Part shown: one piece after another, positions 1-49,458 of the stretch | How positions within the stretch are numbered: position 1 is the stretch's first letter | How the letters are laid out: each line of letters opens with the position of its first letter | Assembly (NCBI GenBank): GCA_009840135.1 | Contig: VXOH01000051.1 | Span: forward strand, 1 to 49,458 | Direction: 5' to 3' | Origin: Chloroflexota bacterium | GTDB taxonomy: Bacteria; Chloroflexota; Dehalococcoidia; Lucifugimonadales; UBA3495 | DNA: 49,458 bases | Position numbers and translations under genes: made by a program | The notes under the pieces: generated by a model | Databases searched by the model: none | What the model saw: the letters and a program-made list of their open reading frames with translations, nothing else | Told to the model about the DNA's origin: nothing

Positions 1-30
1 GCCACCCTTGACTCATAACACGGTATCTAA

Positions 31-53
31 CCTTCCCCCGTCAAGGGGGAAGG
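31..53. repeat. Hairpin fragment of the C-rich/G-rich dispersed repeat
   Basis: A 9-bp perfect inverted repeat, CCTTCCCCC then GTCAA then GGGGGAAGG. The same stem opens the longer elements at 2864-3025, 21406-21539 and 49305-49445, so this is probably a truncated relic of that family. No T-tract follows, so it is not a convincing terminator. Confidence 0.6.
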
Positions 54-113
54 GACAATCGAAACACCCTGGTGAACGCCCAGGGCAACCTTTCCGTGAA
101 TCGCATCAGCAGG

Positions 114-148
114 TATAATCTCACTCACAAATCAAGCCAATCAAGGAG
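114..148 (+). promoter_or_regulatory. Promoter -10 box and RBS of the sulfurtransferase gene
   Basis: TATAAT lies at 114-119, preceded by AGG. The -35 region (about 91-96, TTTCCG) is weak. A Shine-Dalgarno AAGGAG at 143-148 sits 8 bases before the ATG at 157. The spacing implies a leader of about 30 bases. Confidence 0.6.
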
Positions 149-156
149 TAAGAAAA

Positions 157-1002
157 ATGGCAGATTACGCCCATCCAGAATCTCTGGTGAGCACCGACTG
201 GGTAGCCGAACACGGCAGCGACGCCAATGTACGCCTCATTGAGGTGGACGTGGACACCGCCGCCTACGAGCAGGGCCACATCGCCGGGGCCGTGGGCTGG
301 AACTGGCAGAGCCAGTTGCAGCAGTCAGTCCGGCGCGACGTAGTGAGCAAGGCGGAAATGGAACAACTGCTCGGCGGCGCCGGAGTCGGCAACGACACCA
401 CCATCGTCCTCTACGGTGACAACAACAACTGGTTCGCCGCCTGGGCCTTCTGGCAGATCCGCTACTATGGCCACGGCGATGTCAAGCTGATGAACGGCGG
501 CCGGGCCAAGTGGGAAGCCGAGGGCCGTCCCATGACCACCGACGTACCCGATCACGCAGCCGCCAGCTACACGGCCAAGGACCCGGACGAAAACATCCGC
601 GCCTATCGGGACCAGGTGCTGGCCGGCGTGGGCAGCGGCAGCATCTCGCTGGTGGACGTCCGTTCCCCTGCCGAGTTCAGCGGCGAACTGCTGGCTCCGG
701 CCAACCTGCCCCAGGAAGGCTCCCAGCGAGGCGGACACATCCCCGGCGCCGCCAACATACCCTGGGCCCAGGCCGCCAACGAGGACGGAACCTTCAAGTC
801 TGCCGACGAGCTGGCCGCTCTGTATGGAGGCCAGGGCATAGACGGCAGCAGGGACACCGTAGCCTACTGCCGTATCGGCGAGCGCTCCTCTCACACCTGG
901 TTCGTGCTGACCCAGCTGCTCGGCTACGAAAACGTCCGCAACTATGACGGCTCATGGACCGAGTGGGGCAGCATAGTAGGCGCGCCCATAGAGAAGCCGT
1001 AA
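157..1002 (+). CDS. Sulfurtransferase with two rhodanese domains
   Basis: The 281-residue protein has the length and layout of thiosulfate/3-mercaptopyruvate sulfurtransferases: an inactive N-terminal rhodanese domain (about residues 10-130) and a catalytic C-terminal one (about 150-275). The active-site loop reads CRIGERSSH with the persulfide-forming cysteine near residue 238. This loop is the form found in actinobacterial CysA-type enzymes, so thiosulfate is a likely donor and cyanide or a cellular thiol a possible acceptor. There is no signal peptide, so it should be cytoplasmic. AAGGAG 8 bases upstream supports the start. It stands alone with its own promoter, and no sulfur operon is visible around it. 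Confidence 0.9.
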   Translation: MADYAHPESLVSTDWVAEHGSDANVRLIEVDVDTAAYEQGHIAGAVGWNWQSQLQQSVRRDVVSKAEMEQLLGGAGVGNDTTIVLYGDNNNWFAAWAFWQIRYYGHGDVKLMNGGRAKWEAEGRPMTTDVPDHAAASYTAKDPDENIRAYRDQVLAGVGSGSISLVDVRSPAEFSGELLAPANLPQEGSQRGGHIPGAANIPWAQAANEDGTFKSADELAALYGGQGIDGSRDTVAYCRIGERSSHTWFVLTQLLGYENVRNYDGSWTEWGSIVGAPIEKP

Positions 1003-1103
1003 TGAAGTGGAGAATGTAACCCTGTGCTCCGGGACAGGGGACGGGATCGAGGACGTTTCCCCTGTGTTAAACTAACCCCAGCAATCATTCAGGAGGTACC
1101 ACC

Positions 1104-1571
1104 ATGGCACGTATAAATCGGCTGCAGCACATAGTCCTCAACTGCATGGACGTTGACGCTTCCATAGACTTTTACACGAAGGTTCTGGGCATGGAAATCG
1201 TCAGCCACAACCCAGAGCGTAACATGGCTTTTCTCTCCTTCGGCAAGGAGCACCATGACATCGCTCTTTTCCCCTTCCGGGAGCCGGCGGAACGGCTGGA
1301 GAAGAACCACCTCGGCCTGAACCACATTGCCCTGGAAATCGAGGGCGGCGAGGAGGAGTTGAAGGAGTATTACCAGCAGCTAAAGGCCCACAACGTGGAG
1401 ATTGACGGCACCATGGACCACGTTATGAGCCAGAGCATCTACTTCTTCGACCCCGACGGCAACCGCATCGAAATTTTTGCCGACATGCTTCACGACGAGG
1501 CCAAGGAGTGGCTCCACCAGAACGGCGGCGTAGCCAAGCCCCTGGTCCTGGAGGAAGTGACAGCGGACTAA
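1104..1571 (+). CDS. VOC-family (glyoxalase/dioxygenase fold) protein
   Basis: This 155-residue protein is a single vicinal-oxygen-chelate unit made of two beta-alpha-beta-beta-beta modules. The first begins with LQHIVLNCMDVDASIDFYTKVLGM and the second with LNHIALEI, and it closes with FFDPDGNRIEIFAD, where the last Glu is the usual metal ligand. Histidines at the start of each module and the terminal Glu fit the common H-H-E metal site. The family includes glyoxalase I, extradiol dioxygenases and fosfomycin resistance proteins, and the substrate cannot be told. AGGAGG precedes the ATG by 8 bases. Two other VOC genes occur in the window (15443 and 29603), and they are not close copies. Confidence 0.85.
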   Translation: MARINRLQHIVLNCMDVDASIDFYTKVLGMEIVSHNPERNMAFLSFGKEHHDIALFPFREPAERLEKNHLGLNHIALEIEGGEEELKEYYQQLKAHNVEIDGTMDHVMSQSIYFFDPDGNRIEIFADMLHDEAKEWLHQNGGVAKPLVLEEVTAD

Positions 1572-1602
1572 CTAAACTTTCGAAGCCAGCCAAAGCCAAA
1601 AC

Positions 1603-1629
1603 GTAGGGGCAGACCTGTGTGTCTGCCCC
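1603..1629. repeat. GTAGGGGC-type dispersed hairpin
   Basis: GTAGGGGCAGAC, a six-base loop, then GTCTGCCCC. The stem is 9 bp. It shares the GTAGGGGC opening with the palindromes at 5161-5188 and 9035-9062. It could also act as a weak terminator for the VOC gene ending at 1571, but no T-run follows. Confidence 0.6.
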
Positions 1630-1676
1630 CTGAAGTTTGCCTTTCCAGTTTGCTAGGAAACGGATATGGATTAACC

Positions 1677-1703
1677 CGTCGTTCCTGCGAAGGCAGGAAC
1701 CTC
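1677..1703 (+). repeat. REP-like palindrome, copy flanking the GIY-YIG gene
   Basis: CCGTC followed by GTTCCTGC-GAAG-GCAGGAAC and CTC. The 8-bp stem and four-base loop recur in inverted orientation at 2088-2117, on the other side of the GIY-YIG gene. A GC-richer version is found at 5109-5136, 7477-7502 and 21579-21604. Confidence 0.8.
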
Positions 1704-1745
1704 AACTCTCGGAGATTCAGGTGTGTCCATTCCGTATGCAACTCG

Positions 1746-2036
1746 TTAATTGCACAGCTGATAATACAATTCGTTCCAGTGGGGGTTCATCTCTTCAATT
1801 AAGCGAATCTTCCAGCTCCTCTTCCATCTTTTTATGCGTTTCTCTCGGATTAAGGCACTTTCCATAGTTTCATGTAATTCAAACCACACCAGGCGATGGA
1901 TTATATATCGGGAAGTATGTCCTTTAGCCAGGTCTTCCTTGTGCTGCCAAATCCGCTGTACTGGATTGGAAGTGACGCCAGTGTAAATGGCGCCGTCCGT
2001 TCGACTCGCCATGATGTAAACGCATGGAACTAGCAT
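1746..2036 (-). CDS. Small GIY-YIG nuclease-family protein
   Basis: This 96-residue single-domain protein has the GIY-YIG core: VYIMASRTDGAIYTGVT supplies the two signature strands (degenerate Y-I ... Y-T-G), Arg in PVQRIWQHK the catalytic arginine, and RLVWFELHE followed by REKRIKRWKRSWKIRLIEE the glutamate-bearing helix. NPHWNELY near the end is typical of the short stand-alone members. The biochemical role of such stand-alone proteins is poorly known; DNA hairpin or flap cleavage is an inference from the fold. The gene is framed by palindromes at 1677-1703 and 2088-2117 in inverted orientation, which suggests a mobile or formerly mobile cassette. Its coding sequence is less GC-rich than the neighbours. 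Confidence 0.85.
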   Translation of the reverse strand: MLVPCVYIMASRTDGAIYTGVTSNPVQRIWQHKEDLAKGHTSRYIIHRLVWFELHETMESALIREKRIKRWKRSWKIRLIEEMNPHWNELYYQLCN

Positions 2037-2087
2037 ATGCTGGAGGTGGAACTTGCCTGACCAAGTACGGTATCAAGTGGGCAGGGC

Positions 2088-2117
2088 CAAGGTTCCTGCC
2101 TTCGCAGGAACGACGGA
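2088..2117 (-). repeat. REP-like palindrome, second copy flanking the GIY-YIG gene
   Basis: Reverse-complement copy of the 1677-1703 element: the stem GTTCCTGC-CTTC-GCAGGAAC lies at 2092-2111, followed by GACGG. Read on the minus strand it gives the same CCGTCGTTCCTGCGAAGG order as the first copy, so the two form a long-range inverted pair around the nuclease gene. Confidence 0.8.
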
Positions 2118-2156
2118 TCACCAATTCTCTGAGTCACTTTCCGACCTCCACTTCCC

Positions 2157-2648
2157 CTACCCCCGCGCCTCCCTCACGCACTCTTCCAGCAAGTCCAGGG
2201 CAGCCCTGGCGAAAACCCACATATTTGCTTCCCGGTCGTCGTCTCCCGTCTCAACGGTGATTACCTTCTCCACTGGCCCCGACACCGCGATGCAGGCGTG
2301 TCCCGCCGAATCGCCGTAGCTGTTGCCCGTAGGTCCGCTGGCCCCCGTCTCACTGACCGACCACGTAGTCCCCAGCCGCTCCCGGATGGTGCGGGCGTTG
2401 AGTTGGGCGTAGGGTTCGCTGCTGGCCCGGATGCCCTCCATGGCCGATTCCGGCACTCCCAACAGGCCCTGTTGCCCCGCGCGGGTATAAACCACCGAGC
2501 CCCCCACGTAATAGGCCGAGGCTCCGGGCACCGCCACCAGCGTCGCGGATATCAGCCCCCCGCAGCTTGATTCGGAAACGGACAGGGACTCCCCTGTTTC
2601 CTTCAGCAGGGCTCCAACGGACTCGGATACAGATGTCAGATCAGGCAT
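2157..2648 (-). CDS. CinA-family nicotinamide-nucleotide amidohydrolase (PncC-like)
   Basis: The 163-residue protein matches the C-terminal amidase domain of CinA, found alone as PncC/YgaD. LSVSESSCGGLISATLVAVPGASAYYVGGSVVYT is the family hallmark, with SESxxGG carrying the catalytic serine, and SVSETGASGP the second conserved block. The known reaction deamidates nicotinamide mononucleotide to nicotinate mononucleotide in pyridine-nucleotide recycling. I place the start at 2648 because GGAGAG lies just upstream and the product then begins like its relatives; a reading frame continues upstream but would overlap the small membrane gene. It is followed closely by no other minus-strand gene and is probably co-transcribed with the 2660-2833 gene. 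Confidence 0.85.
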   Translation of the reverse strand: MPDLTSVSESVGALLKETGESLSVSESSCGGLISATLVAVPGASAYYVGGSVVYTRAGQQGLLGVPESAMEGIRASSEPYAQLNARTIRERLGTTWSVSETGASGPTGNSYGDSAGHACIAVSGPVEKVITVETGDDDREANMWVFARAALDLLEECVREARG

Positions 2649-2659
2649 GGCTCTCTCCT

Positions 2660-2833
2660 TCAGTCTCGAAAAGTCTTCTTGAACCGCAGCAGGAATATGA
2701 CCACCAGGGCGACTATCAATGCCACCAGCACGGTGGCCCCGGGGATACGGCCCGGCATAAAGGACTGGACCAGCACAAAGACCACTATGCCCAGGATCGG
2801 CAGCCCCAGCCAAAGCGCGTGATTCAGGTGCAT
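2660..2833 (-). CDS. Small two-segment membrane protein
   Basis: The 57-residue product has two hydrophobic segments, about residues 7-25 (LWLGLPILGIVVFVLVQSF) and 34-52 (VLVALIVALVVIFLLRF), and ends in a basic tail, RFKKTFRD. GGAGG on the minus strand about 4 bases before the ATG at 2833 favours this start. The longer upstream frame reads into the dispersed repeat at 2864-3025 and is rejected. It lies 11 bases before the CinA-like gene, so the two are probably co-transcribed. No family is recognised. Confidence 0.6.
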   Translation of the reverse strand: MHLNHALWLGLPILGIVVFVLVQSFMPGRIPGATVLVALIVALVVIFLLRFKKTFRD

Positions 2834-2863
2834 TGGGCCTCCGTCCATTCGAGGATTGTTGGG

Positions 2864-3025
2864 TAAGGTTTGAATAAGGCCCTCCCCCCTTGATGAGGGC
2901 GGAATCCGCCTGAGGCGGACCTGTGGCGGTAAGGTTGGGATGGGGTGGATAGCTTGCAAACTACCATTTTCCCCTTACCCTAACCCTCTCCCGCCAGGGT
3001 AGAGGGCGTATTCTCAGACTGTCCC
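2864..3025. repeat. MITE-like element, family A (copy 1)
   Basis: About 160 bp between the small membrane gene and the dehydrogenase. It starts TAAGGTTTGAATAAGGCCC and ends in the imperfect reverse complement of that (GGGCGTATTCTCAGACTGTC). It shares the internal phrase GGATAGCTTG and the CCCTAACCCTCTCCC tract with the copies at 21406 and 49305. This copy carries an extra internal hairpin with GGCGGA/TCCGCC. No coding capacity. Confidence 0.7.
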
Positions 3026-3036
3026 CAACTTTTAAC

Positions 3037-4077
3037 TCAAAGGGTTGGGGCCAGAATAACCTTTCCCAGGGGCTCGTTGCTGTCAACCAGTCGGTGCGCC
3101 GCCACCGCTTCCGACAGGGGCATGGTCCTGTCAATCAAGACCTGGAATTCCCCGCTGGCGGTTAAAGCCAGGGACTCTTCCAGCTCGGCCCGGCCCTCCG
3201 CTCCCAGGCCGCTCATAACCTGCAAACGGCGCTGGTACAGCTTCTTAAGGTCAAGGGTCACCATACCGCCGCCGTGGGCCCCTACCGTTACCAGCCGCCC
3301 GCCCCGGGCCATGCTGTTGAAGGCTCCGTCCCACTGGACAGGATCGCCGATATTCTCGAACACCGCGTCCACGCCCCTGCCCTCGGTTATGCGCATAACT
3401 TCGGTCTCCAGGTCGTCCCGCCGGTAATTGACTCCGTGCTGCGCTCCCAGCGACCGGCCCACGGCAACCCGCTCGTCAGCTCCCGCTCCGGCGATGATGT
3501 TGGCCCCAATATTCCTGGCCACCTGGACGATGCAACTTCCCAGGCCACCGGCCGCGCCCATTACCAGGGCCCAGTCGCCGGCCTGCAGGTTGGTCAGGCG
3601 CGTCTGGGCGATGGCCAGCGGGAAGTGCCGCGCCACCACCGTAGCCTCTCCATAGGAAAGTCCGTCGGGTATGGTAACGCAGTTGGAGGCCGGCACTTTG
3701 ACGTATTCGGCATAACCTCCCCACAGGTGAATCCCCAGCATCCTGCGGTTATTGCACTGAAAATTGGTGCCCGACGCACAGGGATCGCAGTCGCCACAAT
3801 GTATCCCCTGCGAGATGGCCACGCGCTCGCCCACCTGCAGGGAGTCAACCCGGCCGCCCAGTTCAACCACCTCTCCGGCCGGGTCGTTGCCCAGCACCAA
3901 CGGCAGGATGGCCCCATAACCGCCACCGTCCTGCCTTACTTGCAGGTCCAGCGTCCGGTTTACCGAAACGGAGTGGACCCTGACCACCACCTCGCCCGGC
4001 CCCGGCTGAGGCGTGGGAGCGTCTTCCCACTGCATCACCTCGGGCTCCCCGAACCTGTGGATCACCATCGCCTTCAA
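3037..4077 (-). CDS. Zinc-dependent alcohol dehydrogenase / quinone reductase family (MDR)
   Basis: This 346-residue medium-chain dehydrogenase/reductase has a GroES-like N-terminal domain and a Rossmann domain with GAAGGLGS near residue 175. CGDCDPCASGTNFQC (about residues 95-110) supplies the four structural-zinc cysteines. Such enzymes oxidise alcohols or reduce enones with NAD(P)(H), and the substrate is unknown. The start is TTG at 4077, preceded by GGGAG 6-7 bases upstream; an ATG three codons later is the alternative. The gene stands alone between a repeat element and small unknown genes. Confidence 0.88.
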   Translation of the reverse strand: MKAMVIHRFGEPEVMQWEDAPTPQPGPGEVVVRVHSVSVNRTLDLQVRQDGGGYGAILPLVLGNDPAGEVVELGGRVDSLQVGERVAISQGIHCGDCDPCASGTNFQCNNRRMLGIHLWGGYAEYVKVPASNCVTIPDGLSYGEATVVARHFPLAIAQTRLTNLQAGDWALVMGAAGGLGSCIVQVARNIGANIIAGAGADERVAVGRSLGAQHGVNYRRDDLETEVMRITEGRGVDAVFENIGDPVQWDGAFNSMARGGRLVTVGAHGGGMVTLDLKKLYQRRLQVMSGLGAEGRAELEESLALTASGEFQVLIDRTMPLSEAVAAHRLVDSNEPLGKVILAPTL

Positions 4078-4198
4078 TTCAATCTCCCGCTTCGACCAGG
4101 TTGGTGGTCCGACGTCTGCGGCAGGCGCAGGGCCCCTGCACCCACCCGTGCTTAGGCTTGCCTGTTGAGGGTCAAAGTAACAACGGGTTGGTGGGCGC

Positions 4199-4453
4199 TC
4201 ATCGCCGCCCCGGAATTACGGCTGCCGCCACCACGGGCATTACCGCGAAAACTCCTATCGCCGCCAGCCGCGCATAAACCCCGCCAAAGACCGTACTCAC
4301 CGCCCAGACTACTCCAAAAGCGATAATACCTATCAGAAGCCCGACAAGGATGACCCAATTGGGTTCCCGGCCTTTGCGGATGGCCAACTGGCGCGCACCG
4401 AAATAGCTTCCGGCAAACAAAATGAAAAGAACAATGGCAGCAGGTAAAATCAA
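4199..4453 (-). CDS. Small membrane protein, three predicted segments
   Basis: The 84-residue product has hydrophobic stretches at about residues 2-19, 33-55 and 60-79, joined by a basic loop, RQLAIRKGREPNW. It appears to begin at a TTG (4453) with GAGG 7 bases upstream. The stop lies about 120 bases upstream of the dehydrogenase start, so the two may be co-transcribed. No family is recognised, and the call rests on coding-like composition and a clear membrane topology. Confidence 0.5.
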   Translation of the reverse strand: MILPAAIVLFILFAGSYFGARQLAIRKGREPNWVILVGLLIGIIAFGVVWAVSTVFGGVYARLAAIGVFAVMPVVAAAVIPGRR

Positions 4454-4528
4454 GGCTCTGCCTCGGCACCGGTTAAATGGGCTCCGACGGCAGTACGAAG
4501 AAGCCTCTTGCCACCGGTATCCGGAATC

Positions 4529-5026
4529 TTATCCTTCTTCCTTGAACCGCACCATAAAACTGGCCTCTCCCAGGGGAGTGCCATCCAGCAATATGGCTGC
4601 CACATGGGTTCCGGCCCGCTGCACCGGTATGCGAAATGTCTTTATCCAGCGCTGGAAAAGGATGCCCTCTTCCCACTCTATGGCCTGGGGCGGAGGGGTA
4701 TCCAGGGGTATGCCGGGGGCCTTGATAGCCACCATCAGGTGATGATTGCCCGGGGTCGCCCCCGCAATGCAAAAAGCCAGGTTTACGTCCACCTGGGCCA
4801 GGAAGGGAGTGTTGGGCCCGGGCGGTTCCGCCGGCTCCGGCAGTTCTACCAGGTCAATTACTCCCTTGAAGGTAAGTTCGTCGTCCGAGTCGGACTCCGT
4901 GTCGCGACAGAAGAGTGCGTATTTCAGGTACGGCTGTGCTGGGCTGCTAGTCAACCGGAATTCTCCTTGCGACGGACGCCGGAAGACTGTTCTTACCCGC
5001 CGGCTGTCCGATATGGAACGGCTCAT
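4529..5026 (-). CDS. DUF6941-like beta-rich protein of unknown function
   Basis: The product is 165 residues if the ATG at 5026 is used. No good ribosome site precedes it, and the conserved part only begins near residue 33 (YLKYALFCRDTES), so a later non-ATG start is possible. The order 'LKYALFCRD ... LTFKGVID ... PF ... GNHHLMVAIKAPG ... G THVAAILLDG ... SFMVRF' resembles the layout of the DUF6941 family, also seen in the gene at 36261. The two proteins share the pattern but little sequence. The family has no known function. There is no signal peptide or membrane segment. Confidence 0.55.
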   Translation of the reverse strand: MSRSISDSRRVRTVFRRPSQGEFRLTSSPAQPYLKYALFCRDTESDSDDELTFKGVIDLVELPEPAEPPGPNTPFLAQVDVNLAFCIAGATPGNHHLMVAIKAPGIPLDTPPPQAIEWEEGILFQRWIKTFRIPVQRAGTHVAAILLDGTPLGEASFMVRFKEEG

Positions 5027-5108
5027 TCTAGCACTTTACCCATTGCCCACCCAAGCCCGACGCCGCCTGGTAACAGTTCAGAGTTGGTGTGCTACCAGAC
5101 TTGAAAAT

Positions 5109-5136
5109 CCGTCGTTCCCGCGCAGGCGGGAACCTC
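5109..5136 (+). repeat. REP-like palindrome, GC-rich version
   Basis: CCGTC then GTTCCCGC-GCAG-GCGGGAAC (5114-5133) then CTCG. Same architecture as 1677-1703, with compensating changes in both stem arms. It lies in the 330-base gap between divergent genes at 5026 and 5357, together with the palindrome at 5161. Confidence 0.8.
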
Positions 5137-5160
5137 GAACCTGTGCAAATCGTGGGGTGG

Positions 5161-5188
5161 GTAGGGGCGCATGGCCATGCGCCCCTAC
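5161..5188. repeat. Perfect 28-bp palindrome (GTAGGGGCGC family)
   Basis: Arms GTAGGGGCGC and GCGCCCCTAC enclose the centre ATGGCCAT. All 28 bases are self-complementary. The arms are identical to those at 9035-9062, but the palindromic central octamer differs. Confidence 0.85.
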
Positions 5189-5356
5189 GATGTCGAGGGT
5201 ATGACGGGTGTAGAGGCAGGTAATTCCCTCAATTCTAACCAGTTACCCGCCTGGTACCACTCCAGAGCATCACCAAAACTTGCCGGCGGCAACCGACCGA
5301 AGTAGGATAGCGGCTACCATTCCATTATATTCACCATACGGGCAGGAAGGAACGCC

Positions 5357-5740
5357 ATGCGCAGCAGGCAGGTCGGCGACACCATCAACATAGGCTGGCC
5401 CGACTTTGGCCGACCGGAGCAGTCTTTTACCATAGTGGACCTGGACCAGCTGGGGCAGGTGTTCCGCGTGCGGGTCACCGATGGCGAGCGGCAGGGCGGC
5501 TTTTTGGTCATATACGACTGTCCCGACGTTGTTCTGGAACAACTGGCCGAACAGGCCACCGACGCCGTGGGGTTTAAGGTGATTCTTTCCAGCCTTCGCT
5601 GCAGCGTGGACGGGGACGTGCTGCGCAGCTTCGACTACGAATGGTATCCCACCCCGGAATACGCCGAGCGGCCCCGCCGCCTGGCCCACGCCCTGGCCGA
5701 CCTGCTGGCCGCCATGCGGGGCAACCGGGGACGCGAATGA
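5357..5740 (+). CDS. Conserved-looking protein of unknown function
   Basis: The 127-residue soluble protein has beta-rich composition. It opens with GDTINIGWPDFG, has a central hydrophobic strand block (QGGFLVIYDCPDVVLEQL), and ends in a basic helical tail (LAHALADLLAAMRGNRGRE). TATATT at about 5320 and AGGAAGGA just before the ATG support expression. No family is recognised. It converges with the MFS gene that ends at 5762, 21 bases away. Confidence 0.6.
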   Translation: MRSRQVGDTINIGWPDFGRPEQSFTIVDLDQLGQVFRVRVTDGERQGGFLVIYDCPDVVLEQLAEQATDAVGFKVILSSLRCSVDGDVLRSFDYEWYPTPEYAERPRRLAHALADLLAAMRGNRGRE

Positions 5741-5761
5741 GCGCTATTTTCGGCTGCAATA

Positions 5762-7054
5762 TTAGCGAGATGAAAGGTTGCGACTCCGTCCGGTGAGGCG
5801 GACAGCCCACATAATAAACACCGATGCGGTGGTCAACACGGCGGAAATCAGAAAAGCCAAGAAGTAGTCTCCCTGCAGGTCGAAGAGAAGCCCCGCCAGA
5901 ATGGGCCCAAGCCCAATCCCTATGCCTCTGCCTACTTCCATCATTCCCATTACCCTCCCCAGCATACGGGGCGGATACAGGTCTGCGGCCTTGGCTCCAA
6001 TCAGCAGGCCGCTGATACCATCGCTGAAACCGTTCAGGGCCACGAACAACACCAGCACCCACTCTGTGCCGCCTTCACCGAAAAAGAGCACCAGTACCAC
6101 GGCGGCCACCGACATTGTCATTCCGGTGGTATAGACTATCTCTCTCCCAAAGATGTCGGACAGAAGACCGGTTGCGGGGCGCCCGCCGATACCCAGCAAG
6201 CCGGCTATTCCAATGGCCAGTGCCGCCTGAATTTCCCCGTAGCCTGCCAGGAACAGGAAGGCCAGGATATGGACCATTATCATGTGGTTGCCCACGGAAT
6301 TGACGGCCCGCGCGCTCAGCAGGAGCCACACTGCCGGTTCCCGTAGGACCTCACCTACTGAAGACAGGGAGGTTGCTTCATCCTCAGACGTGGTTTCCGC
6401 GGGTACACTCTGGGAGCTCGCCTCCTCTGGAGAGTAGGGGATGGCAGGTTTATCAACTTGCCAGTCTTCGGGCGGCCTTTTTTGGAAGAGCAGGTTGGGA
6501 ACGGCGACCAGAATGAAGAATACGACGCCGAAAATCCTGAAAGCCCACTGCCACCCGATTGTCGAAACGATTAGCTGGGCCAGGGGGACCACAATGGCCT
6601 GGCCAGCAGGGTTGCCCGCATCGGCCATTCCCAGCGCAACACCCCTGCTCCTGGGAAACCAGGGCGCCAGTGTGGCTGTGGCCGAAAAAGAGGAAATGCC
6701 TACCTGACCAACGGTGGCTATCACACTGTAAAAAATGAACAATTGCCAGACTTCGCTGACCATGCTGCTCGCCAGCCATCCGGCCAGGATGAAGCAACCG
6801 GCAACGGGAAACAACACCCGGGGGCCGAAGCGGTCGAGCATCATGCCAAGGAGTGGGGCGACGAAGGCCCCAAACAGGCCGGAGGCTGAGAACACGGCGG
6901 CCGTCAGGGCTACACTGCTTTGAAAGTGGTCCCGCAAGGCGACCAGGAACACGCTCTGGACGTTCTTGGAACCACCCTCAACTGTGAGGTTGGAAAAGGA
7001 CAGGACGAATATCACCCAGCCATAGTGGAGCCTGCGTTTAACGGCGGTCAGCAA
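5762..7054 (-). CDS. Major facilitator superfamily transporter
   Basis: The 430-residue protein has about twelve hydrophobic segments in two six-helix halves separated by a charged loop (about residues 205-235, rich in Glu and Ser). The motif GMMLDRFGPRVLFP between helices 2 and 3 is the MFS motif A, and GLLSDIFGRE is its counterpart in the second half. Similar carriers include monocarboxylate and oxalate/formate-type exchangers, and the substrate cannot be told. The start is TTG at 7054, with AGGTG about 4 bases upstream. The surroundings are unrelated genes, so it is probably monocistronic. Confidence 0.88.
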   Translation of the reverse strand: MLTAVKRRLHYGWVIFVLSFSNLTVEGGSKNVQSVFLVALRDHFQSSVALTAAVFSASGLFGAFVAPLLGMMLDRFGPRVLFPVAGCFILAGWLASSMVSEVWQLFIFYSVIATVGQVGISSFSATATLAPWFPRSRGVALGMADAGNPAGQAIVVPLAQLIVSTIGWQWAFRIFGVVFFILVAVPNLLFQKRPPEDWQVDKPAIPYSPEEASSQSVPAETTSEDEATSLSSVGEVLREPAVWLLLSARAVNSVGNHMIMVHILAFLFLAGYGEIQAALAIGIAGLLGIGGRPATGLLSDIFGREIVYTTGMTMSVAAVVLVLFFGEGGTEWVLVLFVALNGFSDGISGLLIGAKAADLYPPRMLGRVMGMMEVGRGIGIGLGPILAGLLFDLQGDYFLAFLISAVLTTASVFIMWAVRLTGRSRNLSSR

Positions 7055-7642
7055 GAGTCACCTGGGCCCCTGGTCATATCTGCATGGAGTGCTCCAGCCC
7101 TTTCAGGGTTTGAAACCCCCAAAGCGCCTCACGTGGAACGCCGGTTGCTTTCGCCGGCGCTAAAGAAAGGGAGCGGCCTGCCCATGCCAACGGGGATGTT
7201 GCCTTCGGTCTGGAGCATAACCTAAATTGGAAATTCTTGAAATGCCTTTGGCCATAACATGTCAAAATGCTTGACGATTCCGTTAACCATCAAATAGGAA
7301 AACATTACGAAACCTTGCCCTGATTATTGCCGAAACATGACCCTTCAGTTAGACTACCGAGCGGTGCAGATACTTGGCTGAGTCCGTTTCGTTTCAATAC
7401 TGAAATGCCGCGCTGAAAGTCCCATCGGCACGACCGGTAGTTGATAGCTATTGAAGTGATGGGTCGGGATTTAACCGTCGTTCCCGCGCAGGCGGGAACC
7501 TCGCGAGACTTCTTGATCTTTGGTCCAGGCTGGAAAGGCGAAACACCGTTGCCACCCATCTTTTTAAAGCGAATGGTCCACCAGGGGCGCCTTTAATCTC
7601 CTGTCCCAAAACCATGCCATCAGGTTCATGGAGGCCACACCA
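7055..7642. other. Non-coding gap of 588 bases with one REP-like palindrome
   Basis: No frame here looks coding. It contains CAGGGTTTGAAACCCCC at 7108-7124, a hairpin similar to the core at 31862-31882, and a REP-like palindrome at 7477-7502. TTGACA occurs on the minus strand near 7264-7269, but no good -10 follows for the MFS gene. Confidence 0.5.
7477..7502 (+). repeat. REP-like palindrome, GC-rich version
   Basis: GTTCCCGC-GCAG-GCGGGAAC at 7480-7499 with CGTC before and CTCG after. The core is identical to that at 5109-5136 and in the same orientation. Confidence 0.8.
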
Positions 7643-9004
7643 ATGTCCAGTGATAACAGCATTACCCCCGAACTAATCCACTACCTGTCGGGCGCCCTCG
7701 ACGCAGAACTCCCTCCCAACGTGCTGGAGAAGGCCAAGCACCACATTCTGGACACCCTGGCTGCGATGGTGTCCGGGTCTGTCCTCAAGCCGGGGGTCCT
7801 GGCCCGGGAGTACGTTGAAAAGCAGGGCGGCCCGGAGGAGGCCCAGGTAGTCGGCAGTTCGATGGTGGTGTCCGCGGTGAACGCTGCCATTGCCAACGGA
7901 ATGATGGCCCACGCCGACGAGACCGACGATTCCAACGGTTCAGCCGGTATCCACCCGGGCTGCGCCATCCTGCCCGCCGCCCTGGCCATGGGGGAACGCG
8001 AGAACGTCAACGGCTCGGACTTCATCAAGGCCGTCGTACTGGGCTACGATATCGGCAGCCGCACCACCAAGGCCCTGGGCAGGGAGGAGATGCGGGCCCG
8101 CAACCACTTGCCTTTCAGCATCGGCGGCACCATGGGAGCAACCGCCGCCGCCGGCTGCCTCGCCGGCCTGAAGGAAGAGCAGTACCGCGACCTGCTGTCC
8201 TATGGCGCCCAGCAGGCATCGGGGATAATGACCTACCCGAGAGATGTGGAGCATATAGAAAAGGCCTTTATCTTCGGCGGGATGAACGCCCGCAACGGGG
8301 TAATGGCGGCTGAAATGGTCCAGATGGGCTTCACCGGGGTGTACGACACCTTCGCCGGCGATGGCAACTTCCTGGTGGCCTACGCGGATAACCCCAGGGG
8401 CGAGCAGTTGGTGGCCGAGCTGGGCAGCCGCTACGAGGTGATGCTGACCAATATCAAGAAGTTCTGCGTCGGCTTTCCCATCCAATCACCGGCAGAGGGA
8501 CTGCTCCTGATCATGGACAAGCACGGTATCGGCGCCGGAGACGTGGAGAAGATAGTCGCCCGGCTACCGGAGGGCGGGGCACACACCGTTAATGACCGGG
8601 AAATGCCGGACATCAACCTGCAGTACATTTTTGCCATCGCCCTGTTGGACGGCAGGGTTTCCTTCGAGGCCGCCCATTCCTTTGAGCGCATGTCGGACCC
8701 GGATGTTATGGACCTGCGATCCCGGGTTACGCTTATCGGCGACCCGGCGCTCAGCGGCGCACAACCCGACTACCAGGCCATCGTCGAGGTAACAACCAGG
8801 GACGGCACGGTCTACGAGGAACGGGTAACCAGCTTCCGGGGAAGGGCGGAGAACCCCCTGTCCCGGGAGGAAGTGGGCGAAAAGGCCCTGGACCTGATGG
8901 AGCCGGTCCTCGGTCGTGCCCAGTCATTAGACCTGATAGAAACTGTCAATAGACTGGAGACTTTGCCCAGCGTCCGGGAGTTGCGGCCGCTGTTATCGGT
9001 GTAG
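7643..9004 (+). CDS. MmgE/PrpD family protein
   Basis: The 453-residue protein belongs to the MmgE/PrpD family (2-methylcitrate dehydratase, aconitate decarboxylase and relatives). An all-helical domain comes first (about residues 1-260, with HHILDTLAAMVSGS and HADETDDSNGSAGIHPGCAILPAALAMGE typical of the active-site region), followed by a smaller alpha/beta lid domain. Members dehydrate or decarboxylate tricarboxylic acids, or act on other substrates in catabolic clusters. Here no methylcitrate-cycle genes are adjacent, so the substrate is open. I use the ATG at 7643 because GGAGG sits 8 bases before it; an ATG 15 bases upstream has no ribosome site. Cytoplasmic. Confidence 0.88.
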   Translation: MSSDNSITPELIHYLSGALDAELPPNVLEKAKHHILDTLAAMVSGSVLKPGVLAREYVEKQGGPEEAQVVGSSMVVSAVNAAIANGMMAHADETDDSNGSAGIHPGCAILPAALAMGERENVNGSDFIKAVVLGYDIGSRTTKALGREEMRARNHLPFSIGGTMGATAAAGCLAGLKEEQYRDLLSYGAQQASGIMTYPRDVEHIEKAFIFGGMNARNGVMAAEMVQMGFTGVYDTFAGDGNFLVAYADNPRGEQLVAELGSRYEVMLTNIKKFCVGFPIQSPAEGLLLIMDKHGIGAGDVEKIVARLPEGGAHTVNDREMPDINLQYIFAIALLDGRVSFEAAHSFERMSDPDVMDLRSRVTLIGDPALSGAQPDYQAIVEVTTRDGTVYEERVTSFRGRAENPLSREEVGEKALDLMEPVLGRAQSLDLIETVNRLETLPSVRELRPLLSV

Positions 9005-9034
9005 TTGGGGTAGCCGCAGTTGTGCCACATATTT

Positions 9035-9062
9035 GTAGGGGCGCTTCGCGAAGCGCCCCTAC
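9035..9062. repeat. Perfect 28-bp palindrome (GTAGGGGCGC family)
   Basis: Arms GTAGGGGCGC and GCGCCCCTAC around the centre TTCGCGAA. Perfectly self-complementary over 28 bases. It lies between convergent genes (stops at 9004 and 9124) and may end transcription from both sides. Confidence 0.85.
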
Positions 9063-9123
9063 ATCCTTTCAACCACTATACTGACCTTCCCCCGGCAAGG
9101 GGCAGTGGGTATCCAAACAGCTT

Positions 9124-10107
9124 CTAAACCAGGGCCGGTTCAACCTTATGGCAGGCCGTAAGGTGTTCCGACAGTATCTCCCGCCAATCGGGTTCAACGT
9201 CGCGGCACATGCTGGTTTCCATGTAAATGGGGCATCGGGTATGAAACCGGCAGCCGGTAGGAGGGTTTATGGGGCTGGCAACCTCGCCACCGATGGCCTC
9301 CCCCATGGGGATGTCGGGATCCGGATTGGGCACCGAGGCCAGCAAGGCGTTACTGTAGGGATGCAGCGTATTTCCGTAGAACTCGTCTCGTGTCGCGAGT
9401 TCCATCATCTTGCCCACGTACATTACCCCCACCCGGTGGCTCATATGCTCGACGATGGCCAGATCGTGGGAGATAAGCAGGTAGCTCAAGCCCAGATCCC
9501 GCTGCAGGTCCACCAGCAGGTTCAGAATCTGCGCCCGAATGGAAACGTCCAGACCGGAGACCGGTTCGTCCAGAACGATGAGCCTGGGACGCAGGGCCAA
9601 GGCGCGGGCAATGGCGATGCGCTGGCGCTGCCCCCCGCTGAACTGGTGGGGGAAGAAAGAAGCGGTTACCGGATTCAGGCCAACGTTCTCCAGGAGTTCG
9701 CCCACACGCATACGCAGGTTGCGCCCGTGCATCCGCTGGTGGACCCGTAAAGGTTCCCCAATGATGTCCAGCACCTGCATGCGGGGGTTGAGAGAGCTGT
9801 AAGGATCCTGAAACACGGCCTGGACCAGGCGTTTATACTCCCGCAGGCCGCTTCCCCGGAAGCGGCTCACGTCGGTTCCCTGAAAGCTGATGGTCCCCCC
9901 GGATGGGCGCTCAAGGAGGAGGATCATCTTCGCGACGGTAGTCTTGCCGCAACCGCTTTCTCCGACCAGGGCGAATGTTTCTCCCTCTTCGACGGAAAAG
10001 CTAACTCCATCCACCGCCCGGATGACGTCTCCGCCGCTGGTAAGCCAGTTGCCGCCGCCCCGAAAGTGTTTCGCCAGACCTTCTACTTCCAGCAACTGAT
10101 CGGCCAC
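9124..10107 (-). CDS. Oligopeptide/dipeptide ABC transporter ATP-binding protein (DppF/OppF type)
   Basis: The 327-residue ATPase has Walker A GESGCGKTT near residue 50, signature FSGGQRQR, Walker B LIVLDEP and the switch histidine in LLISHDLAIVEH. The C-terminal extension with CRFHTRCPIYMETSMC is the Cys-rich oligopeptide-transporter tail. It pairs with the DppD-type ATPase encoded upstream to drive uptake by the two permeases. It starts at a GTG one base after the upstream stop codon, with GAGGAGGGAAGG as ribosome site inside the end of that gene, so the two ATPases are translationally coupled. Last gene of the operon. Confidence 0.92.
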   Translation of the reverse strand: MADQLLEVEGLAKHFRGGGNWLTSGGDVIRAVDGVSFSVEEGETFALVGESGCGKTTVAKMILLLERPSGGTISFQGTDVSRFRGSGLREYKRLVQAVFQDPYSSLNPRMQVLDIIGEPLRVHQRMHGRNLRMRVGELLENVGLNPVTASFFPHQFSGGQRQRIAIARALALRPRLIVLDEPVSGLDVSIRAQILNLLVDLQRDLGLSYLLISHDLAIVEHMSHRVGVMYVGKMMELATRDEFYGNTLHPYSNALLASVPNPDPDIPMGEAIGGEVASPINPPTGCRFHTRCPIYMETSMCRDVEPDWREILSEHLTACHKVEPALV

Positions 10108-10108
10108 C

Positions 10109-11104
10109 TTACCTTCCCTCCTCGGTCAGCCAGCAATGCACAAAGTCCTCTCCGCCCAGGGACGTCCGGGGCGGATACTGTTCCTTGCATTTGTCCATGG
10201 CATCCGGGCAACGCGGCCAGAAGGGGCAGCCTTCGGGAATGCTGCGCAGGTCGGGAGGCTGCCCTTCAATCTGGTACAGCTTTTCCCGCCGGGCGCCCAT
10301 CAGTGGCACCGAATCCAATAAGGCCCTGGTATAAGGATGCTGAGGTTCCTTGTATATCTGGCGCACCCTTCCGCTTTCAACAATGCGCCCGGCGTACATA
10401 ACGTTTACCCGGTCACACATCTGGGCCACGATGCCCAGGTCGTGAGTAACCCAGATAACGCTGGTGCCGCTCTCCTGCTGTAGTTCCCGTATCAGGCGCA
10501 GGAACTGGGCCTGGATTGTTACGTCCAGGGATGTGGTGGGTTCATCGGCAATAAGGAGTTCCGGTTCGGTGGTGAGCCCCATGGCGGCCACAACCCGCTG
10601 TCTCATCCCGCCACTGAACTGGTGGGGATATTGGCCCAGGCGCAGTTCGGGCCTAGGAATGCGGACCGACCTCAAGGAGTCCAAAACCCGTGCCATTGCC
10701 TGCTGGCCCCGTTCCTTCAGGTGCAGGCGGACCGGTTCGGCGACTTGTTCACCCACTGTATATACGGGGTTCAGCGATGTTTGGGGGTCTTGCATGATGA
10801 TCGCCATGCGGTGACCCCGGTATGCTCGCATCTCGTGTTCCGTAAGGTCCAGCAAGTTCTCATTCTTGAACCAGATTTCTCCCTCTACGATGCGGGCGCC
10901 GGGCTGGGGCACCAGGCGCATCAAGGACAGGCAGGTCATCGTCTTTCCACTACCCGACTCTCCCACCAGGCCAACGGCCTCTCCCTGGGCCACGGTAAAG
11001 CTCACCCCGTCCACCGCCTTCAACACCGCGTTACGCTGAAAGAAGTAGGTCTTCAGCCCCTCTACCCTTAGCAAAGTGTCGTCTTCTATGGTCCGGTTAA
11101 CCAT
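10109..11104 (-). CDS. Oligopeptide/dipeptide ABC transporter ATP-binding protein (DppD/OppD type)
   Basis: The 331-residue ATPase has Walker A GESGSGKT, signature FSGGMRQR, Walker B LLIADEP and switch histidine in VIWVTHDLGIVAQ. The C-terminal block CPFWPRCPDAMDKCKEQYPP is the oligopeptide-family tail. It is the fourth gene of the minus-strand operon (binding protein, permease B, permease C, then this). It sits 25 bases after the permease C gene. Confidence 0.92.
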   Translation of the reverse strand: MVNRTIEDDTLLRVEGLKTYFFQRNAVLKAVDGVSFTVAQGEAVGLVGESGSGKTMTCLSLMRLVPQPGARIVEGEIWFKNENLLDLTEHEMRAYRGHRMAIIMQDPQTSLNPVYTVGEQVAEPVRLHLKERGQQAMARVLDSLRSVRIPRPELRLGQYPHQFSGGMRQRVVAAMGLTTEPELLIADEPTTSLDVTIQAQFLRLIRELQQESGTSVIWVTHDLGIVAQMCDRVNVMYAGRIVESGRVRQIYKEPQHPYTRALLDSVPLMGARREKLYQIEGQPPDLRSIPEGCPFWPRCPDAMDKCKEQYPPRTSLGGEDFVHCWLTEEGR

Positions 11105-11129
11105 TAGCCATTAAACCCCGAGAGTCCTT

Positions 11130-12029
11130 TTAAAGCTGGCGACGTCTGGGGTCCAGGGTGTCCCGTAGCCAGTCGCCGAACAAATTAAGGGACAACACTG
11201 CCGCCAGGATGCACAGGCCAGGGAAAAGGGTTATCCAGTAGGCGGAAGTCAGGAACTCCCGTCCGTCGGCCACCATCAACCCCCACGCCGGTTGTGGTGG
11301 AGGCACGCCCACACCCAGAAAGCTCAGTGACGATTCCAGCAGGATGAGGTGTCCCACTTCCAGGGTAGCCAGCACAATAATCGTATTGAAGACGTTGGGA
11401 AGGATATGGCGCAGCAATATCATCCATGTAGGGGTCCCGATTACCTTTGCTATGGCCACGAAGTCTCGCTCGCGAACACTCAGAGTTTCCCCGCGAACGA
11501 TGCGGGCAAACCGGGCCGCAAGGAAGGGGGACAGGATGAGAATGACGCTCTCAAAGCTCCGTCCCACCGCGAACACAAACACCAGGGCCACCAGAATAGT
11601 GGGCATGGCAAGGATGACTTCGATGCCCCGCTGCAGGACGGCATCCAGTTTGCCGCCGGCGTAACCGGAAATCAGACCCACGGCCACCCCCACGCCTCCG
11701 CCCAGCGCTATTACGAACAGGGACAAGGACAGCGAAACCCGGGCGCCCCGGATCAGCCTGCTGAAAATGTCCCGGCCCAGCTTGTCGGTGCCCAGAAGGT
11801 TGCTGGCCGTCCCCTCTTCGTGCCACACCGGCGGGGCAAAGGAGTTGGCCATGTCCACGGCCACCGGGCTGTGGGGGGCGATCCACTGCCCGAAGATGGC
11901 GAAAATCATCAGTACCAGGAGCACTGCGGTCGGAATTTTGGGGACCCGCCGCGCCACGCTGAGGCCTGAACGGACTCGCACCACCCAGGGGGAGGCCGGG
12001 GCAGCTATTTGCATTGAAGTATCAGCCAT
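11130..12029 (-). CDS. Oligopeptide/dipeptide ABC transporter permease (DppC/OppC type)
   Basis: The 299-residue integral membrane protein has about six segments. It begins with the N-terminal helix and periplasmic segment typical of DppC (IAPHSPVAVDMANSF...LGTDKLGRDIFSRLIRGARVSL). The EAA loop reads REVRDFVAIAKVIGTP-like (ERDFVAIAKVIGTPTWMILLRHILPN) and contacts an ATPase. AGGTAGG precedes the ATG. Ten bases separate it from the DppB-type gene. Confidence 0.92.
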   Translation of the reverse strand: MADTSMQIAAPASPWVVRVRSGLSVARRVPKIPTAVLLVLMIFAIFGQWIAPHSPVAVDMANSFAPPVWHEEGTASNLLGTDKLGRDIFSRLIRGARVSLSLSLFVIALGGGVGVAVGLISGYAGGKLDAVLQRGIEVILAMPTILVALVFVFAVGRSFESVILILSPFLAARFARIVRGETLSVRERDFVAIAKVIGTPTWMILLRHILPNVFNTIIVLATLEVGHLILLESSLSFLGVGVPPPQPAWGLMVADGREFLTSAYWITLFPGLCILAAVLSLNLFGDWLRDTLDPRRRQL

Positions 12030-12039
12030 AGCCTACCTG

Positions 12040-12960
12040 CTAATTGGTGTACTTGATGCGGGGGTCAATAACCGCGTACATGATATCCACTAACAGATTG
12101 ATGAGGATGAAGAAACTGCCGAAAACTATCACGACGCCCTGTATGACCGGGAAATCCCGCCGAACCACGCTTTGCACCGCCGACGTGCCGATGCCTGGCC
12201 AGGCGAATACCTGCTCCACCACCACCGACCCGTTCATGAAAGCGCCCAGCACCAGGCTGCTGTAGGTCAGTACCGGCAGCAGGGCGTTTCGCAAGGCGTG
12301 CTTCCCGATTACAACGGCTTCGGGCAACCCCTTGGCGCGGGCCATAGCCACGTAGTCGCTGTCCAGCACATCCATCATGCTGGAACGCACCAGGCGAACC
12401 ATGCCGGCCATCACCCCCCACCCAAGAGTGAAGCCCGGCAGTATGTAAGACTGCCAGCCTCCCTTACCGGCCGGGGGCAGCATCTCCCAGACCACGGCAA
12501 AAAGGATGATCAGCATTATGCCCGACCAGAAGGGCGGCATTGACTGTCCCAGGAAGGCCAGGACTTTGGCTATCCAGTCTATGGCGGAATCGCGGTACAC
12601 GGCGCCCAGGATCCCCAGGGGTAAGGAAAGGGCCAGGGCGAAGATGAGCGCCACCAATCCAAGGGTAAAGGTTGCCGGCATCCGCTCCACCAATATCTGG
12701 GTCACGGGAATGCCATTACTTACCGAGTCACCCAGGTCCAGCCTTACCAGCTGGCCAAGGAATTTCAGGTATTGCTCGTGGACAGGCCGGTCCAGCCCCA
12801 GCTTGGCGGCCATGATCTCGCGGGCATCCACCCCGGAGTTTCTGGCGGTGAAAACCTCCGCCGGATCGCCGATGGAGCGGGAGAGAATGAACACCAGGGT
12901 TGCAATGAACCACAAGCCCAGCAGGGCCTGAAATATGCGAAACCCGATGTATTTGACCAT
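12040..12960 (-). CDS. Oligopeptide/dipeptide ABC transporter permease (DppB/OppB type)
   Basis: The 306-residue membrane protein has about six segments. The opening IGFRIFQALLGLWFIATLVFILSRSIGDPAE is the DppB signature. SDYVAMARAKGLPEAVVIGKHALRNALLPVLT is the EAA motif that docks the ATPase, and the C-terminus DIMYAVIDPRIKY is also typical. It forms the channel with the DppC-type protein. It follows the binding-protein gene by 93 bases. Confidence 0.92.
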   Translation of the reverse strand: MVKYIGFRIFQALLGLWFIATLVFILSRSIGDPAEVFTARNSGVDAREIMAAKLGLDRPVHEQYLKFLGQLVRLDLGDSVSNGIPVTQILVERMPATFTLGLVALIFALALSLPLGILGAVYRDSAIDWIAKVLAFLGQSMPPFWSGIMLIILFAVVWEMLPPAGKGGWQSYILPGFTLGWGVMAGMVRLVRSSMMDVLDSDYVAMARAKGLPEAVVIGKHALRNALLPVLTYSSLVLGAFMNGSVVVEQVFAWPGIGTSAVQSVVRRDFPVIQGVVIVFGSFFILINLLVDIMYAVIDPRIKYTN

Positions 12961-13053
12961 GGATTCAGTCCTTAAGCCAGAGGGCCTGCCGGCAGCAATA
13001 TCTTCTCCGGCAGACCCTTGAATGGATTGCGGTCTTCACCAGCGTCAGAGGGC

Positions 13054-14889
13054 TTAAGGCCGTATCGTCCAGTGGTTATGGGGATAGGGCTTGCCGGTAA
13101 TGGGAGTCCAGGATCCCACCTTGTCGCTGGCGCCAAACACGGCTCCGGCTTCCAGCAGGGGGCCTGCCCAGAAGTCCCGGTTCAGCAAGCGGTGGAACTC
13201 GGCCATGGCCTCGTGCTGGTCCTGGAGGTCAAAGGATGAACCGGCCTTGTCCAGCAAGGGGTCCAGAATGTCCGGCAGGCGCATCATCTGACGGCGGCCC
13301 TCTGAGTGGTAGTAGATATGAGAGCCCCGGTAGGAGTGCAAGCGGGTGTCACTGCCACGGACCGCGATCTGGTAAGGCGGTTGGTCATTCACTATCGCCG
13401 TAATTTCGTCGCTGGTCTTTATAGCGTTGTCGAAGGTCTCCCGCAACACGGGGCCGTCCACCACGGACACAAAGGTGTTCAGGCCGAGGGCTTCCAGGTA
13501 ACCGGCAATGGCTTCCGACAAGCCCGGTTGGTCTACAAAGTCGGCATCGCCGGAGAAGGTCAGAATTTCGATCTCGGCGCCCTCAAAGCCGGCTTCCTGG
13601 ATCAACTGCAAGGCCCGGTTCGGGTCGTAAGGGTGGGGCGCAACGTCCCCCGGGTACCCGATGTTGCCTTCCACCACCCAGTAGCAGCAGGCGGGAGTGG
13701 TCTGGCCGGCATAGAGCCCGTTGCCGATGGCCTCACGGTCAATGGCGATGGAAATGGCTTCCCGTATCCGCTTGTCATTAAACGGATGACCCGGCACCCA
13801 CGCATAGTTGTACCAGATCCAGGAAATGTTGGCGGCCGGTGACTGGAGGACCTGAAGGCCTGCTCCCTCAAGTTCCCCAACGCTTCGCACCGAGGCGGTA
13901 ATCAGGTCGGCGTTGCCGCTCTTCAGCATGGCCATGCGGGTATTAAGCTCGGCCACGTCCCAGATTTGGAGAACCTTGTAACCCGGATTTTTCTCGTAGT
14001 GGTCCTCGAAAGCCTCCATTTGAATATACTGGCCAGGTACACGGTCGGCCCACTTGTAGGGACCTGAGCCTACGGGGGCTTCACGGAATTTTTCGATTCC
14101 GCCCATGCCCTCGAAATAGCTCTGCGGGAGAACCACCGACCTGGGAGGTGATGCGGAAGCGAAGAAGAGCGGCAAGGTTGACTGTGGTGTCTTGGTGGTT
14201 ACCGAGACTGTATTGCCCTCCACTTCAAATGCGGAAGTCAGCAAAGGGCCGACCTCCAGGGCGAAACCACCCAGGGATTCCTCTGATACGGACCGGTTCC
14301 AGGTCCATGCCACATCCTCAGGCGTAATGTCGTCGCCGTTGTGAAACTTCATCCCCTCGCGGATCGTGAAGGTCCAGGTCAGCTGATCGGGAGACACCTT
14401 CCACCCGGTGGCAAAGCCTGGGGTCAGGGTACCGTCCGGGTTTTGCCCTATCGCGTAATCGAACACTTCGTCGTAATAAACCTTCGTGGCGCTGTCCTGT
14501 GAGATGTTGGTGTCAACACCCTGGAAGCCCAGGTAGGAACTCACCGAGATGATAGATCCGGCCGGGTCAACCTTGCCAGGAAGCCTTCCCGACTCCGGAA
14601 AATGCACCGGCGTAGGTGTGGCCACCACCAGTTTCTCCACCTCTACCGTCACTTCCTTCTCGACTTCCACCTCGCGGATCTTCTCCACTTCTACCGCCTT
14701 TTCGACTTCCACCTCGCGGATAAGCTCCACCTCTATCGGTACCTGCTTTTCTACCTCCACCTCGCGGATAGTCTCCACTTCTACGGGCACTTCTACAGTT
14801 CGCTCGATGACCTCGGGCTGCGCTGTGCCGCAAGCTACCACCAGCGTCAGGCAAAACAGGCATCCTAATAGAAACAGCGATGACTTCAT
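13054..14889 (-). CDS. Extracellular solute-binding protein family 5 lipoprotein with a charged repeat stalk
   Basis: The 611-residue lipoprotein is the binding component of the peptide-type ABC system. A signal peptide ends in VVACG, with the lipid-anchored Cys near residue 20. A stalk of about 60 residues follows, built from repeated EVE-K/T-IREVEVEK units (DNA 14632-14810), then the family-5 binding domain (GFATGWKVSPDQLTWTFTIREGMKFHNGDDITPEDVAWTWNRS is diagnostic). Ligands in this family are peptides, nickel or glycosides; which one is unknown. ATG at 14889 is preferred: GGAAGG lies 8 bases upstream, while the GTG three codons earlier overlaps that site. The gene is transcribed from the promoter at 15074-15102. 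Confidence 0.93.
   Translation of the reverse strand: MKSSLFLLGCLFCLTLVVACGTAQPEVIERTVEVPVEVETIREVEVEKQVPIEVELIREVEVEKAVEVEKIREVEVEKEVTVEVEKLVVATPTPVHFPESGRLPGKVDPAGSIISVSSYLGFQGVDTNISQDSATKVYYDEVFDYAIGQNPDGTLTPGFATGWKVSPDQLTWTFTIREGMKFHNGDDITPEDVAWTWNRSVSEESLGGFALEVGPLLTSAFEVEGNTVSVTTKTPQSTLPLFFASASPPRSVVLPQSYFEGMGGIEKFREAPVGSGPYKWADRVPGQYIQMEAFEDHYEKNPGYKVLQIWDVAELNTRMAMLKSGNADLITASVRSVGELEGAGLQVLQSPAANISWIWYNYAWVPGHPFNDKRIREAISIAIDREAIGNGLYAGQTTPACCYWVVEGNIGYPGDVAPHPYDPNRALQLIQEAGFEGAEIEILTFSGDADFVDQPGLSEAIAGYLEALGLNTFVSVVDGPVLRETFDNAIKTSDEITAIVNDQPPYQIAVRGSDTRLHSYRGSHIYYHSEGRRQMMRLPDILDPLLDKAGSSFDLQDQHEAMAEFHRLLNRDFWAGPLLEAGAVFGASDKVGSWTPITGKPYPHNHWTIRP
14632..14810 (-). repeat. In-gene tandem repeat encoding the EVEK stalk
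   Basis: Several near-identical units of about 20-40 bases (core TCCACCTCGCGGAT on the plus strand, at least three times) encode alternating Glu/Val/Lys segments after the lipobox. The repetition is visible in both DNA and protein, pointing to expansion by slippage or recombination. Confidence 0.8.
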
Positions 14890-14931
14890 GGTTTTCACCT
14901 TCCCAAATAAGTCTAAAGACAGGTGTGGTTA

Positions 14932-14961
14932 CGAATATGCGTCAACTAGACGCGGTATTCG
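14932..14961 (-). promoter_or_regulatory. Hairpin in the 5' leader of the peptide transporter operon
   Basis: CGAATATGCGTC and GACGCGGTATTCG are complementary apart from a one-base bulge, around the loop AACTA. It sits 42 bases upstream of the binding-protein start, in a leader of about 180 bases. A role in mRNA stability or regulation is inference. Confidence 0.45.
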
Positions 14962-15036
14962 CTGAGTTTTCAATAAGTTCCGGTGGTACTCGGATCACTT
15001 GCTCCGAATCCAGTGAAAATTGTTGCCCATATTCGA

Positions 15037-15051
15037 CAGCAATTATTGCTG
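15037..15051. promoter_or_regulatory. Palindromic candidate operator downstream of the operon promoter
   Basis: CAGCAATTATTGCTG is a 15-base palindrome with a single central base. It lies about 23-37 bases after the -10 box of the peptide-transporter promoter, a usual place for a repressor roadblock. No dedicated regulator gene is adjacent. Confidence 0.4.
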
Positions 15052-15073
15052 ATCCCCCTGAAAATTTTGCGGG

Positions 15074-15102
15074 ATTATACTTACGCGGATTCTGGTTGTC
15101 AA
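15074..15102 (-). promoter_or_regulatory. Consensus sigma-70 promoter of the peptide transporter operon
   Basis: On the minus strand TTGACA (15102-15097), a 17-base spacer and TATAAT (15079-15074) match the consensus in all twelve positions. It drives the genes from 14889 down to 9124. Confidence 0.85.
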
Positions 15103-15382
15103 ATGGCTGAAGCCATATTTTCTCTAGCCACAGGTTTGAATTGGTCTTGAAAAAATAGGTCCGGAGGTCAGCGGCGAGGCCCGCCGTAGCGCTCCCAAAA
15201 AGGGACCGGCCAAACCGAAACTATGATGCTGAACCGTAACACTCAGAAGGGAAAGCTCGCCGGTCGGCCCTATGGGTCACCGAAGTCAGGCTGTCGGAAG
15301 TGGGGAATACGAAATGAGCATATTGCCGTGGTTTCTTGATTACCCGGTCGGGGGTGGTGCAATGAGATGGCTGCGGATATGA

Positions 15383-15423
15383 GTGGCGGAATGTACAGTC
15401 ACGATATCGTAAGCGCACATTCC
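15383..15423. terminator. Possible hairpin terminator below the VOC gene
   Basis: GGCGGAATGT and ACATTCCGCC form a 10-bp stem around a loop of about 21 bases that itself contains ACGATATCGT. It lies about 20 bases after the stop codon of the minus-strand VOC gene. There is no strong T-tract, so the terminator role is uncertain. Confidence 0.35.
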
Positions 15424-15442
15424 GCCAAACTGATGCCTGGGG

Positions 15443-15853
15443 CTAGTCCAGGGGCAATTTGTGCAGCCAGCCTGGCTCAGAAATGTCCAGCACCTGGCCA
15501 TTGGGACCGGACCACTTTTCTTCCGCGCGGGGTGGGCGCGTTTCACCGGGGCCGGCTACATCTCGACGGACTATTTCGTCGCCGCCAATCTGCTGGAGCC
15601 GGCTGCCTGCCTCCTGGAGACTGTCAACCTGGAACCCGATGTGATGGATGCCGCTGAAGTTCTCGCCATTGGGTCCGACGTCGGCGTCCGCGTTGGTCTT
15701 CCATCTCAGAATAGTCAGGTTTATGTCCCCATCGGTCAACTGGATCTGCCGGTCATTTCGGGCCACTTCTACGAGGTCGAATCCTTCCCTGTAAAATTTA
15801 GCCACGTCGTCCGGATGCTCACAGGTTATCGCGATGTGCTTGATTTTAGCCAC
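15443..15853 (-). CDS. VOC-family (glyoxalase/dioxygenase fold) protein
   Basis: This 136-residue protein is one vicinal-oxygen-chelate unit. It begins MAKIKHIAITCEHPDDVAKFYREGFDL, with the second module at GIHHIGFQVDSLQEA and the closing strand at GQVLDISEPGW. His residues opening both modules and the late Glu fit a metal site. The start is GTG at 15853, with GGAGG 7 bases upstream. Substrate unknown. It stands alone. Confidence 0.82.
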   Translation of the reverse strand: MAKIKHIAITCEHPDDVAKFYREGFDLVEVARNDRQIQLTDGDINLTILRWKTNADADVGPNGENFSGIHHIGFQVDSLQEAGSRLQQIGGDEIVRRDVAGPGETRPPRAEEKWSGPNGQVLDISEPGWLHKLPLD

Positions 15854-16509
15854 AAAGGAACCTCCCCTTCATCATTTCGAGACATTATAGGCGTTATAGC
15901 ATAAATTGCGATATTTCCCCGGCTCTCCAACCCTCAAGCGCGCCCAATCGGATTCTGCCGGGTGGCAGCCAACCGCTTCGCCCTCACGTGTCCAGGGACT
16001 TTCCAGGACCAAGCCCACAGCTTCTCAATACGCAAGATGGCCAGCACATGATGCAATTCTCGCTGCTCCAGCCACCGCTGAAGCCGGCGGCCGCTGCACG
16101 CTATCGGGCGTGGCGCCCCGCCCGCGTCTACCCGTAGAATTGCTCCGCCAACTTCCACTCGTTCTTGCGCTCCACCTGGGTGACCAGCTCTTTCGGGTAT
16201 GCCTGCTCCCGCCAGCGGGGTGCCGACAGGTAAAATCGACTCCCGATCCGCCGGTGGACTTCCTCAGTTCTTTTCGCCCTCGAGGCCCCTTCCGGCACCG
16301 TGCAACCGAGGAGATGGGTTACAGACAGACCAGGGACATAGGTAGCACTTTTTTTGGGTGAGCAGCACCCCTTTGGTTTAGCTGTCCGGATGACCTATCT
16401 CCAGGGGGCCGAAGCGGATGCTCAGCCCGACTCGGCATTGCCTTTTCCAGTAATGAAATTGCCCTGATATATTAATCGCCCTCATAGACAACTCAACCCC
16501 CCAAAGGCG
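15854..16509. other. Decayed region with IS-like end sequences, no intact gene
   Basis: Between the VOC gene and moeA there is no credible intact frame. On the minus strand, 16307-16344 holds two spaced copies of an ACCTATGTCCC-GG-like motif, and an inverted version (GACCTATCTCCAG) occurs at 16392-16404. Such repeated motifs are typical of the ends of IS481/IS21-type elements. From about 16330 down to 16135 a minus-strand frame reads through about 65 codons, ending RKNEWKLAEQFYG and a stop. I cannot assign it and treat it as a possible gene fragment. Confidence 0.35.
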
Positions 16510-16515
16510 TATAAT
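16510..16515 (+). promoter_or_regulatory. -10 box placed 5 bases before the moeA start (leaderless)
   Basis: TATAAT at 16510-16515 is followed by TATCT and the ATG at 16521. Transcription would start at or within a base or two of the start codon, and no ribosome site is present. This points to a leaderless mRNA. Confidence 0.65.
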
Positions 16516-16520
16516 TATCT

Positions 16521-17759
16521 ATGCCTGAATTCTTCAACGTCCTCCCCCCCGACCAGGCCCTGCAAGCGCTGATTGAAGCGCTGCCGCCATCTCCGGTCGC
16601 CATTGAGGAACTGCCGTTGGAGAATTCCCTGGGCCGCGTTACCGCTTCAGACCTTTTCTCCAGGGAAGACCTCCCGGCCTTTCCCCGTTCCACCATGGAC
16701 GGTTACTCCCTGCGCGCCGCCGACACCTTTGGCGCCAGCGAGGGGCTCCCCGCCTACTTCAGCATCGTGGGCGAGGTTGCCATGGGACGGCCGTCCCATA
16801 TCACAGTGGCCGTGGGCGAGGCCGCCGTAACCTATACCGGCGGAATGCTGGCCCAGGGCGCTGACGCCGTGGTGATGGTGGAAAACACCCAGGCCGTGGA
16901 TTCTGCCACCATTGAGGTGACCAGGCCGGTGGCCCCGGGTGAGAACGTGGTGCAACCCGGTGAAGACATTAATTCGGGAGAGCGCCTGCTGCCAGCCGGT
17001 CATCTCCTCCGTCCCCAGGACCTGGGCGGACTGGCTGCGCTGGGCGTCACCACGGTCCAGGCATCCCGCCGCCCGAGGGTTGCCATCCTCTCCATGGGCG
17101 ACGAGGTAGTACCGCCGGATATGGACCCCGGCCCCGGCCGAATCCGGGACGTAAACACCTACACCATTGCCGCCCAGGTAACCCGGGCCGGAGGCGAGCC
17201 TCTCCCCCTGGGGATTGTCCCCGACGACTACGAGGAGCAACTGTCCGCCGCCCGCAGCGGCCTGAAGCACGCGGATAGCCTGGTTTTTTCCGCCGGCAGT
17301 TCCGTCAGCGTCCGCGACCTCACCGCCGAAATAATCAATGCCCTAGGCGAACCGGGGGTCCTGGTGCACGGGCTTTCCATCCGGCCCGGCAAGCCGGCCA
17401 TCGTGGGCCTGGTGCAGGGCAAACCCGTTTTTGGGCTGCCGGGGAACCCGGTATCCGCCATGGTAGTCTTCGACCTGCTGGTGCGGCCTGCCCTGTACCA
17501 CCTCGCCGGCTGCCCATCCCTGCCCGAACCGGCCACGGCTACGGCCACGGTGGCCCTGGACATTGCCTCCGCCTCGGGACGCGAGGACTATGTGCCCGTG
17601 CGGCTGACCGGAAACGCTGAGAACTGCTTGACCGCCGAACCCGTTTTCGGCAAGTCCAACCTGATTTTCACCCTGATTCGCGCCGACGGACTGGTCAAGG
17701 TGCCTCTCGACAAGGCCGGCCTGTATGCCGGCGAAACAGTGAGGGTCCGGCTGTTTTAG
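16521..17759 (+). CDS. moeA: Molybdopterin molybdenumtransferase MoeA
   Basis: The 412-residue protein has the four MoeA domains. LPLENSLGRVTASDL...FPRSTMDGYSLRA opens domain I, GGMLAQGADAVVMVENTQ lies in domain II, PRVAILSMGDEVV...FSAGSSVSVRDLT in the MoaB/MogA-like domain III, and SGREDYVPVRL in domain IV. MoeA inserts molybdate into adenylylated molybdopterin. The substrate loop reads SAGSSVSVRD rather than the usual GG-S-GxxD, but the aspartate is kept. It heads a plus-strand cluster with two HAD genes and a second MoeA fused to a binding domain. Without a leader it is probably expressed from the -10 box at 16510. Confidence 0.92.
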   Translation: MPEFFNVLPPDQALQALIEALPPSPVAIEELPLENSLGRVTASDLFSREDLPAFPRSTMDGYSLRAADTFGASEGLPAYFSIVGEVAMGRPSHITVAVGEAAVTYTGGMLAQGADAVVMVENTQAVDSATIEVTRPVAPGENVVQPGEDINSGERLLPAGHLLRPQDLGGLAALGVTTVQASRRPRVAILSMGDEVVPPDMDPGPGRIRDVNTYTIAAQVTRAGGEPLPLGIVPDDYEEQLSAARSGLKHADSLVFSAGSSVSVRDLTAEIINALGEPGVLVHGLSIRPGKPAIVGLVQGKPVFGLPGNPVSAMVVFDLLVRPALYHLAGCPSLPEPATATATVALDIASASGREDYVPVRLTGNAENCLTAEPVFGKSNLIFTLIRADGLVKVPLDKAGLYAGETVRVRLF

Positions 17760-17781
17760 CCCGCCGGGAGGGTATCCCGCC

Positions 17782-18558
17782 ATGTCCGGCAGCAGGCTGG
17801 ACGCGACGGGTATCCGGAGATACGAAAAAATGCCCGAAGACCTGCCCCCCGCCATAATATTCGACTTGGATGACACCATTCTCTCCGACGACGAGGCTTC
17901 GGAAATGTGCTGGCGCCAGGTCTGCGACGACTTTGCCCACCGCATCACGGCGGGAACGCCGGCGGAATTGGCCACCGTCATTCGAGAATACCAGTGCTGG
18001 TACCTGTTCGACCCGGAACGCATCCGGGACATAGGCAACGATGTGGGCAGGGCCTGGAGGGAAATCCTCTCGCTGGCCTTTGACCGCCAGGGTATCGAAA
18101 ATGTGCCGTTGGAAAAGGAAATGACGGCGGCCTATATGAGCCTTAAGGCCGAAACTGTCCGGCTGATACCCGGCGCCCTGGACACCCTCCGGTCTCTCAG
18201 GGCCCAGGGCATCAGGCTGGGGCTCATCACCAATGGCGACGCTCAGGGACAGAGGTCCAAAGTGGTGAAAGCCGGCCTGGAGCCCCTTTTTGAGTCCGTT
18301 CTCATTGCCGGCGAATTCGGGGCCGCCAAGCCCGACCCTGAAGTGTTCCGGCATACCCTGTCACGCCTTGAGGCAACCCCCGAACTGGCGTGGATGGTGG
18401 GCGACAATCTCGTTACCGACATAGGTGGCGCCCAGGCCGTCGGTATCTACGGAGTCTGGGTCGACCGGCAGGGACAGGGCTTGCCTACTGGAAACACTTT
18501 CACGCCCGACCGTACAATTCGTTCCATAGTGGAACTGGTGAACGGTACCGTTAATTGA
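17782..18558 (+). CDS. HAD-family hydrolase (first of a tandem pair)
   Basis: The 258-residue cytoplasmic phosphatase-type protein has all four HAD motifs: FDLDDT (nucleophile and acid/base Asp), ITNGD, KPDPEVF (Lys), and GDNLVTDIGGA. The helical cap between motifs I and II places it in subfamily I, like phosphoglycolate phosphatases and YjjG-type nucleotidases. The substrate is unknown. It is about two-thirds identical by eye to the next gene. GGGAGGG precedes the ATG at 17782, but the paralogue aligns from the ATG at 17830 (which has GGAG before it), so the first 16 residues may not be made. It begins 22 bases after moeA, so is very likely co-transcribed. Confidence 0.88.
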   Translation: MSGSRLDATGIRRYEKMPEDLPPAIIFDLDDTILSDDEASEMCWRQVCDDFAHRITAGTPAELATVIREYQCWYLFDPERIRDIGNDVGRAWREILSLAFDRQGIENVPLEKEMTAAYMSLKAETVRLIPGALDTLRSLRAQGIRLGLITNGDAQGQRSKVVKAGLEPLFESVLIAGEFGAAKPDPEVFRHTLSRLEATPELAWMVGDNLVTDIGGAQAVGIYGVWVDRQGQGLPTGNTFTPDRTIRSIVELVNGTVN

Positions 18559-18637
18559 AACCGGCCCGCCCTTCTCCGGCGCCCATTGAAGTATCAAGGA
18601 AATATGACTGCAAATCTCCATCGGAAACTGGATTAGC

Positions 18638-19366
18638 ATGACCGAACAATTACCCCCCGCCATAATATTCGACATGGATGACACCATCCTTTCCGACGAC
18701 GAAGCCGCCGAAAGGTGCTGGCGCCAGGTCTGCAATGACTTTGCCCAACGGATCACGGTTTGCTCCGCCGATGAGATGGTGACGGTAATCCGTGATATTC
18801 GCCGCTGGTACTGGGCCGACCCGGACCGCGTTCGGGACGCGGGCATTGACTTGCGAAAGGCCCGCCGTGAAATTCTCTCCATGGCCTTTGACCGCCAGGG
18901 GCTGGTTGACGACCCCCTGAAGGAAGAAATGTCTGACGTTTATATGGGTCTGAAAGCCGACGCCGTTCAGTTGATACCCGGCGCCCTGGACACCCTGCAG
19001 TCCCTGAAGGACACGGGTGTCAGGCTGGGCCTCATCACCAATGGCGACGCCGTGGGACAAAGGGCAAAGGTAGTCAAGGCGGGGCTGGAACCCTACTTCG
19101 GGTCCGTGCTGATAGCTGGCGAGTTCGGGTCCGCCAAGCCCGACCCGGAAATATTCCGGCATACCCTGTCGAGCCTCGAGGTCACGCCGGAACAGGCCTG
19201 GATGGTAGGCGACAACCTGGTTGCGGACATCGGCGGCGCCCAGGCCGTCGGTATCTACGGCATCTGGGTTGACTGGAGGGGCAACGGACTGCCGGGCAAC
19301 AGCCCCACCGTACCCGACCGCACCATTCGTTCCATCGTTGAGTTGAATCCAGCCGGAGCAGGATAG
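18638..19366 (+). CDS. HAD-family hydrolase (second of a tandem pair)
   Basis: The 242-residue paralogue of the preceding gene shares its motifs: FDMDDT, ITNGD, KPDPEIF and GDNLVADIGGA. The cap region (about residues 40-105) is where the two differ most, which suggests divergence in substrate choice. The pair evidently arose by tandem duplication. It ends 5 bases before the MoeA-fusion gene, so it is in the same operon. A function connected with molybdopterin (for example dephosphorylating a precursor or a shunt product) is inference from location only. Confidence 0.88.
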   Translation: MTEQLPPAIIFDMDDTILSDDEAAERCWRQVCNDFAQRITVCSADEMVTVIRDIRRWYWADPDRVRDAGIDLRKARREILSMAFDRQGLVDDPLKEEMSDVYMGLKADAVQLIPGALDTLQSLKDTGVRLGLITNGDAVGQRAKVVKAGLEPYFGSVLIAGEFGSAKPDPEIFRHTLSSLEVTPEQAWMVGDNLVADIGGAQAVGIYGIWVDWRGNGLPGNSPTVPDRTIRSIVELNPAGAG

Positions 19367-19371
19367 ATGCC

Positions 19372-21408
19372 ATGACCGGGCGCCAGGGACACCAGCGGCG
19401 CTACTACCTGTCCGACATCCCGCTGGAGGAAGCCCGGGACCGGTTTCATACCGCCCTGCGCCAGGCCGGGGCGCTGGAGCCCCGGACGGCGGAAAACGTG
19501 CCCCTTGCCCAGGCCCGGGGCCGCGTGACCGCCGGTCCCGTCTGGGCGGTCGCCTCATCCCCCCACTACGATGCCGCCGCCATGGACGGCATTGCCGTCC
19601 GGGCAGCCGACACAACCGGGGCTACCGAAACCGCCCCCGTCTCCCTCACGGTCGGCGGCACGGCCATCGGCACGGCCATCGGCACAGTCAGTGACGCAGA
19701 AACGAGCAATGCGGCAGCCGGCGGCGGTGAACCCCAGGCGGTTTGGGTCAATACCGGCGACCCCATGCCGGCCGGCCTGGACGCCGTCATAATGATTGAG
19801 AACCTGCACCAGGTTGGCGACGACCACGTAAGCATCATGGCTCCCGTCGCCCCCTGGCAGCACGTCCGCCCGCTGGGGGAGGACATTGTCGCCACCGAAC
19901 TGGTCCTCCCCGAGAACCACCGGCTCGCCGCCGCCGACCTGGGCGCCTGCGCCGCCGCCGGCCTCAGCCGTGTGCCGGTCCGCCGTCGCCCCAGGGTAAC
20001 CATTATCCCCACCGGCAACGAGTTGGTGCCGGTGGGCAGCGAACTCAAACCCGGCGATATTATCGAGTTCAACTCGCTGATGCTCTCGGGCCTGCTGGAG
20101 GAATGGGGCGCGGCGCCTTCCGTAACACCCCCGGTTCCCGATGTCTTCACGGCCATACGGGATGCTGCCATAGCAGCCCTGGACTCCAGCGACCTCGTCG
20201 TCATCAACGCCGGGTCTTCTGCCGGCTCCGAGGACTACACCGCCCTGGTGGTCGAGGAACTGGGACAATTGCTGGTCCACGGCGTGGCCATCCGGCCGGG
20301 TCATCCGGTGGTGCTGGGAGTGGCCCGGGACAAGCCGCTGGTGGGCATCCCCGGCTATCCAGTATCCGCCATGCTCACCGCCGAGCTGCTTCTGAAGCCC
20401 CTGATTGAGCAATGGCTGGGCCAGGCGGGAAGCAGCCGGCGGCCGGTCGTCCACGCCAATATAACCCGCAAGGTGGTATCCCCGACCGGGGAGGACGAGT
20501 TCCTGCGGGTTAAGCTGGGCCGGGTGGGAGAGAAGATGGTGGCGACCCCCGTCCAGCGGGGAGCGGGGGTGATAATGTCCCTGGTCAGGGCCGACGGAAT
20601 GGTCAGGATACCCCGATTTTCCGAGGGCCTCGATGCCGGTTCCGATGTTGACGTGGAGCTGCTCCGCCCCCTGTCCGAGGTGGAAAATACCGTCGTCGCC
20701 ATCGGCAGCCACGACCTCACCCTGGACCTCATGTCCAGTTTCCTGCGCCGCCTTCCTGCCGGCTTGAGCCCTCCCAGCGTCAACCTCTCCTCTTCCCACG
20801 TCGGTTCCCTCGGAGGACTGATTGCCCTCCGCCGGGGCGAGGCCCACCTGGCCGGCTCCCATCTGCTGGATGAGGATACCGGCGAGTACAACGTCTCTTA
20901 CATTCGCCGCTACCTGGGTGACGTGCCGGTGGCCCTGGTAAACCTGGTGGGAAGGGTGCAGGGTCTGATCGTCAGGCCGGGAAATCCCATGGGTATCGCG
21001 GCCCTGTCCGATCTCCTGCGGCGGGACATCTCCTTCGTCAACCGGCAACGCGGTTCGGGAACCAGGGTGCTGCTGGACTACAAGCTCAAGGAATTGGGGG
21101 CTTCGCCTCAAGAGTTACGCGGCTATGAACGGGAGGAGTACAGCCACCTGGCCGTGGCGGCGGCGGTCAACGGCGGTTCCGCCGACGTGGGACTGGGCAT
21201 TCTCAGCGCAGCCAGGGCCCTGGGCCTGGACTTCATCCCCCTGCTGAACGAGCAATACGACCTGGTAATACCTCTTGTCCATTACGAGAGTGACTTGCTG
21301 CGTCCCCTGCTGGACCTGCTGGCCAATCCGGAATTTCGAAAAGCCGTGAACGACCTGGGGGGCTACGATACTACGAACATGGGCAGGCTCCAGGAGAAAA
21401 TCGGGTAG
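19372..21408 (+). CDS. MoeA-like molybdopterin biosynthesis protein fused to a periplasmic-binding-like domain
   Basis: In this 678-residue protein, residues 1-415 are a complete MoeA (MDGIAVRAADT, DAVIMIENLHQV, GNELVPVGSEL, NAGSSAGSEDYTA, GEDEFLRVKLG). Residues 430-678 form a PBP-like domain of the kind also fused to LysR- or ModE-type regulators (VAIGSHDLTLDLMSSFLRR, HVGSLGGLIALRRGEAHLAGSHLLDEDTGEYN, NRQRGSGTRVLLDYKL, PLVHYESDLLRPLLDLL). This fusion is known in archaea and some bacteria, where the extra domain is thought to bind a molybdate- or tungstate-related ligand, but its role is not settled. A short Ala-Ile-Gly-Thr repeat interrupts domain II. The start codon is 5 bases after the upstream stop. 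Confidence 0.9.
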   Translation: MTGRQGHQRRYYLSDIPLEEARDRFHTALRQAGALEPRTAENVPLAQARGRVTAGPVWAVASSPHYDAAAMDGIAVRAADTTGATETAPVSLTVGGTAIGTAIGTVSDAETSNAAAGGGEPQAVWVNTGDPMPAGLDAVIMIENLHQVGDDHVSIMAPVAPWQHVRPLGEDIVATELVLPENHRLAAADLGACAAAGLSRVPVRRRPRVTIIPTGNELVPVGSELKPGDIIEFNSLMLSGLLEEWGAAPSVTPPVPDVFTAIRDAAIAALDSSDLVVINAGSSAGSEDYTALVVEELGQLLVHGVAIRPGHPVVLGVARDKPLVGIPGYPVSAMLTAELLLKPLIEQWLGQAGSSRRPVVHANITRKVVSPTGEDEFLRVKLGRVGEKMVATPVQRGAGVIMSLVRADGMVRIPRFSEGLDAGSDVDVELLRPLSEVENTVVAIGSHDLTLDLMSSFLRRLPAGLSPPSVNLSSSHVGSLGGLIALRRGEAHLAGSHLLDEDTGEYNVSYIRRYLGDVPVALVNLVGRVQGLIVRPGNPMGIAALSDLLRRDISFVNRQRGSGTRVLLDYKLKELGASPQELRGYEREEYSHLAVAAAVNGGSADVGLGILSAARALGLDFIPLLNEQYDLVIPLVHYESDLLRPLLDLLANPEFRKAVNDLGGYDTTNMGRLQEKIG

Positions 21409-21539
21409 GAGTCCTCTAATTAAGTCCCTTCCCCCTCGATGGGGGAAGGTGAGGATGGGGGTGGATAGCTTGTGAACGACCATTTCCCCCTCACCCTCTC
21501 CCCTGGTGGGAGAGGGGACTTATTCAGACCTTCCTTAGG
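21406..21539. repeat. MITE-like element, family A (copy 2)
   Basis: About 134 bp beginning TAGGAGTCCTCTAATTAAG and ending CTTATTCAGACCTTCCTTAGG, which are imperfect inverted repeats. Inside are the hairpins CTTCCCCCTCG-ATGGGGGAAG and CCTCTCCCCTGGTGGGAGAGG and the phrase GGATAGCTTG. The TAG stop codon of the MoeA-fusion gene (21406-21408) coincides with its left edge. Confidence 0.75.
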
Positions 21540-21578
21540 TTACCGTTCAGAGTTGAGGGCGTTGATCAGGGAAAGCCA

Positions 21579-21604
21579 GTCGTTCCCGCGCAGGCGCGAA
21601 CCTC
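21579..21604 (+). repeat. REP-like palindrome, slightly decayed
   Basis: GTTCCCGC-GCAG-GCGCGAAC at 21582-21601. One mismatch from the copies at 5109 and 7477, same orientation, followed by CTCGAAC as at 5134. Confidence 0.75.
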
Positions 21605-21687
21605 GAACTTGGGCCAAAGGATGAGGAGTTTTGAAACAGCCGGCCCGTCGGACATTTAGAGCCCCGGCCGCATGTGCCGCTGGATGT

Positions 21688-22788
21688 TTACTGGGAGTTG
21701 GCCAACACCTCTTCCACGGAACCTTCCATGGGATTGTCACCACCAAACGCGGCCCCCACGGTGCCATTCTCAAACTTGGCCAGCGCCAGGTCATAGACGG
21801 TCTGCGGGAAGGGAATGTACCCGACTTCCGCTGCCAGGGCCTGACCGTACTCGCCCAGGTAGTAACGGATGAACTCAGCGATGTGCGGGGTATCGGCCGC
21901 GTCCTTCCTTACGTAGATGAACATGGGTCTTGACAGCGGCGAGTAGGTCCCCTGGTTGATGTTGGCGTCCGTGGGAAGTACGCATCCGTTGCCTCCGTTT
22001 ATCTCCACCGCCTTCAGCCGGTCCGCGTTCTCCACGTAATAGGCGTATCCCAGGTACCCCACCCCGTGCTTGCCGCCGGACACCCCCTGGACGATCAGGT
22101 TGTCGTCTTCACTGGCGGTGAAGTCGCCTCGGGATGCCCCGGGATCTCCACTCACCGTATCCGTAAAGTAGTCAAAGGTACCCGAGTCCACCCCCGGCGC
22201 GTACATGTCCATCTCTTCCGCCGGCCAGCCCGGCCGTACCTGGTTCCACTGCGTAACCGTCTCTTCCGCCGCAGGCCCCCACATCCGGTCCAGCTCCTCG
22301 ATGGTCATGCACTGTACCCAGTCGTTCTCCTTGTTCACGATTACCGTCAGCCCGTCTACGGCTACCGGAATTTCGATGTACTCCACTCCGCCATCTTCAC
22401 ACAGGGCAACCTCTTCCGGCTTAATGGGGCGGGAAGCGTCGGAAATCTGGGTCTCACCGTTGCAGAACTTCTTGAAACCGCCGCCGGTACCGGAGACACC
22501 CACCGTTACCCGCACCTCGCCGTTGGTCAGCTTGCCAAACTCCTCGGCCACCGCCTCCGTTATGGGAAACACCGTGCTCGACCCGTCCACGTCAATGTCC
22601 CCGGATAGCGAGGCATAGGCGCTGGAGTTTGCGGCATCCCCGGTAGAAGATATGGTTACCTCAGCGGAAGTATCCGGCTGGCCGGCCGACCCACAGGCCA
22701 CGAGGACCATGGACATAACCATAGCCCCAAGAATTAAGGGAATGGTCCAGCCCTTGAAACTCGAACATGGGGATTTCTCAGAAGCCAT
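21688..22788 (-). CDS. pstS: Phosphate-binding protein of the PstS family (lipoprotein)
   Basis: The 366-residue lipoprotein has a signal peptide ending in MVLVACG, with the lipid-anchored Cys near residue 32. The mature part carries the PstS hallmarks IDVDGSSTVFPITEAVAEEF (phosphate-binding TS/ST loop), VGVSGTGGGFKKFCNGETQISDASRPI (SGTGGGF) and PGVDSGTFDYFTD. It would capture inorganic phosphate at the cell surface for a PstCAB importer, but no pstC, pstA or pstB is in the window. GGAGGAAC directly precedes the ATG. An array of 11-bp-spaced TTAA repeats lies 190-265 bases upstream. Confidence 0.92.
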   Translation of the reverse strand: MASEKSPCSSFKGWTIPLILGAMVMSMVLVACGSAGQPDTSAEVTISSTGDAANSSAYASLSGDIDVDGSSTVFPITEAVAEEFGKLTNGEVRVTVGVSGTGGGFKKFCNGETQISDASRPIKPEEVALCEDGGVEYIEIPVAVDGLTVIVNKENDWVQCMTIEELDRMWGPAAEETVTQWNQVRPGWPAEEMDMYAPGVDSGTFDYFTDTVSGDPGASRGDFTASEDDNLIVQGVSGGKHGVGYLGYAYYVENADRLKAVEINGGNGCVLPTDANINQGTYSPLSRPMFIYVRKDAADTPHIAEFIRYYLGEYGQALAAEVGYIPFPQTVYDLALAKFENGTVGAAFGGDNPMEGSVEEVLANSQ

Positions 22789-22976
22789 TGTTCCTCCTGT
22801 CTATGTCGGCCCTGCCTTTGCTAACATTTTACCGGCGACGGGTTCGTCGGCGGCCTTTATCCGCCAAACCTTGACTTGATATGAGTGTGGACCGGGTTGG
22901 AAGTTTCCAGATAATTACTGCGTGGGAAGCACAATCCGGTCCCGCCGAGTGTTCGCCACTAAGCCTATGGTCGGTC

Positions 22977-23053
22977 TGTCAACGAGCAATTAGATGGAAA
23001 TTAAGGCCCGTTTAAGGTCGAGTTAATAGTTGGTTAAACGGTCTGTTAGAGTC
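22977..23053. promoter_or_regulatory. Pho-box-like array of 11-bp direct repeats
   Basis: TTAA occurs at the same place in four consecutive 11-base units (23001, 23012, 23023, 23034), with imperfect units on both sides (TTAG at 22990, TCAA at 22979, GTTA at 23045). Examples of units are GTTTAAGGTCG, AGTTAATAGTT and GGTTAAACGGT. Eleven-base tandem sites are the known binding pattern of PhoB/PhoP-type regulators. The array lies between divergent pstS and aquaporin genes. Confidence 0.7.
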
Positions 23054-23093
23054 GGATTTACCGCAACCTGATGCCTTCTACTAGTGTATCCTT

Positions 23094-23099
23094 TATATT
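23094..23099 (+). promoter_or_regulatory. Candidate -10 box of the aquaporin gene
   Basis: TATATT lies 53 bases before the TTG start and 41 bases after the end of the 11-bp array. No good -35 is visible at the expected place, as is common for activator-dependent promoters. Confidence 0.35.
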
Positions 23100-23151
23100 G
23101 GAGCCGCATTTTTCGGCAAGTTAGGTCACGACGAACGCAACCCGAGGTAAT

Positions 23152-23919
23152 TTGCTGATTCCCCTGTTAAAGCGGTCCCTGGCCGAGATGACTGGCACCT
23201 TCGGCATGGTGTTTGCCGGCGCCGGCGCCATCATGATTGATGAGTTGTCCGGCGGGAAGGTTACCCACCTGGGCGTTGGCATTACTTTCGGGCTGATAGT
23301 GGCCGCCATGATTTTTACCTTCGGCACTATTTCCGGCGCCCACATCAATCCGGCGGTAACGTTGGCCTTCGCCCTCACCCGACGCATCAGTTGGACTGTG
23401 GCCGCCAGCTACGTGCCGGCCCAGCTGGCTGGGGCGGTCCTGGCCAGCCTGGTGCTTTTCCAACTCCTGGGGCCGGCAGCCAATATGGGAGCCACCTTGC
23501 CTTCCGGCAGCGTCGAGCAGTCCCTGGGCCTGGAAATAATCCTTACCTTCATCTTGATGGCGACAATAATGTCCATCAGCCTTGAACCCAGAATTGCGGG
23601 GCCCGTGGCCGCCCTGGCCATTGGCGGAACCGTGGGGCTGGAGGCCATCTTTGCCGGCCCCATCTCGGGAGCGTCCATGAACCCGGCCAGGTCACTGGGT
23701 CCGGCGCTGGTGGGGTGGCATTGGCACGGACACTGGGCTTACTGGCTGGGCCCCATTTCAGGCGCGGCCCTGGGAGCGTTTCTGGTTTGCTGGCTCAAGG
23801 GCGTCCGGGTCTTCGCGGAAGTCGCCAGCAAAGAGCCCCAACCCGACCAGGCCGGAAACCGGCAGACACCTGCAAGGCCGGAAAGAGACCAACCCCTGGA
23901 GCAGACCGAAGGAGATTGA
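23152..23919 (+). CDS. Aquaporin / MIP-family channel
   Basis: The 255-residue membrane protein has six transmembrane segments plus the two re-entrant loops: GAHINPAVTLAFAL (first NPA) and GASMNPARSLGPALV (second NPA with the selectivity-filter Arg). It conducts water or small neutral solutes. Glycerol, silicic acid or arsenite cannot be excluded from sequence alone. A hydrophilic Pro/Gln-rich tail of about 35 residues follows the last helix. The start appears to be TTG at 23152 with GAGG upstream. It is divergent from pstS across the 11-bp repeat array, so it may share its control. Confidence 0.9.
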   Translation: MLIPLLKRSLAEMTGTFGMVFAGAGAIMIDELSGGKVTHLGVGITFGLIVAAMIFTFGTISGAHINPAVTLAFALTRRISWTVAASYVPAQLAGAVLASLVLFQLLGPAANMGATLPSGSVEQSLGLEIILTFILMATIMSISLEPRIAGPVAALAIGGTVGLEAIFAGPISGASMNPARSLGPALVGWHWHGHWAYWLGPISGAALGAFLVCWLKGVRVFAEVASKEPQPDQAGNRQTPARPERDQPLEQTEGD

Positions 23920-24096
23920 GGCGGGAAAACATCCCATGTAACGCAGGGACAGTTCGCCGATTTCTTCCACCTGCCAGTTGCCTTGCCCACGGCTGGATGG
24001 TCTGGAGCAGGAACGGCCCCGGGCTCCGAAAAGTCCTCTGGATAGCATTTCAGCGTGGAATGCCCATCTCGTGCAGGTATTTCTTCGGTACGCTCT

Positions 24097-25602
24097 TCAG
24101 CAGGGAGGATTCGGCTGGCCTGGAGTGCCAAAGTCGCCGTTGGGCAGGGTCTCCGAAGACCTGCACCATCTCCCCTTGTCATCGTTGGCGTCCGCGTCCA
24201 GGAACATGGGGTCCAGCGAAATTGAGGCCCCCGGAAAAACCAGGTCGATGTTATACTCCACCCGGTCAACTACCCGGCCCTCAGGGTCAACCAGTTCTAT
24301 CACATCCCCGTCATTGGTCAGGTTGATTCCCTCGTATTCGTAACCCGTGGCTACGCCCCCGTTCTCGCTGGAATCAGAGTTGCGCCCCAGGACCAGGTAG
24401 CCGCCGGGCGGCGCCGCTACTTTGCCATCAATCCGATGACTATCATCTTCCCCATCCCTGATGCTCCACCCCTGCAGATTTACGGCCACTTCGTCATCCG
24501 GGTTGTAAACCTCGAACCATTCCCCGGCAGCGTCCCTGACCGAAGCCGGATCGGCCATGATTTCGGTAATCACCAGGGGACCGGAGGAGTTATAACTCTC
24601 ACTGCCTTCCGAGGTTTCCGCCGCCATATCCCCCGGCATTGCCTCCGGCCCCTCCGTGGCATCGCCAAGCCGGGCCAGGGCAGCTTCAAACTCAACCTGG
24701 CTGGCTCCATCACCGATACTTATGGGGGCGTCGCACTTCGAAAGCATTTCTTCCAGGGCCGACCACTCGGCCGCCGTAGCAGTCAGTCCCCATGCAGCCT
24801 TGACCCCAATCCACTGCAGCGCGTAAAGGCAGTGGTAAGACTCATCCGGGGGTTGCCACTCCTCCGGGCCCCTGGCCCCCTTGGCCCGGTTCTCCCCCTT
24901 GTAAACGGCCACCAGGTGATAGTTCGCCTCCATGCTGTTGGCGTAGTCCTCCTTTCGCTCGGCGTCCCACCGCCAGCCGCCCGACAGGTGGGCGTTCTTC
25001 AGGGGCACCAGGTGGTCAATATCCAGCTCGGCGGCATCACTGAAGCGCCGGCCGGTATACAGGCCCGACCAGCTGCCGGCAATCACGCGGCAGCCGCGGT
25101 CAGAGGCAAAAGCGGTGGCCGCCGAAGACTCGGCAATAAGCACTTCAGCCCGCGTATCCTGGCAATCGCCGTCAACATCAACCCAGTGTTTCCAGTCCAT
25201 TCGGGAATAGGTGGGCAAATCCCCCGCTGGCTCGGCAACGCGCAGACGGGGCGCCGCAATGGGGGCAGCCGTGTCCGGTGGGACTTCAGGAAGACCCATG
25301 GTGGCAGCCGGCATTGGGGGAACGGTGGCAGGCTGCGGAACGGGAGTGGCCGTATTGGGAGTAGCTGTATTGTGCGGTGTCGCTTCCGGCCCCTTCTCCG
25401 CAGAACCACCGGTGAAGCTCACCTCGGGCACGGACGGAATATCGGGCAGGTCGGGCCCGTCGCCGACGGAATCGCAGCCCGTTAACATGCCGGCGAAAAT
25501 CAGGACTGCGGCGACAGCGATAAACCGGCATGGCAAGGCAATACGGTGTGCGTACCACCGAAACCTGAGCCGCATCTCCAGGTCCAAAACCAGCTTCCCC
25601 AT
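24097..25602 (-). CDS. Secreted lipoprotein nuclease: HNH (DUF1524/GmrSD-type) domain plus lamin-tail domain
   Basis: The 501-residue protein begins with a basic N-terminus, a hydrophobic segment and a lipobox (MLTGC, Cys near residue 43), so it should be anchored outside the membrane. A Pro/Thr-rich linker (about 55-110) leads to an HNH nuclease domain (about 125-290). In it, LDIDHLVPLKNAHLSGGW gives the D-H-L-V-P-L-K-N-A-H core and YHLVAVYKGENRAKG the Asn/Lys block typical of secreted DUF1524 nucleases. A lamin-tail (LTD) domain (about 350-470, ITEIMADP...GEWFEVYNP...LQGWSIRDG) closes the protein. LTDs are found on extracellular nucleases. GGGAGGAAGG just before the ATG at 25602 decides the start over one 18 codons upstream. 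Extracellular DNA breakdown for phosphate or nucleoside scavenging fits the neighbouring pstS and PhoRB-type genes (inference). Confidence 0.82.
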   Translation of the reverse strand: MGKLVLDLEMRLRFRWYAHRIALPCRFIAVAAVLIFAGMLTGCDSVGDGPDLPDIPSVPEVSFTGGSAEKGPEATPHNTATPNTATPVPQPATVPPMPAATMGLPEVPPDTAAPIAAPRLRVAEPAGDLPTYSRMDWKHWVDVDGDCQDTRAEVLIAESSAATAFASDRGCRVIAGSWSGLYTGRRFSDAAELDIDHLVPLKNAHLSGGWRWDAERKEDYANSMEANYHLVAVYKGENRAKGARGPEEWQPPDESYHCLYALQWIGVKAAWGLTATAAEWSALEEMLSKCDAPISIGDGASQVEFEAALARLGDATEGPEAMPGDMAAETSEGSESYNSSGPLVITEIMADPASVRDAAGEWFEVYNPDDEVAVNLQGWSIRDGEDDSHRIDGKVAAPPGGYLVLGRNSDSSENGGVATGYEYEGINLTNDGDVIELVDPEGRVVDRVEYNIDLVFPGASISLDPMFLDADANDDKGRWCRSSETLPNGDFGTPGQPNPPC

Positions 25603-25659
25603 ATCCCTTCCTCCCAATCCCACTGCCGATTGTTCCTTTGCACGACCCTCTTGCAATAG

Positions 25660-25687
25660 ATTTTACCTGCTATCCTCCAGGTTTCAA
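25660..25687 (-). promoter_or_regulatory. Candidate promoter of the secreted nuclease gene
   Basis: On the minus strand TTGAAA (25687-25682), a 16-base spacer and TAAAAT (25665-25660). The start codon is 58 bases further on. The rest of the gap up to 26040 holds a CGTCCTGAGCTTGCCGAAGG-type repeat (about 25754-25773) and nothing that looks coding. Confidence 0.4.
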
Positions 25688-26040
25688 TTGAGTCGGACTC
25701 CACGGCCGGTCAGTGCGCCTGGAAGGACAGAACGCCCAACAAAAAGGTCAAGTCGTCCTGAGCTTGCCGAAGGACCTGAAAACTGTCATTTCAGAACGGT
25801 AACGGGTCAGAAGCCCGTTTGCGGAGAAGCCTGTTTGTGGAATGGAACCAGGATCATTCGCTTCACTCAGGTGGGCGGGCTTGGGCACTCGGGATCGCAT
25901 TGTTTTAAGGCGCGTAGGCTTTGGGCTCCGAAGCGATTGCCCACTAATGCACTGCCATTCTCGTAGGACATGGGCAGTGGAAAATCGGAAATCCAGGTTG
26001 CCAGGGAGCGGCAAGCAAGTGGAATGGGGCAGGCCCTTCC

Positions 26041-27861
26041 TTAGCCGACGCCGGGGCTGGCCGCTGGAATGGTGAAGGTAAAGGAGCAGCCCTCGCCCTC
26101 CCTGCTCTGCACGGAAATCTGGCCGCCGTGGGCCTCCACCAGCTGCTTGACGATGGCCAGGCCCAGGCCCGTGCCGCTGTCGCGCCGCGACCGGTTTACC
26201 TTGTAGAAGCGCTCGAAAAGGTGGGGCAGATGTTGGGGCGCCACGCCCACGCCCGTGTCCGTCAGGTCAACTTGCACGAAATCCCCGGCGGGCTGGGCCA
26301 GGATGCGGATTTCTCCTCCCTGCGGCGTAAACTTCAGGGCATTTTCCACCAGATTCACGAAAACCTGGGTCAGTTTCTCCCCGTCGGCCAACACCAGGGG
26401 TAACTCAGGCTCCACCGAAACGCTCAGCGAAACCTCCTGCTGCGCCGCCGCATCGCCGAACCGGCTCTGCACTCCTACTATCAGGGACTCCAGCGGTGTT
26501 GGTTCAGCTTCAATGCTGAATTGCCCACTCTCCATCCGCGACAATTCCAGCAAGCCGTCAACCAGCCCGTTGATGCGGTTCACATCCCCCCGCATACGGG
26601 CCAAAAAGTCCAGGGCCACCGGCGGCTCGTTCACCGCACCGGACTCCAGGGTCTCCACCATGGCTTGGATGGACGCCATGGGATTGCGCAGTTCGTGGGA
26701 TACATTGCTCACGAACTCCTTTTGGCTGGTCTCCACCTGCCGCATGCGGGTCAGATCGTGCATGGTAAGCAGCACGCCGCCGTTGTTCTCCAGGGGTGTG
26801 GCAATGGCGCTCAGGTACCTTCGGGGCGTGAGTAGAGATACCTCAACCTGCTGCCGGGCTTTTTCCGACTGGCAACCGGCGATTACCTGGTGAATCTCAT
26901 TGTCGCGGACCAGCTCTACCAGGCGTGTTCCGGTTGCGGCTTCCTGCCTTATGCCCAGCAGTTCCCGGGCCGCCGGATTCAGCAGCGATACCTGTCCTGC
27001 GGGCTCGACCACAATCACGCCGTCGGCCATGGTATCCAGGACTGCAGACAGCGTGTCCCGCTCCGAGGAGAGGTGCATAATGGCCGCCCCTACCGTATCA
27101 GCCATCCGGTTAAAGGCCTCAGTCAGGGGCTGGGTCTCCGTATTTTCAGTCGGCGGAATCCGGTTACCGTAGTCTCCTCCCTCCAGTCGCTGCATCCCTT
27201 CGATAAGGTCGCCTTGTGACCGCTGGGCACGGGAAGAGTGACGGGCTATCAGCCAGATTGCTGACAGGGCGAGCGCCCCTATTGCCAGGCCCCAGGCCGC
27301 AATCCAGTAGAAATCCGGGTCAACGCCCGGGGCCGGTTGAGGCGGGGGAGTTTCCAGCTTGACTACACCGATGACTTCTCCTTCTTCCAGTACGGGAGCG
27401 GCGGTGTAAATCGCCTGGGAAGGGTAGGAGTGAAATATCGCTGCGAAGGCGGTTGCCACATGGCCCAGGCGAGCTCTCAGGAGAAGGTTATCGGACTGAA
27501 AGTCGTACACGACAGGCGACTCACCATTGCCTGACCGCAAGTCCGAATGACTGTCGGCCAGCGCCTCGCCGGAGGCGGCGATAATAATAACCCGGCTTCC
27601 GGTCCAACGGCTCAGAAAAGCGCCAAGTTCCTGAAAGGACGCAAAGTTTGAGGACGAGTCCGGGGAGGCAAGGTAGTTAGCGATCAGGGTGGCGGCAGCC
27701 TCGGCTTCCTTTTCCTTCAAGGGTTGCAGTTCCGCCAGTTCATCCAGATCGGGCTCCGGCGGGGGACTAAACAAAAAGAAGAGCAGGGGAAACAGAGTTG
27801 CGAGGATAATCGCCGCAAAAACAGCCGAGACACGAAAGGTAAAGGAGCGGTGAAATCTCAT
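26041..27861 (-). CDS. PhoR-type sensor histidine kinase
   Basis: The 606-residue kinase has a transmembrane segment near residues 10-31, an extracytoplasmic sensor region of about 150 residues, and a second segment near 184-205. HAMP (about 206-258) and PAS (SAVLDTMADGVIVVEPAG, about 270-370) domains follow, then the dimerisation domain with the phosphorylated His in SNVSHELRNPMASIQ (near residue 388) and an ATPase domain with N, G1, F and G2 boxes (NALKFTPQGG, DTGVGV, LFERFYK, GTGLGLAIVK). This order, with PAS after HAMP, is the PhoR/WalK plan. Its ATG overlaps the regulator's stop codon in ATGA, so the two are coupled. Its proximity to pstS makes phosphate sensing likely but not proven. 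Confidence 0.88.
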   Translation of the reverse strand: MRFHRSFTFRVSAVFAAIILATLFPLLFFLFSPPPEPDLDELAELQPLKEKEAEAAATLIANYLASPDSSSNFASFQELGAFLSRWTGSRVIIIAASGEALADSHSDLRSGNGESPVVYDFQSDNLLLRARLGHVATAFAAIFHSYPSQAIYTAAPVLEEGEVIGVVKLETPPPQPAPGVDPDFYWIAAWGLAIGALALSAIWLIARHSSRAQRSQGDLIEGMQRLEGGDYGNRIPPTENTETQPLTEAFNRMADTVGAAIMHLSSERDTLSAVLDTMADGVIVVEPAGQVSLLNPAARELLGIRQEAATGTRLVELVRDNEIHQVIAGCQSEKARQQVEVSLLTPRRYLSAIATPLENNGGVLLTMHDLTRMRQVETSQKEFVSNVSHELRNPMASIQAMVETLESGAVNEPPVALDFLARMRGDVNRINGLVDGLLELSRMESGQFSIEAEPTPLESLIVGVQSRFGDAAAQQEVSLSVSVEPELPLVLADGEKLTQVFVNLVENALKFTPQGGEIRILAQPAGDFVQVDLTDTGVGVAPQHLPHLFERFYKVNRSRRDSGTGLGLAIVKQLVEAHGGQISVQSREGEGCSFTFTIPAASPGVG

Positions 27862-28559
27862 CCGTCCAACCGGTAGCCAACTCCTCTGATGGTAACAATG
27901 CAGCGAGCGGTGGAGGGGTCGGCCTGGAGCTTTTCCCTCAGCCAGCTGATATAGACATCCACCGTCCTGGTCTGCCCGATGTAGTCATACCCCCAGACCT
28001 TCTCCAGAATCTGGTCGCGGGTGAATGCCCGGCCCTTGTTGGAAGCCAGCAGGGCCAGCAGGTCAAACTCCTTGGGCTTCAGGCTCAACGGCCGACCCGC
28101 CAGCCGCGCCTCGTGGCTGTTCAGGTCAATCTCCAGGGCGCCTATTCGGTGGCTGGGACGCTCGCCGGCTACCCCCTGATCGTCTTTCAGGTACTTGGTT
28201 CGGCGCAGCGTATTTCGCACCCTGGCAACCAGTTCCCGGATGCTGAAGGGCTTGGTGATGTAGTCGTCCGCGCCCAGCTCCAGCCCGACCACCCGGTCAA
28301 CTTCCTCGCCCTTGGCAGTCAGCATCAGGATGGGCACTTCCGACTCCCGGCGCAGGATCCGGCAAATCTCGAATCCGTCCAGGGTGGGCAGCATGATATC
28401 AAGGAGAATGAGTGAGGGATTGAGCTTACGGGCCATTTCCAGGCCCTCGCCGCCGTCGGAAGCGGTATGGACCTGGTAGCCTTCCCGCTCCAGGTTGTAT
28501 CGCAGGGCTTCCAGGAGATTCTCTTCGTCCTCTACGACGAGCACTGAACGATCCGGCAC
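27858..28559 (-). CDS. PhoB/OmpR-family response regulator
   Basis: The receiver domain (VLVVEDEENLLEAL) has the phospho-acceptor Asp in LILLDIMLPTLDG (residue 54) and Lys in TKPFSIREL. It is followed by a winged-helix DNA-binding domain (LSLKPKEFDLLALLASNKGRAFTRDQILEKVWGYDY...VDVYISWLREKL). The size of 233 residues is normal for PhoB. I choose the GTG at 28559: GGAGGG lies 5 bases upstream and the protein then starts like its relatives. A frame continues to a GTG at 28664 and would add 35 residues made largely of Gly-Ser-Thr-Pro-Glu repeats. Proteins of this family bind 11-bp direct repeats such as those at 22977-23053. Confidence 0.88.
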   Translation of the reverse strand: MPDRSVLVVEDEENLLEALRYNLEREGYQVHTASDGGEGLEMARKLNPSLILLDIMLPTLDGFEICRILRRESEVPILMLTAKGEEVDRVVGLELGADDYITKPFSIRELVARVRNTLRRTKYLKDDQGVAGERPSHRIGALEIDLNSHEARLAGRPLSLKPKEFDLLALLASNKGRAFTRDQILEKVWGYDYIGQTRTVDVYISWLREKLQADPSTARCIVTIRGVGYRLDG

Positions 28560-28565
28560 AAGACC

Positions 28566-28628
28566 CTCCGGCGTAGAACCCTCCGGCGTAGAACCCTCCG
28601 GCGTAGAACCCGCCAGCGCAGAACCCTC
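28566..28628. repeat. 15-bp tandem repeat upstream of or within the regulator gene
   Basis: About four units of GCGTAGAACCCTCCG (plus strand), the last ones diverged. On the coding strand each unit carries GGAGGGTTC, so each contains a ribosome-site-like sequence. If the longer reading frame is used they encode GSTPE repeats. Confidence 0.8.
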
Positions 28629-28718
28629 AATTGCAACGCTACTTCCGGTGGATGCGTCAATCACCTGACGCCATTGCCGAGTTCCAGGTCGGGCCCGGGC
28701 CCTCGGCTCTCAACGAGC

Positions 28719-28724
28719 ATTATA
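28719..28724 (-). promoter_or_regulatory. -10 box of the two-component operon
   Basis: TATAAT on the minus strand, preceded by TTGC and no good -35. CTGTCATAAGA at 28747-28737 resembles one half of an enterobacterial Pho box, but the second half does not match. Transcription would run into the regulator and kinase genes. Confidence 0.5.
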
Positions 28725-28830
28725 GCAACTGTTTCATCTTATGACAGGGCTGACAAGACGCGCCACCGGCAGAAACCCGACAGGCCAAACCGGTAAACAA
28801 AAAGGGGACAACGTTGTCGTTGTCCCTCTC

Positions 28831-29163
28831 CTAGTCGGCGGAAAGAGCCAGTTCCGCGCTCTCCACGTCCGGTAATGAGTTTTTCAACGTCAGCAAGGAG
28901 AAGCGGTTCACCTCCCTCAGGCCGGCCCACGAGATTACCAGGGTCTCGTCATACTCGATTGACACCGACCAGGGACTGTAAACATCGCGATATGCGTGGT
29001 GGGGAGCGGCGCTTCGACCCAGGGCGAGAAACCGGTTTTCGGGGGCATTCTCCCGCAGCCAGGCATGAGAAAAGACGCTCTCAGCGCCATCTTCCCATAC
29101 GATGACCAGCGCCTCATCTTCCCTGATTATCTTAGAAACCGGCGCCTCACGTTCAGAAATCAT
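28831..29163 (-). CDS. DUF971 / gamma-butyrobetaine hydroxylase N-terminal-like protein
   Basis: The 110-residue protein matches the stand-alone DUF971 domain: LVIVWEDGAESVFSHAWLRENAPENR is the defining block, followed by WSVSIEYDETLVISWAGLREVNRFSLLTL. The zinc-ligand cysteines found in the N-terminal domain of gamma-butyrobetaine hydroxylases are not present here. In other bacteria the domain is found alone or attached to Fe-S assembly proteins (Mrp/ApbC), and its role is unclear. There is no ribosome site better than AAGGGA before the ATG. It stands alone. Confidence 0.72.
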   Translation of the reverse strand: MISEREAPVSKIIREDEALVIVWEDGAESVFSHAWLRENAPENRFLALGRSAAPHHAYRDVYSPWSVSIEYDETLVISWAGLREVNRFSLLTLKNSLPDVESAELALSAD

Positions 29164-29330
29164 ACCAATCCCTTTTCAAATCCGATTTTCACCAACCACA
29201 ATTAGAGGATATGGTGAGGGTATTAATCCGGCATTACGAAAGGGTTAAAAGTTAATTTCCTCAATGTTAACAATATGTAAAACAGCAAACGAGGCTTGCC
29301 GCGAAGGAGGGAATCTCTGGGCCCTGGCGA

Positions 29331-29355
29331 GGTTCCTGCCTTGGCAGAAACGACG
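29331..29355 (-). repeat. REP-like palindrome, decayed
   Basis: GGTTCCTGCCTTGGCAGAAACGACG is the minus-orientation version of the 1677 element with several changes in one arm. It lies in the 285-base gap before tRNA-Val, where no gene is seen. Confidence 0.55.
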
Positions 29356-29448
29356 AGACCTCCCCACACATTTCATGCGACTGCCCAGCTTTCGGAGCAA
29401 ACGCGTGTTGACGGTGGGTTTGGCCGTTGCTAAACTTGGAATCCCCCG

Positions 29449-29525
29449 GGGCGGTTAGCTCAGTTGGTTAGAGCACTTGCTCGACACGCAAGAGGCCAGT
29501 GGTTCGAGTCCACTACCGCCCACCA
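29449..29525 (+). tRNA. tRNA-Val (anticodon GAC)
   Basis: A complete cloverleaf: acceptor GGGCGGT/ACCGCCC, D-arm GCTC...GAGC, anticodon stem CTTGC/GCAAG, variable loop AGGCC, T-arm AGTGG-TTCGAGT-CCACT, discriminator A and an encoded CCA. The anticodon loop is TCGACAC (29481-29487), giving GAC at 29483-29485. Position 33 is C rather than the nearly universal T. Confidence 0.93.
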
Positions 29526-29602
29526 CTCACTTTCACCCACCTGGAATCCGGAATGGCCGGGCTGCATCCGCGTCCCAGGCGGGATAGCCTGATCGGACGT
29601 GG

Positions 29603-29986
29603 TTACGTCTGCATTATCTGTATAAGGTTGCCGCAGGTATCGTCAAAGACCGCAATGGTGACGTTGCCCATTTCTGTAGGCTCCATCGTAAAAGCAACGC
29701 CCAGTGACTTCAGTTTCTCATGCTCTGCCTGGATGTCCATAACGCTGAAGGACGCCGCCGGGATGCCTTGGTCAAATATGCCTTTCTGATATTCCTGTGC
29801 TACCGGGTTTTCATTTGGTTCAAGCAGAAGCTCGGTCCCATCCGGGTCATCGGGCGAGACTACGGTAAGCCACTTGAACTCCCCCACCGGGACGTCATGC
29901 TTCTTCACAAAGCCGAGGGTCTCAGTGTAAAACCTCAGAGCCTCGTCCTGGTTACTTACGAAAACGCCGGTCAGTGTAATGCGCAT
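29603..29986 (-). CDS. VOC-family protein (glyoxalase/bleomycin-resistance type)
   Basis: The 127-residue single VOC unit runs MRITLTGVFVSNQDEALRFYTETLGFVKKHDVP at the start, FSVMDIQAEHEKLKSLGVAFTMEPTEMG in the second module, and VAVFDDTCGNLIQIMQT at the end. The opening metal His is replaced by Thr in this protein, so it may be a metal-free binder or a demethylase-like relative. AGGAGA lies 6 bases before the ATG. It follows an ArsR-type gene by 27 bases, and the pair is a common two-gene unit. Confidence 0.83.
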   Translation of the reverse strand: MRITLTGVFVSNQDEALRFYTETLGFVKKHDVPVGEFKWLTVVSPDDPDGTELLLEPNENPVAQEYQKGIFDQGIPAASFSVMDIQAEHEKLKSLGVAFTMEPTEMGNVTIAVFDDTCGNLIQIMQT

Positions 29987-30013
29987 ATCTGGTCTCCTGA
30001 TCTTTTCATAGTG

Positions 30014-30286
30014 TCACTTGAGCCATCGGTTCACGACAGACCTGAGGGGTTCATCGTTGAAGACAAGCATCCGATATTTGCCGCGCTTCTCTGAGCTTAC
30101 GAGCCCCGCTTGTTCCAGGACATCAATGTGCTTGGCTAACGCCTGTCGGGAGATGGCGATTTCGTGTCGCATTATCAGGCGCGCCGTGAGCTCGTAAAGC
30201 GTCTGCTCCTTGCGCTCAGAGAGCTCGTCGAGCATCAGCCTCCGTGTTGGGTCCGCCAGCGCCTTGAAAACCAGGTCTCTCTGCAT
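30014..30286 (-). CDS. ArsR-family winged-helix repressor
   Basis: The 90-residue protein has the ArsR/SmtB wHTH fold: VFKALADPTRRLMLDELSER (helices 1-2), ISRQALAKHIDVLEQAGLVSSEKRGKYRMLVF (recognition helix and wing). No cysteine metal site is present, so it belongs to the non-metal group often paired with VOC or SRPBCC genes. It would repress its own operon through the inverted repeat at 30302-30317. The ATG is 8 bases after the -10 box and has no ribosome site, so the mRNA is probably leaderless. Confidence 0.88.
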   Translation of the reverse strand: MQRDLVFKALADPTRRLMLDELSERKEQTLYELTARLIMRHEIAISRQALAKHIDVLEQAGLVSSEKRGKYRMLVFNDEPLRSVVNRWLK

Positions 30287-30294
30287 GCACGCCT

Positions 30295-30324
30295 ACCATA
30301 CGCAACCAACTAGTTGCATGTCAA
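30295..30324 (-). promoter_or_regulatory. Promoter with embedded operator of the ArsR/VOC operon
   Basis: On the minus strand TTGACA (30324-30319), an 18-base spacer and TATGGT (30300-30295). The spacer holds the inverted repeat GCAAC-N6-GTTGC (30302-30317), the right size for an ArsR-type dimer. Binding there would block RNA polymerase. Confidence 0.7.
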
Positions 30325-30667
30325 GGGGGCAGTTCTCCAGGCTGGCAGGAGCCAAATCCCCAGCCATTTGCAGGAGTCGGTGAAGGCCAGAAACCGGCTG
30401 AGTTGGATTCGAAAAGCCTCAAATCCGGTGGGCGGAGTCTCGTGAATCACAATCCGGGGCTGTTAGGCGCATTGTTCAGATAACGAACTCCCAGCGAAAC
30501 CTGCGCAAACCGGCACACCTTAGCCCACCATTCACCCTCATTATGGCGCCCGTTACTCCCACTTCTCCTTGTGCAGGTTGTTCCGCCTCCTCTCAACTCC
30601 TTTACTTACACCCTCCAGGAACTCTTCCCAAGTGAACGGGCCAAGGAGAATGGGCCCTGGAGCTTCC
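30325..30667. other. Non-coding gap
   Basis: About 340 bases between the ArsR promoter and the stop codon of the monooxygenase gene. I see no gene, strong hairpin or repeat here. Confidence 0.5.
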
Positions 30668-31714
30668 TTACCCGTTCAGGGCAGGAATTATATGGTTGCC
30701 GAAGGCCCGCACCTCCGCCTCCGGGGGCGCGAAAGTCAGGCAGGGCATCAGGTAAAGCTGGGTAACGCCATGCTCGGCCATCTGCCGGATGCGTTCAGTG
30801 CAGTGTTCCGGCGTGCCGATAAGACCCATGGCGTCGCAAAGCTGCCCGTTCACCTCATCGCTTACGAAACTCGTCAGGTCAATGGCCTCCTCCCAGTTGG
30901 GCGCATGGCCCAGGTCGGGATAAACGTCCCGAACCGCCTGGGGTATCTCGTAGTCGGGAATGTCAAACCCCGAATAGGGCAGCCAGTTGGGTCCGCCCCA
31001 CATTAGTCCCCAGTGGACCGACACGGGCCTGGCCAGGCGGCGGGCTTCCTCGTTGGAATCTGCCACGCAGGTCCTCACCGCAAAGATAACCTCCAGGTCA
31101 TCCAGTGTGCGGCCGCTCCTCTTCGCTCCGGCCTCCAAATGTTCCAGCGCCCGCTCCACGATTCCCGGTGTATATCCCACCAGCAGCAGGGCGCCGTCGG
31201 CTATCTCCCCGGCCAGCTGCAGCGAGCGGGGGCCGGAGGCCGCCATCAGCACCGGAACGCCCTGGCCGCCATCGCTGCCGGCAAAGTCCAGCCGATTGGT
31301 CATGTCGCCATAGCTGACCGAATCCCCCGCCAGCAACGCCTTAACCTCGGTGATGCAGCGTCGCATCTGACGCAGCGTTGCGGGGCGTCGCCCTATGGTG
31401 CTCGCCGAAGTGTAACCCGTGCCGATGATAAACCTGGTCCTGCCCGGGGCGATTTCGGCCACGGTCTGGGCAGCGCCCGCCAGCACCGAGGGCAGGCGCC
31501 CGAAGGGGTTGGTGACTGCCGGAAAGAGCCGCAGGGTGCTGGTGGCGCTGGCTGCCAGGCCCATGGTCACAAAGGTGTCGCGGCAAATCATCTGGCTGTC
31601 CAGGATGCCGGCTCCGTCAAAGCCGGCTGCTTCAATGTTTCGGATCATTTCCAGCAATTCGGGCATGGGAGAGGTGCCTGGGACACGCATGGAAATACGA
31701 ATCGATTCTGCCAC
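30668..31714 (-). CDS. Luciferase-like monooxygenase / F420-dependent oxidoreductase (LLM class)
   Basis: This 348-residue TIM-barrel flavin-dependent enzyme shows IRNIEAAGFDGAGILDSQMICRDTFVTMGLAASATSTLRLFPAVTNPFGRLPSVLAGAAQTVAEIAPGRTRFIIGTGY, the usual first half of the LLM barrel, then VPVLMAASGPRSLQLAGEIADGALLLVGYTPG. Close relatives are methylenetetrahydromethanopterin-reductase-like F420 enzymes. The substrate is unknown. It starts at GTG with AGGAGGG 9 bases upstream. A second LLM gene lies at 34970, and the two are only distantly similar. Confidence 0.87.
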   Translation of the reverse strand: MAESIRISMRVPGTSPMPELLEMIRNIEAAGFDGAGILDSQMICRDTFVTMGLAASATSTLRLFPAVTNPFGRLPSVLAGAAQTVAEIAPGRTRFIIGTGYTSASTIGRRPATLRQMRRCITEVKALLAGDSVSYGDMTNRLDFAGSDGGQGVPVLMAASGPRSLQLAGEIADGALLLVGYTPGIVERALEHLEAGAKRSGRTLDDLEVIFAVRTCVADSNEEARRLARPVSVHWGLMWGGPNWLPYSGFDIPDYEIPQAVRDVYPDLGHAPNWEEAIDLTSFVSDEVNGQLCDAMGLIGTPEHCTERIRQMAEHGVTQLYLMPCLTFAPPEAEVRAFGNHIIPALNG

Positions 31715-31821
31715 GGAATTTACCCTCCTGGACTGACCTGTTTTGAATCGGTTGCTCAGCCCTGTGCCGTCACTCCACCAGAATTTAGCAGGAGCCCGGC
31801 CAATATGCCATAGAAGATGCC

Positions 31822-31941
31822 TTGAGGTAGCGTTTCGATTCAGATGTTTTATACCTGGCAGGGGCGGGTTTGAAACCCGCCCTGACTACATTTCGGCCGT
31901 TCTGCCTGCGCGAAACCGCCTTGAATGCAACGCTACCTGCC
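31822..31941. repeat. Inverted-repeat element with palindromic core
   Basis: GAGGTAGCGTTTCGATTCAG (31822-31842) and the near-complement of it, CTTGAATGCAACGCTACCTGC (31921-31941), flank about 78 bases holding the core GGGCGGGTTT-G-AAACCCGCCC (31862-31882). No coding capacity. The rest of the 31715-32115 gap looks empty. Confidence 0.55.
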
Positions 31942-32115
31942 GTAGAAGCCAATGGTGGGAGATGTCGCCTTGAGACCGGTCGTCCCCCCGGCTTGGACGC
32001 GAATCTTCAACAGCCTACTGACAGTTGCCCATTGTTTCCGAAAGGAGACGTTGGATACACTGACCGCAATGTGACTACTCTAAATCCTAAGTTTGCTCAA
32101 GGTTGAGGAATTATT

Positions 32116-32778
32116 ATGGCTTTGCTCCGGTCTGCCGGCCCCTACGTCTGGGTAAGCTGGATTAACAAACTCCTGGTGGGCGAGGCCGCCTGTGAGTGGG
32201 GAGCCTGGTTCAAGGCCCAGCACGAAGGCCATTCCTGGGAAAAAGTCCCCTCCGATTTCGACCAGGTCCAGTGGCTTCTCAAGCACGTGGAACTACTGGA
32301 GCAAACCCGCATGTACTACGAGAGGCAGGGCTACATGGTCACTCTGGATTCCCAGAACTCCTTCGTGCTGCGGGGCCATACCGCCACCCTGGCCGGCAAG
32401 CCGGACCTGGTGGCAACCCGCGACAACGAAGTGGTGGTGGTGGACGTTAAGGTCGGACAGACCAACCCCGCCAATACCGCCCAGGTGATGCTGTACCTGT
32501 ACGCCCTGCCCCGGGCCTTTAAGACCAGGTTCGAGGGTACAATCATGTCGGGCCAGGTGGTGTACCCTGAGGGTCCTGTGGAAGTTCCCGGCGAGGCGGT
32601 TGACGAGAGCTTTGTATCTGCCGTGGGAACCCTCATGCGCCGGTTGGGCAACTCCCTTCCCCCAAGGAAAGTACCCAGCTGGGCCGAGTGCCGCTACTGT
32701 TCCATAGGGCCGCGGGACTGCCTGAGCCGAGTGGAAGCGGAAGAAACCCCGATGACCGGAATAACCGAAGACTTTTAG
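32116..32778 (+). CDS. PD-(D/E)XK nuclease-family protein with C-terminal cysteine cluster
   Basis: In this 220-residue protein, GKPDLVATRDNEVVVVDVKVGQ contains the PD...DxK catalytic motif, with the preceding helix and GHTATLAGKPD as in RecB-like/Cas4-like nucleases. The C-terminus has ECRYCSIGPRDC, three closely spaced cysteines that could join an N-terminal Cys in an iron-sulfur or zinc site, as in Cas4 and AddB. DNA-end processing in repair is plausible. No CRISPR or recB-type genes are near. GAGGA lies 7 bases before the ATG. It is followed by a DUF488 gene, with a partial repeat between. Confidence 0.8.
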   Translation: MALLRSAGPYVWVSWINKLLVGEAACEWGAWFKAQHEGHSWEKVPSDFDQVQWLLKHVELLEQTRMYYERQGYMVTLDSQNSFVLRGHTATLAGKPDLVATRDNEVVVVDVKVGQTNPANTAQVMLYLYALPRAFKTRFEGTIMSGQVVYPEGPVEVPGEAVDESFVSAVGTLMRRLGNSLPPRKVPSWAECRYCSIGPRDCLSRVEAEETPMTGITEDF

Positions 32779-32834
32779 TAGGCCATTTCAATATTCCTTC
32801 CCCATCAAAGGGGAAGGTCAGGATGGGGGTGATT
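32779..32834. repeat. Partial MITE-like element, family A (left half)
   Basis: CCTTCCCCATCAAAGGGGAAGGTCAGGATGGGGGTGA-like sequence matches the left hairpin and linker of the elements at 21406 and 49305, but the right half is missing. Confidence 0.55.
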
Positions 32835-32937
32835 GTTCGAAGCCAGGCCGTCGGGAGTCGGATGAGGGAGACATTGGACATTCCCTGGAGTTATTATTGC
32901 TCCAACCTGATCGCACGCCAAATCCGACAGGGGCTTC

Positions 32938-33309
32938 ATGATTTACACCGCCAGCTATTACGACCCGCAGGACTGGGTTGGGCAGGCCTTCCGCGTATCC
33001 CGCGCCCACCCGCGCGGGCGCCGCACCCAGTGGGAAACCATGACTTCCCTGTATCCTCCCCTGGATCTTTTGCGCGCCTACCAGGCCGGAGAACTGGATT
33101 TTCCTTCCCTGGCCCGGGAATACCGTAAAAACCTGGACCAAAAGGCGCTGGTTGACTTCCGGCTGCGGCGGTGGATGGAACAGCTGCCCGACATGGGGAA
33201 TATTACCCTGCTCTGCTTTGAGCGTGGCGACGAGCCCTGTCACCGGAGGGTGGCGGCGCAATGGCTGTGCGACCACATTCCCCAATTACGGACGGGAAAC
33301 CTCAAGTAG
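32938..33309 (+). CDS. DUF488-family protein
   Basis: The 123-residue protein ends with the family signature ITLLCFERGDEPCHRRVAAQWL, whose Cys and CHR residues are conserved. It begins MIYTASYYDPQDW, with a basic segment HPRGRRTQWE after it. DUF488 proteins are widespread and of unknown function; a nucleotide- or nucleic-acid-related role is sometimes suggested. AGGGG lies just before the ATG. It lies 160 bases after the PD-(D/E)XK gene, in the same orientation. Confidence 0.8.
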   Translation: MIYTASYYDPQDWVGQAFRVSRAHPRGRRTQWETMTSLYPPLDLLRAYQAGELDFPSLAREYRKNLDQKALVDFRLRRWMEQLPDMGNITLLCFERGDEPCHRRVAAQWLCDHIPQLRTGNLK

Positions 33310-33428
33310 CGGTAAAAACTTGCTGCGACAGGGTTATCCCGAGACCGGCCTTGGCCGGCACAACCGCCACGGAGTTGCGGCCTTCCGGCCTTCTGTTCCA
33401 CCCCAGCAAGGTAGTTTCCTAACCCGTT

Positions 33429-33453
33429 GGGGCGGTTCGCTAACCGCCCCTAC
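33429..33453. repeat. GTAGGGGC-type dispersed hairpin
   Basis: GGGGCGGTT-CGCT-AACCGCCCC followed by TAC. A 9-bp stem related to the palindromes at 5161 and 9035 through the GGGGCG/CGCCCCTAC arms. It lies 120 bases after the DUF488 gene. Confidence 0.65.
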
Positions 33454-33514
33454 CCGTGGCCTTAAAATCTGTTACAACTCAGGACCACCGGAATCCGAAA
33501 GCCGCTACCGTAGT

Positions 33515-33740
33515 CAGGGCAATCGCATTATGGTTATCGTCTTTCTGAGCGAAGCCGAAGAATCTAAACTCCATCCCACAAGCCAGCTTTCGAGACCGTA
33601 ATGGGTTTGAAGGGTAGGATTTCAGGCCCTTCGGCAGACTCAGGCGTCCGTCCGCCCCGGCGGATCCTTGGCGGGGCGACAGTCTTCCCACCTGCAATTA
33701 GTTGCCAGCTATGGACTGAATTTTAAATGCGATTGCTTGG
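33515..33740 (+). mobile_element. 226-bp MITE-like element (family B, copy 1)
   Basis: Non-coding and about 85% similar by eye to 35931-36156, of the same length and orientation. The left terminus is CAGGGCAATCGCATTA; the right terminus, on the other strand, reads GCAATCGCATTTAAAA after four decayed bases. Inside are ATCTAAACTCCATCCCACA and a CGTCCGCC/GGCGGA hairpin. No transposase is encoded here. Confidence 0.75.
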
Positions 33741-33781
33741 TTAACGGATTCCTGCCAATTCCCCGAACTGGAAATGTCTTG

Positions 33782-33787
33782 TATAAT
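33782..33787 (+). promoter_or_regulatory. Candidate -10 box
   Basis: TATAAT, preceded by TTG, about 85 bases before the ATG of the small membrane-protein gene at 33872. The -35 is not clear. Confidence 0.4.
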
Positions 33788-33871
33788 TTATTGCACTACC
33801 CGGCCAGACTCACTCCGGTCTCGGTGCAGTTGTCCTGGTTCAGTTAATCAGTTTCAGCAAGCGGGGGAAAT

Positions 33872-34294
33872 ATGCCTGACCGCTATCAGGACGAAATCGA
33901 GGAAATTCTAAAGGGCATTGAAGACGATGAGCCGGCTCGTCCGGCGCGCCGTACCCAGCCTATAATAGACGACCTGCCCCGTTCGGCCCCGGAGGAAGGT
34001 CCCAGGCATCGCGCGCCAGCCGACGACCGGGGTCCGGCCAAGTCGCGCTGGCAAGCCGTAACTCCGGCCAAGGTTGCCCTGGTGGCCTTCGTGGTTCTCG
34101 TCCTGGGGCTGGCCTTTCAGTCAGCCGGCTTCGGGCTGCTTATCTGGCTGGGTCTCCTGGGCCTGGCCGGAGCATACCTCCTGTTCTTTATACGGCCCCG
34201 TCGGGTGAATCGGGACAAGCATTGGCGCGGCCGTTCCATAGAATCCCAGGGCCCGTCCCATTGGCAAAGGCTCAAGCGCTGGTTCAACGAATGA
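33872..34294 (+). CDS. Small membrane protein with acidic/basic cytoplasmic tail
   Basis: In the 140-residue product, the first 70 residues are hydrophilic and disordered-looking (DEIEEILKGIEDDEPARPARR...). Two close transmembrane segments follow (about 71-90 and 93-110, VALVAFVVLVLGLAFQS and GLLIWLGLLGLAGAYLLFFI), then a strongly basic tail (RPRRVNRDKHWRGRSIES). GGGGGAAAT directly precedes the ATG, and a hairpin terminator follows. Function unknown. The plan resembles many small Chloroflexota membrane proteins. Confidence 0.65.
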   Translation: MPDRYQDEIEEILKGIEDDEPARPARRTQPIIDDLPRSAPEEGPRHRAPADDRGPAKSRWQAVTPAKVALVAFVVLVLGLAFQSAGFGLLIWLGLLGLAGAYLLFFIRPRRVNRDKHWRGRSIESQGPSHWQRLKRWFNE

Positions 34295-34323
34295 CTACCC
34301 ACCACAACGATAAAGCGTGACAG

Positions 34324-34358
34324 ACTCCCCAGGCTGCGGACCCGGGGAGTTTTCTTTT
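34324..34358 (+). terminator. Rho-independent terminator
   Basis: ACTCCCC, a loop of about 12 bases, then GGGGAGT followed by TTTCTTTT. It lies 30 bases after the stop of the small membrane-protein gene. Confidence 0.7.
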
Positions 34359-34397
34359 CCCTGGGTCTCTTCATTTTCCGTGGGCCTTTTCATTTTC

Positions 34398-34467
34398 CGC
34401 TCATGGTGAGCTTGTCGAACCACGGCATGGGCTGGGGCGTCCTTCGACAGGCTCAGGATGAGCGGGA
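34398..34467. repeat. Long inverted repeat of the CTTCGACAGGCTCAGG family
   Basis: CGCTCATGGTGAGCTTGTCG and, on the other strand, CCCGCTCATCCTGAGCCTGT form arms of about 28 bp around a spacer of 14 bases. A relative is seen at 39474-39566. The 3' end of the DUF123 gene runs into this repeat. Confidence 0.75.
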
Positions 34468-34928
34468 ATCGGAGAATGGCAATACCCTGTTTCGTTATTC
34501 CCCAGCTCATAGACAACCCGCCTGCCCGTGAACCCGTCGGGGAATGCGGCGGCATGGACGCGGTTCAGTTCCTCCCGAGTCCCCAGCCAGAGCAGGTGTG
34601 TCGGGCAGCGGCAGTCCGAAGAACCGAACCCGCGAACCGCTACCTCACCGCCCAAGGTCGCAATTCTTTCCGACCAGGTACATTCCAGACGTTGGCTCCC
34701 CTCTTGCCACCACACCTCCAGAATCCTGGCTTCCCCAACCAGGTAGTCAATGTGCCAGTGGAGTTTCTTCTCAGGTCGAAGATGCCTGTTGATTCGGGCT
34801 TCCAGGCCATTCAGGGCGCTCCCGCAATAAAGATAATGGCCGGCGGGGAAATCGAAGGTCCCCTTCCGGCCAATAGTGAGTCGCCTTGGACGGTCCAGGA
34901 AAACTGACAGAAGGTAACTGCCCTTCAT
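34401..34928 (-). CDS. DUF123 (GIY-YIG-related) protein with a repeat-derived tail
   Basis: In this 175-residue protein, the conserved domain (residues 1-143) starts MKGSYLLSVFLDRPRRLTIG, with FPAGHYLYCGSALNGLEARINRHLRPEKKLHWHIDYLV as the DUF123 signature, then SDCRCPTHLLWL. DUF123 is fused to endonuclease III in some archaea and is distantly like GIY-YIG nucleases, so a DNA-repair role is possible. The last 30 residues (HPEPVEGRPSPCRGSTSSP) are encoded by the inverted repeat at 34398-34467, which appears to have replaced the original C-terminus. Confidence 0.75.
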   Translation of the reverse strand: MKGSYLLSVFLDRPRRLTIGRKGTFDFPAGHYLYCGSALNGLEARINRHLRPEKKLHWHIDYLVGEARILEVWWQEGSQRLECTWSERIATLGGEVAVRGFGSSDCRCPTHLLWLGTREELNRVHAAAFPDGFTGRRVVYELGNNETGYCHSPIPAHPEPVEGRPSPCRGSTSSP

Positions 34929-34969
34929 ACCATCACCCTGCCGTCACCTTCCCAGTTCAGCGCCTTTCA

Positions 34970-35833
34970 TCAGCCCGAAAACGCCTGTTTGAACTCCTCA
35001 ATGGCCTTGATGTGGGCATCCGGTCCGGGCAGTCCGGCCCGCATGGTGTTTATGGAAAGATGCGTAGCCCCGGCCTCTGCCCAGGCTTCCGCCGTCCGAT
35101 TCCAGGCATCGGCTCCGTCGGCGTAATTCAGCCGCGCTTCTATGCCGATGTTAACCGGATCCCTTCCCGCCGTCTGCGCGGCCTCCTTCATCTGGCCTAT
35201 CCTTTCCTGGCCTTCGCTATCCGGTTGGAACTGCGGGAACCATCCGTCTCCCAGCCGCCCGATGCGGTCAACCACTCTGTCCGCGCCGCCGCCGAACCAC
35301 ACTGGGATGGGCTGCTGGACCGGCAGGGGATTAATGCCGGCGTGGGTGACCTTATGGTATCGCCCATCGAAATTGACGATATCCTGGGTCCACAGGGCCC
35401 GCATCAACTCAATCTGTTCCTCGCAGCGTCGTCCCCGGTTGCGAAAGCTCTCCCCCAGCGCCTCGTATTCCACGTCATTCCATCCCACGCCTATGCCCAG
35501 GCGCAGCCGCCCTCCGGTCAGCACGTCCACCGCCGCGGCCTGCTTGGCCACCAGGGCCGCCTGCCGCTGGGGCAGTATGAGAATACCGGTGGTCATTTGC
35601 AATTTCTCGGTAATGCCGGCCAGGTAGCCAAACAGGACGAAAGGCTCGTGGAAAGTATCTACGTGACTGTATGGCCGGTTCCATTCAGCCCGCTTGCTGG
35701 CATCCGCGCCAAGAACATGGTCAAAAACCAACAGATGCTCATAGCCCAGGGACTCGGCCGCCTGGGCATAATCCCGAACAGCCCCGGGGTCGGAGCCAAT
35801 TTCAGTCTGGGGAAAAACAACGCCTAGCTGCAT
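34970..35833 (-). CDS. LLM-class F420-dependent oxidoreductase
   Basis: This 287-residue luciferase-like TIM barrel begins MQLGVVFPQTEIGSDPGAVRDYAQAAESLGYEHLLVFDHV. LPQRQAALVAKQAAAVDVLTGGRLRLGIGVGWNDVEYEALG is the family core, and PVWFGGGADRVVDRIGRLGDGWFP the cofactor-binding C-terminal half. Actinobacterial and Chloroflexota members use F420 in reduction or oxidation of varied substrates, and the specific one is unknown. AAGGAGG lies 8 bases before the ATG. It ends 41 bases before the DUF123 gene in the same direction. Confidence 0.88.
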   Translation of the reverse strand: MQLGVVFPQTEIGSDPGAVRDYAQAAESLGYEHLLVFDHVLGADASKRAEWNRPYSHVDTFHEPFVLFGYLAGITEKLQMTTGILILPQRQAALVAKQAAAVDVLTGGRLRLGIGVGWNDVEYEALGESFRNRGRRCEEQIELMRALWTQDIVNFDGRYHKVTHAGINPLPVQQPIPVWFGGGADRVVDRIGRLGDGWFPQFQPDSEGQERIGQMKEAAQTAGRDPVNIGIEARLNYADGADAWNRTAEAWAEAGATHLSINTMRAGLPGPDAHIKAIEEFKQAFSG

Positions 35834-35930
35834 GGTGGCGCCTCCTTACATTGCCGGTTGAATTCGTCGGCTGAACTGTTAGTGCAGAGTGTATCTGCGA
35901 GGGAAGATAATGACAACAACCTTTGCTTGG

Positions 35931-36156
35931 CAGGGCAATCGCATTAGGTTTATCGTCATTCCGAGCGAAGTCGAAGAATCTAAACTCCATCCCACAATCC
36001 AGCTTTCGAGCCCGTAATGGGTATGAAGGGCAGGATTTCAGCCCCTTCGGCAGGCTCAGGCGTCCGTCCGCCACGGCGGACACATGGCGGGGCGACAGTC
36101 TTTCCACTTGTGAATAGTTGCCAGCTATGGCCTGAATCTAAAATGCCATTGCCCTG
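35931..36156 (+). mobile_element. 226-bp MITE-like element (family B, copy 2)
   Basis: The better preserved copy. Termini CAGGGCAATCGCATTA and, on the other strand, CAGGGCAATGGCATTT form 16-bp inverted repeats with two mismatches. Non-coding. It fills most of the 427-base gap between the LLM gene and the DUF6941-like gene. No clear target-site duplication is visible. Confidence 0.8.
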
Positions 36157-36260
36157 CTTCCCTTGGGACGCAAGTTGACCTCCGGATACCTTCATCGTAA
36201 TCTGGACGTCGGGGATGAATACATTTGCCCCGATGCTATGACAAAGTTAAGGAACATCAG

Positions 36261-36698
36261 ATGCCCCTGGAAGCGGTGACCCTCGAGTTTCTACTGCTCA
36301 GCGACCACGCCGAAGTGATAAACGGCAAGCTGTACATGATGGGCGCGGGATATGACCGCCGTAATATTGCCGACATCAATGAATCAGTGACCCTGAGGGC
36401 AGTCGTTAGTGTGCTGGTTCCCTGGAATTTGACCAACCAGACCCATTCGGTAAAGCTTCGGATCGAAACTGAAGATGGGGTAACGCTGGGGCAGGAAGTT
36501 CAGGGTAATCTCAACGTGGGTCGTGGGGTTGAAGCCATTTCCGGCCAGATGTTCAGGGTAATGGCAGTCATCAACTTTACGCTGACACTGCCCCAATTGG
36601 GAGCCTACCGCGTCATCGCCACAATGGAAAGTGGAGAAAGCAAGTCCACGACCTTCTACGCCGTCAGTTCCGAAGCGTCCGCCAGGCAAAACCGGTGA
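36261..36698 (+). CDS. DUF6941-family protein
   Basis: This 145-residue soluble protein begins MPLEAVTLEFLLLSDHAEVINGKLYMMGAGYD, the DUF6941 opening, and is a beta sandwich by prediction (VTLRAVVSVLVPW, HSVKLRIETEDG, FTLTLPQLGAYRVIATM). The role of the family is unknown. The ATG at 36261 is preferred over one 36 bases upstream because AAGGA lies 8 bases before it. The protein at 4529 has the same general layout. tRNA-Gln follows 20 bases downstream on the other strand. Confidence 0.75.
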   Translation: MPLEAVTLEFLLLSDHAEVINGKLYMMGAGYDRRNIADINESVTLRAVVSVLVPWNLTNQTHSVKLRIETEDGVTLGQEVQGNLNVGRGVEAISGQMFRVMAVINFTLTLPQLGAYRVIATMESGESKSTTFYAVSSEASARQNR

Positions 36699-36717
36699 AG
36701 AAAGGTTGTGAGGAAAT

Positions 36718-36791
36718 GGCTGGGGATGGAGGGTTCGAACCTCCGCTTCCTGATCCAGAGTCAGGCGTCCTACCACTGGACTAATCCCCAG
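36718..36791 (-). tRNA. tRNA-Gln (anticodon CTG)
   Basis: The minus strand gives acceptor TGGGGAT/ATCCCCA, D-arm GTCC...GGAC, anticodon stem CCTGA/TCAGG with loop CTCTGGA (anticodon CTG), T-arm GGAGG-TTCGAAC-CTCC, discriminator G and encoded CCA. Position 33 is the normal T. Confidence 0.92.
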
Positions 36792-37020
36792 CGAAGCGGT
36801 GCGGCTGCCCGGTATCCAATGCCGGCTACAAGCGTCCGGCCACGGGGGCTGCCAGAAGCGTACAATCCAAGAAAAGTACAATCCATACTATTAAGCGTCA
36901 AGCTGACTGTCAAGTAAACCAGCCGCCCCGGCAAGCCTGCTGCCCCACCCTTGTCGGCAGCAAAATTGCACGGTAACCCTCGTCAGCGCGGCGAAAATAC
37001 ACCGGAAAAGGAGGTCTATC

Positions 37021-37791
37021 ATGGCACGCCTGGAGGAATACGCAAACCGGTTCCGGTATGCCAGGCTTGAACGGGAGGACGGCATACTTCAGATGACCCT
37101 GCACAGCGACGGAGGGACCCTCCAGTGGGGAGCCGGTCCCCATACGGAATTGGTTGAGGTGTTTCATGCCGTAGGCACGGACCCCGAAACCAGGGTTGTA
37201 ATCATGACCGGCGTGGGAGACGGATTCACCGGTCCCGCCGGCTCCAGCGACACCGTTCCCCGCCGCACTCCCGACCAATGGGATGGCACCTACTGGGAGG
37301 GCAAGCACCTGCTTGGCAACCTCCTCAACATCGAAGTGCCCGTAATCGCGGCGGTCAACGGGCCGGCTCTGCGCCACTCCGAACTCCCCCTGCTCAGTGA
37401 CATTGTCTTGGCCGCGCCTCACACCACGTTTCAGGACTCTGGCCACTTCATGAGCGGACTCACCCCCGGCGACGGAATGCATATCATCTACCCCCTCCTG
37501 CTTGGCATGAATCGAGGCCGGTATTTCCTGTTGACGGGACAGCGACTGGATGCGGACCGCGCCCTGGAACTGGGCCTGGTGGCCGAAGTGTTGCCTCAGG
37601 AGGAACTGCTCCCCCGCGCCTGGGAGTTGGCCCGCCAACTGGCCCAACAACCCCGCCTTGTGCTCCGATACTCCCGCGCTTTGCTCACCCATAAATTGAA
37701 GCAGGAACTCCACGACCTGCTGGGATACGGCCTGGCGCTGGAGGGACTGGGCTCGGCACAAGACTACCTGGACCGAGGCCAGGGTCGCTGA
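37021..37791 (+). CDS. Crotonase-superfamily hydrolase, 6-oxocamphor-hydrolase-like
   Basis: In this 256-residue protein, VVIMTGVGDGFTGPAGSSD and VPVIAAVNGPALRHSELPLLSDIVLAA are the oxyanion-hole blocks of the enoyl-CoA hydratase fold. The usual catalytic FPE...G is replaced by FQDSGHFMSGLTPGDGMH, and GRYFLLTGQRLDADRALELGLVAEVLP...LLPRAWELARQLA resembles 6-oxocamphor hydrolase, which cleaves a carbon-carbon bond of cyclic beta-diketones (retro-Claisen). A beta-diketone hydrolase role is therefore likely, but ordinary hydratase activity cannot be excluded. AGGAGG lies 7 bases before the ATG. Confidence 0.8.
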   Translation: MARLEEYANRFRYARLEREDGILQMTLHSDGGTLQWGAGPHTELVEVFHAVGTDPETRVVIMTGVGDGFTGPAGSSDTVPRRTPDQWDGTYWEGKHLLGNLLNIEVPVIAAVNGPALRHSELPLLSDIVLAAPHTTFQDSGHFMSGLTPGDGMHIIYPLLLGMNRGRYFLLTGQRLDADRALELGLVAEVLPQEELLPRAWELARQLAQQPRLVLRYSRALLTHKLKQELHDLLGYGLALEGLGSAQDYLDRGQGR

Positions 37792-37975
37792 GCCCGCTGG
37801 ACGTGGAAGGTCCGCAATGTTCACGGCAGCCCGGCTGAAAGGATCGTCAGGGGTAAGCCGTCCGGGGCAGGATCGTCCAGGGTACCTAATTACCGGTTCC
37901 TGTTCGCCGGTCGGGGCCGCATTGCTGGAGCCGGAAGTCCCGCAGGCTTGAACTCGGCTTGCAAGGCATATTCTG

Positions 37976-38005
37976 TTGACTTGACCGAAAGATTGATGAT
38001 AGAAT
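37976..38005 (+). promoter_or_regulatory. Promoter of the amino-acid transporter operon
   Basis: TTGACT (37976-37981), an 18-base spacer and TAGAAT (38000-38005). The ATG is 60 bases further. The preceding 180 bases after the crotonase gene hold nothing recognised. Confidence 0.65.
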
Positions 38006-38065
38006 TCGTCAACACTATTCACAATTCCGATAATGCCGTTTCATATTGGAGGATGGAGAGAACTG

Positions 38066-39247
38066 ATGAAAAGGACACTCTTGCTGTTTGTTGCTTTAAG
38101 CGCGCTGGTTCTGGTTCTTGTTGGCTGCGGAGATAACTCAGCCCTGGAATCCGAGAACGCCGCCCTCAAAGCTGAAAACGAAAGCGTAAAGGCCGAGAAT
38201 GAAGCGCTCAAGGGCCAGATTGAAGAAGGCATGGCCATGCTGGCAGCCGGCGAGATTTCCATGCAGATGGAAGGCGGCCGCCTGGACGCAGTCAAGGAAC
38301 GTGGCAAGGTCATTTGCGCCAGCCGCGACGATGTGCCGGGCTACGGTGGTCTGGATGCCGCGGGTAATAACGTTGGCTTCGATATAGACCTCTGCCGCGC
38401 CTTGGCCACTGCGGTTCTGGGCGACCCCAACGCCATTGAAATCCGGCTGATTACCGCCGCAGAACGTGGCCCCACCATCCAGTCCGGCGAGGTTGACATG
38501 CTGGTCCGGACCGTCACCTGGACTACCTCCCGCGACGCCGGTTGGGGCAACTATGCCCAGACCATGTTCTACGACGGCCAGGGTTTCATGGTTCGCGCCG
38601 ACTCGGGCATTACCGACGCCCTGGAGCTTAAGGACGCCACGGTCTGCGTGACCGCCGGTACCACCACGGAATTGAATCTCCAGGACTTCTCCTCACAGAA
38701 CGGACTCAACCTCACTGTTTCCACCTTTGAAGATACGGACGCAGTGGTAGCTGCCTATGACGGCGAGCAGTGCGACTCCTTCACCAATGACAACTCCCAG
38801 TTGGCCGCTCTGCGGACTGCCCTGAGCAATCCCGCCGACCACGTCATTCTGCCCAACACCATCTCCGAAGAGCCCCTCGGCCCCGTGGTTCCCCACGGTG
38901 ACGACCAGTGGTTCGACATCGTGAAGACGGTAATGGGAATCCTGATCTATGGTGAGGCCTACGGAGTCGAACAGGCCAGCGTCCCCTCCGCCGCCACCGG
39001 CGAAACCAAGGTGGACCGCCTGTTGGGGATCGAAGGTTCCTTCGGTCAGGAAGAATTGGGCCTCAGTGAAACCGTCGCCCAGGACGTGCTGAAGGCCGTC
39101 GGCAACTACGGCGAAATCTACGACCGCAACCTTGGACCCAGCGGCATCAATCTGCCTCGCGAGGGCGGACGCAACGCCCTGTGGGCCAACGCTCCCTGCG
39201 TGGACTGCCCCAAGGGTGGCCAGATCTACGCCGCGCCTTTGCGCTAG
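38066..39247 (+). CDS. aapJ: General L-amino-acid ABC transporter, binding protein (AapJ type)
   Basis: The 393-residue lipoprotein has a signal peptide ending in LVLVGCG, with the anchored Cys near residue 21. A coiled-coil segment follows (ESENAALKAENESVKAENE..., about residues 25-55) and acts as a stalk. The family-3 binding domain contains GFDIDLCRALATAVLGDPN, GEVDMLVRTVTWTTSRDAGWGNYAQTMFYDGQGFMV and KDATVCVTAGTTTELNL, which match AapJ/BztA proteins. It delivers a broad range of L-amino acids. GGAGAG before the ATG at 38066 and the position of the signal peptide decide the start over one 33 bases upstream. Confidence 0.92.
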   Translation: MKRTLLLFVALSALVLVLVGCGDNSALESENAALKAENESVKAENEALKGQIEEGMAMLAAGEISMQMEGGRLDAVKERGKVICASRDDVPGYGGLDAAGNNVGFDIDLCRALATAVLGDPNAIEIRLITAAERGPTIQSGEVDMLVRTVTWTTSRDAGWGNYAQTMFYDGQGFMVRADSGITDALELKDATVCVTAGTTTELNLQDFSSQNGLNLTVSTFEDTDAVVAAYDGEQCDSFTNDNSQLAALRTALSNPADHVILPNTISEEPLGPVVPHGDDQWFDIVKTVMGILIYGEAYGVEQASVPSAATGETKVDRLLGIEGSFGQEELGLSETVAQDVLKAVGNYGEIYDRNLGPSGINLPREGGRNALWANAPCVDCPKGGQIYAAPLR

Positions 39248-39286
39248 TCCGGTTAAACACCGGTTTCCACATCAATTTGGCAAACT

Positions 39287-39320
39287 TGGGGCGGGAAAAT
39301 TCCCGCCCCATTCTTGTTGT
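39287..39320 (+). terminator. Hairpin after aapJ (partial terminator or mRNA stabiliser)
   Basis: TGGGGCGGGAA and TTCCCGCCCCA form a perfect 11-bp stem with a two-base loop, followed by TTCTTGTTGT. It lies 39 bases after aapJ and ahead of the permease genes, as expected when a binding protein must be made in excess. Confidence 0.7.
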
Positions 39321-39445
39321 CCGGCACAGGACCATCAGTATCCACTAAACCGATGCCAACCTGTGGGCAACTCGATTCTTGAAGTCGTACCGAAATAACA
39401 GCTCTCATAACTGCCCGCAGGAACCACTTGACTAATACGCCCTTC

Positions 39446-39511
39446 AATAACCGCTCATAGTGAGCCTAACAACCGCTCATGGTGAGCCTAACAGCCGCTC
39501 ATGGTGAGCCT
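39446..39511 (+). repeat. 22-bp tandem repeat, three units
   Basis: Three consecutive 22-base units of the form AACAACCGCTCATGGTGAGCCT, with one or two changes between units. The last unit continues into GTCGAACCA and, at 39534-39566, a decayed complementary arm, so this is an expanded end of the 34398-type inverted repeat. The remainder of the 39248-39743 gap shows no gene. Confidence 0.8.
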
Positions 39512-39743
39512 GTCGAACCACCGCGGGCTGGCGAATATCCTTCCCCGGCAGGCCTGTGGGTGAGCGGGTGCTCCACAAAAGTCTGCGCCTGTCCCGATAA
39601 TCGAGAGATTTTGCCGACTGCTCACCATTGGGAAGAAAAGATTTCGGAAATGGGTTACAATCACTCCGTTGTGTTGCCCATTGATTCTCAATCCCCGGCA
39701 GCGGTTGTTGTTCGAGCCTGAGCAATAGTTTTCTTGCACCGAT

Positions 39744-40949
39744 ATGGTTAGTGCTTCTCGATACTTAACCTACCAGGGAATACCGGTCTGGCGTCACGTC
39801 CAGGTAATCCAGTGGACCGCCCAGATTGTATCCGGCATTCTGGTGGTGGCGCTGGTGGCCTGGTTCTTCACCAACATGGCCAACGCCATCCAGGACCGCG
39901 ACATCCCCTACGGTTTCAGCTTCCTTGCCCGCGAGTACCAGACCCCCATAGGCGAGCACTTCATCCCCTACGAATCCTCGGATACTTTTCTCTACGCCAT
40001 CATAGTGGGCTTCACCAATACCGCCTTGGTTGCGGTCTTCGGTGTCGTGTTGGCCACCGCTCTGGGAATATTCATCGGCGTATCCCGCTTGTCAGGGAAC
40101 TGGATCGTTTCCAAGCTGGCCACCATCTATATTGAGTTCTTTCGCAACGTTCCCCTGTTGGTGCAGCTCTTCTTCTGGTTCTACATCGTGCTGGCCCTGC
40201 CTCCCATCCGAAAGGGGTACGTCGTTTTCGACTGGTTTTATCTGAGCAATCGTGGCTTCTCCATACCTTGGCCTCACGCCAGCAACCTGACCGTTGCCCT
40301 GATATGGTTGTCGCTCGCCCTGGCCGCCCTGCTAGCCGGGGTTCTGATCTATCGAAGGCAGTCCCGCAACGAAGAGCTAACCGGAAGATCCGGTTATCCC
40401 CTCATTTACGGCGCTGCAACGGCAATAACCCTGGGCGCTCTGACCTGGCTTGCCCTGAGCTTCGCCACCGGAGCCTCGCCCTTCTTCATTTCCGTTCCCG
40501 AACCCCACGGGCGGTTCGGCAACCTGGTGGGAGGCTTTACCGCTCGCGCCGGCCTGTTGGTTCTTCTGATTGGCCTGGTAATGTACACCGCCAGCTTCAT
40601 TGCCGAAATCGTGCGGGCCGGTATTCAGTCGGTGGGCCGAGGGCAAACCGAAGCATCCAGGGCGCTGGGGCTCTCTCCCATGAACACCCTGCGAAACATC
40701 ACCTTTCCCCAGGCCCTCAGGGTAATAATCCCTCCCCTGATCAGCCAGTTCCTCAACCTTACCAAGAACAGCAGCCTGGGCGGCGCCGTGGCCTACAGTG
40801 ACCTGACCAGCATCGCGGTGACCATGACTCAGACCGCGCCGGCCGTTTCAATTTTCATGCTGATTATGGCCTCCTACCTGGCAATGAGCCTTACCTGGTC
40901 GCTGATTGGCAATCTCTACAATCGGCACATCCAGTTCGGGGGAAGGTAG
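39744..40949 (+). CDS. aapQ: General L-amino-acid ABC transporter permease (AapQ type)
   Basis: This 401-residue membrane protein is long for a polar-amino-acid permease, as AapQ/BztB proteins are. GFTNTALVAVFGVVLATALGIFIGVSRLSGNWIVSKLATIYIEFFRNVPLLVQLFFWF is the conserved N-terminal half. GIQSVGRGQTEASRALGLSPMNTLRNITFPQALRVIIPPLISQFLNLTKNSSL is the EAA motif and C-terminal part. The extra segment (about 160-260) adds further membrane helices. No ribosome site is visible before the ATG. The next gene starts 3 bases after its stop. Confidence 0.9.
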   Translation: MVSASRYLTYQGIPVWRHVQVIQWTAQIVSGILVVALVAWFFTNMANAIQDRDIPYGFSFLAREYQTPIGEHFIPYESSDTFLYAIIVGFTNTALVAVFGVVLATALGIFIGVSRLSGNWIVSKLATIYIEFFRNVPLLVQLFFWFYIVLALPPIRKGYVVFDWFYLSNRGFSIPWPHASNLTVALIWLSLALAALLAGVLIYRRQSRNEELTGRSGYPLIYGAATAITLGALTWLALSFATGASPFFISVPEPHGRFGNLVGGFTARAGLLVLLIGLVMYTASFIAEIVRAGIQSVGRGQTEASRALGLSPMNTLRNITFPQALRVIIPPLISQFLNLTKNSSLGGAVAYSDLTSIAVTMTQTAPAVSIFMLIMASYLAMSLTWSLIGNLYNRHIQFGGR

Positions 40950-40952
40950 CGC

Positions 40953-42200
40953 ATGGCCTCCCCTTCTACCCATTCACCCGAATCCATGCTGCCGCCCCGA
41001 TCCGAGGTGGGCGTAATCGGATGGCTTCATGCCAACCTTTTCAGCAGCCCATTCAATACGGTTCTCACCCTGATATCGGGCGTTTTGCTGGCCTTGGGCC
41101 TCTGGTTTGGCTTGAAATGGATCATCCTGATCGCCGACTGGACGGTAATATCCGAACTGGGCGGAAGGTTCCTGCTGGGACGCTACAACACCGAGGCAGC
41201 GTGTAACGGCCAGAACTGCTTCTGGCGTCCCCAAGCCGCGCTGATAATGGTAAGTGTGCTGCTCGGCGCCGCCTGGGGGCTGCGCGGCAACCGGGTGGCC
41301 CGCACCGTGGCCTGGCTGGTGGCCGGGGTGTCTGCCGCCTTCGCCTTCCTGCCCTACAGCCTGGAAACCATGGGCCTGGACGTACGTATCCTGCTGCTCC
41401 TGAACCTGCCGGCGGTGCCTTTGGGCTGGGCGCTGGCCCGCTATACCCCCCTGGGAACCGGCTCCCGGGTAACCATGCTGGGCGTGGCCATTTTCTTCCT
41501 TACCCTGGTACTGCTCAGGGGTCTCCCCTGGCTTCCCTTCCTGCAGCCCGTTTCCGTGGTTTACTGGGGCGGCCTTTCCTTGAACCTCATCCTGGCCGTA
41601 GGCGGCATTACTCTCAGCCTTCCCATCGGAATCGCCCTCGCCCTGGGTAGGCGCAGCAACCTGCCGGTGGTAAAAGTTCTCTGCGTGTTCTTCATCGAGG
41701 TGTTCCGCGGGGTGCCGTTGATAACCCTGCTCTTCATGTCGCAGACCCTGGTTCCCCTGGCTTTTCCTGAAGACATGCCTCAGAACTCGCTGTTCCGCGC
41801 TGCCGTGGTAATAACCATGTTCAGCTCCGCCTACATGGCTGAGAACATCCGGGGAGGCCTGCAGGCCCTGCACCCCGGGCAGGCCGAAGCGGCCCGCGCC
41901 CTGGGCCTGCCCGGCTGGCAAACCACCCTTCTCATCTCCCTGCCCCAGGCCATCAGAAACGTGATACCGGCCATCGTGGGCCAGTTTATTGGCCTGTTCA
42001 AGGACACCAGCCTGGTCTACATCATCGGCATGCTGGATGTGGTAGCCATTGGCCGCTCCTTCATCCAGAGCAACCCTGAATTTCTGCCCAACGCCCGGGA
42101 ACTGTTTGTTTTCCTGGCCGCCGTATTCTGGGTTTTCACCTACGGAATGTCCTACATCAGCGGCAAGGTGGAAGAACACCTGGGCGTGGGGCGCAGGTAA
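40953..42200 (+). CDS. aapM: General L-amino-acid ABC transporter permease (AapM type)
   Basis: The 415-residue membrane protein has an N-terminal half with about six helices followed by the permease core: GGLSLNLILAVGGITLSLPIGIALALGRRSNLPVVKVLCVFFIEVFRGVPLITLLF and the EAA motif GLQALHPGQAEAARALGLPGWQTTLLISLPQAIRNVIPAIVGQF. SLVYIIGMLDVVAIGRSF near the end is typical of AapM. It forms the channel with AapQ. GGAAGG precedes the ATG, inside the end of aapQ. A GC-rich hairpin (about 42230-42250, GGGAGCGCGG/CCGCGCCCC) follows it, before the interrupting pseudogene. Confidence 0.9.
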   Translation: MASPSTHSPESMLPPRSEVGVIGWLHANLFSSPFNTVLTLISGVLLALGLWFGLKWIILIADWTVISELGGRFLLGRYNTEAACNGQNCFWRPQAALIMVSVLLGAAWGLRGNRVARTVAWLVAGVSAAFAFLPYSLETMGLDVRILLLLNLPAVPLGWALARYTPLGTGSRVTMLGVAIFFLTLVLLRGLPWLPFLQPVSVVYWGGLSLNLILAVGGITLSLPIGIALALGRRSNLPVVKVLCVFFIEVFRGVPLITLLFMSQTLVPLAFPEDMPQNSLFRAAVVITMFSSAYMAENIRGGLQALHPGQAEAARALGLPGWQTTLLISLPQAIRNVIPAIVGQFIGLFKDTSLVYIIGMLDVVAIGRSFIQSNPEFLPNARELFVFLAAVFWVFTYGMSYISGKVEEHLGVGRR

Positions 42201-42372
42201 AGCCGCGGGCTCTGGCTCAAGGCTTCAGGGAGCGCGGAGCCGCGCCCCTGCTGTTCACTCTCGGCGCCACGAGGGCTGTGCCCTTGCTCCTGGAATTTGG
42301 CACGTGCGGCTGAAGGCCGGATTGGGTATAATTGGTTGGACTCTCACTGGGTATTGGGGCCTCTTTTCTGCA

Positions 42373-43055
42373 ATGACCACTATCAATACCATAGAAGACT
42401 TGATCCGGCTGCTGGATGAAAATCCCGAGTGGGTGGAGGCCTTGCGCGCCCGGCTCCTCACCAGGGAGCTCGTGGAAATGCCCCAGACGCTGGCCAGGTT
42501 TGTCGAGACTACCAACCGCCGATGCGACGCCCTGGAAAATTGAATGGACGGGCGGAGACAGACATGGCGGAGTTAAAGGCCGACAACGTGAACATAAAGG
42601 TCGTGCTTCAGGGAATCCGTGACGACCTTAGGTACTTGAAGGCAGGCCACGCCAGGAACGCCGCAGTTACCGACGCCTATAACCTGGCGCAGGACATGGG
42701 GCTGCGGTACGTGAGCATTATGGACCGGGCAGAGCTGGGAAGCCTGCTGGACGCCAACGATACCTCCGACCTGGCCTCGGGAGATTTGCGCAGTTTCCGT
42801 CGAGCCGACCTGATTATCCGGGCTGTGGATGGGGAAGGCCAACCCTGCTACATCGCTGCGGAAATTTCCTTTACGGTCAATGGCAGGGATACCAGCCGCG
42901 CCATTCGTAACGCGGGACTGCTTAACCGGTTTACCAACTCCCCCGCCTTCCCCGCCGTGGCAGGGGTACACTTGGATGAACGGGTGAGGAGCCTTGCGGA
43001 CTCGGGAGAGGTCTTCTTCTACCAGTTGGAGCCGGAATTGCTGGAAGTGGAATAG
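42373..43055 (+). pseudogene. Frameshifted nuclease-like protein gene (DUF3782/PD-(D/E)XK-like layout)
   Basis: Two pieces form one product. 42373-42543 encodes 56 residues (MTTINTIEDLIRLLDENPEW ... NRRCDALEN, then TGA). The next frame, entered near 42540, continues NGRAETDMAELKADNVNIK ... SFRRADLIIRAVDGEGQPCYIAAEISFTVNGRDTSRAIRNAGLLNRFT ... VFFYQLEPELLEVE to a stop at 43055. One missing base in GGAAAATTGA explains the break. The whole would be a helical head, a coiled coil and an alpha/beta nuclease-like domain (ADLI ... AEISF). TATAAT at 42326 gives it its own promoter. It splits the amino-acid transporter operon. Confidence 0.75.
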
Positions 43056-43195
43056 GAAAGCTCAGGAGCCCCTGAGCGATCATGCAAGACCTTCAAGGCA
43101 GGTTACAAGGTCAGGTAAATGTGACTCCCGGATCTATCTGAGGCCGGCGCGTTTAGTTCTGGCGGTTGCTCCCGGCTTAACTCTTGGAGGTTCCC

Positions 43196-43963
43196 ATGGC
43201 AACAGAGGAAAGCACCCTTGCAAACCAGGATGTAGAAGACATCATAATTTGCCGTGACGTGCATAAGTGGTACGGCAACTTCCACGCCCTCAAAGGCATC
43301 TCAACTACCGTCAGGCCCGGGGAAGTGGTAGTGATCCTGGGGCCTTCCGGCTCAGGGAAGTCCACCTTCATACGCACCATCAACCGCCTGGAACAGCACC
43401 AGCGGGGCGATATCATCGTTGACGGCATCGAACTCAGCGGCGATGTCCGCAACATTGACGCCATACGCCGTGAGGTGGGTATGGTTTTCCAGTCCTTCAA
43501 CCTCTTCCCCCACCTGAACGTCATGCAGAACATTACCCTCGCCCCTGTCAAGGTGCGCCACTGGTCCAGGGGGCAGGCTGAGGAGGTCGCATCAGAACTG
43601 CTGAACCGGGTGGGCATACCGGAGCAGGCCTACAAGTTTCCTTCCGAGCTCTCCGGCGGTCAGCAGCAGCGGGTCGCCATTGCCCGCGCCCTGGCCATGC
43701 AACCCAAGATTATGCTCTTCGACGAGCCCACGTCCGCCCTGGACCCCGAAATGATCAAGGAAGTGCTGGACGTTATGCGGGAACTGGCCAGCACCGGCAT
43801 GACCATGTTGACGGTTAGCCACGAAATCGGCTTCGCCCGGGAAGTGGCGGACCGCGTCATAATGATGGACGAGGGCAGGATAGTCGAGGAAGCCGAACCT
43901 GACGAATTCTTCACCAACCCGAAAAACGAGCGGGCGCAATTGTTCCTGTCCCAGATACTTTAA
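43196..43963 (+). CDS. aapP: Amino-acid ABC transporter ATP-binding protein (AapP type)
   Basis: The 255-residue ATPase has Walker [10 protein letters not shown], signature [17 protein letters not shown], Walker [17 protein letters not shown] and switch histidine in [29 protein letters not shown], typical of polar-amino-acid importers. It powers AapQM. GGAGG 7 bases before the ATG at 43196 excludes the TTG four codons upstream. It lies about 1 kb downstream of aapM because of the intervening pseudogene, with no close promoter seen in the 140-base gap. Confidence 0.92.
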
Positions 43964-44157
43964 AGACCATCTCAAAAGTCCCCTCTTCCGCCGTGGCGGA
44001 TTAGGGTGAGGGCGAACAGGCAGGATGGACAGCCAATTGGAACTGCCAACACAGGTTTTGCAATAGTTTCTTAGAGGCTGGGCCAGGGCCCCATTTCACT
44101 ATGGAACCCCTCCCCGTTCATCCGTAGCCGGCCGGGTAAATCGCATCGCGCTTGGGC

Positions 44158-44163
44158 TATACT
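44158..44163 (+). promoter_or_regulatory. -10 box placed 6 bases before a start codon (leaderless)
   Basis: TATACT is followed by TTACCC and the ATG at 44170. No ribosome site is present, so transcription would begin at or next to the ATG, as at 16510. Confidence 0.55.
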
Positions 44164-44169
44164 TTACCC

Positions 44170-46089
44170 ATGCGCCTTTTCTCCCCCAGTTCTGTAATCG
44201 CGTTGCTGGCTGTTGTCGCAGCTTTTGGCGCCTTGCTCGTGTTCTCCAGGATTGTGCTGCCTCTCCTCCCGGCCGATCTCGAACCGGAAGCCCAGTCTCC
44301 TGCAGGTTTCACCCGACCGCCTGCCGAATCTCCTTCATCGCTTCTCTTCGACCCAGTACCGCCTGCGGCAGACTCCGGGCGGTCCCCGACCCTTGTGCCC
44401 CTGCCTCCCACATCACAGACTGACCCCCTGCAGGTTACCCTCGACTTCTTATCGCTGCGAAACGCCCCAAGCCTGGAGCGAAGCAACCCCTCTGCTGCCA
44501 CGGCTATATCGAGCATCCCCTGGGTGTCTGATGGCATTACCAGGGAAGAGATAGACACCGCAGAAACCATAGTCTATTTGGCCGCAACCGAAGACAAGCT
44601 ATTCGATGAACTGGTGGGCAAAGCGTGGTTGAACGAAGCAGAAATCAAGGAGCTGGAAAAAATTGTACTTGGCCTTGAGGTAATCGCCGCGGCAGACTCG
44701 GGGGAGGCGCGGGCCCTGGCCGCCATGCCCTTCCTGGAAACCCTTCAACCGGCGGACGCCCTGGCAGTGGAGTCTCTGGCAAACCTGGCCTACTTCGAGC
44801 CCTCCTCATACCAGCAAGTGATGGCCCATCCCGTAGTACGGGACGGGATAAACGACGCGGAAGCCAGGCTGGTCGGCCTGTTGTTCGAAACTGTTCCTGG
44901 CCATCCCGACCTCCTGGCAAAGCTGCTGGATCCCGGCTCCACCTTCGCCGAAGAACGAACCATTCGCTTGCCGCTGGCCGGGGAGGTGGTCCTGGCAATT
45001 TACCGGACCCGGCCGGGGACTCCCCGCAGCATGGACCTGCTGGAGAATGCCGTCAGAACCACCGAAGCATTCATGGGCGAGCCACTGCCCACCCGTTACG
45101 TCGCCCTGTTGTTCGAGGATGCCGTGCCGGCCATTTTCGGAGGGGCCAACAGCGGGACGCACATGATCATTCTGCCGGACTATGACGTTGACGATGGCAG
45201 CTACGAATCATCCCAGGCAGGGCATGTTATTGCCCATGAAGTCGCCCACTACTATTGGCATGGCGGCGAGGACTGGCTGGATGAAGGGGCCGCCGAATTC
45301 ACCGCAACTTTGGTGGAGCACCTTCGCCTGGGCCATCCCCTGGCTGCCGTCAATTATCCCTGTGCTTCAGACCATACCGTCCGGTACCTTGAAACCATGT
45401 CCATACCGGAATCCCATCCAACCTACGTTTGCAACTACGCCGTAGGCGAAAGACTCTTCCTGGACCTCTACAGAAACATGGATGAGAAAGAGTTTCGGAA
45501 GGGGTTCCGGAACCTGTACCGCCGGCTGAAAGCGAACAAATCTGGTCCCACGGGAAGAGCAGGCATGCCCGAGCTACGAGCAACCCTTCTCGGCGGCGCC
45601 AATACCCTGTCGGAGGTTTCGCGACAAGAGGCGGAAAACGTCATCGGAAGATGGTACGAGGGGAATGAGGCCGGCACCGCCGTTTACATTGATACCCGCC
45701 CCGATACCCGTCCAGTAGTAGCCGAATTGCCTACAGTTTACGGTTGGATAGACCGCGCTTATATTTCCCTGAGCGAGGGCGGCCCCCCTTCTAAGACCTT
45801 TTCCGTCTCCGAACTGGACGACTGGGCCTGGCTCACCCTGGAATACTCCCACGACTACGCGGGACCACCCCGGGAGTTGACCTTCCAGGTGGTGGAGTAC
45901 TTTGAAGACGGGTTCCCCTATCGTCGGAGTACCCTAACCATCCAGGCGGAACGCCGGTATTCCGGCGGCGTGCAGTGGCTGTCCGTGGGGCCCGGCCCCG
46001 AACAGGAGTGGGCCCAGGGCCGGCACTGGGTTTATGTTTATCACGAGGGACGCAAGGTGGCAGAGGTCGCCTTTGAGGTAACGCCGTAG
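44170..46089 (+). CDS. Exported HExxH metallopeptidase-like protein
   Basis: The 639-residue protein has a hydrophobic N-terminal segment (about residues 6-31, SSVIALLAVVAAFGALLVFSRIVLPLL) serving as signal anchor, then a Pro/Ser-rich linker to about residue 90. HEVAHYYW at 356-363 gives the zinc-binding HExxH with catalytic Glu, and WLDEGAAEF (about 369-377) the downstream Glu ligand, similar to the MA-clan 'WLxEGxA' arrangement. Flanking regions are not recognised. It probably cleaves proteins or peptides outside the membrane. The start is ATG 44170, not the TTG 18 bases upstream, since a -10 box overlaps the interval. Confidence 0.78.
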   Translation: MRLFSPSSVIALLAVVAAFGALLVFSRIVLPLLPADLEPEAQSPAGFTRPPAESPSSLLFDPVPPAADSGRSPTLVPLPPTSQTDPLQVTLDFLSLRNAPSLERSNPSAATAISSIPWVSDGITREEIDTAETIVYLAATEDKLFDELVGKAWLNEAEIKELEKIVLGLEVIAAADSGEARALAAMPFLETLQPADALAVESLANLAYFEPSSYQQVMAHPVVRDGINDAEARLVGLLFETVPGHPDLLAKLLDPGSTFAEERTIRLPLAGEVVLAIYRTRPGTPRSMDLLENAVRTTEAFMGEPLPTRYVALLFEDAVPAIFGGANSGTHMIILPDYDVDDGSYESSQAGHVIAHEVAHYYWHGGEDWLDEGAAEFTATLVEHLRLGHPLAAVNYPCASDHTVRYLETMSIPESHPTYVCNYAVGERLFLDLYRNMDEKEFRKGFRNLYRRLKANKSGPTGRAGMPELRATLLGGANTLSEVSRQEAENVIGRWYEGNEAGTAVYIDTRPDTRPVVAELPTVYGWIDRAYISLSEGGPPSKTFSVSELDDWAWLTLEYSHDYAGPPRELTFQVVEYFEDGFPYRRSTLTIQAERRYSGGVQWLSVGPGPEQEWAQGRHWVYVYHEGRKVAEVAFEVTP

Positions 46090-46127
46090 CCGAGATGGCC
46101 GGATAGCGCTGCCCGGAGTTTAAACTC

Positions 46128-46685
46128 ATGCAATTGGAGACACCCCGACTTTTGATGCGGGAATTTGTGGAGTCGGATTGGCCGGCGGTCCTGGCATACC
46201 AGCGGGATCCTCGATACCTCCGCTATTACCCCTGGTATGACCGGACGGAAGCCGATGCCCGGGCCTTCGTTGGGCGCTTCCTGGAGTGGCAAGAGGAGAT
46301 GCCGCGCCGGAGATTTCAGCTGGCCCTGGCGCTGAAGAGCGACAACACCCTGATTGGCAACTGCGGCATCCGCCGTAAATGCGGAAACGAATGGGAAGCC
46401 GACCTGGGCTATGAACTGAGCTCCCAACATTGGGGCAACGGCTATGCCACCGAGGCGGCCGCGGCCCTGGTTGCTTTCGGCTACCGGCAACTGGGGCTGG
46501 AGCGAATCTCCTCCTGGTGCATCGCCGACAATTCCGCTTCCTCACGGGTGCTGGAACGGCTGGGATTCCGCCAGGAAGGCCGGTTGCGCCGCAACGAGTT
46601 TTTCAAGGGTCGCTGGTGGGATACCCTGTTGTACGCCCTGCTGCGGGATGAATGGGAAAACGACGCAGCAAATCCGGACCGGTAA
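46128..46685 (+). CDS. GNAT-family N-acetyltransferase (RimJ/RimL type)
   Basis: This 185-residue acetyltransferase opens LETPRLLMREFVESDWPAVLAYQRDPRYLRY, has the acetyl-CoA loop QHWGNGYATEAAAALVAFGYRQLGLERI, and ends ADNSASSRVLERLGFRQEGRLRRNEFFKGRWWDTLLYALLRDEW. All three are diagnostic of the RimJ/RimL group, which acetylates N-terminal amines of ribosomal proteins or small amines. The actual target is unknown. It follows the metallopeptidase gene by 38 bases and may be co-transcribed. Confidence 0.88.
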   Translation: MQLETPRLLMREFVESDWPAVLAYQRDPRYLRYYPWYDRTEADARAFVGRFLEWQEEMPRRRFQLALALKSDNTLIGNCGIRRKCGNEWEADLGYELSSQHWGNGYATEAAAALVAFGYRQLGLERISSWCIADNSASSRVLERLGFRQEGRLRRNEFFKGRWWDTLLYALLRDEWENDAANPDR

Positions 46686-46717
46686 TCCCAGCTTCCCGGC
46701 CGCCGGATAGCCTGCGG

Positions 46718-47632
46718 TCAGAACAACGCTATCGGGTTCACCGGCGAGCCGGTGCCGCCCACCACCCGCAGCGGATTCACCGTCAGCATGAACTCGTAGC
46801 GGCCCTCTTCCGCGCAGGCTTCGGCCAGCGGTTCCAGCAGCGCGTTGTCCAGCAGGCCTATGCCGTAGGCGAAAATGGCGCCGTGGACGCTCCAGGGCAG
46901 ATCGTAACCGTTGGGCATGAAGTCCATCATGTCCCAGACCAGCAGGCAACAGTCCGATTCTCTGAGAAACTTCAGGCAGGAAGCGTGGAGACCGGCGCGT
47001 CCGGAGGGGTCGCCGCCCCAGATGGGGTTGACCTCGTCCCACTTTCCCCGACCGCCGTACACCACCAGGGCATCCCCGGGCTCCAGGGTGATTCCCTCGG
47101 CCCGCGCTATGTCCTCCAGTTCCCAGCCGTGGATTGGCTTATCGTGGGTTACGAATGGTTCCCCCCGGTGCCTGGGTACATCAAGCAGTACGCCCCTGGT
47201 GATGATGCCCTCCTTCCAGTGCTCCACGGACCCCCAGGTAGCCCCGTCGTAGGTGATCACATCCTCCGGCCGACGTCCGTTCCACATTCCGTTCTCGTCC
47301 CAAACGTGGCACAGGGCGTCCAGGTGAGTGTTGGCCTGCCCGTGGTAGGAAACGCCATAGTAATCGACGGCGGAACCTCCCCCCGGCTCCCGGGGATTGC
47401 GCTTCATAAAGTGTTGGGCCGGATTGGGGTTGTTGGCCGCCGGCGTCTTGGGATACACCCGGCTGAGAGAAACTGCTCGCCCCGTTTGTACCAGGCGAGC
47501 GGCGGCCACCCGCTTCTCCGCCGTAACCATGTTCATGGCGCCCATCTGGTCGTCGTCGCCCCATCTTCCCCAGTTGCGGTCATCCTTCAGGTAGCCCAGA
47601 ACTTCTTCCTTGCTGGGTACGTGGCGTTCCAT
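46718..47632 (-). CDS. Cyclase-family (kynurenine-formamidase-like) metal hydrolase
   Basis: The 304-residue protein shows GVSYHGQANTHLDALCHVW, the HxxTHxDxxxH zinc motif of the PF04199 cyclase family. LEPGDALVVYGGRGKWDEVNPIWGGDPSGRAGLHASCLKFLRESDCCLLVWDMMD is also typical of its C-terminal half. Relatives hydrolyse N-formylkynurenine, isatin or cyclic amides and esters. AGGAGA lies 6 bases before the ATG. It stands alone between unrelated genes. Confidence 0.87.
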   Translation of the reverse strand: MERHVPSKEEVLGYLKDDRNWGRWGDDDQMGAMNMVTAEKRVAAARLVQTGRAVSLSRVYPKTPAANNPNPAQHFMKRNPREPGGGSAVDYYGVSYHGQANTHLDALCHVWDENGMWNGRRPEDVITYDGATWGSVEHWKEGIITRGVLLDVPRHRGEPFVTHDKPIHGWELEDIARAEGITLEPGDALVVYGGRGKWDEVNPIWGGDPSGRAGLHASCLKFLRESDCCLLVWDMMDFMPNGYDLPWSVHGAIFAYGIGLLDNALLEPLAEACAEEGRYEFMLTVNPLRVVGGTGSPVNPIALF

Positions 47633-47811
47633 AAGACTTCTCCTGTCCGATTACATTCTCAGGTATCCATTCTAGCATTACTTACCCAACTCAATGGCTG
47701 TTTGCCAATGTCCGGGGCTGTCCGGGGCTGCGTACCTGTTAACATAGACTGGCCGGGTAGTTGGTGCTACCATTCCACCTGTCACGGAGGGCCATGTAGC
47801 GATGACCATAC

Positions 47812-47817
47812 GGTATA
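47812..47817 (+). promoter_or_regulatory. -10 box of the hicBA pair
   Basis: TATAAT within CGGTATAATCC, 44 bases before the antitoxin ATG. The sequence AGGATAAAT and GTGAG lie between. No -35 of good quality is seen. Confidence 0.5.
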
Positions 47818-47861
47818 ATCCGGCAGGGTATCAAGGATAAATCAGCCTTCAGTGAGAAAAA

Positions 47862-48083
47862 ATGCCTAGGCAATTGACAGCCATAATTGGGCGAGAAGGT
47901 GATGGCTACGTGGCTCTATGCCCGGAACTGGACCTTGCCAGCCAGGGTGACTCCGTTTCGGAGGCTCGGGACAACCTGAAGGAGGCCTTGGAGCTCTTCT
48001 TCGAGACGGCATCCGCCGCCGAAATCGAGGACCGGCTGCACAACGAGGTCTACGTGACTCAGGTTGAGGTGGCTGCTGGCTAG
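47862..48083 (+). CDS. hicB: HicB-family antitoxin
   Basis: This 73-residue protein begins MPRQLTAIIGREGDGYVALCPELDLASQGDSVSEARDNLKEALELFFETAS, the HicB partial RNase H-like fold. It has no separate C-terminal DNA-binding domain, as in the short chloroflexotal and cyanobacterial HicBs. It would neutralise the toxin encoded just downstream, whose start overlaps its last codons. The order hicB-hicA is the reverse of the E. coli pair. Confidence 0.87.
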   Translation: MPRQLTAIIGREGDGYVALCPELDLASQGDSVSEARDNLKEALELFFETASAAEIEDRLHNEVYVTQVEVAAG

Positions 48084-48293
48084 GCTGCGTACACTGTCGG
48101 GTCGTGAAGTCTGCGAAATCCTGGCGGGTCAAGGATTTACCCAAGTACGGAGACGAGGCAGCCACATTGTTATGCAGCAGTCCATACCAGGCGGCACCAG
48201 AACAGTGCCCGTTCCGGACCACCGAGAATTACGGATGGCACACTGCTTTCAATAATCAGGCAGTCAGAGCTGCCCAGGGCACTGTTCGAATAA
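48064..48293 (+). pseudogene. hicA: hicA toxin gene with a frameshift near its 3' end
   Basis: From a TTG at 48064 the frame gives RLRTLSGREVCEILAGQGFTQVRRRGSHIVMQQSIPGG...VPVPDHRELR, the HicA double-stranded-RNA-binding fold with the catalytic His in GSHIVMQ. Near 48240 the frame runs out as MAHCFQ and a stop at 48255. In the next frame the expected HicA tail follows: GTLLSIIRQSELPRALFE to a stop at 48293. A single missing base at about 48237 explains this. The shortened form keeps the catalytic part, so it may be an active but altered toxin, or inactive. Confidence 0.75.
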
Positions 48294-48357
48294 TGCAGCA
48301 GGCCAAAGCCCAATAAGGATTGACCCCATTTAACCAATCTTAAGGAGCGAAAAGATT

Positions 48358-49269
48358 ATGAAACTGGTCCTGTACAACGACTATCAGCTTGGGGTCCTTC
48401 AAAACGGCAATGTGGTTGACGCCTCGGCTGCCCTGGGGGGCATGACCTTCCGCCGGCCCCACGACCTGATGGATGAGGTCATCACCAACTGGGACGCGGT
48501 AAAGCCCCGAATCGAGTCCGCCATCTCCGGCCAGGCTGGCGTTGCCCTGGACAGTGTCCGGCTGCGGGCGCCGGTCCCCAAGCCCACCAAGCTCATCTGC
48601 GCCGCCGTCAACTACCTGGAGTACGGCCAGCGCCAGGCGGCCCGGCTGGATGCCTTCCTCAAGTCTCCCACCGCCATCATCGGCAACGGAGACACCTGTG
48701 TACTGCCACCGGCTCCTGCTTCCATCTTCCACCACGAGCCGGAACTGGCCTTCGTAGTCGGCAAGACGGCCACCAATGTGAGCCAGGAGGAGGCGCTGGA
48801 CTACGTTTTCGGCTACACCAACTTCCTGGACATGTCTGCCCGGGGCATTCCCGGGGCTCTTGGCAACAGCTTCTTTCTGGGCAAGTGCTGGGACACCTTC
48901 GCGCCCATGGGTCCGGCCCTGGTTACCGCCGACGAGATTCCCGACCCGCAGAACCTCCAGGTGCGCCTGTGGAACAACGATGAGGCCCGCCACAACTTCC
49001 CCACCAGCGACATGGCCCACCCCATCCGGGAGCTGATCTCCGAGTTCTCCAGGATAACCACCCTGGAGCCCGGCGACGTGGTTGCCACCGGCGTCAACCA
49101 CCAGGAGATTGGGCCCGTTCAGGACGGCGACACCATCCGCATGGAAATCGCGGAACTTGGCCCTTCGCTGGTCATTCACATCAGCGACCCGGAGGGCCGT
49201 GAGTGGCCCAGGGGCATAGACAAGGAGTTCGGCGCCATGGTCATTGCCGGCGCCCCGGCCAACCCCTAG
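48358..49269 (+). CDS. Fumarylacetoacetate hydrolase family protein
   Basis: In this 303-residue protein, residues 1-75 form the small N-terminal domain and the rest the FAH fold. KLICAAVNYLEYG opens the core, PASIFHHEPELAFVVGK supplies the two metal Glu residues, DYVFGYTNFLDMSARG the Asp, and FSRITTLEPGDVVATGV the C-terminal family block. The family includes 2-hydroxyhepta-2,4-diene-1,7-dioate isomerases and acylpyruvate hydrolases that act on aromatic ring-cleavage products. AAGGAG lies 10 bases before the ATG. The gene stands alone. Confidence 0.88.
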   Translation: MKLVLYNDYQLGVLQNGNVVDASAALGGMTFRRPHDLMDEVITNWDAVKPRIESAISGQAGVALDSVRLRAPVPKPTKLICAAVNYLEYGQRQAARLDAFLKSPTAIIGNGDTCVLPPAPASIFHHEPELAFVVGKTATNVSQEEALDYVFGYTNFLDMSARGIPGALGNSFFLGKCWDTFAPMGPALVTADEIPDPQNLQVRLWNNDEARHNFPTSDMAHPIRELISEFSRITTLEPGDVVATGVNHQEIGPVQDGDTIRMEIAELGPSLVIHISDPEGREWPRGIDKEFGAMVIAGAPANP

Positions 49270-49304
49270 ACCTTGCAGGGGTTGGCCCGAAGGAAGCGTT
49301 CCAA

Positions 49305-49445
49305 TTTAGGGAACCTCTGAACAAATCCCTTCCCCCTTGACGGGGGAAGGTTAGGATGGTGGTGATAGCTTGCCAAAGACCACTTCCCCCTCACCCTAAC
49401 CCTCTCCCACCAGGGGAGAGGGGTCTTATTCAGACCTTCCTTAGG
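49305..49445. repeat. MITE-like element, family A (copy 3)
   Basis: 141 bp. The left end TTTAGGGAACCTCTGAACAA and the reverse complement of the right end, CCTAAGGAAGGTCTGAATAA, agree at most positions over 25 bases. It has the same two internal hairpins as the copy at 21406. It starts 35 bases after the hydrolase stop codon. Confidence 0.8.
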
Positions 49446-49458
49446 TGGCTTTCAGCCT

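Follow-up and report, generated by a model that had tools for sequence, protein, structure and literature searches.

A TTAA-Type Multi-Unit Pho Box as the Probable Promoter Element of pstS in a Dehalococcoidia Bacterium (Chloroflexota)

Introduction

Between the divergent pstS and aquaporin genes of a Chloroflexota (Dehalococcoidia) contig lies a series of TTAA tetranucleotides repeated at 11-bp intervals. Is this series a regulatory site and, if so, which protein would bind it and which of the two genes would it serve? The window analysed here is the whole 49,458-nucleotide stretch carrying this locus, and its closest relatives are Dehalococcoidia/Chloroflexota metagenome genomes. In cyanobacteria the Pho box consists of tandem repeats of CTTAACCT (PMC1906773), and PhoB/SphR binds three tandem TTAA repeats, binding being lost in EMSA when any one of them is mutated (PMC11126600). 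Since cyanobacteria have an established TTAA Pho box, this kind of site is already known; no published description of a Chloroflexota Pho box was found in the part of the literature that was covered. We report that the series is very probably a docking array of the phosphate-starvation regulator PhoB, upstream of the pstS promoter. Coordinates are collected in Table 1.

Table 1. Features of the pstS/aquaporin locus and of the neighbouring phoBR region (window positions)
Feature	Position	Strand	Remarks
pstS, phosphate-binding protein	21688..22788	-	TIGR02136 293.7 bits; PF12849
Predicted -10 box TAGGCT (TAN3T)	22962..22967	-	15 nt from start of last unit core
Predicted pstS-directed PhoB-type array	22979..23037	-	six 11-bp units
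TTAA cores of the array units	23037-23034, 23026-23023, 23015-23012, 23004-23001	-	minus-strand reading
Last two cores of the array units	CTAA 22993-22990, TTGA 22982-22979	-	minus-strand reading
Predicted weaker aquaporin-directed box with -10 TATATT (23094-23099)	23046..23099	+	aligned with four congeners' arrays and TATAGT
Aquaporin gene (MIP family)	23152..23919	+	PF00230
phoR-type sensor kinase gene	26041..27861	-	HAMP-PAS-HisKA-HATPase
phoB, OmpR/PhoB-family response regulator	27858..28664	-	W241 at the E. coli R201 position
Small protein gene next to phoBR	28831..29163	-	weak match to GBBH-like_N (DUF971)
Second predicted PhoB-type array with -10 TATCCT (29206-29211)	29206..29281	-	1 mismatch; predicted target, gene 28831-29163

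Results

In the window sequence, exact TTAA cores begin at positions 23001, 23012, 23023 and 23034, spaced exactly 11 bp apart and spanning 23001-23037; they are flanked left and right by near-matches in phase (TCAA at 22979, TTAG at 22990 and GTTA at 23045). An earlier note on this DNA had described seven units; the four TTAA cores and their spacing are borne out by the sequence, by shuffling and by the uniqueness of the array in the genome, whereas GTTA, which matches TTAA in two of four letters, is at best a weak seventh unit. A better unit near this position is TTAG at 23046; its distance to the last TTAA is 12 bp, and it shares the register of the -10 box on the aquaporin side. With GTTA weak and TTAG out of register, we count six good units plus a junction. 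The array has the tandem direct repeats of 11-bp period that define a Pho box, and on the minus strand the units TTTAACCA, ATTAACTC, CTTAAACG and CTTAATTT fit the cyanobacterial type (at least three TTAA-core units resembling CTTAACCT; consensus from PMC1906773).

Short cores such as TTAA could in principle fall into phase by chance, or in an AT-rich low-complexity repeat with no regulatory role. None of the analyses run favoured this explanation. The observed scores for four, five, six and seven units were reached neither in 200 Markov shuffles of the window nor in 20,000 shuffles of the 363-bp intergenic region. Three or more exact phased TTAA cores were found at this array only in the whole 3.45-Mb genome (reversed-pattern control, 0), of which it is also the sole exact four-unit array. 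Together with these results, the conservation of the array above its flanks in the genus intergenic alignment and the phase-locked -10 box described below leave chance a negligible probability.

The array is present before pstS in all four congeners examined. In the genus alignment of the intergenic region, conservation is highest at the array, the conserved part being the array and the CATAG(G/C)CT block that follows it. Within the same family or order, exact arrays precede pstS in seven further genomes (G007, G012, G013, G023, G031, G032 and G034). Four of four exact units were also seen in L013, L054 and L058, and three of three in several others, including Chloroflexota and cyanobacteria (genomes G002-G004 correspond to L003-L005, and G007 to L013). 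In L006-L010, which are more distantly related, the pstS copy is not preceded by an array. The array thus lies upstream of a phosphate-acquisition gene and is kept in orthologues; the absence of the pattern upstream of pstS orthologues, which the earlier note had named as grounds for abandoning its reading, was looked for, and the array was found before the pstS genes of the congeners. As judged from these sequences, the TTAA-array design before pstS recurs across Chloroflexota.

Read on the minus strand, the six units are followed by 4 nt and then by a TAN3T -10 box at 22962-22967. Of 44 arrays, 29 had TAN3T in the same helical phase, with 1-7 occurrences in each of the other ten phases, and in the non-redundant set it was found in this phase in 20 of the 23 pstS arrays. 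The offset from GTCA to TATAGT at E. coli phoA, checked on the sequence, is likewise 15. A fixed spacing between the last repeat and TAN3T, with no -35 element, is a further mark of Pho boxes that the array carries. The phase-locked TAN3T and the phoA-like offset point to a promoter of the PhoB-activated kind, its last repeat taking the place of the -35 element, and the array is best read as a predicted PhoB-activated pstS promoter on the minus strand. An ordinary sigma-70 promoter was also sought in the intergenic region; the consensus scan gave one weak plus-strand site, no more than in shuffles, and this candidate was set aside.

On the aquaporin side, units at 11-bp steps (TTAG at 23046, TTTA at 23057, CTGA at 23068 and TACT at 23079) form a weaker box that directly adjoins the pstS array, with its register shifted by one base. 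The aquaporin genes of G002, G003 and G004 each have a TTAA array to themselves, separate from that of pstS and with a TATAGT in the same phase; an aquaporin-side array with in-phase TATAGT was read by eye in G001. The array had earlier been thought to control both genes. Since TTAA is identical on both strands, a single symmetrical array lying between divergent genes could control both equally, and the aquaporin neighbourhood is kept in the genus; nevertheless, the in-phase -10 box is on the pstS side, congeners have a second, separate TATAGT array for aquaporin, and the aquaporin-side units of the window are shifted by one base. Symmetrical control is therefore unlikely and was rejected as the main reading. 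The pstS half of the earlier proposal is supported, given the in-phase -10 box, but one array would not serve both genes, since a second, weaker box adjoins it for aquaporin. The aquaporin gene is likely to be under this Pho-type promoter of its own, although the weakness of its units makes this control less certain.

To the right of the aquaporin gene, all on the minus strand, are genes for a nuclease-like LTD/GmrSD_C protein, the PhoR-type kinase and the PhoB-type regulator. The best window-wide matches included no Pho-type array in the vicinity of the nuclease gene. The window also encodes (19372-21408) a MoeA-type molybdopterin protein with a C-terminal PBP_like substrate-binding domain fused on.

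The PhoB-type regulator that the earlier note had placed nearby is identified by gene context and recognition helix as the product of phoB (27858-28664), about 5 kb from the array. Its product scored 223.8 bits against the NCBIfam PhoB model (TIGR02154; cut-off 296.2) and was outscored by the YycF and MtrA models; being below the cut-off, it is called PhoB-type rather than a TIGR02154 equivalog, and its identity rests on context and helix. The best NCBIfam models for the sensor kinase were PnpS, WalK and PhoR, all below cut-off. The base-contacting residues of E. coli PhoB are T194, V197, R201 and R219 (PMC3264566). When the window PhoB is aligned to it, T194, V197 and R219 are kept and R201 is replaced by W, as in two cyanobacterial SphR-like regulators. 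Chloroflexota PhoB proteins paired with TTAA arrays have W at this position, except two with H; where the paired array is GTAA or GTCA, the regulator has R. When G and T were given equal scores at the first base, the counts were 21 for W with T-cores, 1 for W with G, 0 for R with T and 9 for R with G (Fisher p 5e-7); as the samples are related by descent, the p-value is uncorrected for kinship and several R-type arrays score low, the association is only a lead. The two PhoB proteins with H (L035 and L041, Tepidiforma and related) have only two TTAAA units before pstS and appear to be an intermediate type.

Elsewhere in this genome, the next-best four-unit match (C28:23841) lies directly before pstC in a pst operon with pstB (pstC-pstA-pstB); its -10 sequence, CACAAT, fits only as A2/T6. 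Further four-unit matches lie between two ammonium transporter genes (C82:7781) and before a ProX-like gene (C5:19397). The former (L104, G000:C82:7781-7817) is a phased GTTAAC/GTAAC 11-bp array of OmpR-type-like, perhaps GlnR-like, character, and could reflect nitrogen control or phosphate cross-talk. The genome's best promoter-oriented match is the second predicted array in Table 1, which together with its -10 box is kept in G001, G002, G003 and G007 and was found in G004. The small DUF971/GBBH-like_N gene beside phoBR has a predicted Pho-type promoter of its own, kept in the genus (28831-29281), and since a terminator-like hairpin (28805-28826) separates it from phoB, it is probably a target in its own right. 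At three mismatches the promoter pattern was no commoner in this genome than its control, so the regulon cannot be read by pattern alone, and an attempt to define it in this way was dropped.

Across the class, exact matches to the signature TTAA-N7-TTAA-N7-TTAA-N11-TAN3T numbered 84 and were spread over 56 of 245 genomes (reversed control, 6), and 30 of these loci were read for the downstream gene. The pattern was followed by pstS at no fewer than nine of the 30, by methylglyoxal synthase at 11 (PF02142 confirmed for two), by a PHO4-family phosphate transporter at two (one Pfam-confirmed) and by a calcineurin-like phosphoesterase at one. The earlier note had asked whether the pattern precedes pst, phosphatase and nuclease genes; in the class-wide loci it does so for pst and, at one locus, for a phosphoesterase gene, and the best matches in the window show none for the nuclease gene. 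The methylglyoxal synthase loci with array and -10 box directly upstream are L191-L195, L197-L199, L203, L204 and L207 (same class); that of L193 looks frameshifted. At L081 (G033:C3:65859) a phased TTAA array lies between genes for a plsY-like glycerol-3-phosphate acyltransferase and an SBF-family (ACR3-like) transporter. At L092 (G007:C2:1140063), three exact 11-bp units, TTAACCTATCC, precede trkA-type potassium uptake genes and are possibly the site of another OmpR-family regulator.

Could the pstS array itself be bound by another OmpR-family regulator, for example one of osmotic, potassium or nitrogen control, its placement before pstS being secondary? The genome has eight Trans_reg_C domains, direct repeats of 11 bp are a common trait of OmpR/PhoB-family sites (PMC4832192), and similar phased arrays occur by the amt pair and the ProX-like gene here and by trkA in G007. 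However, in the class as a whole the sites are found mainly at phosphate genes, phoBR is 5 kb from the array, and among the eight OmpR-type DNA-binding domains of this genome only that of PhoB has W at the R201 position, as in TTAA-binding SphR-like proteins. Binding by another family member is thus very improbable.

Discussion

The repeats, their geometry, their conservation and their gene context are directly visible in the DNA. With high confidence, we interpret the array as a multi-unit Pho box with the TTAA cores typical of cyanobacterial SphR sites, which would drive pstS via phosphorylated PhoB. The PhoB-type box proposed in the earlier note gains strong support from its conservation before pstS genes and the fixed spacing to the -10 box, and also from a further pst site in this genome, from phoBR close by and from the precedent of a proven TTAA Pho box in cyanobacteria. 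As to the identity of the binding protein, activation and the response to phosphate, we infer the following: upon phosphate starvation, phosphorylated PhoB would occupy the 11-bp direct repeats in head-to-tail order, one protomer per unit and all on one face of the helix; the last unit, its core 15 nt from the -10 box, would occupy the -35 position; PhoB would recruit RNA polymerase, so that pstS is transcribed leftwards; and the aquaporin gene would be driven from the adjoining weaker box on the other strand, which is shifted by one base.

The nearest known counterpart is the SphR/PhoB box of Synechocystis PCC 6803 (CTTAACCT with 3-bp linkers), which shares the 11-bp tandem TTAA-core repeats upstream of pst genes, and the cyanobacterial SphR-like regulators examined share W at the R201 position. 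The present case differs in that the host belongs to Chloroflexota, there are six units rather than at least three, binding is predicted, and pstS is separate from pstCAB. The E. coli PhoB box (CTGTCAT repeats; phoA, pstS) also has 11-bp direct repeats that replace the -35 element and, at phoA, the same 15 nt from core to TAN3T; however, its core is GTCA rather than TTAA, its regulator has R201 rather than W, and the present array is longer. The actinobacterial PhoP/RegX3 PHO box (GTTCACC repeats) likewise has 11-bp repeats before pstS, and RegX3 (2oqr) is the nearest solved structure by sequence to the window PhoB, but the core sequence differs and the key position of the regulator is occupied by R instead of W.

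Three points appear to be new here, as far as sequence comparison goes: the extension of the TTAA box to Chloroflexota; the R201-to-W change, which goes with TTAA rather than GTNA cores; and a putative Dehalococcoidia-wide box, often found before methylglyoxal synthase. Methylglyoxal synthase frees phosphate from dihydroxyacetone phosphate, which fits a role in starvation. These loci suggest that the methylglyoxal bypass may be under phosphate-starvation control; E. coli mgsA has been described as activated in phosphate starvation (PMC10665441). A bolder proposal is that the R201-to-W change alone is the switch between the GTNA and TTAA (Chloroflexota, cyanobacteria) classes of Pho box, and that methylglyoxal synthase is a conserved starvation target within a Dehalococcoidia TTAA regulon. 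This is tentative, and we judge it slightly more doubtful than probable.

For uncultivated Chloroflexota (Dehalococcoidia), the array offers a readable signature of phosphate starvation, so that Pho regulons may be predicted from metagenome genomes by the class-wide pattern. It also makes a testable claim, that one PhoB residue alters the DNA letters read, and it points to unexpected candidate targets, namely methylglyoxal synthase, aquaporin and a small DUF971-like protein.
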